DNA of 29,752 nt, taken from positions 1 through 29,752 of IMG/VR virus record IMGVR_UViG_3300046532_004466; one strand, 5' to 3'. This DNA comes from a virus. Numbering within the stretch: the stretch's first letter is position 1; each line of letters opens with the position of its first letter. Below are positions 1 to 29,752 of this stretch, one piece after another. The notes under the pieces were generated by a model that was not told the DNA's origin, did no database searches, and worked only from the letters and a program-made list of their open reading frames with translations. Made by a program: the position numbers and the translations under genes.

Positions 1-180
1 CTGTATCATATGACCCTCGCTCTGAGCCACGCGACCGGTCTCGTGGAACCCATATCCATTGGACTCGGCGTACGATTGCGCCATTTCCATCGCGACGCTG
101 TTCTCCTCGCAGTAAAAGCGCTGAGTGAAGCTTTCGCCGTCCTCGCCCCTTTCGTCTATAACATATTCCTTAATCTTCAT
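1..180 (-). CDS. Hypothetical protein, C-terminus beyond the window
   Basis: Last visible gene of the leftward operon; 60 residues are visible before the edge, beginning MKIKEYVIDERGEDGESF. The ATG at 180-178 overlaps the TAA of the upstream gene by one base (TAATG), the same coupling seen at several junctions of this operon, which supports both the start and the reading frame. The visible part is polar and mildly acidic, with no signal peptide or membrane segment. I do not recognise a family, and the truncation prevents any functional call. Confidence 0.6.
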   Translation of the reverse strand, partial: MKIKEYVIDERGEDGESFTQRFYCEENSVAMEMAQSYAESNGYGFHETGRVAQSEGHMIQ

Positions 181-518
181 TATCTTTCCCCCTCGTAATA
201 TGGATGATCCGTATAACTCGGCTCATCCCGTTCGTCCCGATCCCTTGGCGGTTCGGGCTCGTCTTTCTCCGTGGGCCATTCGTCTTCGGTATCGTTCAAG
301 TATGCCTTCGCCCAATCTTCTAAACTGCTGAAGGAGTCGGAAGCTTTCTCGCCATTAATAGATGAAAGCTTGACCCACTCAACTCTATATTCCATTCTGG
401 AGTCGTTGCCCTTCTCTCCCCAGAACTCGTAGGGGCCAATGCCCACGTCCTCCACGGACCATTCGGCTTCCCCTGTGATACATAGATCATCGTGTTCAAT
501 CTCGAATTCCTTAATCAT
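180..518 (-). CDS. Hypothetical acidic protein, 112 aa
   Basis: Unrecognised. The protein is strongly acidic. Its N-terminal ~70 residues look folded (alternating hydrophobic and charged residues with W, Y and F). The last ~40 residues are a low-complexity E/D/R/P tail (EPEPPRDRDERDEP) that is probably disordered. The start overlaps the stop of a tiny upstream reading frame by ATGA, and an AGGGTG sequence lies 7 nt before the ATG. It is co-transcribed and translationally coupled with its neighbours in the leftward operon. No catalytic motif is visible. Confidence 0.65.
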   Translation of the reverse strand: MIKEFEIEHDDLCITGEAEWSVEDVGIGPYEFWGEKGNDSRMEYRVEWVKLSSINGEKASDSFSSLEDWAKAYLNDTEDEWPTEKDEPEPPRDRDERDEPSYTDHPYYEGER

Positions 519-571
519 TTCTTTGCACCCTGTCCAACTCGCGAGGTGGAGTCAAGTTTAACCGTTATCAT
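515..571 (-). CDS. Possible 18-residue coupled micro-ORF
   Basis: This frame reads MITVKLDSTSRVGQGAKK. Its ATG overlaps the TGA of the 213-aa gene upstream (ATGA), and its TGA overlaps the ATG of the 112-aa gene downstream (ATGA). GAGG lies 8 nt before the ATG. It could be a real micro-protein or simply a device that carries terminating ribosomes across the gap between two genes. The length is too short for any homology judgement. Confidence 0.3.
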   Translation of the reverse strand: MITVKLDSTSRVGQGAKK

Positions 572-1209
572 AGCGTCTGCCTCGCCTCTATGCTCATGGA
601 CGTTGGCTTTACTCCTTCAATCGCCATGTTCACGTGAGGTGGGAGAGCCATGCGTTTTTCCATGAAGTCCGAGCGTGGCATGATCTGGGTGCGAGAATCA
701 ACGAGATCCCCGATTTCAAATCTCGCCAGGAGAACTTTGAACTCCTTTACGAACTCATCGTATTTATCCTCGCCCAGACGATCGAAGGCGGAGTCGGCGT
801 TCACGCCCAGATCCTCATGCTCGTAGTAGTAGTCACCAGCATCGTGAGTTCCTCCCGCCTCGATGATTTCCGTAATTAAACCCGCTTGCATTTCGGTGAT
901 CGGGAATAATCGCGTATTTGTCTTCACCAGCAATTGCTTGCCACCGGGAAGATTAACGTATGCCGATTTCGCTCCTCCCTCGAACATCATTGAGCGCACG
1001 GTATCAAGGAGTCTTTTCCCCGTCCCTCCCTCTGATGTCTGCGCCTTGGCTCGCGACGCCGCGGCTTTCGCCTTAATCTTTATGTCGTGTAGATCGAGAA
1101 GTTGATCCTCACGAAGCGAAAGCTGATCCGCCGTATACGTTGGGACCTCGCCCGCCTTGGCTTGCGCCGGCGCGGAGGTGAAGTTTCTTTTCTTTTTACC
1201 AATACTCAT
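568..1209 (-). CDS. Hypothetical protein, 213 aa
   Basis: Unrecognised. The N-terminal ~70 residues are Lys/Ala/Gln-rich and probably helical or disordered (starting MSIGKKKRNF). The remainder looks globular and acidic, with a patch of consecutive tyrosines (DYYYEHEDLG). I chose the ATG at 1209 because GGAGG lies about 9 nt upstream; a GTG at 1227 in the same frame would place that Shine-Dalgarno site inside the gene. The start lies 1 nt after the stop of the upstream 72-aa gene, so the two are coupled. No enzymatic motif seen. Confidence 0.65.
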   Translation of the reverse strand: MSIGKKKRNFTSAPAQAKAGEVPTYTADQLSLREDQLLDLHDIKIKAKAAASRAKAQTSEGGTGKRLLDTVRSMMFEGGAKSAYVNLPGGKQLLVKTNTRLFPITEMQAGLITEIIEAGGTHDAGDYYYEHEDLGVNADSAFDRLGEDKYDEFVKEFKVLLARFEIGDLVDSRTQIMPRSDFMEKRMALPPHVNMAIEGVKPTSMSIEARQTL

Positions 1210-1210
1210 A

Positions 1211-1429
1211 TTATTCGTCCTCCACACAGGATTTCAAGACGCGTTTGCTTAATCCCGAAGACATCTGAACGAATCCCCATCCATCCTTAAAGAAGATGGC
1301 GTTTAGTCTCAACACATCCTCCGCATCCGCGATGATTATGAGGCAAAGCTTTTGCTTCACGAAATGCGCAAAGGGAAGTCGCTCAAGCACGAAATCATCC
1401 TTTTGGTATTCAATTTCAACCATACTCAT
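1211..1429 (-). CDS. Hypothetical protein, 72 aa
   Basis: Small unrecognised protein with a hydrophobic beta-like core (KLCLIIIADAEDVLRL) and an acidic C-terminus. A second in-frame ATG exists at 1423. The first ATG (1429) is preferred because it overlaps the TGA of the upstream gene (ATGA) and has a GGGGGTG purine stretch about 6 nt upstream. It sits in a run of small overlapping genes just downstream of the VWA gene. Confidence 0.6.
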   Translation of the reverse strand: MSMVEIEYQKDDFVLERLPFAHFVKQKLCLIIIADAEDVLRLNAIFFKDGWGFVQMSSGLSKRVLKSCVEDE

Positions 1430-1659
1430 GATAGCACCCCCGTTAGCAATTCGCGAGCATAGAGAATCTCTTGCTCCGCTAGGATTTCATCATCTCGGTC
1501 GAGTGACTCCATCCATCCTTCGTAAGCTTCACGATCCCCACCGGAAAGCTCTTGCCTGAGTTCAGCTTCCCAAATAAGCGTTTGTTCGCCTTGGGACATG
1601 GTGGTTTCTCTTTCAGCACCCTCAACGAGTGCGTTTATTTGTGCATCTATCATTATCAT
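1426..1659 (-). CDS. Hypothetical acidic helical protein, 77 aa
   Basis: Glu/Leu/Ala-rich and probably all helical; no family recognised. The start directly follows the TAA of the VWA gene (TAAATG). A second ATG at 1653 has better spacing from AAGGA (9 nt), so the true start may be two codons later. Its position immediately downstream of the VWA-domain gene, in the same coupled operon, makes a partner role conceivable, but nothing in the sequence shows it. Confidence 0.6.
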   Translation of the reverse strand: MIMIDAQINALVEGAERETTMSQGEQTLIWEAELRQELSGGDREAYEGWMESLDRDDEILAEQEILYARELLTGVLS

Positions 1660-2352
1660 TTATCCTTTTTGTTTTGCGCGGATGAGGTGTAATACCGCCT
1701 CCGCAAGTTCTTCTTTATTTCGACGTGCGATTACATCGTCGAAATAACTTTCCATGTGCTTTTCTTGTTCTAAACTCCCGCTATAGAGACCGGTTACTGT
1801 CTTTCCGCTATCCCTCCACAGCGAAGGCTTGAGTTCTACGTCGCAAATGCACGCATCAGTGTATGCAAACGCGAGATCCGACTTCAATAAGGCGTGCTTC
1901 GTCTTGGTCATGGATTGGGAGATTCCCTCCGTCCCATGCCAAGCGTCTATGGATTCCCAGCACCAATCTTCTAGCGGTACACCTTGGTTGTACCAGCAAT
2001 TTGAAGCCTCTCCGTATTTCCTTGTATATCCCGTCGCCACGAAGTGAAAATCAATGATCTTCTTTCGCGCTAAGTTATTGAATATAGCCATTATGGCGCA
2101 CCCATCCTCCATGTGGTTGCCGCCCATTGATCCAGACGTATCGAACACCACGTATACGGAAGCCCCGCCTGATCGCGCCGATGGACCACACAGATAGCCT
2201 TGCGTGTCGAGCTGGCAGATGGCTCGAACGTCGAGACTCTGTGCGGTCCACGAGTTATCGAACTCTTCTTCGTTCAAGCAAAGCGCTTTTCGGAAGCGCT
2301 GGGTGTTCTCGTCTACCCACGATCCGTTCTTATTCCAAAAACCCGCTGGCAT
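1660..2352 (-). CDS. VWA-domain protein (CobT C-terminal-like)
   Basis: 230 aa. A von Willebrand factor A fold is indicated by a hydrophobic strand ending in DTSGSMGG (residues 71-78), the DxSxS MIDAS motif that binds a divalent cation. A later acidic site in AYTDACICD (about 163-171) is where VWA domains usually place another metal-ligand Asp. VWA proteins paired with MoxR/CobS ATPases act as adaptors in ATP-driven remodelling or metal insertion. The ATG at 2352 overlaps the TAA of the ATPase gene (TAATG), with a GAGGGTAGGA purine stretch upstream. Only the C-terminal half of a typical CobT-type protein is present; the missing N-terminal domain seems to be the separate gene at 4280-5584. The substrate is unknown. 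Confidence 0.8.
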   Translation of the reverse strand: MPAGFWNKNGSWVDENTQRFRKALCLNEEEFDNSWTAQSLDVRAICQLDTQGYLCGPSARSGGASVYVVFDTSGSMGGNHMEDGCAIMAIFNNLARKKIIDFHFVATGYTRKYGEASNCWYNQGVPLEDWCWESIDAWHGTEGISQSMTKTKHALLKSDLAFAYTDACICDVELKPSLWRDSGKTVTGLYSGSLEQEKHMESYFDDVIARRNKEELAEAVLHLIRAKQKG

Positions 2353-3662
2353 TATCCTACCCTCGATAGGGCGTCTTTCCAATCGGCCGCCGCCATCGCG
2401 TCAAGGCCGAGTCCGTCGGCTTTCGCAACGCACTCTTCTTTTACCGCCTTCAATACGTTCTTCAGGTTATTGACGTGCTGTTTAATCGGTGTCCCGTGTC
2501 CATCCTTCGAGCAGTAACGATGCGCGTCATAGAGGTGATTGGATGCCTTGCTCTCGAATGCAACGAGGAAGTCGCGTGGTTCTCTCGTGCAAGGATTGAG
2601 GAGATTGCTGAACTCCCGATTCGACGGATACGTCTTCAGCTCGTTCTTCCTCGATGCCTTCAAGGCGTGGACGAAGAATCGCTTGGCGAAGTGGCACATC
2701 ATCTCCACTTCCAAATTCGTCCAGTCCAACTTGTATCGAGCTTGATGCTCGGCGCATTTGATTGCGAATATCTTTGCGATGTCGCCTTCCGTGCACTCGA
2801 TGGGAACGATTCTCCATCTGCTCTCCATCGCCTCATCCATCTCATTGATGAAGTAGCGAGATCCCCGATTGGTGGTGCCGGCGATGGCCAGCAGACGCAC
2901 GGGGATGTAAATAACCTCAGACGTCTTGTGACCGGTCGCTCCGATGGGCTTGCCAGTTTCAAGGCGGTAGTGAGGCTCAAGCCCATCGCCGGTATCGTAA
3001 TCCGTCGGCGACAGCATACTTTTGAATGAGTTCATGGTATCCTCGCGAAGAGCGAGCAACTCATCCAACATCCATGCCGTGGGTACGCGATTTTTGCTGA
3101 TATGGCGAAACACCGAAGAGGCAGTCTTATCAAGCCAACCCAACGCCGACGTTCCATCACCTTCGGGACAAGGATGCCCACGCATATCGGGAGTGCGCAA
3201 AGTGCTGTCACAATCCGTACGGAAGACGTTGGCTTTGCCATATACATTCATTAACCAACGTACGAGCTGGAATGTCTTTCCAGAACCTTTTCCTCCCTCG
3301 AACAGAAGGCACAGGAAAGTCGATCCCGGCGGTATCAGATCCGCACAAGCCTTTTCGAGCTTAGTCGCTCTCCCTTTCTTGGTCAGCGTCGCAAGGGCTG
3401 CGCCAATCGACACGCCGCTTGCCTTCGCCTCCTTGATGATCGCATCAGCGATGGCATTGGCATCCACTTCTCCGCCGCCGCCACCGCCGCTTGTCTTCGC
3501 CTCGACAGCCGCAGTTAATGTCACTATGTCCTTGGCGATTTCATCGAACCCGGCTTTTGTGCGCTCGGTGGTGTCGGCAAGTTTAATGCCTATATCCTTA
3601 ATATTATCGAGATCCTCCTTGAGAGCGGCTCGAAACGATTCAACTGGTATTTGTACTTCCAT
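2352..3662 (-). CDS. AAA+ ATPase, MoxR/CobS type
   Basis: 436 aa. Residues 1-60 are a probable coiled-coil helix (VES...TLTAAVEAKT), followed by a seven-residue glycine linker (59-65 region). The ATPase core has Walker A GGKGSGKT (123-130), Walker B AWMLDE (196-201, D200/E201), sensor 1 in AGTTN (N265) and a likely arginine finger in DEAMESRW (R282). This fits the MoxR/CobS/CbbQ branch of AAA+ proteins, which form hexameric rings and work with VWA proteins. The gene is translationally coupled to the VWA gene downstream, and AAGGA lies before the ATG. CobS-like ATPases occur in many phages with unclear roles. The N-terminal coiled coil with a glycine linker is an added feature and may mediate oligomerisation or partner binding. 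Confidence 0.88.
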   Translation of the reverse strand: MEVQIPVESFRAALKEDLDNIKDIGIKLADTTERTKAGFDEIAKDIVTLTAAVEAKTSGGGGGGEVDANAIADAIIKEAKASGVSIGAALATLTKKGRATKLEKACADLIPPGSTFLCLLFEGGKGSGKTFQLVRWLMNVYGKANVFRTDCDSTLRTPDMRGHPCPEGDGTSALGWLDKTASSVFRHISKNRVPTAWMLDELLALREDTMNSFKSMLSPTDYDTGDGLEPHYRLETGKPIGATGHKTSEVIYIPVRLLAIAGTTNRGSRYFINEMDEAMESRWRIVPIECTEGDIAKIFAIKCAEHQARYKLDWTNLEVEMMCHFAKRFFVHALKASRKNELKTYPSNREFSNLLNPCTREPRDFLVAFESKASNHLYDAHRYCSKDGHGTPIKQHVNNLKNVLKAVKEECVAKADGLGLDAMAAADWKDALSRVG

Positions 3663-3663
3663 A

Positions 3664-4050
3664 TTACTTTTTTCCTTTTTGAATTGAAGGCGATATCGCC
3701 CTCACTTTATCAGTGGTTGTTTCCATAATGGAACATGCCACTTCGCTAAACTCGGTATCCTTGTTCTGTTTTCCATTAGCTATACCATTAGCTATACCAT
3801 TAGCGATCTGCTTCAGGTAGTCCTCCTTCCACTCGTGATAGTCGGTACATCCGTCGGGACCTCCGCACCATCCGTCGGGTTGCTCGAAGTCACACATCGG
3901 TGAGACTGGGGCGATCGTCGGATCTTTCATTCGGGAAGCTATCGAGGCAATTGCGTCCAGCATGTCGTGTATGCCCCAAGGGTTCGGATCGCTATCCTCG
4001 GCTCTTGCGAGCCGAAACTGAATCTCCTCTTCGTCGTCAATCATTGACAT
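3664..4050 (-). CDS. Hypothetical protein with IANG tandem repeat, 128 aa
   Basis: Unrecognised acidic protein. It has a central Cys/Trp/Gly-rich patch (CDFEQPDGWCGGPDGC) that could bind metal or form disulfides, then three tandem IANG tetrapeptides encoded by a 12-bp DNA repeat, and a Lys-rich end. The ATG at 4050 overlaps the TAA of the upstream gene (TAATG) and has GGAGG 8 nt upstream, so I prefer it to the in-frame ATG at 4065. It ends 1 nt before the start of the AAA+ ATPase gene, so it is coupled to it. Confidence 0.6.
   Translation of the reverse strand: MSMIDDEEEIQFRLARAEDSDPNPWGIHDMLDAIASIASRMKDPTIAPVSPMCDFEQPDGWCGGPDGCTDYHEWKEDYLKQIANGIANGIANGKQNKDTEFSEVACSIMETTTDKVRAISPSIQKGKK
3773..3804 (-). 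repeat. 12-bp in-frame tandem repeat, 2.7 copies
   Basis: The unit CCATTAGCTATA (plus strand) occurs twice in full and once in part (CCATTAGC). Because the unit is a multiple of three, it encodes IANG-IANG-IANG on the minus strand without disturbing the frame. Such short perfect repeats can change copy number by replication slippage. Confidence 0.85.
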
Positions 4051-4268
4051 TATTTGTTCCTCCATTGGGGCTTATCCATTGTGACGAAGCAGAACTCCGC
4101 TCTACCTTCGGGCAGAACGACTCCCCCTTGACAGGTCGCGATTACGGATGCCTTTGAACGCCTCCCGGCAGACGCCAGAAGGCGAAGGCGTGTGCGCCCC
4201 CATCCGATGTATATTTTGAGCGTGTTAAACTCGCCGTGTGGATCTTTGTCCCATCGTATTTTAATCAT
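4050..4268 (-). CDS. Hypothetical protein, 72 aa
   Basis: Small unrecognised basic protein lying between the HExxH gene and the IANG-repeat gene. The start at 4268 has AGAGGA 8 nt upstream; the stop overlaps the next gene's start (TAATG). It contains a basic stretch (RTRLRLLASAGRRSK) and several beta-prone segments. No motif identifies its function. Confidence 0.55.
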   Translation of the reverse strand: MIKIRWDKDPHGEFNTLKIYIGWGRTRLRLLASAGRRSKASVIATCQGGVVLPEGRAEFCFVTMDKPQWRNK

Positions 4269-4279
4269 TCGTATTTCCT

Positions 4280-5584
4280 CTATATATCCAGCAACTTGCG
4301 CGTCGCTGACATGTTGAAATGCGCCTTAATCGTAGTCGCATTCACTATCCTTTTGAAGTATGTCTTCGGATAGGTTTTTCCATCATTCTCGTAATCACCC
4401 CTTGGATCGGCGGTCTGTTCCACGCAGGGTTCCAGTTCCGCTTCGGACACATGTTCCGACATGTCAAAAACATGCGATGCCGTGGATTCCTTCTCGCCTT
4501 GGGAGTCGTGGACTTGAACTTCTTCCGTCGACGATCCCTCTTTGGGTTGTTCGGGTTCGGGTTCGGACGATTTCCCGTTATGCACCTCGATCCCCATCTC
4601 CTTCGCTTTCGCCTCGATGTCCCCGAAGCGACCTCCACATTTGCCATCGCCTCCTCCTCCGCCCTTCTCTTCCTCACGAGCTGGATACCATTCATTGAAC
4701 TGGCATAGGATGGGGTGCAGATCATGCGATGTCTTAATCACCCTCGCGTTGGTCGCCATCTTGTAGAAGCGCCAGATGTCCTTCCATCCGGTATGCTTAC
4801 CGTGGGGTGTCATCCACGTCGGGTCGATGTCAGGATTCCCCACGTGCGACGTGTTTTTCGAGTGAACGAACTCGAAGGTTTCAATGAGCTTGTCCATGAT
4901 TGGCTTTATTTGTTCCGCCGTAATGAACGACATCAGCATCGCCCGAGGCGACGTTATGTTCAACGCCGTCCACATCCACCAGTCGAACTTGCGAATGCCG
5001 TACGTCCCACCGCTACCCTTGAGTGGGACGGTGTATTCGCCTCCATTTCGATTTAGCCAAGGCTTGCCGGGGCGTTTCTGGCGACCGAGATCCTCAATGC
5101 GAGCATCTTCCAGACGATTGGCGTCCGCTGATCCATACCCTCCCGCCTTGGGGTCGGTCTGCATGAATCTCTGAATGTCCCACGTCGTGAGCATTTCGTG
5201 GAATCCTTCATGCTCACAAGTGCGAACGCCGTACAAACCCGGCTTCGTCACTTGATTCATGAAGTCCCTTTCGTTGGCTGGCGTTCCGACCCCAGAGTGT
5301 ACGGCACCACCGCGTCCGAACGAGCTTACCGTATTAAGGATCTGCTCGTGGATTTTGATTTCGCACAGAGTGCCGTCTGGATTATTCTTCCAAAACGCCG
5401 TGCCTACGCCCGGCGCATACCCAAGGGTGGCGCGAGCGTCGAAGTCCTTCGTACAGCGATAATCGAACTTATTTTGAATCCGTTTCTTGAATCGGGCGGG
5501 GAGCAAGGCGGGTGCCTTGTCGTAGAACGACGGGTTCGGAACTTCCGTCCCGTCGTAGATGTATGGTATTTGGGTACTGATCAA
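4280..5584 (-). CDS. HExxH metallopeptidase-like protein (CobT N-terminal-like)
   Basis: 434 aa. HEGFH (125-129) matches the HExxH zinc motif, and NRLEDARIED (156-165) lies about 30 residues on, where gluzincin-like CobT/DUF2201-type domains carry their third acidic ligand (NxLEDxRIE). This is the N-terminal half expected of CobT-like VWA proteins, and the VWA half is encoded separately at 1660-2352. Residues ~312-325 are Gly/Lys-rich, and ~340-400 are an acidic, probably disordered linker (EPEPEQPKEG). The start is TTG at 5584: AAGGAG lies 9 nt upstream and the frame has no better start. Whether it cleaves protein is unknown; in CobT relatives the domain may be structural. Confidence 0.65.
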   Translation of the reverse strand: MISTQIPYIYDGTEVPNPSFYDKAPALLPARFKKRIQNKFDYRCTKDFDARATLGYAPGVGTAFWKNNPDGTLCEIKIHEQILNTVSSFGRGGAVHSGVGTPANERDFMNQVTKPGLYGVRTCEHEGFHEMLTTWDIQRFMQTDPKAGGYGSADANRLEDARIEDLGRQKRPGKPWLNRNGGEYTVPLKGSGGTYGIRKFDWWMWTALNITSPRAMLMSFITAEQIKPIMDKLIETFEFVHSKNTSHVGNPDIDPTWMTPHGKHTGWKDIWRFYKMATNARVIKTSHDLHPILCQFNEWYPAREEEKGGGGGDGKCGGRFGDIEAKAKEMGIEVHNGKSSEPEPEQPKEGSSTEEVQVHDSQGEKESTASHVFDMSEHVSEAELEPCVEQTADPRGDYENDGKTYPKTYFKRIVNATTIKAHFNMSATRKLLDI

Positions 5585-5665
5585 TGTACTATTCTCCTTT
5601 TTATTCGTGAATGAGTCGCCACAGAGGTGACGACTTCGTGGAACTTCGTGTTCGTGGAAACGAGA

Positions 5666-6478
5666 CTACTTCAATATCTTGCGTAGGCTCACTAGCAATC
5701 GCCTTTCGCGGGCGTTACGACTGCATGGCAGCGATTGCCGCGCAAGAGCCATCATTGCCCGTGGGGCTTTAGAGTCGAACTCTTCGTCCGCACTTTCGAC
5801 TATAGCTCGACAGGTCGCTTCCATCAGTTTGGCCCGTGCCTTAGACCGATCGGCTCGGACCGCGGCGGCACATAGTGAACCATTGCCGATGTAGTCGTTG
5901 CCAACAAGCCTCCTTTCTGCGCCTCTGAGTTGGTTAACGACCTCGTCCTGGAGGCGCTCAGCCATCCCAAGCTCGTCTCTTCGTGACAGCACACCCAATG
6001 CGGGTGTTCTCGAAGAGACCTCGCCGTCCTCGTCGAACGTGAGGTTGTCCCACCCCAGCGGTTGGGGTGCGCTTTTCCTCCACATTACGACGGTGCGAGG
6101 TGTGGTGTAGACCGTGTTCTCCGCCACGAGCAACGTGCCGTTGCTACGAGTGTTGTTGGCGGCGAATAAACAACCCACGGTGCGGGGTTCGGCGACGGGG
6201 TGGTTCATGCGGAACCAATCGCACGTAGCGTTGAACGCCGCCACCGTCTTCCGGTGATTTTGCGACGCCCTCCTCCGGGCGATTTCCGACGCGAATTTCA
6301 CGCCGAATTTCATGGGGGTGCCGAATTTCTGCTCGGCGATAGATCCGGCAATGCGCCGGTGGATTTGTTCTGCTGTATTCATCATGGACCATTTGTGGCA
6401 GTTTACGCTTATACGCGAAGGCACTGCTGCACCTATGAAGCGGGCTGGAACATCAACACGAACCCAAGATTTCTCCAT
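5666..6478 (-). CDS. Hypothetical basic protein, 270 aa
   Basis: Unrecognised. Arg/Ala-rich helical protein with a basic C-terminus (RNARERRLLVSLRKILK). The start at 6478 is uncertain: AAGG is about 12 nt upstream, while an ATG pair at 6385/6382 would shorten it by 31-32 residues and lacks a clear ribosome site. The DNA contains several perfect hairpins (for example 5771-5783, 6051-6069, 6129-6145 and 6266-6281), unusual for coding sequence and shared with the next gene. It is separated by about 80 bp from the HExxH gene downstream, a larger gap than elsewhere in the operon. Confidence 0.6.
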   Translation of the reverse strand: MEKSWVRVDVPARFIGAAVPSRISVNCHKWSMMNTAEQIHRRIAGSIAEQKFGTPMKFGVKFASEIARRRASQNHRKTVAAFNATCDWFRMNHPVAEPRTVGCLFAANNTRSNGTLLVAENTVYTTPRTVVMWRKSAPQPLGWDNLTFDEDGEVSSRTPALGVLSRRDELGMAERLQDEVVNQLRGAERRLVGNDYIGNGSLCAAAVRADRSKARAKLMEATCRAIVESADEEFDSKAPRAMMALARQSLPCSRNARERRLLVSLRKILK

Positions 6479-6509
6479 TTAATCGTGGACGCCTTACGGG
6501 CGTTAATCG

Positions 6510-6534
6510 GAAGCACGCCTTTCGTTCGTGCTTC
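6510..6534. other. 8-bp perfect hairpin between two leftward genes
   Basis: GAAGCACG at 6510-6517 pairs with CGTGCTTC at 6527-6534 across a 9-nt loop. It lies in the 72-bp gap between the genes at 6551-7063 and 5666-6478. No T-run follows on the minus strand, so it is not a standard intrinsic terminator. It could be an RNA processing or stability element. Confidence 0.6.
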
Positions 6535-6550
6535 GTTGGAGGGTTGGCGC

Positions 6551-7063
6551 TTAAACGTGGACGCCGATCGCCCGCGCGATCGCACCAAGCTCACGAATGG
6601 TGAGCTTCGTGCCAACGATGCGCGCGTCGAGCGAGAGACCGTGGCTCGTATGGTAGCGGTATATGCCCGCGGCCGCGTTCGCAAGGATTGCGACGTTCTC
6701 GCCCGAATTCACGTACGCGTCGGGCGCGTCCGTGATGGTGGCGGTTAGGGTTGCCACCGGAGCCTCGCGCGATTCCACGCCATCGCCGATCTGCGATTGG
6801 TTGGAATCGTTGCGGGGGTCAACGCCTGCGAGCTCGTATGCGCTCTTGCGCGCCTTCGATCCTGTGAGCGCCGCCGCCACGTACTTGGTCACGACGTAGC
6901 CATCTGCGAGTCCGGCTTCCGCACGGAGGCGCGCAGCCTTGTCCGCATGGACGGGCGCGTTGCCCCACTTGTCTTGTGCGGTAACGTCCGAAAACGTTCC
7001 CATGATGCCCATGAGGGCGCGTGCTTGTGCGATCAATGCGTCTATTGCTTCTTGTATGTTCAT
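6551..7063 (-). CDS. Hypothetical Ala-rich protein, 170 aa, first gene of leftward operon
   Basis: Unrecognised. Predominantly alanine-rich and helical, with an N-terminal amphipathic helix (MNIQEAIDALIAQARALMG), a middle segment with repeated K/R/A, and a C-terminal part ending in AIARAIGVHV. I start it at the ATG at 7063. The frame stays open upstream to a TTG at 7360, but those 99 codons overlap palindromes and read as low-quality Cys/His/Pro-rich sequence. No good Shine-Dalgarno site precedes 7063. It would be the first gene transcribed from the central divergent region. The DNA contains perfect hairpins at 6565-6582, 6587-6607 and 6737-6758. Confidence 0.6.
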   Translation of the reverse strand: MNIQEAIDALIAQARALMGIMGTFSDVTAQDKWGNAPVHADKAARLRAEAGLADGYVVTKYVAAALTGSKARKSAYELAGVDPRNDSNQSQIGDGVESREAPVATLTATITDAPDAYVNSGENVAILANAAAGIYRYHTSHGLSLDARIVGTKLTIRELGAIARAIGVHV

Positions 7064-7565
7064 TCGTATTACGTTTCGCGCGTTACCACGCGTGGATGCC
7101 TTTACATCCGCCCCAACCCTCGCGGGCTGGAGAAGGTTTGCTCGCGCGTTATGCACGAGCGGATTGTTATTGGAACAGACCACGCACTTGCGTGGAAAGG
7201 TGGGTGCGCCCATAGGGCGCGAAAGATGTGGCGTGTGGTCGGTGGCGGCGCACGTACGCTCCCACGTACGTTGCGCGTCTCCGCTTGCCAGCGGCGAGGC
7301 CTCGCCCACGTCACGCGCCTTGCGCATAACGTGAACGTCGTGGGGGTAGACCACCCCCAAACGATAGAATTCATTATCGACATTTTAGGACAATGTGCAA
7401 ACGAAATCGCTGTGAGCCACTGTCTATCAGCCTCCCAGAGTGGTTCGCGGATGGGCGGCGCGCATACGTATGCTTAATATGCATAACTCGATTTTTCAAT
7501 AAAAGCGCGTATTCCTTAGATTTTTTTAAGCTGACTTATATCTTATTTTATACATAACTATAGAA
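7064..7565. promoter_or_regulatory. Divergent intergenic region with clustered palindromes
   Basis: About 500 bp with no convincing gene between the leftward operon and the rightward operon. Palindromes, all perfect unless stated: 7085-7094; 7180-7195 (7-bp arms); 7206-7220 (6-bp arms); 7248-7276 (10 bp paired plus a one-base bulge); 7293-7306 (14 bp, GGCGAGGCCTCGCC); 7341-7359 (7-bp G/C arms); and 7462-7473. The right end (about 7475-7565) is AT-rich with a TATACA at 7549-7554 but no clear -35 partner. It is probably the control region for both operons, and a replication origin is possible; neither role is proven. Confidence 0.6.
7462..7473. promoter_or_regulatory. 12-bp perfect palindrome, candidate operator
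   Basis: GCATACGTATGC, followed shortly by another TATGCAT. It sits at the boundary between the GC-rich palindrome cluster and the AT-rich leader of the rightward operon, about 90 bp before the first rightward gene, a plausible place for a dimeric repressor site. No cognate regulator is identified in the window; the HTH protein at 11794-12213 is one candidate. Confidence 0.4.
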
Positions 7566-8138
7566 ATGTCTATAAAATGGGCGAAAGATATCCTTCAGAA
7601 AATGGAGGATGGCGAAACCGTGTCGGATGAAGACTTGACTCGGGCTCACCAAGTGCTAACGGATGAAGTTCTCTCGATGGGAGTGGAGAATCTGCCTCGC
7701 TTCGCGAAGAATCAGACGGAGCTGGCGACGATATTCAAAGTCGATCGCAAGACGATACAGCGATGGAGGAAGGAACCTGGCTTCCCCAAGTCACTAGCGA
7801 ACGGAAGATGGGACGTTCATGCCCTTCATGTTTGGTGCAAGGCGAATAAAAAGACCAATATAGTAGATGAGCCGAGCTTGCATGAGCTAAAAATCAGGCA
7901 ACTCCAGCTCATGTGCGATAAGTTGGAGTTTGAGCTAAAGGCTAAAAAGGGAGACTTCTCGTCCAATGATGACGTTAAACGATGGGTGGGGGAAATGATA
8001 ATGGAAGCGAAGACGATATTACTCGCCATGCCCGCGAAGCTCGCCCCCGTCGTAATAGGTCTAACCCCTGCGGAAGCCGAAGTTCGGCTTAAGGATACGG
8101 TGGATGAGATCCTGACTAGGCTACACGAGGGCAGTTGA
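7566..8138 (+). CDS. Small terminase subunit, Nu1-like
   Basis: 190 aa, first rightward gene. Residues ~50-73 form a winged-helix-type HTH (QTELATIFKVDRKTIQRWRK, then EPGFPK), as in the lambda Nu1 family, followed by GRWDVHALHVW, the usual end of that domain. A long charged helix (about 103-130, LHELKIRQLQLMCDKLEFEL) would serve oligomerisation. Nu1-type proteins bind the packaging site and recruit the GpA large subunit. Consistent with this, the large subunit in the window is GpA-type, although it lies on the opposite strand. A generic HTH regulator remains possible. Its place at the head of the structural operon favours TerS. Confidence 0.7.
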   Translation: MSIKWAKDILQKMEDGETVSDEDLTRAHQVLTDEVLSMGVENLPRFAKNQTELATIFKVDRKTIQRWRKEPGFPKSLANGRWDVHALHVWCKANKKTNIVDEPSLHELKIRQLQLMCDKLEFELKAKKGDFSSNDDVKRWVGEMIMEAKTILLAMPAKLAPVVIGLTPAEAEVRLKDTVDEILTRLHEGS

Positions 8139-8156
8139 CATATCGCGTTCTATGTA

Positions 8157-9110
8157 ATGCAAAACGTAGAGCCGCTTCCAGAGAACCCCACGTTCAAGAC
8201 ATGTTCTACCTGTGAGAACAAGGAGACTACGGCTATATGCAAAGCGAGAGGAACGTGCCTCCATAAGAAGATAAAGGAATTTTCAGTCAGCTTCGCGTCG
8301 TTCGAGCGGCTGGTGGAGTTCGCTGATCCCAAGAGGAGCAAGGCCGCTCGTAAGGGTGCGCGCACTCGAAAGAAGAACAAGAAGAAGAAAAAAGCGATTG
8401 AAAAGGAAACCGCTCGCGAGGACGCGAGCAAGGCCAGAGCTCGCGGACGGACGCAGAACAGGCGTCTTCCTGATCCCGATACAAAAGCCATGCTGGATAA
8501 GGCTAGGGTAAATGCCGTTCGTCAAAATGCGGTTCAAGAAAGTAAACAGGCGCATAAGAACGTGATCAAGCGAGCGAAGGACCAGCATAAGCATGGTCCG
8601 AACGTTACGATTTCAAAAAACCCAAATCCCACCACGGAGGATATCAGCAGAGCCGCGCTTAAGATAAAAAGGGAAGCGGGACAGAGCTTGCCCGGTAAAA
8701 CTCTTAAACAAACTAGGCGAATGGCGCGCGATAGCCGCATGGCTGAAAAAATAGAGAGTGGTAAGGTTATGGTCGAGAAGACCAAAAATCCGCGTCACCC
8801 GCGGGTTACAGGCAAGGAAACCCTGCCGTCAAAGAAAGTTCAGACTCGTCGCCAGAAGCGAGGCCTGAAGGATCGACCTAACTCCCCCCTTCACGACAGA
8901 TCCCATCGCGGCGGCAAAGTTCCAAAGCCCATCATGGATGATGCGAAGCCATTTTCGAGTCTCGACAAAGATGCCCAGCGAGGGCTGGTGAAAGCATGGA
9001 GAAACTCGCCCAAGACTCCGCACAAGACGACGAAGGAAGCCCAAAGCGCCATTCGCAAGCTTTCATTGGGGGCAATTAAAGTTGCTCTTAAGGGAAGATG
9101 GCATGGTTGA
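8157..9110 (+). CDS. Lys/Arg-rich protein with N-terminal Cys cluster, 317 aa
   Basis: Unrecognised. It has four cysteines at 16, 19, 28 and 34 (CxxC...C...C, zinc-finger-like), then the motif FERLVEFADPKRSK (49-62), and ~220 residues rich in Lys, Arg and Ala including a KKKKK run (ARTRKKNKKKKKAIEK). It is strongly basic over most of its length and probably binds nucleic acid or lies within the head. The ATG lacks a clear Shine-Dalgarno site; a TTGACA that includes the upstream stop codon lies 16 nt before it. It is the first of six basic proteins placed around terminase and portal. Confidence 0.65.
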   Translation: MQNVEPLPENPTFKTCSTCENKETTAICKARGTCLHKKIKEFSVSFASFERLVEFADPKRSKAARKGARTRKKNKKKKKAIEKETAREDASKARARGRTQNRRLPDPDTKAMLDKARVNAVRQNAVQESKQAHKNVIKRAKDQHKHGPNVTISKNPNPTTEDISRAALKIKREAGQSLPGKTLKQTRRMARDSRMAEKIESGKVMVEKTKNPRHPRVTGKETLPSKKVQTRRQKRGLKDRPNSPLHDRSHRGGKVPKPIMDDAKPFSSLDKDAQRGLVKAWRNSPKTPHKTTKEAQSAIRKLSLGAIKVALKGRWHG

Positions 9111-9125
9111 CATCGGTTTATTATT

Positions 9126-9584
9126 ATGACGACTGAACAAGAAATTGCCGCGCGCATCATCAAACTAGATGCGGATTTAGATCAGGTTATCCAGTTCCGA
9201 GGTGAGAGACTCGCGGAGGAAATTGATACTATCGAGTTTTACGCTCCTCAGCAACAAGATGGCGTTTTGAAGAAGACCGCCAAGGTGGGAGCGGGCGTCG
9301 CCGCGGTCGGTACGGCTGGTCTCGTCGGGAAATCCATGTATGATGCCAAGTCCGATAGATTTGATAAAGCCGCGGAAGGCTTCAAAGGAAACGCCGATCA
9401 AAAGGCGGGAATGGCTAAAAGAGTCAAGGGCTGGAAGGGAAAAAGTTCCGCCGGTCGCTTCGGAAGCGCTGTTCAGTCGAATCTCAGGAAAGTGGATAAG
9501 GTTCCGGGATTAGGCAAAGCTGGCTTGGGTGGCAAGGCCGCCGGGCTTGTCGGCAAGGGAGTTAAGAGAATATTCGGCCGTTAA
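9126..9584 (+). CDS. Basic protein with Gly/Ala hydrophobic segment, 152 aa
   Basis: The N-terminal 34 residues are acidic and helical, followed by TIEFYA (35-40). Then a Gly/Ala-rich hydrophobic segment (VGAGVAAVGTAGLVGKSMYD, about 53-72) and a basic Gly/Lys-rich tail with several GKxG-type steps. The layout (EF motif, Lys, Gly/Ala segment, basic tail) recurs in other proteins of this region. There is no clear Shine-Dalgarno site; TTGACA lies 13 nt before the ATG. The stop TAA overlaps the stop of the opposing terminase gene in a shared TTAA. Confidence 0.6.
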   Translation: MTTEQEIAARIIKLDADLDQVIQFRGERLAEEIDTIEFYAPQQQDGVLKKTAKVGAGVAAVGTAGLVGKSMYDAKSDRFDKAAEGFKGNADQKAGMAKRVKGWKGKSSAGRFGSAVQSNLRKVDKVPGLGKAGLGGKAAGLVGKGVKRIFGR

Positions 9585-11197
9585 GCGCCCAAGCCGAGAC
9601 ACTCGGTTACGAGACCGGCTACGGTCAGCATACACTCGCAATCCCAGTAGTGGTTAGGCCTTCGGGGCTTATTTACCCACTTATACGTGATCTCTCCATA
9701 AGCGTTGACGACTTCATCGCGATGCTCCGCCTTCATTTGGCTTTCGTAATCCTTTGAGATATTGCTGGGCAACGTCCACATTGGTCCTATGCCCTGAATG
9801 TATTCAGACAGCAAATCCTTTACGGCGGGATTGCTGAAGTGAAACAATCGCAGAGGTCGCACGCTCCCTTGTAAGGATGTGCCTATAGCCGGGTCTATAA
9901 GTACGTCTTTCCATATTTGGCGGACGCCATCCACCATATAGAACTTTGAGTCATCTCCCTTGAATGGCTTCCACGTATAATCGGACTTGGTTACCTCATT
10001 GTATACGGCTGACGCCTTATATCCCGAGTCAATGCATACGTCGTCGGCATCGACGTTCAAATGGCGTATCTTTTCCTTCAGTTCGTCGAAGTCGAATATC
10101 TTGCCGTTATCAATCAACCTACTTGATCCGTTTTTTCCAAACGCTCGGCATACGTAATATAAGTGATCCAATTGAACGTCGACCGCCAAGAATCTCCTTT
10201 CTTCCTCCCCCCATGCGTCCAGAAGATCATATTCCCCTCGCCTGTCATATAGATAATCTTTATCGCCATACTTAAGCCTATCCTCCCACGGCTGTCCGAG
10301 GGATTCCGTTATAAAAGTTTTAAGTGGCTCTGGGTCGCCCCAGCTCAAGGCTTTCTTTGCCGAAAGAAATTCCTCCACCAGCTCTTTCCACGGAACCCAA
10401 GTGGGGAGAATGGCATTCCATGTATACGACCTACGATTAGAGGGGCAGCTGGGATTCTGCGCCACCCACTTGCCCCTTGTTAGTCGCCGACGCTCGCTGG
10501 GCGTGTCTTTGGTCTGATATCCACAGCCGGGGCATTCCATGCGAATCGTGTGAGATAATTTATCGAAGTCATACCGGCCCTTTGGCTTGGTTTTTTCATT
10601 CGAGTCCCACCGCATAGATTCCCAATCCAGCTTATGATCCTTTTTGCATTTCGGGCATTCGACCTGCCACTCCCGCTGGTCCCCAGAAAGGAAGTTCTGG
10701 TGAACGTGGTCATGTTGGGCGCCGGGAGTGGATATTATGCATTGTCTCGCATTCCAGAAAGTTCGGGTTCTCTTGAGAACCATGGGCAATGCGCCGGGCG
10801 GCCAATTCCTCACCTCGTCCAGTAGTAGCCAGCGTCGTGGCTTTGACTGAAGCTTGGATGGAGCATTCGCCCCTAATACCTCAAGCGCCATACCGGGGAA
10901 GAAGATTTCCCTCGCCTTGGCCAGTCGAACGCTCTTGGGGATCTTTTTCGCGACCAATGGGCAGTTTCTAAGGCTGGGCATCAGGCGCTCGGTGCAAAAC
11001 TTGAGGGCTTCATCCTCATTCGCCGTGACCCACATAGTGGGGCCGGGGTCTTCAGCGATCAACCACGCGAGTAATGCCAGTAGGGTTTCGGTCTTCGCTG
11101 ATTGAGCGGAGCACATAACCGATATGCTTCTCAGATTATTATTAGCGAAGTCCTCCATGAACTCCCGAACCCAAGGTGAATTGTCGGATCGCCACAT
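9581..11197 (-). CDS. Terminase large subunit, GpA family
   Basis: Packaging ATPase/nuclease. From the first ATG it has 538 aa: a Walker A-like SAQSAKTE (30-37), Walker B WLLLDE (123-128), and Cys pairs CPKC and CPGC in a zinc-ribbon region typical of GpA terminases. C-terminal acidic residues follow in the nuclease region (FLAVDVQLDHL; VCIDSG). The family pattern continues upstream of this ATG in the same frame, so the true N-terminus is probably about 40 residues further out (next entry). It is on the minus strand, opposite to the small subunit and portal, and ends convergently with the 152-aa basic protein. The HTH and DUF3102-like genes lie immediately upstream. Confidence 0.9.
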   Translation of the reverse strand: MWRSDNSPWVREFMEDFANNNLRSISVMCSAQSAKTETLLALLAWLIAEDPGPTMWVTANEDEALKFCTERLMPSLRNCPLVAKKIPKSVRLAKAREIFFPGMALEVLGANAPSKLQSKPRRWLLLDEVRNWPPGALPMVLKRTRTFWNARQCIISTPGAQHDHVHQNFLSGDQREWQVECPKCKKDHKLDWESMRWDSNEKTKPKGRYDFDKLSHTIRMECPGCGYQTKDTPSERRRLTRGKWVAQNPSCPSNRRSYTWNAILPTWVPWKELVEEFLSAKKALSWGDPEPLKTFITESLGQPWEDRLKYGDKDYLYDRRGEYDLLDAWGEEERRFLAVDVQLDHLYYVCRAFGKNGSSRLIDNGKIFDFDELKEKIRHLNVDADDVCIDSGYKASAVYNEVTKSDYTWKPFKGDDSKFYMVDGVRQIWKDVLIDPAIGTSLQGSVRPLRLFHFSNPAVKDLLSEYIQGIGPMWTLPSNISKDYESQMKAEHRDEVVNAYGEITYKWVNKPRRPNHYWDCECMLTVAGLVTECLGLGA

Positions 11198-11320
11198 GCC
11201 GGGGAAAGGAGATACCGCGACCCTGAAGTTCGTTTCCGCCCACTTCCAAGGTGGTCGCCTGTCGGCGGGCTTCCAAGCGGCCCTTGCCGTCTCTTCGACT
11301 AAATTAGCTGATTTGATCTC
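11198..11320 (-). other. In-frame N-terminal extension of terminase without a standard start
   Basis: Forty-one codons directly upstream of the terminase ATG are open and read ...ARAAWKPADRRPPWKWAE then TNFRVAVSPFPG. This matches the GpA N-terminus; lambda gpA has EWADANYYLPKESA before its W...PFQR segment. There is no ATG, GTG or TTG in frame between the TGA at 11321-11323 and the ATG at 11197. The ATG at 11197 also lacks a ribosome site. Translation may begin at a rare codon such as ATC (11317-11315), or by frameshift from the overlapping upstream gene, or there is an assembly error. Confidence 0.6.
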
Positions 11321-11801
11321 TCAAGCCAATCACACTGTTCAAGGATCGGGTAAGGGTATCCCTTTCATCCTGACTCCATGATTCTACCGGTCTGGAGGAA
11401 ACCGCTTCATTGAACGCTTGCTCGATCTTCAGACAGAGATTCGGAATGCTATCGAACCTTTTGTCTCGCGTTCTCGTGGTGGGAGTTGATTCTCCGGGAA
11501 GCAACTTGAGGGCCTGACGAATAGAAGTTAAGTTTTCGAGATCTAGCTCTCCGGCTTCTACCGCTACGCCAATTTTCATATACGTATACGCGGTCTTTCT
11601 GGTAAATGGCAGAGCTTCTTCCACCCATGAGGCAAAGCTTCCCCTTCGGTCTTCACGTTCCTTTACTAGAAGCAATCCCGCTTGAGACACGTGGGAAACC
11701 GACTGACCCATAGAATCCATAGCGGCCCGATGGTGTTGTTTGATCTCGTCAGCCGAATCTGGAGTTACGGTGACGGTTATAGTGTTTATTTCTTCATTCA
11801 T
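11304..11801 (-). CDS. DUF3102-like protein, 165 aa
   Basis: Residues ~20-80 fit the DUF3102 pattern: a helix with HHRAAMDSM, then AGLLLVKERE, GSFASWVEEALPF and TRKTAYTYMKIG. The last part resembles a helix-turn-helix. The family is found in phages and mobile elements, with presumed DNA-binding or regulatory roles. The C-terminal half is less ordered and ends in a helix. It overlaps the upstream HTH gene by 8 bp and overlaps the predicted N-terminal extension of terminase, so the three form one minus-strand unit. It could alternatively be a second packaging accessory factor. Confidence 0.65.
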   Translation of the reverse strand: MNEEINTITVTVTPDSADEIKQHHRAAMDSMGQSVSHVSQAGLLLVKEREDRRGSFASWVEEALPFTRKTAYTYMKIGVAVEAGELDLENLTSIRQALKLLPGESTPTTRTRDKRFDSIPNLCLKIEQAFNEAVSSRPVESWSQDERDTLTRSLNSVIGLRDQIS

Positions 11802-12213
11802 TTTTATCAGCGTATCTCTTTAACTGGACTTGTCGATATTTTTCACAAGCCGCTTGGGACTTCTGACCGCGAGTTGGAGGGAGTCCAAACTTCTTCTGAA
11901 ATCCTTTTACCGACTTGGACAGGGCTTGCTTCGTGACCCCGTGCATCTCCGCGATACTCTTCATACTCTTTCCCAAAAACAAGGGAAGCCCAAAGGAAAC
12001 GACGATGGTGGCTATCTTCAGTCTGTAATTGGGAGAGTCATATATTAGCGCGATCACGCGCGTGAGGGCATCCTGCACCTCTCTCCTTATTTTAGTTTGA
12101 ATATAATCCTGAATAACGACCGGCATTTCTTCCAGCAACTCGTCGCCATCCATTTTATCAAAATCAATTGATTCGTAATCAAAATCGACGGAACCCTCAA
12201 GAAGTGTTGACAT
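11794..12213 (-). CDS. Helix-turn-helix protein, 139 aa
   Basis: The acidic N-terminus (~1-35) is followed by a helical middle and a C-terminal HTH of sigma-70 region-4 or transposase type: KSIAEMHGVTKQALSKSVKG (about 84-103), then FQKKFGLPPTRGQKS. Family members use such a domain for DNA recognition; a regulatory role is inferred. It is first in the minus-strand terminase cassette. Its ATG lies only 13 bp from the ATG of the divergent gene at 12227, so any promoter for either must overlap coding sequence. Confidence 0.6.
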   Translation of the reverse strand: MSTLLEGSVDFDYESIDFDKMDGDELLEEMPVVIQDYIQTKIRREVQDALTRVIALIYDSPNYRLKIATIVVSFGLPLFLGKSMKSIAEMHGVTKQALSKSVKGFQKKFGLPPTRGQKSQAACEKYRQVQLKRYADKNE

Positions 12214-12229
12214 AGGTGCGATTTATATG
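12207..12229 (+). promoter_or_regulatory. TTGACA start-associated element
   Basis: TTGACA (12207-12212), AGGTG (from 12215) and the ATG at 12227 form a compact block that overlaps the start of the divergent HTH gene. A nearly identical block (TTGACA, AGGTGCATTT, ATGGC) precedes the gene at 21546. TTGACA also lies 13-16 nt before starts at 8157, 9126 and 18305. No -10 box is seen at 17-nt spacing, so a standard sigma-70 promoter is not supported. Confidence 0.4.
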
Positions 12230-12493
12230 GCGGTATCGAATTGGAAAGTTATTTATCGAGATTTCACGGCGGTGGAACTTGATGAAGAGGAAGTTTTCTT
12301 TAAGAAGGAAGCTCGCAATATTTATTTATCTCAGGCCGTAGGGTCAAAGAATTACCAAAGATCCATCACCACTATCGAGGAAAGGTTGAGAGCAATCAAG
12401 GAAATTCGCAGAGAGCAGGGCAATCAGGATTATTATGAAGAAACTTACACGGATTTTTCTGGAGAAAACAGTCTTTGGAGTTCGCAACCATGA
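12227..12493 (+). CDS. Small protein before portal, possible gpW-like head-tail joiner, 88 aa
   Basis: Mostly helical and charged. The central part (YLSQAVGSKNYQRSITTIEE) followed by a long helix is reminiscent of gpW-type head-tail joining proteins, which lie in the lambda order just before the portal gene, as here. The similarity is weak and partly positional. It has AGGTG about 8 nt before the ATG. Its TGA overlaps the next start (ATGA). Confidence 0.45.
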   Translation: MAVSNWKVIYRDFTAVELDEEEVFFKKEARNIYLSQAVGSKNYQRSITTIEERLRAIKEIRREQGNQDYYEETYTDFSGENSLWSSQP

Positions 12494-13383
12494 GCCTAGA
12501 TAGCATATTCGAGTTCTCCAAGAAGGAGAAGGAGAAGAGAACGAAGCAAAAGATAGCGGGTCATACCGCAGCAGCAGCAGGTATGCTTGCTATGCCCGCC
12601 GCCCTTCCCTTTTTGAGGATAAAAGGACGCGATTTAGTACGCGGAGCTAAGGGTCTTACCGCGGGTCTAAAGGAACGGATGAAGAAAGCTCCCACGGGGG
12701 AATCGAAGATAGCAAAGAGAAGTCGCGTGGATGACGCCTCCACGAAGGCGGGTAGGGAAACGACGGAAGACAAAGGAAAGTTTATCGCGGATTATATGTC
12801 GGGAGCGGAGAAGGCGGGATCGAACGTAGTCACGAAACCATGGATGGATCGCAAAATCGCGAAGGCGGATAAATTTAGCTCCGATCATTATAAGAAATTC
12901 AGAGAAGGAAAGAAGACCGCCCACGATCATTGGAACTGGGAAAACACGAAAAGACGCCAAGACCAAGCGTGGGAAAAGGGTGTACACGCTGGCAAGATGA
13001 GGGATGTCGCGAATCAAAATCAAAACAACCCGGATCTTCAACAAAGAGCGAAGAAGGCCGAGACTAAACAGCGACTTGCCGAAAAAAGCAGGGATACTTT
13101 TGAAGATGGTCGAAAAGCATTCAAGGATCGAATGGAAAAGATCAGTAGCAAGCGAGACGGTGGGGGGTATTATGATTCAATAAGAAAGGCTTCCGCATCG
13201 AAAGATTTGACGGCGAATGAAAAGAAGTATATATCTTCTCTGCGAGTAGACAAGTCCGAGGTCGGCGAATCCTACGCGAAGCACGCCATGATAGCTCCGG
13301 GCATGGCCGCGGGTGGTGGCGCCGTGGCCGGACACGCATACTATAAGGATAGCAAAAATGGACGAAGAAAAAAGCGCAAATAA
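12490..13383 (+). CDS. Lys-rich protein with Gly/Ala segments at both ends, 297 aa
   Basis: Unrecognised. It begins MSLDSIFEFSKKEKEKR, with the EF motif at residues 6-10. A hydrophobic Ala-rich segment follows (TAAAAGMLAMPAALPFL, about 25-41), then ~210 residues of Lys/Asp/Arg-rich helical sequence. A second Gly/Ala segment (MIAPGMAAGGGAVAGHAYY, about 267-285) and an RRKKRK end complete it. The start is taken at 12490 because it overlaps the upstream stop (ATGA). The 3' end overlaps the portal start by 26 bp. It is a candidate internal or ejected virion protein; that is inference from charge, hydrophobic segments and neighbours. Confidence 0.65.
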   Translation: MSLDSIFEFSKKEKEKRTKQKIAGHTAAAAGMLAMPAALPFLRIKGRDLVRGAKGLTAGLKERMKKAPTGESKIAKRSRVDDASTKAGRETTEDKGKFIADYMSGAEKAGSNVVTKPWMDRKIAKADKFSSDHYKKFREGKKTAHDHWNWENTKRRQDQAWEKGVHAGKMRDVANQNQNNPDLQQRAKKAETKQRLAEKSRDTFEDGRKAFKDRMEKISSKRDGGGYYDSIRKASASKDLTANEKKYISSLRVDKSEVGESYAKHAMIAPGMAAGGGAVAGHAYYKDSKNGRRKKRK

Positions 13384-14971
13384 TCCTAACTGGCTCGATA
13401 AAACGTTGGGCTTTATTGCCCCGGAGTATCAACTGAAGCGCCAGTATTATAAGAATCTACTGGAGTTTGGCTATGATGGAGCGAAGCCTGATCGCTTTCG
13501 CGAAAGCGCTGGGGGATTGATGACGAATAGCGCCAGCGAAAGCTTAGCGAATCAAAGAGACCGACTGAAGCTTATGGCCGAGGCTCGCAATCTTTGTATG
13601 AATTATTCTTTCTTCAAGAGCATTCTCCTGAAGGAATCCATGTATGTCGCGGGATCTATGAGATATCAGTCGACCACCGGGAACCCGGAAGTAGACACCG
13701 AGTATGAGCGCTACTGGAAGGAGTGGACGGAAAGATGCGACTTAACGGGAAGGCATAGCTTTGTTCAGCTTATCCAGATGGCTCATATGAGCATGAGGCG
13801 AGATGGGGACTTTGGATTCGCGATGGTGACCCACGGAGATGATCTAGTCCTCCAATGCGTAGAAGCAGACAGGCTGGGGCATCCGCATAAGCACCATAAG
13901 GAAAACAACTATATAGGTGGAATCACTATAAACGAGCTAGGACAGCCTTTAACTTATAGAATATACAAAAGGACCATTCATGGGCAATACGAACAGCCAA
14001 GGGAAATCCCAGCCTCCAACTTCATTCACTACTTCGACCCCATGCGCACCGATCAATATCGGGGCATCACGGCATTTGAGACCGCCATACCGCACGCCCG
14101 CGATTTATATGAATTGCTGGCTATGGAGAAACAGGCGGTCAAATGGGGAGCGTCGCACGCGGGAGTCATAACCAAGGCTGATCCTGGTCCAGATAAGTGG
14201 ACTACGAAAAAAGACGCGGGGTCACTTGATCCCAAGAAGCTCGAAAAGACGATGCCCGGTAAAATCGTAAGACTCGCCCCCGGTGATGGGATTACGATGT
14301 TTCCCACGAATAGCAGACCTTCAGCCACATTTAATGGTTTCATTTCCACCCTAGTGCGGGAAATGGCCAATGGACTAAACCTCCCCTACGCATTCGTGTG
14401 GGATATGAGCCAGTTCGGTGGAGTCACGGCGAGGCTGGAAGTTCAGCAAGCCCAACGCGCCTTCGAGAGACATCAACGAATTTTACAGGAAAAGGTTCTG
14501 AATCCCATCAAGAATGCCGTAATCGCCAGAGCAATAGCTTTCAGGAAACTGCCGGCCGTTCCGAACTACAGGACGGGCAAGTGGCAGTTTAATTCGCAGA
14601 TTACCGCGGATCTTGGGAACGAGACTCAATCGAATCTGTCAATGCAACAGGCTGGCATGAAAACACATGAGGCTATCCTTGGTGAACTCGGCTTGGACTT
14701 TGAAGAAGAGACGGAAAAGATGGCGAAGGAAATTCGCTATATCGCCGATATGTCGCAAAAATATGGAGTTCCCGTCGAAATGATATCTCAGCGATTGGAG
14801 GGAGGCACTCAAATGCTCGCCAACTACCAGCAATTGATGCAACCCGAGCAGGGAGATCCCCTTGAACAAGCCCAAGGTCAAGCTGAAGTTCAAAAAACGA
14901 ACGCCGAGACTCAAAAGCTCATGGCTGATGCGAAAGCAATAGCGAAGGGGAAAAGTGAGCGCCGTAGGTAA
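13358..14971 (+). CDS. Portal protein, lambda gpB family
   Basis: 537 aa, the usual size for this family. Typical features in order: N-terminal helices, NLCMNYSFFKSIL, a beta-rich wing region, HYFDPMRTDQYRGITAFETA (family signature near the middle), and FGGVTARLEVQQAQRAFERH before the stem and clip helices. The C-terminus is Gln-rich and coiled. The dodecameric portal sits at one head vertex and is the channel for DNA. The start at 13358 has AAGGAT upstream and overlaps the preceding gene; an earlier in-frame start at 13313 is unlikely. Unlike lambda, the adjacent terminase large subunit is on the other strand. Confidence 0.9.
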   Translation: MDEEKSANNPNWLDKTLGFIAPEYQLKRQYYKNLLEFGYDGAKPDRFRESAGGLMTNSASESLANQRDRLKLMAEARNLCMNYSFFKSILLKESMYVAGSMRYQSTTGNPEVDTEYERYWKEWTERCDLTGRHSFVQLIQMAHMSMRRDGDFGFAMVTHGDDLVLQCVEADRLGHPHKHHKENNYIGGITINELGQPLTYRIYKRTIHGQYEQPREIPASNFIHYFDPMRTDQYRGITAFETAIPHARDLYELLAMEKQAVKWGASHAGVITKADPGPDKWTTKKDAGSLDPKKLEKTMPGKIVRLAPGDGITMFPTNSRPSATFNGFISTLVREMANGLNLPYAFVWDMSQFGGVTARLEVQQAQRAFERHQRILQEKVLNPIKNAVIARAIAFRKLPAVPNYRTGKWQFNSQITADLGNETQSNLSMQQAGMKTHEAILGELGLDFEEETEKMAKEIRYIADMSQKYGVPVEMISQRLEGGTQMLANYQQLMQPEQGDPLEQAQGQAEVQKTNAETQKLMADAKAIAKGKSERRR

Positions 14972-16466
14972 TTTTCTGCAAAATATAACGTCTCTTAGGC
15001 GTACCAGCTTTCATCGTAGAGCGAAGAAGTCCCTGAAGACTCCTACGGGTGAACACTATATAGATAAGCACTACAAGAAGAGTGATGCTCTTATAGATCA
15101 AGAAAACACGAGAGCAGCCGCTCTCGCCGCTTCGGCCGGAGGAGGTGCGGTAGTCGCTTCCGAGATAGGGAACGACGAACCATTTACCGAAAAGGAGATG
15201 GCGAATTATGCGAGCCTCGCTGGAGGAGCTGGGGGAGAAGCCGATATTGATGTAGAGGGCGTAAAGTTCAAGGATTACTGGGGTGGCGTGGATATGTCGA
15301 AAATTAAAGATGATCCCGCGGCTAGGGCGAGAACGAGATCATATTACGAGACCGCGAAGAAGAACCAAAGGGCGAAGGAATTGGCGGATAAAGACACCCC
15401 TTATGCGGAAAACAAGAAACAGGCGACGGCGCGGAAGCTTCAAGCCAAGGGAGACCCCGATGAAATCGCGCGCAATCAGGAATTTCAAAAAAATATACGA
15501 GCGAATTTGCAGAAAAACTTCGGGATACGCATTGGTGATGGGGATAAGATTCCACCGAAAGCCGATCTGCAAAAACAAATTGCGGCAAACAATGGCTTCA
15601 CTAAAGAAGATGGCTCGGGTGATTGGCGGGCAATGGAGAACGATCCAGATGAAGATGGCTCGCTCAAGGAAATCTCTAAAAAATTTAAGAAGGAGTATCC
15701 ACTGGGGCTAAAACAGGCGAATAAATCCCAAAACTTACTTGGCAACAACCCCGGAGTTAGCGGAACCCCCGCGCCGCGCCCCGGAGAGGAAACCGCAGGC
15801 GATAAAAGAAAAGCCGGTCGCGACAACGACGCACCCTTTGGGCGCTATCCGAAGGCGCATCGCCACGCGGGCAAGCCCATAAAGTCGGGGACGGCATGGA
15901 AAAAACTGCAAGAAGCGGCCAAGCCAGCCAAAGTCAAGCAGGGACCAATGCCACGAAAGGCAAAAACTCTTACATCGCAGGGGCCGCCAACGGAGACCGA
16001 TAATCAGGGAGCGATCGGTGCGTATGAGTCACAATATGCAATCCCAAGGGGGGAATTCGACAAGCATGTACCAGAACCCGAAAGGGCGAAAGCCATTCAG
16101 GAGGGAGCGAGCCTCCTTGCCTCCCATAAGAGAAGCGCTCAAAGCAGGTACAATCCCGATGTATCTAAGCTGTCCGCGAAGATTAGAATTATAGCCTTCG
16201 AGAAAGGGAAAAAGGATCGCAAGGCGGTTTACGCTGGTGCTGGAGTTGGTGGAGCTATAGGAACGGGTGCGGCATATGTGCGGCACAAGGACGTTAATCT
16301 TAGAGATAGGGTTTTGAAAAAGCGCGGGATGACACCGCGCAGTAGAGTGAAACTTAATACGGCCCTCTATGGTGGGGGCTTGTTGAGGATTTTAGGAGGA
16401 GCTGGAGCTGGAGCACTTGTAGGATACGGATATGACAAACTTAGAAAAAGAAAAGCTAGTAAGTAA
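14955..16466 (+). CDS. Large basic Lys-rich protein with C-terminal Gly-zipper segments, 503 aa
   Basis: Unrecognised. GTG start overlapping the portal end, with AAGGGG just upstream. An N-terminal basic region and a short Gly/Ala segment (ALAASAGGGAVVASEI, about 56-71) lead into a long polar Lys/Asp/Asn-rich middle. Then comes LSAKIRIIAFEKGKKDRK (406-423), directly before two Gly-rich hydrophobic segments (VYAGAGVGGAIGTGAAYV; LLRILGGAGAGALVGYGY) and an RKRK end. GxxxG spacing suggests helices that pack in membranes. Same architecture as its neighbours; a pilot or ejection protein is possible. Confidence 0.65.
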   Translation: MSAVGNFLQNITSLRRTSFHRRAKKSLKTPTGEHYIDKHYKKSDALIDQENTRAAALAASAGGGAVVASEIGNDEPFTEKEMANYASLAGGAGGEADIDVEGVKFKDYWGGVDMSKIKDDPAARARTRSYYETAKKNQRAKELADKDTPYAENKKQATARKLQAKGDPDEIARNQEFQKNIRANLQKNFGIRIGDGDKIPPKADLQKQIAANNGFTKEDGSGDWRAMENDPDEDGSLKEISKKFKKEYPLGLKQANKSQNLLGNNPGVSGTPAPRPGEETAGDKRKAGRDNDAPFGRYPKAHRHAGKPIKSGTAWKKLQEAAKPAKVKQGPMPRKAKTLTSQGPPTETDNQGAIGAYESQYAIPRGEFDKHVPEPERAKAIQEGASLLASHKRSAQSRYNPDVSKLSAKIRIIAFEKGKKDRKAVYAGAGVGGAIGTGAAYVRHKDVNLRDRVLKKRGMTPRSRVKLNTALYGGGLLRILGGAGAGALVGYGYDKLRKRKASK

Positions 16467-17352
16467 GGGACTGAATGAACTCGGGCTCAAGGTGGCTGAG
16501 TATGAGATGAGGCGTGGACCGAATCCATTCGAGATCGAGTTTGAGGACGTCAATCCCGCGCAAGCGCGCGCAGCCTTTAATAAAGTAAGGAAAAACGTAC
16601 GCACTGGGCGGAAGCTGGGTGACGCGGCTCATGATATTTATGAAGTCAAGAAGGGCGTGCGCACGAATAAGCGCAGAAAACGCTTTTGGCAAAAGCAAGC
16701 TTTCAAGGATACGGCGACCGCGGGAGCGCTCACGGCTTTACTCTATGGGGCTTACAAGGTGGGCAAAAGCAAGGTATTCTTGGGAAGCAAGGAAGAGAGC
16801 CGAGATTTCGTGAATAAGGTCGGGGGAATGTATCTCAATAATTTGGAAGAGAGAATCGAGCTAGACGTCGCGAAGGCATTGGGCTTGGACGATAAGAAGG
16901 AAAACTGGAGAACTTCACGACCCACGGGCTCTTCCGTACGCGTTCATATAGGAAAAAAGGCTAGAGATCGGCGCGACAAGAAGTGGTACGAAACTACGGA
17001 AGCCAAGAATAACTTTATAAAAGCCGGGATTGGCGGGACGCTGGCGGCTGGCATCGTTGCGGTCGCTGGGCTTAAGGGCAATTTATCCAAGGTGAAACGG
17101 CTCAAAGATCACGCGGAAAAGAGCCAGAGAAATAGGGCGTGGCACGCGGAAAAGACCCGAAAGTCGGCCGAGGCGGCGAAGAGGGCGACCAAGGAGAAGG
17201 AGGCCGCAATCACCTCCGAAAAGGAATTTCGTGATAAATTCAGAAAGGGCGGAAGACCTCGCAAGGATGTAATTGCGATTTCATCCGAAGGAAAAAGGAA
17301 ACCGAAAAAACCCGTCGGTGCTGACAACAGCGCCAAAGATCAAACAGCATGA
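16432..17352 (+). CDS. Lys-rich protein with two Gly/Ala hydrophobic segments, 306 aa
   Basis: Unrecognised. It contains PFEIEFEDV (32-40), an Arg/Lys-rich stretch (70-88), a first hydrophobic segment (TATAGALTALLYGAYKV, 94-110), a second related motif LEERIELDVAKAL (138-150), a second segment (IKAGIGGTLAAGIVAVAGL, 196-214), then a very basic helical tail. Overlaps the previous gene by 35 bp, with AGGA upstream. The duplicated order (acidic motif, basic stretch, Gly/Ala segment) suggests an internal repeat of the module seen once in neighbouring proteins. Confidence 0.62.
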   Translation: MTNLEKEKLVSKGLNELGLKVAEYEMRRGPNPFEIEFEDVNPAQARAAFNKVRKNVRTGRKLGDAAHDIYEVKKGVRTNKRRKRFWQKQAFKDTATAGALTALLYGAYKVGKSKVFLGSKEESRDFVNKVGGMYLNNLEERIELDVAKALGLDDKKENWRTSRPTGSSVRVHIGKKARDRRDKKWYETTEAKNNFIKAGIGGTLAAGIVAVAGLKGNLSKVKRLKDHAEKSQRNRAWHAEKTRKSAEAAKRATKEKEAAITSEKEFRDKFRKGGRPRKDVIAISSEGKRKPKKPVGADNSAKDQTA

Positions 17353-17810
17353 GCAAGCCGGGACCTAAAAAAGACTCCCGCAGACACGCGTATGGGGACG
17401 ATAAAAAGCGTAACGCCATGTTGACGGCTGGAGCGGTCGCCGGAGGGGGCGGGTTGTCCGCGGCGTATGTTTCGGCGGCCCATACGGGACAAAGAAAAGA
17501 CTACGCCGAAAAATCAATGGCGAAGGCGTACAACGAAGGCACGGCGAAAGCAAAAGCTTGGCAAGGTACTCCCGAGAACCCGGGCGATTACATTTCTGAC
17601 CCTGACTTCGTGGAGGGGAATACTAAGAATCCCCACTCCGGCGCAAAGTCGCAAAAGGAAGCCGAAAAGAAACTTTCAAAAAAATTAGATATGACGCTAA
17701 AGCGTCGTGACGGCGGCGCAAAGCCCAAATGGGAACCTAACTCCGGCCTCAGAAAGCTCGCATCGGGTGTGTTTGGTAGAGCAAGGGTGCCTTGGAGATT
17801 AAAACTATGA
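17349..17810 (+). CDS. Basic protein with Gly/Ala segment, 153 aa
   Basis: Unrecognised and the shortest gene of the basic group in this cluster. A basic N-terminus (KPGPKKDSRR...DDKKR) is followed by AMLTAGAVAGGGGLSAAYVS (23-42), one hydrophobic Gly-rich segment, then a polar Lys-rich tail. It lacks the EF motif. ATGA overlap with both neighbours (start with the 306-aa gene, stop with the protease gene) shows tight co-translation with the capsid maturation gene. Confidence 0.6.
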   Translation: MSKPGPKKDSRRHAYGDDKKRNAMLTAGAVAGGGGLSAAYVSAAHTGQRKDYAEKSMAKAYNEGTAKAKAWQGTPENPGDYISDPDFVEGNTKNPHSGAKSQKEAEKKLSKKLDMTLKRRDGGAKPKWEPNSGLRKLASGVFGRARVPWRLKL

Positions 17811-18904
17811 AAGAACTGACTGAATTCAATACCTTCGGCGAAGGAAGAATAGATCGAGACAAGGGGTTAATAACCGGTGTCTCCCTTATCACCATGGGGA
17901 ATGCGAAGGGGCATAATCTCGTAGTTGACGAAAAAACTTTATCCCAGCTCGCGGAATCCCTAGAAAACACAAAGCCTCCCGGGATCAAGGCGAAGTTAAA
18001 CCACAGGAGCGGAGTGGAGGCGGTATTCGGCTTCATCAATAATATTCGCGTAGAGGGAATGAAGCTCGTCGGGGATCTGAATATGCTCCAACAGCACAAG
18101 GATTATAATCAAACTATGGAGCAATTGGAAACCATGCCGGGGCAGATCGGATTATCAGTAGCCTTTCAAGGAGATAAAGAAAAAGGATCTGATGGGAGAG
18201 TTTACGCAAGATGCAAAAATATAGTTTCCGTTGATTTGGTTCCCGACCCCGCAGCAAATCCGGATGGACTCTTCGAGTCTAAAGTTGACAGTATCACGAT
18301 GGGCATGGAAGATCCAAATACTGAGTCTGATACAGCTGTACTTGAGCGCCTAACCGAAATCGCCGAACGCCTTGAAGGTGTCGAGGGATTTCAGGATGAC
18401 CTCTCACAAGCTATTCAAGAATCTATCGAAGAAGGCGAAGGCGAAGAATATGAGGAATCATATGAGGAAGCGCCCGAAGCCGAGTACGACGAAGGCGAAG
18501 AGGGTGAGCTCGGAGAAGAATCCGAAGAGCTTTCCTCAGTCGACGACGCCCTTACCTATTTAGAAGCCAAAGCCGCTGGAGCACTTGAAGCCGAACAAGA
18601 GATTCGCCTCGAAGGTGCGTTTGACTCGATTGAAGACAAGGTCACTCACCTTTCTTCCATCAATGAGGAGCTAATCGCCGAGAACGAAGCATTGCATGAA
18701 GCTCTCGAACTAAGCGGAGTAAGGCCACTCGAACCCGGTCGTGGTGACATTTTTGGATTTTCCGCAGAAGAGGGGACTTTCGAGTTTTCCGCTCAATCCG
18801 CAAGTGAAGGTGGAAGCCAAACGGACGGCATCATGGATGCCGTAAAGAATGACCCACGAGGACACCGAGAATGGCTCGTGCGCCAAGGCGTTTTTGAAAA
18901 CTAA
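17807..18904 (+). CDS. Prohead protease fused to scaffold
   Basis: 365 aa. Residues 1-155 form a phage prohead protease domain: LNHRSG (His66), QIGLSVAF (Ser117) and SVDLVPDPAANPDGLF near the end, giving the His/Ser pair of the family at spacing close to HK97-type proteases. Residues ~165-365 are acidic and coiled-coil (EEGEGEEYEESYEE), typical of scaffold, ending with IFGFSA...TFEFSA and a basic tail. GGAG lies about 10 nt before the ATG, which overlaps the upstream stop. The protease cleaves scaffold and other head proteins during maturation. The domain order parallels lambda C/Nu3. Confidence 0.82.
   Translation: MKELTEFNTFGEGRIDRDKGLITGVSLITMGNAKGHNLVVDEKTLSQLAESLENTKPPGIKAKLNHRSGVEAVFGFINNIRVEGMKLVGDLNMLQQHKDYNQTMEQLETMPGQIGLSVAFQGDKEKGSDGRVYARCKNIVSVDLVPDPAANPDGLFESKVDSITMGMEDPNTESDTAVLERLTEIAERLEGVEGFQDDLSQAIQESIEEGEGEEYEESYEEAPEAEYDEGEEGELGEESEELSSVDDALTYLEAKAAGALEAEQEIRLEGAFDSIEDKVTHLSSINEELIAENEALHEALELSGVRPLEPGRGDIFGFSAEEGTFEFSAQSASEGGSQTDGIMDAVKNDPRGHREWLVRQGVFEN
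18305..18904 (+). CDS. Possible internally started scaffold protein (Nu3-like), 199 aa
   Basis: In frame with the protease-scaffold gene, an ATG at 18305 (MEDPNTESDT) falls exactly where the protease domain ends and the acidic scaffold begins. TTGACA at 18285-18290 lies 14 nt upstream, the same arrangement as at several true gene starts here. In lambda, scaffold Nu3 is made from an internal start inside gene C, so a free scaffold is expected. An alternative ATG at 18299 is two codons earlier. No strong Shine-Dalgarno site is seen. Confidence 0.45.
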   Translation: MEDPNTESDTAVLERLTEIAERLEGVEGFQDDLSQAIQESIEEGEGEEYEESYEEAPEAEYDEGEEGELGEESEELSSVDDALTYLEAKAAGALEAEQEIRLEGAFDSIEDKVTHLSSINEELIAENEALHEALELSGVRPLEPGRGDIFGFSAEEGTFEFSAQSASEGGSQTDGIMDAVKNDPRGHREWLVRQGVFEN

Positions 18905-18922
18905 TCTGGAGACTTTTATACT

Positions 18923-19309
18923 ATGAATCATAACGGAGTAATTTCACTACCAGTCAAAGCTTCGGAGGTACTCGCCGCCGGAGACGTCGTCACGCTTCAT
19001 AGCGATGGCAGCGTCAAAGCCAGCACGGGCGGCGCCGTCACGAATGGCCCTCTTGGGGTCGTGCTTCACGACGTCAGTCAAGCTGCCACGGGAACGCCTG
19101 CCGCTATTCATCTTTTCAATTCCGGGGGAATATTCAATATCAACGTCCTCACGAACGCCGGCGCTGCAACACGCGGCACGGCTCATAACTTGGGGGCTAA
19201 GGGACTTGCCGCCACGGCCGGTAACTTCGCCTCGGGTACTATGAGATTCATACCCTTGGAGACAACTGCCGTTGGCGGAATGATTCAAGCAATCTATATC
19301 GGAGCTTAA
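18923..19309 (+). CDS. Capsid decoration/stabilisation protein (DUF2190-like)
   Basis: 128 aa, beta-rich, with AGDVVTLHSDGSVKAST and GPLGVVLHDVSQAATGTPAA, the G-rich repeating pattern of DUF2190/gpD-like head decoration proteins. Its position between the scaffold and the major capsid gene matches lambda gpD. GGAG lies upstream at about 12 nt. It would sit on the outside of the expanded capsid. It is not cysteine-rich, unlike the tail proteins. Confidence 0.75.
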   Translation: MNHNGVISLPVKASEVLAAGDVVTLHSDGSVKASTGGAVTNGPLGVVLHDVSQAATGTPAAIHLFNSGGIFNINVLTNAGAATRGTAHNLGAKGLAATAGNFASGTMRFIPLETTAVGGMIQAIYIGA

Positions 19310-19313
19310 TTTT

Positions 19314-20381
19314 ATGTATCAAAACACTGCATCAATCATACGTCACGATCTTAACGCCTTCGTAGAGGAGGCGAGTAAGTCAGACGAACTTCTTCACGGC
19401 CAAAAGCTTCTTCCTATTTATAGCGTGGATTCGCGGGCTGGAGTTTTCCCGAAGATCGAAATCGGCAACGGTGGCGAGCTACTGAAGAAGGACTCGACTC
19501 TTAGAGCTCCGACCGGCACGTACAACGAAACTGCCCGTAAGTTCACGACCGACACCTACGAGTGTTTGGATCGCGGTCTTGAGGAGCGTATCGACGATGT
19601 GGTAGTAAAGGATTACGCCAAGTTCTTCGACGTGGAAGTTCTTACTTCCAAGCTCATCATGCGTACGATGAAGCTCGATTATGAGAAGCGCGTATATGAC
19701 ATGCTTCAAACGGCGGCCAACAATATCACGAATGTGGGCGTGGCCACCTTGGCGAACACCAACGTAAATCCAAACGGCTATATGGTAGCCACCGGCAAGT
19801 GGGGCGACAACGGCAGCACCTCTCTCGATGGCGCTGACTTTCCAGCCGTGATGCAGGACGTCATCCTCGAAATCACCAAGCGCGGTGAAGTAGCGAATAC
19901 GGCTATCCTATCCGCAAACCAGTTTAACTGGCTTCGTCGGACGACCAAGCTCAACACCTTCTTGTATGGCAAATTGGGAGCCGGCATGGGCAAGCGCCTA
20001 GTATCCGCTCCTGATATCGCCAGCACTTTCGGCTTGAAGAACGTGTATATCACTCACGCTCACTACGACGCTGGACCTCGCTTGGGGGCGGCTAATCTTA
20101 CTCCAATGTGGGATAATAAAACTATGTGGGTAGGAAACGTTCAAGGCGGAGAAATCAGCGGTGGAGGATTTGGTCGTACGGTCGTATGGTCCAAGGATTC
20201 CAGCGGTCTCTTTACTACTGAAACCTATCGTTCCGAGCCTCGGCGCGGTGATATGGTTCGCGTTCGTCATCACACCACCGAAAAGGTAGTGAACGTGAAT
20301 TGCGGCGTGCTGGTTAATTTTGACACTTCGGACAATGCCACAAAAGCGGCCGGCACAGCCGGAACCCCCTCGGATTTCTAA
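19314..20381 (+). CDS. Major capsid protein, lambda gpE-like
   Basis: 355 aa, close to lambda gpE (341 aa), with an HK97-type fold expected. N-terminal helix and E-loop region (IEIGNGGELLKKDSTLRAPTG), long spine helix region (VLTSKLIMRTMKLDYEKRVY), and A-domain part with GVYNVYITHAH-like sequence (LKNVYITHAHYDAG) and TYRSEPRRGDMVRVRHH. GGAG lies 9 nt before the ATG. The next feature is a strong terminator, as expected for an abundantly made coat protein. No long N-terminal delta domain is present, consistent with a separate scaffold. Confidence 0.85.
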   Translation: MYQNTASIIRHDLNAFVEEASKSDELLHGQKLLPIYSVDSRAGVFPKIEIGNGGELLKKDSTLRAPTGTYNETARKFTTDTYECLDRGLEERIDDVVVKDYAKFFDVEVLTSKLIMRTMKLDYEKRVYDMLQTAANNITNVGVATLANTNVNPNGYMVATGKWGDNGSTSLDGADFPAVMQDVILEITKRGEVANTAILSANQFNWLRRTTKLNTFLYGKLGAGMGKRLVSAPDIASTFGLKNVYITHAHYDAGPRLGAANLTPMWDNKTMWVGNVQGGEISGGGFGRTVVWSKDSSGLFTTETYRSEPRRGDMVRVRHHTTEKVVNVNCGVLVNFDTSDNATKAAGTAGTPSDF

Positions 20382-20402
20382 ACTTTATTCATTCATCCAA
20401 AC

Positions 20403-20457
20403 CTTGTAACCCACGGGTTACACAAGAAGGCTTCCGCAAGGAGGCCTTCTTTGTTTG
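20403..20457 (+). terminator. Rho-independent terminator after major capsid gene
   Basis: Two adjacent hairpins: TGTAACCC/GGGTTACA (20405-20422), then an 11-bp stem (20425-20435 with 20440-20450, one G-T pair) closed by a GCAA tetraloop, followed by TTTGTTTG. The second is a strong intrinsic terminator. It contains AAGGAGG (20438-20444), placed 10 nt before a TTG start for the next gene, so the ribosome site would be hidden in the stem. Confidence 0.9.
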
Positions 20458-20817
20458 ATTGACACGGCGCTTAATGTTGTGAGCATCTTTACCGACAACA
20501 TGGCCATGGGAACAAGCCCCGCCTTTGATCAGATGGCGGAAGTCATTCAAGTCGGCAATACCCAGTATTTTGGCATATATGATCCGATATCGAAGGAGAC
20601 TAGCCAATCGTTCGGGGGAATAGAAGAAAGCAATACTACCAACGTATACATCAAGAAATCGGATGCCCCCAATATAAAGAAAGGGGAAAAGGTGACTTTC
20701 ATTCAGGATGGAACTAAAGTATTCAAGGGGCGCATACATGTCGTAATAAACGACGATACGGATATACTAACTCTCCAATGCGGAGGACTCCTGAAGGGGG
20801 TCGTGCCTAAGTTATGA
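20455..20817 (+). CDS. Head-tail connector, lambda FII-like
   Basis: 120 aa from the TTG. It fits the gpFII/head-completion pattern: MGTSPAF followed by FGIYDPISK, a strand region (NVYIKKSDAPNIKKGEKVTF) and a final beta segment. Two starts compete: TTG at 20455 with AAGGAGG 10 nt upstream inside the terminator stem, and GTG at 20479 with TTGACA 14 nt upstream. Either leaves the conserved MGT region intact. Location straight after the capsid gene matches lambda order. Its stop overlaps the next start (ATGA). Confidence 0.7.
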   Translation: MIDTALNVVSIFTDNMAMGTSPAFDQMAEVIQVGNTQYFGIYDPISKETSQSFGGIEESNTTNVYIKKSDAPNIKKGEKVTFIQDGTKVFKGRIHVVINDDTDILTLQCGGLLKGVVPKL

Positions 20818-21098
20818 ACATTATAGAAGGAGGAGCAAGAGGGCTGGAGAGGCAAATACTGGCTGGATATGAGTTGGTCGCCGCCGAAATAAAGGATAAG
20901 GTCCCCAAGGCGGAGAGCGCGGCGAATGAGAAGCTGGAAAAAATAATGTCCAAGAAGAAGCCGAATGAACCGGCTCCCGAGCCACCACCCGAGGGTGAGG
21001 CGAAAAGAGAGCTTAAGATGGCGTTGGGAGAGGATGATCAAAAGTCCATCGAAAAGATAGCGAGCGAGGGAGCGGATCAAGTGATTGCGGAATTATGA
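20814..21098 (+). CDS. Hypothetical small protein in gpZ position, 94 aa
   Basis: Unrecognised, Glu/Lys/Pro-rich. It has an N-terminal amphipathic helix (GLERQILAGYELVAAEIKDK), a proline-rich linker (NEPAPEPPPEGE) and a C-terminal helix. It holds the position of lambda gpZ between FII-like and gpU-like genes, but it is much shorter and shows no sequence resemblance, so I leave it unnamed. ATGA overlaps at both ends. Confidence 0.55.
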   Translation: MNIIEGGARGLERQILAGYELVAAEIKDKVPKAESAANEKLEKIMSKKKPNEPAPEPPPEGEAKRELKMALGEDDQKSIEKIASEGADQVIAEL

Positions 21099-21526
21099 GT
21101 TATTTTACGGGCATAAAGAGGCAGGTCGAGCGAACGTTCGCGAGCATTCTCACGGAGAGAATAGCAGGCGTCGACTTTTGGCCATCCAAGGGCGATGAGG
21201 AGAGGGAGCTTCCTTTTGGGGTCGTTCACGTGGAATCCGCTAAACCGACCCTCGGCGGGCGCGATCCTCGTGCGTATATGTGCGACGTGCGAATTATATT
21301 CGTATCCCACATAGATGAGGTCGGATCAGAGGAGCATTCTCAAGTCGTCGCCCAAGTGGAGGATATCATAAGCCAAATTCCCAATAAGACAATGCCCACA
21401 TCCGAGCTTTGCGATACGCATATAGCGATTAACGGATTATTTATATCCGATATGCAGACGGCATCCCAATCTCAGTCGCATGGGGATGTTTTCTTTTTGA
21501 TCGTTGGCGTCAGCAAGTGTCCCTAG
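21095..21526 (+). CDS. Tail terminator-like protein (gpU position)
   Basis: 143 aa, alpha/beta. An N-terminal helix with VERTFASILTERIAGVDFWP is followed by ELPFGVVHVESAKP and strands such as DVRIIFVSHID, then HSQVVAQVEDIISQIP and a C-terminal strand DVFFLIVGVSK. This strand/helix order fits tail terminator or completion proteins (lambda gpU, minor tail U families) that cap the tail tube. The start overlaps the previous stop (ATGA); a TTGACA directly follows its TAG and precedes the tail tube gene. Confidence 0.6.
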   Translation: MSYFTGIKRQVERTFASILTERIAGVDFWPSKGDEERELPFGVVHVESAKPTLGGRDPRAYMCDVRIIFVSHIDEVGSEEHSQVVAQVEDIISQIPNKTMPTSELCDTHIAINGLFISDMQTASQSQSHGDVFFLIVGVSKCP

Positions 21527-21545
21527 TTGACAAGGTGCATTTGGT

Positions 21546-21929
21546 ATGGCTAAGTGCGCAAACACAAAAATGGGGACCTGCGAGTATCTCTTCGGGATAA
21601 CAGAAAACCGGCAGGACGTTACCTGCATTAAAGTTGAGTCCTTCAATATGGAGGAGACCGTAGAGTTCGAGTCCGAAGGAACTGATGACAATGGCAACGT
21701 AGCCGCCGTCGTGCGAGGACCTTCCAAGTTCACCGCTTCAATTTCGGGATACGTCGCAGCTGGATGTAATCTTCTGTCTCATTTGTGCGAGGTTGAAATT
21801 CCCAATAAAGCCGGCGGCAAGGACAAGTTCTTCGTTGAGAAATGGAGCATAAACGCCTCGAACAACGATTTCAAAAAGTGTGATTTAACCGCGGTTCGCT
21901 ATCCCGAAGCCACGATTTGCTGCCCATAA
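21546..21929 (+). CDS. Tail tube-like protein, Cys-rich, 127 aa
   Basis: Beta-rich, with eight cysteines (including C4, C12, C27 and a CC near the end), unusual for a cytoplasmically assembled tail protein. Pattern of ETVEFESEGTDDNG, then FTASISGYVAAG and FVEKWSINASNNDFKKCDLTA resembles small tail tube/tail proteins, and the gene lies where lambda V lies. Related to the next gene by the shared GY..G and F(F/W)V(E/D)K...SN.DF patterns. Start preceded by TTGACA and AGGTG. Confidence 0.6.
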   Translation: MAKCANTKMGTCEYLFGITENRQDVTCIKVESFNMEETVEFESEGTDDNGNVAAVVRGPSKFTASISGYVAAGCNLLSHLCEVEIPNKAGGKDKFFVEKWSINASNNDFKKCDLTAVRYPEATICCP

Positions 21930-21941
21930 GGAGGAATATTT

Positions 21942-22280
21942 ATGTCTAAAACATGTGGAGGATTTATTTTTGGAACTGATGGCGTCGCTGGCGTCGTCGT
22001 TGAGAGTCAGAGTGCCGATAGCGGTCCTCAGTACACGGCGATGGCGAAAGACGCTTGTGGCGTCACCAAGGCTATACAGCTCGGAAAGCCCACCGGCACG
22101 ATGACCGTGAGTGGATACTTTCTTGATGGCGCAACGACACCGAAAATCAATAGCCAAGTTTCACTTGAAGGAAGAAGCTTCTGGGTCGATAAGGTCACGG
22201 AGCAAGAATCCAATACTGACTTCGTTAAGGCTGAAATCACAGGCAAGTTCTGGGATGGCGTCGACACGAAGTGCGCATAG
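21942..22280 (+). CDS. Second tail tube-like protein, paralogue, 112 aa
   Basis: Beta-rich with three cysteines. VSGYFLDG, SLEGRSFWVDKVTEQESN and TDFVKAEITGKFWDG align by eye with the last half of the preceding protein, so the two are probably paralogues from duplication. One may form the tube and the other a decoration or initiator ring. A strong Shine-Dalgarno site (AAGGAGG, 7 nt from the ATG) suggests high expression, so this could be the main tube protein. Confidence 0.6.
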   Translation: MSKTCGGFIFGTDGVAGVVVESQSADSGPQYTAMAKDACGVTKAIQLGKPTGTMTVSGYFLDGATTPKINSQVSLEGRSFWVDKVTEQESNTDFVKAEITGKFWDGVDTKCA

Positions 22281-22283
22281 TAT

Positions 22284-22883
22284 GTGGATATCGACGAAAA
22301 ATTCGCCGAAGCTTGGGTAAATTCCGAGCACAAGGTCTTTGGCTATAAGCTAAAGCCTTTTTCTTGCTGGCATAAGTTTTTATTGGGCGTCTACGATAGC
22401 CCATTTATATCGCAGGACACCAGAGATCCCGAGGTCGAGGATATAATAAACGCGGTTTTAATCTTTCGCCTATCATATCCTCAAGTTCCCAAGCCCAGCA
22501 GAACTTGGATGAAGATTCGCTTCTTTCTGAGAAGCTGGAAAATAGAGCAAGAAGCTCTAAATCTACGACTATATTTCGAGGACTTTCTCGCCTTTCCGGA
22601 GTTCTGGAAGAAAGAAGAAGATAAGACGAATCGCGGTGGTCCACCGGATGTTCTTTCTACTACTACGGGCTTACTGTCCTTGGGTATCCCCGAAAAAGAC
22701 GCATGGGATATGCCGATTGGGAAGGCGTTCTGGTATGCCTCCGCGTACGCCTCGCAACTAGGGGCTGATTTAGATTTCATTACCGCCAAAGAACGCGCAA
22801 TGGAAGCCAATATTGACAACATAAAGGAGGATATGGAAGCGGCTAGAAAAAAGTTCATGGCGGAGCAAGTGGGAAATGGCTAA
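22284..22883 (+). CDS. Tail assembly chaperone (gpG-like)
   Basis: 199 aa, helical, directly before the tape measure gene, the standard place of the tail assembly chaperone. N-terminal Trp/Phe-rich region (HKVFGYKLKPFSCWHKFLLG) and DPEVEDIINAVLIFRL resemble lambda-type tail chaperones. GTG start without a good Shine-Dalgarno site; an overlapping out-of-frame ATG lies at 22282. A slippery A-AAA-AAG (22847-22853) is in frame near the 3' end, but a -1 shift adds only about a dozen residues. It overlaps the tape measure start. Confidence 0.65.
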   Translation: MDIDEKFAEAWVNSEHKVFGYKLKPFSCWHKFLLGVYDSPFISQDTRDPEVEDIINAVLIFRLSYPQVPKPSRTWMKIRFFLRSWKIEQEALNLRLYFEDFLAFPEFWKKEEDKTNRGGPPDVLSTTTGLLSLGIPEKDAWDMPIGKAFWYASAYASQLGADLDFITAKERAMEANIDNIKEDMEAARKKFMAEQVGNG

Positions 22884-25800
22884 TATACCAGTAAACATGA
22901 CCTTCACGGCCCGAGGGCTGGAGGCGATTAAAGGGGCATTCAATAATCTTATTGAGCCCGCTGCTGTATTCGCGACTACGGGGAGCAAGGCTGGCGCGGC
23001 TTGGGCCGGGATAAAGACGATTCTGATTACTAAAGTTCTCGGCCCTCTATCCCTTTTGTCTGGGGCGGTCGCCGGAGTGATCGGGGGATTCAAGTTATTG
23101 TTTGGGCAGTCTCAGCTTCTAGCGAAGGGCATGGAGCAAGTGCGCGACATGCAATACACGACTACGCAGTTCGCTCCGCTTCTCAATGGAATAGAGAATG
23201 CCCGCAAGCATGTGGAAGAGCTGTATAAATTCGCGTCGGAAACTCCATTTCAAATTGGGGATATCGCCGGAGCGTCCAAGCAACTGGAAATTCTCACGAG
23301 GGGTGCCTTGGGGGGCGCTCAAAACTTAAAGCTGATTGCAGATGCAGCTGCGGTATCAGGGCAGGGAATGCAATCAGTCGGGATGTGGGTCGCGAGGCTT
23401 TATGACGGCTTGCAATCTGGTCGCCCCGTTGGTGAAGCCATGGCCCGACTACAGGAAATGGGGCTGGTCACGGGACTTACTCGAAAGAAGATAGAGGAAG
23501 GAACGGCTGCTGGAAAGAGCTTCACGGAGATGTGGGAGCTAATGGAAAAGGAGTTCTCCAGGAATGAGGGGGCGTCTCAAAAGCTTTCGCAAACTCTAGG
23601 CGGGCTTGAGTCTACCCTTATAGACGTTAAATCGAAATTTGAAGGCCAGTTCGCGGAAAACTTTCTTGAAGGAGAAATGGAAGCCACTAAACGCTCCATT
23701 CTTATGTTTCAAACCATGGAAAAGCCCGTGGCGAGGATTGGTTTCTGGTTTTCCAAGGTAAGCAACGCATGGGAGAAATTCAAAACCGGGCTACTTTCGG
23801 GGTTTGGGGCGTTTGAGGGAGCGGGAGCTAGTATGGGCAAGCTCGTAGATGCGTTTGTCATACTTGGAGCGGCCATCATGGCGGCTCAGTTCTCAACGGC
23901 TATAGTCGGCACTTCGCAATTAGCCGCTTCTTCCGTTCGGGCGGCTATGGCATCTCAGTACCATGGCCTCATGGAGATATATCGCACGGCTGGGCTGAAG
24001 GCGGCTACGGCGTGGTTTTGGAAGCAATCTTTTGCCACGAAAGTATCAACGGTCGCCCAAGGACTATTCAATGGAGTTACATGGGTTGGAACTAAGGCAT
24101 TGGGCATATTTACGGGGGCCTTAAAATCGGCGTGGGCGGCAATGATAGCGAATCCAGCGATCGCTGTTATCGCGGCGTTAGCGGCTATTATTATGGTTAT
24201 GTATCGCCATAGTGAGGCGATGGAGGAGGCCACGAAGCGCTCAAACGATATGGCGGATGGCGCGCGGAAGACGGCCGATGCGTTAAGGGATGAGGCGGAC
24301 GCCATCAGCACTCTTGAGGGTAAGTTGTCGTTAGCACAAAAAAGCATAACTAAGGTCAAGGAGGCACAGGAGGCTTTATCTAAAATTAAATCAGCGAATC
24401 TTTCCATCGCGCACGAAGGTTTCGGCGCAGGGAATTCCTCGGCGATGGATTCATTTACGGGGGGCTTATGGAATAAGACCGAAAGAGACGCCGGGGCAAT
24501 CGAAGAAGGAGGAGCGGAGAACGCCTATCAGACGCAACTGGAGGTCGCTAAAGAAATTCTTAATATTTCCGAGTCTGATATAGCTTTAAATGATGTGAAG
24601 TTGGCTCAAATAGAAGAGCAGGTAAAACTCTCCCAGAAGTTGAAAGACATTCAGTTTGGCAGAAGCATGGAGGAGGCCTCAGCGGCGGGCAAGATTCTCA
24701 TTTTAGAGGGAAAAAAGGAAGAGCTCGCCAGAAGGATAGCGGCTATTGAAACAACAAGAGGCTCTCAGGCCAATATGGCCGGGGCAACGAAAAAATCCCA
24801 AATAGAGGAACAGAGGGCGAAGCTGGACAGGCTAGTGAAGCAAAAGCAAGTTGAGGAAATGAAGGCTGGCGACAAGGCAGATCAAGACGCGGGCGCTGGT
24901 GGATTCACGGAAGGCGCGAAGACTGTTCTTATCGACTATAATCCGCTTCTGACGGGCATAGGTTATATGACGGATCTCGTGGGGATCACGGATGATGCCG
25001 GGAAAGCAATAAGCGGATTAGGGGACGAAATGTTCGGAATCGAGTCAGTAAATAAAGCGCTTACGGATAACGCCGCAGCGACTAAGGCGTTTGAGGATAC
25101 GCTGAATGACGCCGAAAAAACTGATCTACAAAATATACGCTCCGCGCTTGAGGATTCACTTGGGCTCTTAACGGAGCTGAATACGGAGGGTGGAAATATG
25201 ACGTTGGAGTCATTGGAGGGCGTAAGTCTGGAGACTCTTACGTCGGCGCTTCAATCGGGTCGCATATACGCGAACGAGGCCGCCGATGCCATAAACGATT
25301 TGCGAGAACCCGCGAGTTTATTGGAAACGCTAGGTTCCCAAATAGAGAACGTAGATTTCACCGATATCAAGTCCGTTGATGATCTTTCCGATCCCATCAA
25401 GGAGACCATAGCGCAGCTTGGCGAGCTTGGGCTGACCTTTGCGAATCTAGCTTCCGTAGAAGTGCTTCAGGCAACGATCAATAAAACGTCCGAACTGGGA
25501 ACGGTGCTGGGAGAGCTAGGGATAAACGCCGATGAACTCGGATTATCGGATTTTCAAGATGCCATAGCTGATATAAAGAAGGAAACGACGACCGTGAAAT
25601 CCGTAACGAGAACCGCGACGAAGGCGGATGTTGGCAAAGGTGGAGCAGCGTTCGGTAAGGGAATTGCAGAAGGGGAAGAGTTTACTGTTCAGATCGACGT
25701 CGAGACCGGCGAATCCGCTTCCAACGCCTTCAAGGAGATGAGTAATGAGCAGAAATCATTGGTGACAGAGAAAGTTGTGCTACTGCAGAAGGAAAGGAAG

Positions 25801-27135
25801 CAATACTCTGCTCTCACCCAGCAAGCCGCGGAACTACAGAATCAGCAGAATGAATTGCTGGAAAACCTACAAATGACCGTGAAGATGAGGGAGCTGGATA
25901 TAGCCCTTCAGGATAAACTACTACAGCTTGGCATAAAAACTTGGGAGATAGAAAAGAAGAAGAACGAAGCGACCATGGAGCAACTGGAGGCGAAGAAAGC
26001 GCTTCTGCAGGAGGACATGAAAAATCGCGATGAGACGCAATCAAAGGAGGAGATTGGTCGCAAATTGGGGCTGGCTGAAAAATCCGAGAATGAATTCTCA
26101 ACGGAGGAGCAGTTTAGAAAAAACGCGAGCGTGCTGAAAACAAAAGACAACAAGGGCAATGATCGTGATTTCACCGAAGAAGAAATAGATCAAGCGTGGG
26201 ATGCTAGGCAGAAAGCGTGGCAAGAGACCCAGCAAAGCGCTGACGTCGGCAAAAAAATGCGCAAAGTCGATAAAGTCGATAAAGCTATGGGGATTCAAGG
26301 CGTGGGCGGCAAGGTCGAGACGGGTGCCACTTTCGCGGATGATAAAGATCAAGCGGCGTATATAGCTCTAGCGAAAGAACTCGCGAATGCCGCGGATCTA
26401 TCCGATAAGGAGCTAGGGAAGGTTAATGATCAAATAAAAGGTCTAAACCACACGATGGATGAAAACGCCATTAAGATAAAACGCATCGTGGAGCAGCATA
26501 AGCATCTTATAAATATGGCAAAAATGGATCTGAGCATTGACATATCAATACGAGATGATCAATTCGGCGCGGCCCACGACGCCATGCGCGAAATGAACGC
26601 CTTGGAGGAAGAGAATATTCAGTTGCTCAGAATGCGAGCGCTACTAGGTCAGGGCATCGCGAAGGACGTCGCGGAGACCATAGTTTTTAGCGAGCAACTA
26701 CAACGCATTGATGAAAAGCGTAACAACATAACGAAAATGCTAAAGGCGGCGAATAAGACGCAGGAGACGTCCGCGCTCGCCATGCAAGCCAGAGGTGGCG
26801 ATCAAGACGCTAGGAGAAAACTGGAGTCTATCGAAAACAAGGATTTCTTTAAGGATCAACTCAAGGCCGGAGTAGATGCGGGCATGGGGAAAGAGGAAAA
26901 CATTCAACAGGCTCAACAATTACTAAACGCAAAGCTCATGGATGAAGTCGGGGAGACGAAAATCACGGCCGACTCCATGCGTAAGATTGGGGCCGGCGGA
27001 TACGCCGATTCCACAGATCCAATGAAAAGACTCGCCGAAAAACAACTCGCCGCCCAGCAGGCGGTATTGCCAATATTAAGGGAAATGCTGAAAGCACAGC
27101 AAGTACCCGCTCAACCCGCTCAACTACAACCGTAA
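22876..27135 (+). CDS. Tape measure protein, 1419 aa
   Basis: Longest gene in the window, and in the expected place. An N-terminal tape-measure domain (YTTTQFAPLLNG..., ASETPFQIGDIAGASKQLE; about 85-250) with three hydrophobic segments, at about 55-75, 325-342 and 425-440, precedes a long helical coiled-coil body rich in Glu, Lys, Gln and Ala. At about 0.15 nm per residue the tail would be roughly 210 nm long, indicating a siphovirus-like tail. No lysozyme or peptidase motif was noticed. Overlaps the chaperone gene by 8 bp, and its TAA overlaps the next ATG. Confidence 0.9.
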   Translation: MANIPVNMTFTARGLEAIKGAFNNLIEPAAVFATTGSKAGAAWAGIKTILITKVLGPLSLLSGAVAGVIGGFKLLFGQSQLLAKGMEQVRDMQYTTTQFAPLLNGIENARKHVEELYKFASETPFQIGDIAGASKQLEILTRGALGGAQNLKLIADAAAVSGQGMQSVGMWVARLYDGLQSGRPVGEAMARLQEMGLVTGLTRKKIEEGTAAGKSFTEMWELMEKEFSRNEGASQKLSQTLGGLESTLIDVKSKFEGQFAENFLEGEMEATKRSILMFQTMEKPVARIGFWFSKVSNAWEKFKTGLLSGFGAFEGAGASMGKLVDAFVILGAAIMAAQFSTAIVGTSQLAASSVRAAMASQYHGLMEIYRTAGLKAATAWFWKQSFATKVSTVAQGLFNGVTWVGTKALGIFTGALKSAWAAMIANPAIAVIAALAAIIMVMYRHSEAMEEATKRSNDMADGARKTADALRDEADAISTLEGKLSLAQKSITKVKEAQEALSKIKSANLSIAHEGFGAGNSSAMDSFTGGLWNKTERDAGAIEEGGAENAYQTQLEVAKEILNISESDIALNDVKLAQIEEQVKLSQKLKDIQFGRSMEEASAAGKILILEGKKEELARRIAAIETTRGSQANMAGATKKSQIEEQRAKLDRLVKQKQVEEMKAGDKADQDAGAGGFTEGAKTVLIDYNPLLTGIGYMTDLVGITDDAGKAISGLGDEMFGIESVNKALTDNAAATKAFEDTLNDAEKTDLQNIRSALEDSLGLLTELNTEGGNMTLESLEGVSLETLTSALQSGRIYANEAADAINDLREPASLLETLGSQIENVDFTDIKSVDDLSDPIKETIAQLGELGLTFANLASVEVLQATINKTSELGTVLGELGINADELGLSDFQDAIADIKKETTTVKSVTRTATKADVGKGGAAFGKGIAEGEEFTVQIDVETGESASNAFKEMSNEQKSLVTEKVVLLQKERKQYSALTQQAAELQNQQNELLENLQMTVKMRELDIALQDKLLQLGIKTWEIEKKKNEATMEQLEAKKALLQEDMKNRDETQSKEEIGRKLGLAEKSENEFSTEEQFRKNASVLKTKDNKGNDRDFTEEEIDQAWDARQKAWQETQQSADVGKKMRKVDKVDKAMGIQGVGGKVETGATFADDKDQAAYIALAKELANAADLSDKELGKVNDQIKGLNHTMDENAIKIKRIVEQHKHLINMAKMDLSIDISIRDDQFGAAHDAMREMNALEEENIQLLRMRALLGQGIAKDVAETIVFSEQLQRIDEKRNNITKMLKAANKTQETSALAMQARGGDQDARRKLESIENKDFFKDQLKAGVDAGMGKEENIQQAQQLLNAKLMDEVGETKITADSMRKIGAGGYADSTDPMKRLAEKQLAAQQAVLPILREMLKAQQVPAQPAQLQP

Positions 27136-27998
27136 TGGCCAGCATACGAGGAGGAGGATGTCAGACGGGCGGGCAGGTATGCCAAACGCCGCTCGTCGGC
27201 TTACTTGAACAACCCGGGGCGTCGATATCACTCACGTCCACGGGAATGGATTCGGCACAAGTCTCATATAAGTGTCCGCGATATCAGTCGGGAAACTTCG
27301 CTCCCGACGTCGGATGTGGTCATCCATGTGAAAATTGGCTCGCGGTCAAGACGGTCGTTCATACGAATGATGGGTCTTTTGACATAATAAACGTCACCTA
27401 TGAGGGATGTTCCGATGATAAATTTCCAACTGGAGGCGTTAATATAGGAGTAATGGAAAACCCCATAGCCCTCCACCCGAACTACAAGAGTAGGGCGGGA
27501 ACGTGGGGTACCGTATTTGGCGCCGGTAAATCCCCAAATGAATTTGGTCGCCTCTTGGATGAGGATGGAGCGTTCAAGGCGTTCGGACCATTCCCCGATG
27601 GGAGAGATGGTCGTCCGAACGCGGCGGCAGACCCAGGCGCGGACCAACTTGAGGGCGTAGAGGCCTTTTTGGATCCGGGGCAAATGACTTATAAATATAA
27701 TCGCCTCACGGTTAGCTCCCCCGGCGAGAGCAGTAGATGCCTGCCTTCAAACAAGGGTCGCTGGGCATGTGAAGTTGCCTCGTTGCTCGCCACGAGGACA
27801 TCACCGAAATCGAGAAGCTGCCCCCCGTGTAAGCTTCCCCCCAGTGGTCGCAATTGGTTGCTCACTTCCGTTTCAGAGGAGATTCGAGACATAGGAACTC
27901 GAACGGTATACAATACCAGCGTGGAATTTTTGGGCAGTGGCGATGGCGGCTGGAATCCACTCATTTATAAACCCGGCGGTACATACACACTCGACTAG
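27135..27998 (+). CDS. Cys-rich tail-tip protein, 287 aa
   Basis: Unrecognised; the position after the tape measure suggests a distal tail or baseplate protein. Ten cysteines occur in several pairs (GGCQTGGQVCQ; VGCGHPCEN; RSCPPCK) in a Gly/Pro/Ser-rich beta-type sequence, consistent with disulfide- or metal-stabilised folds. The start overlaps the tape measure stop (TAATG). A central stretch of charged Gly/Asp-rich loops (FPDGRDGRPNAAADPG) precedes the last beta-rich part. Confidence 0.65.
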   Translation: MASIRGGGCQTGGQVCQTPLVGLLEQPGASISLTSTGMDSAQVSYKCPRYQSGNFAPDVGCGHPCENWLAVKTVVHTNDGSFDIINVTYEGCSDDKFPTGGVNIGVMENPIALHPNYKSRAGTWGTVFGAGKSPNEFGRLLDEDGAFKAFGPFPDGRDGRPNAAADPGADQLEGVEAFLDPGQMTYKYNRLTVSSPGESSRCLPSNKGRWACEVASLLATRTSPKSRSCPPCKLPPSGRNWLLTSVSEEIRDIGTRTVYNTSVEFLGSGDGGWNPLIYKPGGTYTLD

Positions 27999-29752
27999 GT
28001 GAATGATTATGTACAAAAGCTAACTCGCGTTAGTGGTGGGGATAGCCTCACTGGCACTTTTACGGCATCTCGCCTGAATGCGATTCAGGATGCGATAAAG
28101 GCGTTGGCGCGTGGGGCGAATATTCAAGCAGGAGATGGAATTTCCGTGCAGAAAGTCGCGGGGAACGTAAATATATCGAAAGTTCAAGATCCCGAAAGCG
28201 GGGCGAAGCATAGGCCGATAACTGAATATACATATTTCGCCAAGGAGCTGGACAAGATACATATGACGACGGGGTGTGGGGGCTTAAGCACCGTGGAAGG
28301 CCTGGAGATTCCGCTCAATAGGGTGGATAACAACTGGTGCAAAGGGGGAGTCACCCCACTCAACTTACTTGAGGAGTGCAACAATACTTATGCCTATGGC
28401 GGCGAAATGTTTGAAAGGGACCCCGGGAAGTCATACGGATATTTCATGGAGCCCGGGGTTTATGAAATAACGATAGATCAAACCTCAATACTCAAGCTCG
28501 ACGATTGCGACCAGAAGGAAAACTATCATAACGTCACGATAGGCAACTTTTGCATGGTTGGAAACAAAGGCGCGTCCCCCCATCCCGGGTGCAATCATTC
28601 ATGGACGGGGCAATTGCTCCCCCAATCGGTGATGCTCCATACGATCAATACGTCGAAAAGGCTTCCCCACGATTTCAAGACGAATATCGTAATGGAGATA
28701 GAGCATGGGACGACCGAAAAAGCGGTTATAGCGGGCAAGGCGTGGATTGAGCCAGAGACTCAAGCTTGCGACCTCCCCCCCAAGCCTGATCCGACTTGCC
28801 CGATTTTAGTTTGCTGTTCCTCTACTGACATTTCCTTTGATATCGAAATTCCATGCGTAGTCGTGGGGTCTACCACTACTTCTTGCGTGATACCGCTTCC
28901 CACGTATTCCCTGCATTCCTCATCCACTAATTGTTTATACGATACCTATACGCTGTCCTCCTCGTCAGAAGACTGCTATACATCTACGTATTCGTTGTCC
29001 GAAGGTTCCACTGCCTGCGTTATCACGGGAACTAGTCACGCCGCCACGATCAACGTTCCAGCTTGGTCACTTACCACCAGCTCAAGCGATTGCATACACG
29101 ATACGTATACGCTCACTTCTATCTCCTCCGATTGCACGTACTCTACGTACTCGCTATCCGAAGGTTCCCAGTCTTGCGTTATCTTGGGAGCAACTCAAGC
29201 TGCCACGATCAACATCCCTACATATTCGCTTATCTCTACTTCTAGCGATTGCACGTACTCCACATACTCGCTCTCCGAAGGTTCCACTTCCTGCGTTATC
29301 ACGGGAGCAACTCAAGCTGCCACGATCAACATCCCTACTTGGTCACTCACCACTAGCTCTCTCTCTTGCGTCTTTCAAACGCAGACGATCACAAGTACAG
29401 ATGTGGAGATGTCCTGTGGCGGCGCACAAGTGAATATAACCGGCCATCTCGAAGTGCCATATAACGATTATGATCTTGAGTCGACATCCACAGTGCAGTC
29501 GTTCGGGGATTGGGAAATAACGGAATCTTCATCCAGCTGCGTATATCCCACATACAGCCTTCAAGCCACCTCCGGCACTTGTGTATATGACACGTATACG
29601 CTCGCCTCGATCTCTTCCGATTGCGCGTACTCCACGTATACGCTCGCTTCAATCTCCTCCGACTGCACGTACTCCACATACTCGCTATCCGAAGGTTCCC
29701 AGTCTTGCGTTATCTTGGGAGCGAACACCACCGCTGCGATTAACGTTCCGAC
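27999..29752 (+). CDS. Repetitive tail fibre/tip protein, C-terminus beyond the window
   Basis: Open for 584 codons to the window edge. GTG start immediately after the previous stop. The N-terminus (residues ~19-46, TGTFTASRLNAIQDAIKALA then RGANIQAGDGI) resembles tail-tip and fibre attachment regions. Residues ~50-275 are a Cys/Gly-containing globular part. From about residue 302 it is Ser/Thr/Tyr/Cys repeats (see repeat entry), interrupted by a non-repeat stretch at about 460-510. Probably a host-contact or tail-tip structure; no enzymatic motif is seen. Confidence 0.8.
   Translation, partial: MNDYVQKLTRVSGGDSLTGTFTASRLNAIQDAIKALARGANIQAGDGISVQKVAGNVNISKVQDPESGAKHRPITEYTYFAKELDKIHMTTGCGGLSTVEGLEIPLNRVDNNWCKGGVTPLNLLEECNNTYAYGGEMFERDPGKSYGYFMEPGVYEITIDQTSILKLDDCDQKENYHNVTIGNFCMVGNKGASPHPGCNHSWTGQLLPQSVMLHTINTSKRLPHDFKTNIVMEIEHGTTEKAVIAGKAWIEPETQACDLPPKPDPTCPILVCCSSTDISFDIEIPCVVVGSTTTSCVIPLPTYSLHSSSTNCLYDTYTLSSSSEDCYTSTYSLSEGSTACVITGTSHAATINVPAWSLTTSSSDCIHDTYTLTSISSDCTYSTYSLSEGSQSCVILGATQAATINIPTYSLISTSSDCTYSTYSLSEGSTSCVITGATQAATINIPTWSLTTSSLSCVFQTQTITSTDVEMSCGGAQVNITGHLEVPYNDYDLESTSTVQSFGDWEITESSSSCVYPTYSLQATSGTCVYDTYTLASISSDCAYSTYTLASISSDCTYSTYSLSEGSQSCVILGANTTAAINVP
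28902..29752 (+). repeat. 14-residue TYSL/Cys repeat array in tail gene
   Basis: Protein consensus T-Y/W-S/T-L-x-x-x-S-S-x-C-x-Y-S/D. At least twelve short units are visible, some carrying a longer unit with SEGSxSCVI then ATQAATINIP. One cysteine falls at the same place in each unit. At the DNA level 29121-29191 and 29652-29722 (71 bp) differ at only three positions, all synonymous. The array continues past the window edge. Confidence 0.85.

What the first reader, a model, noticed from the sequence alone, without database searches (positions are those of the whole stretch)
28902..29752. Cysteine-ladder 14-residue repeat in a tail gene
Short repeats with Tyr, Ser, Leu and a single Cys in register, with alternating strand-like TYSL and turn-like SSDC pieces, look like a beta-solenoid with stacked cysteines. 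Insect antifreeze proteins and some disulfide-ladder solenoids have similar arrays, but I know of no phage fibre described this way. It may make a disulfide-stiffened spike or bind a metal or host surface.
Basis: partly seen in the sequence, partly recalled or inferred. Interest (0 to 1): 0.62.

Follow-up and report, generated by a model that had tools for sequence, protein, structure and literature searches.

The report
Cysteine-studded repeat shaft of tail fibre
The last gene of this uncultivated virus fragment encodes a probable tail-tip fibre whose shaft is built from 14- and 25-residue repeats, each with one cysteine in register; because the virus's other outer tail proteins are also rich in cysteine, the whole tail may be stiffened by sulphur bridges.

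Summary
The repeat is real. Gene 27999-29752 (+) is cut by the contig end at 584 residues. It holds nine 14-residue units (C-x-Y-[SD]-T-Y-[ST]-L-x-x-x-S-x-x; C, T, Y, L and S invariant) and three 25-residue units (CVITGATQAATINIPTYSLxxSSSD). Nine neighbouring Cys pairs lie 14 apart, against at most five in 10,000 shuffles. The last 322 residues contain no Lys or Arg. The gene follows a tape-measure gene and one more tail gene. Five related uncultivated viruses keep this order and the ~250-residue N-terminal domain, but fill the middle with other material: Ser/Tyr/Cys repeats, I-P repeats or collagen-like stretches. This is the plan of a modular tail fibre. The exact Cys array occurs only here; short Cys-YSL pieces occur in one relative. 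In all six viruses the presumed tube proteins and the preceding tail gene keep invariant cysteines, while the tape measure has none. I infer a beta-rich shaft in a tail cross-linked by disulfides after release, as shown for phage Milano. No known fibre family matches.

The parts
27999..29752 (+). Tail-fibre candidate gene, GTG start, 584 aa visible, 3' end missing (contig ends inside the repeats)
   Evidence: order TMP - gp287 - fibre conserved in five relatives
27999..28740 (+). Conserved N-terminal part (residues 1-247), presumed tail attachment; contains the strongest motif RLNAIQDAIKALARG
   Evidence: 35% identity over 247 residues to L041/L045; found in 6 further records with E 1e-104 to 1e-119
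28740..28883 (+). Pro/Cys-rich link with a first IEIP strand motif; Lys/Arg-free stretch begins at residue 263 (nt 28785)
28884..29752 (+). Repeat array: nine 14-aa and three 25-aa units plus a cut last unit, one Cys at the head of each
28932..29015 (+). 14-aa units C312, C326
29016..29090 (+). 25-aa unit C340 (CVITGTSHAATINVPAWSLTTSSSD)
29091..29174 (+). 14-aa units C365, C379
29175..29249 (+). 25-aa unit C393
29250..29291 (+). 14-aa unit C418
29292..29366 (+). 25-aa unit C432
29415..29537 (+). Interruption without 14-aa units (C473 to S513)
29538..29705 (+). 14-aa units C514, C528, C542, C556
29706..29752 (+). Start of a further long unit (CVILGANTTAAINVP...), cut by the contig end
27135..27998 (+). 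Tail gene 'gp287', 10 Cys; C9 invariant in 8/8 homologues
22876..27135 (+). Tape-measure protein, 1419 aa, 0 Cys
   Evidence: PHROG tape measure E 8.9e-5; annotated tape measure of Cellulophaga phage phi39:1, 28% identity, E 1e-6; Cys count
21546..21929 (+). Presumed tail-tube protein 1, 8 Cys in 127 aa; C81 and C125 invariant in 6/6, C12 and C112 present or absent together
   Evidence: tube role inferred from position and size only
21942..22280 (+). Presumed tail-tube protein 2, paralogue of protein 1; C5 and C111 invariant in 6/6
   Evidence: hhalign probability 99.2

Best explanation
This is the tail-tip fibre of a virus with a long tail that is probably non-contractile. The conserved N-terminal ~250 residues anchor it to the tail tip. 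The repeat array is a variable-length, beta-rich shaft that carries the C-terminal end (missing here) towards the host. Each unit contributes a short strand (TYSL, or INIPTYSL in the long units) and a Ser-rich turn ending in Cys, so cysteines recur at regular steps along the shaft. They stay reduced during assembly in the cell. After lysis they oxidise, between chains or neighbouring units, and stiffen the shaft as part of a tail-wide disulfide cross-linking that also involves the tube proteins and gp287. Shown: the repeat, gene order, conserved N-terminus with a replaced middle, and the cysteine distribution. Inferred: fibre role, beta structure, oligomer and disulfides.
For: Gene order MCP - small tail genes - two paralogous tube-like genes - TMP - gp287 - this gene is conserved in five relatives; TMP identified by PHROG and by an annotated phage TMP. 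N-terminus conserved (E 2e-34), middle replaced by other repeats or collagen-like stretches, as in modular fibres; L047 carries a weak CBM5/12 match in the same region (below Pfam cut-off). The [VI]x[VI]P strand motif is enriched in the middle of the family members (0 to 4 of 500 shuffles in six of seven proteins, 31 of 500 in the truncated L047). L046 has similar CVNSYSLSGSQQSCKISVNVPYYNL and CYASSFSLSSASSC pieces; the Cys-[YF]xL motif is enriched in its second ORF. Outer tail proteins: 48 Cys in 1110 residues; head and inner proteins: 8 in 4501 (Fisher p 2e-26), still 3e-15 without the repeat gene. Cysteines invariant across the group: two in each tube-like protein (6/6) and C9 of gp287 (8/8); C12/C112 of tube 1 come and go together. 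Composition (net charge about -26, no Lys/Arg in 322 residues, mean hydropathy +0.10) lies on the folded side of the charge-hydropathy line (my arithmetic). Precedent: all tail components of phage Milano, including tube, tailspike and short tail fibre, are disulfide-linked (PMC10811340).
Against: No structure model is trustworthy (pLDDT 36 and 28). The exact Cys array is confined to this contig, so its function has no comparative test. The C-terminal end is missing. No direct evidence for disulfides. The exterior/interior grouping was made after seeing the cysteine counts, and the tube assignment rests on position and size.
Confidence: 0.5

Rival explanations
1. A single-chain beta-solenoid with a ladder of stacked, unbonded cysteines in its core. 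The disulfides are not needed; cysteine is simply a small hydrophobic core residue.
For: In the unit, hydrophobic positions 1, 3, 6 and 8 (sometimes 11) are spaced as in short-coil solenoids. Lys and Arg are absent, as stacking would favour. Successive in-register cysteines in parallel coils would sit about 4.8 A apart, close for a disulfide (general knowledge).
Against: AlphaFold2 on the repeats alone gave pLDDT 28 and no solenoid. Unit length changes 14/14/25 and the array is interrupted. Cys is not kept in the corresponding repeats of relatives.
Confidence: 0.2
2. An intertwined trimeric shaft (triple beta-spiral or triple-stranded beta-helix type) in which the three cysteines of each layer face the axis and form a triad that stays reduced or binds a metal ion.
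For: Phage fibres are usually trimers (general knowledge); one short strand plus one turn per unit; a single Cys per unit suits three-fold symmetry.
Against: No invariant Gly or Pro turn position in the 14-mers; no accompanying His; no oligomer prediction could be run; no PDB relative.
Confidence: 0.15
3. A largely disordered, Ser/Thr-rich, flexible spacer (perhaps glycosylated) whose cysteines have no regular geometry.
For: 37% Ser+Thr; AlphaFold2 confidence very low.
Against: Strict register of C, T, Y, L and S; alternating Y-x-L and I-x-I-P strand patterns; charge-hydropathy on the folded side; shallow alignments alone would give low pLDDT.
Confidence: 0.12
4. An ice- or crystal-binding repeat surface as in antifreeze and ice-nucleation proteins, using the in-register T-Y-[ST] row.
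For: T-Y-T or T-Y-S occurs in all nine 14-mers; ice-nucleation repeats are modelled as solenoids with outward Thr and Tyr arrays (PMC9418140 abstract).
Against: Only 4 of 9 units have TxT; units are interrupted by 25-mers; a tail gene has no evident need for ice binding.
Confidence: 0.03

Closest known systems
Disulfide-cross-linked tail of Agrobacterium phage Milano (and relative 7-7-1); PMC10811340, PMC12796354
   Same: Elevated cysteine in tail structural proteins, including tube and receptor-binding proteins; in Milano these form interchain disulfides
   Different: Milano has a contractile sheath, and 7-7-1 also cross-links its capsid; here no sheath-sized gene lies between MCP and TMP, the MCP is Cys-poor, and the fibre carries a 14-residue Cys array not described for Milano. 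No sequence relation was seen (no phage record matched the tail proteins)
Tail-associated BACON tandem repeats of crAss-like phages (PMC6949934)
   Same: Tandem repeats in phage tail proteins that evolve by duplication and exchange
   Different: BACON is a full domain; these units are 14 and 25 residues, with no Pfam match
Collagen-like phage fibres (PMC3368898)
   Same: Low-complexity repeat shaft; relatives L048 and L050 have Gly-rich, collagen-like stretches in the same place
   Different: The window's shaft has no Gly-X-Y repeat
Insect antifreeze (Tenebrio type) and cysteine-ladder beta-solenoids
   Same: Short Cys/Thr/Ser repeats in register
   Different: One Cys per 14 or 25 residues rather than two per 12; unequal units; no confident solenoid model

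Membership tests
Cysteine-ladder beta-solenoid | Constant coil length stacking residues in register | tested here: not met
   14-, 25- and 16-residue units plus a 41-residue gap between Cys; runs of up to four 14-mers are regular, and long coils with loops cannot be excluded
Cysteine-ladder beta-solenoid | Solenoid fold | tested here: inconclusive
   AlphaFold2 pLDDT 35.7 and 28.4
Insect antifreeze protein (Tenebrio type) | 12-residue TCTxSxxCxxAx repeat with two Cys | tested here: not met
   Unit is C-x-Y-[SD]-T-Y-[ST]-L-x-x-x-S-x-x; family consensus from own knowledge
Triple beta-spiral fibre shaft | About 15-residue repeat with conserved Gly/Pro turn position | tested here: not met
   14-mers have no invariant Gly or Pro; Gly at position 11 in 4 of 9; family consensus from own knowledge
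Triple beta-spiral fibre shaft | Trimer | not testable with these tools
   Only single-chain prediction offered
Disulfide-linked tail (Milano kind) | Cysteine enriched in tail structural proteins | tested here: met
   48/1110 vs 8/4501 residues; Milano structural proteins 2.1%
Disulfide-linked tail (Milano kind) | Conserved cysteines in the tube protein | tested here: met
   C81 and C125 of tube-like 1, C5 and C111 of tube-like 2 in 6/6 viruses; tube role inferred from position
Disulfide-linked tail (Milano kind) | Interchain disulfides in the virion | not testable with these tools
   Needs virions
Disulfide-linked tail (Milano kind) | Contractile sheath | tested here: not met
   No sheath-sized gene between MCP and TMP in the window or L041
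BACON tandem repeat | BACON domain match | tested here: not met
   No Pfam family up to E 1
Collagen-like fibre | Gly-X-Y repeat | tested here: not met
   Absent in the window protein; Gly-rich collagen-like blocks present in relatives L048 and L050

The most novel reading that the evidence does not exclude
This uncultivated virus group has a wholly disulfide-cross-linked, non-contractile tail (tube, tip and fibre). In this member the fibre shaft has evolved a regular column of cysteines, one per 14- or 25-residue unit, that pair between chains after release and make a covalently locked, Lys/Arg-free (trypsin-proof) rod.
Probability: 0.25. Interest if true: 0.72.

Novelty: new variant of a known kind. 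Interest (0 to 1): 0.5.

Why it matters
Disulfide-locked phage tails are known (in the papers I could read) from one Agrobacterium phage group. A second, apparently unrelated group with Cys-rich tails and a fibre built on a Cys-bearing short repeat would suggest that oxidative locking outside the cell is a recurring way to harden tails. The family is also a clear case of one fibre changing its shaft material (Cys/Ser/Tyr repeats, I-P repeats, collagen-like) while keeping its attachment end.

Tried and rejected
A DNA-pattern scan for the repeat used a wrong spacing (13 residues); its loci L003-L039 are chance matches and are not used. The corrected scan gave one chance match, L040. Direct relatives of the whole protein: none in viral contigs, phages or plasmids. 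Two scans of bacterial and archaeal genomes found none, so the host is unknown. PHROG 14673 matches the last 55 residues (E 9.8e-6; 6.7e-7 on the repeats alone), but the reversed repeat sequence also matches unrelated families down to 4e-4; I treat it as probably compositional, unresolved. Foldseek on the low-confidence model is meaningless and not used. An RNA-level role was rejected for the part tested: folding z-score -0.16. A profile of the 39-residue unit finds only the window protein among the relatives.

Full report
What is there. The window is a whole virus record of 29752 bases, probably a fragment. Its last gene starts at GTG 27999 and is open at the contig end; 584 residues are visible. 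From residue 296 on, cysteines recur at fixed steps: nine units of 14 residues and three of 25, with one interruption at residues 473-513. In the 14-mers Cys1, Thr5, Tyr6, Leu8 and Ser12 are invariant in nine of nine; the 25-mers read CVITGATQAATINIPTYSLxxSSSD. Nine neighbouring Cys pairs are exactly 14 apart; the best of 10,000 shuffles had five. The copies differ most at third codon positions. The last 322 residues contain no Lys or Arg, while the next longest such run in the window's other listed proteins is 66. The contig ends inside the repeats, probably because assembly stops there (inference).

What gene it is. It follows a tape-measure gene (PHROG tape measure; annotated tape measure of Cellulophaga phage phi39:1) and a 287-residue tail gene. 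Searches started from that gene and from the N-terminus found five related uncultivated viruses: L041/L045, L042/L046/L051, L043/L047, L048/L053 (with a partial near-copy L049/L052), and L050. They share the order MCP (about 61-67% identity where held), small tail genes, two paralogous tube-like genes, TMP, gp287-type gene and fibre. A sixth record, L002, is close (91% MCP) but ends before the tail. Of the proteins compared with deposited phages, only the portal and the TMP N-terminus found a match at the thresholds used.

What varies. The N-terminal ~250 residues are conserved (35% identity). Then the proteins diverge. L046 and L047 have Ser/Tyr/Cys and I-x-V-P-x-Y strands, with a weak CBM5/12 match in L047. 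L045 has Ile/Val-Pro/Glu repeats. L048 and L050 have collagen-like Gly-rich blocks flanked by I-P-x-x-Y strands. A C-terminal piece ending in RPAG...SEKR is seen in L045 and L048, with looser likeness in L046 and L050; in the window it would lie beyond the contig end. The strand motif [VI]x[VI]P is enriched across the family, whereas 14-residue Cys spacing is confined to the window and Cys-x(2-4)-[YF]xL is enriched only in the window and the second ORF of L046. The Cys array is therefore a local elaboration of a family-wide strand-repeat shaft.

Cysteines in the rest of the tail. In the window the outer tail proteins have 48 Cys in 1110 residues; twelve head or inner proteins have 8 in 4501, and the 1419-residue tape measure has none. 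The two tube-like proteins each keep two cysteines in six of six viruses and gp287 keeps one in eight of eight homologues; C12 and C112 of the first tube-like protein are present or absent together. The grouping into outer and inner was made after looking at the counts, and the tube role rests on gene position, size and paralogy, so this is suggestive rather than proven.

Structure. AlphaFold2 gave pLDDT 35.7 for the whole protein with six sequences and 28.4 for the repeats with self-alignment. Strands are drawn mainly in the 25-residue units. This neither confirms nor excludes a solenoid: alignments were shallow and only a single chain could be modelled. Composition (net charge about -26 over 324 residues, mean hydropathy +0.10) lies on the folded side of the charge-hydropathy boundary.

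Mechanism. I favour a tail-tip fibre with a beta-rich shaft whose regularly placed cysteines oxidise after lysis and lock chains or units together, as part of a disulfide-stabilised tail. Phage Milano shows this happens in nature: its tube, sheath, baseplate, spike and short fibre are disulfide-linked. The fibre role is likely (about 0.8); oxidation in this tail is about 0.45; a single-chain solenoid about 0.2.

Novelty. The fibre family has no match in the libraries searched, and the Cys-bearing 14-residue unit is new to me, but modular repeat fibres and disulfide tails are both known kinds. I rate it a new variant of a known kind.

Noticed in passing
21546-22280: Two tandem paralogous small tail proteins (presumed tube proteins) with invariant cysteines across six viruses, including a pair (C12/C112) that comes and goes together; possible disulfide-linked tube.
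   Followed up: partly
L046:7989-12681: In this relative the fibre is split into two adjacent ORFs (870 and 692 aa); the second has its own GGAGG ribosome-binding site, so it looks like a real two-gene fibre rather than a frameshift.
   Followed up: partly
L051:2581-3485: The major capsid gene of this contig is broken by a frameshift near 3190, perhaps an assembly error.
   Followed up: no
L048:8001-13151 and L050:8001-14132: Fibre homologues of 1716 and 2043 aa with long Gly-rich, collagen-like blocks; these two viruses also carry two copies of the gp287-type gene.
   Followed up: partly
9126-9584, 12475-13383, 14955-16466, 16432-17352, 17349-17810: Several very basic Gly/Ala/Lys-rich proteins with a hydrophobic stretch and no cysteine, interleaved with the portal gene; candidates for internal or ejection proteins.
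   Followed up: no
1660-3662 (-): A protein with a DTSGSMGG motif (von Willebrand A-like) beside a P-loop ATPase-like protein, resembling the CobT/CobS pairs seen in phages; no Pfam match.
   Followed up: no
L041:13443-17999: A run of glycosyltransferase-like genes downstream of the fibre in one relative.
   Followed up: no
28785-29752: 322 residues without a single Lys or Arg (chance about 1e-22 at the window's average composition), which would make this part trypsin-proof.
   Followed up: partly
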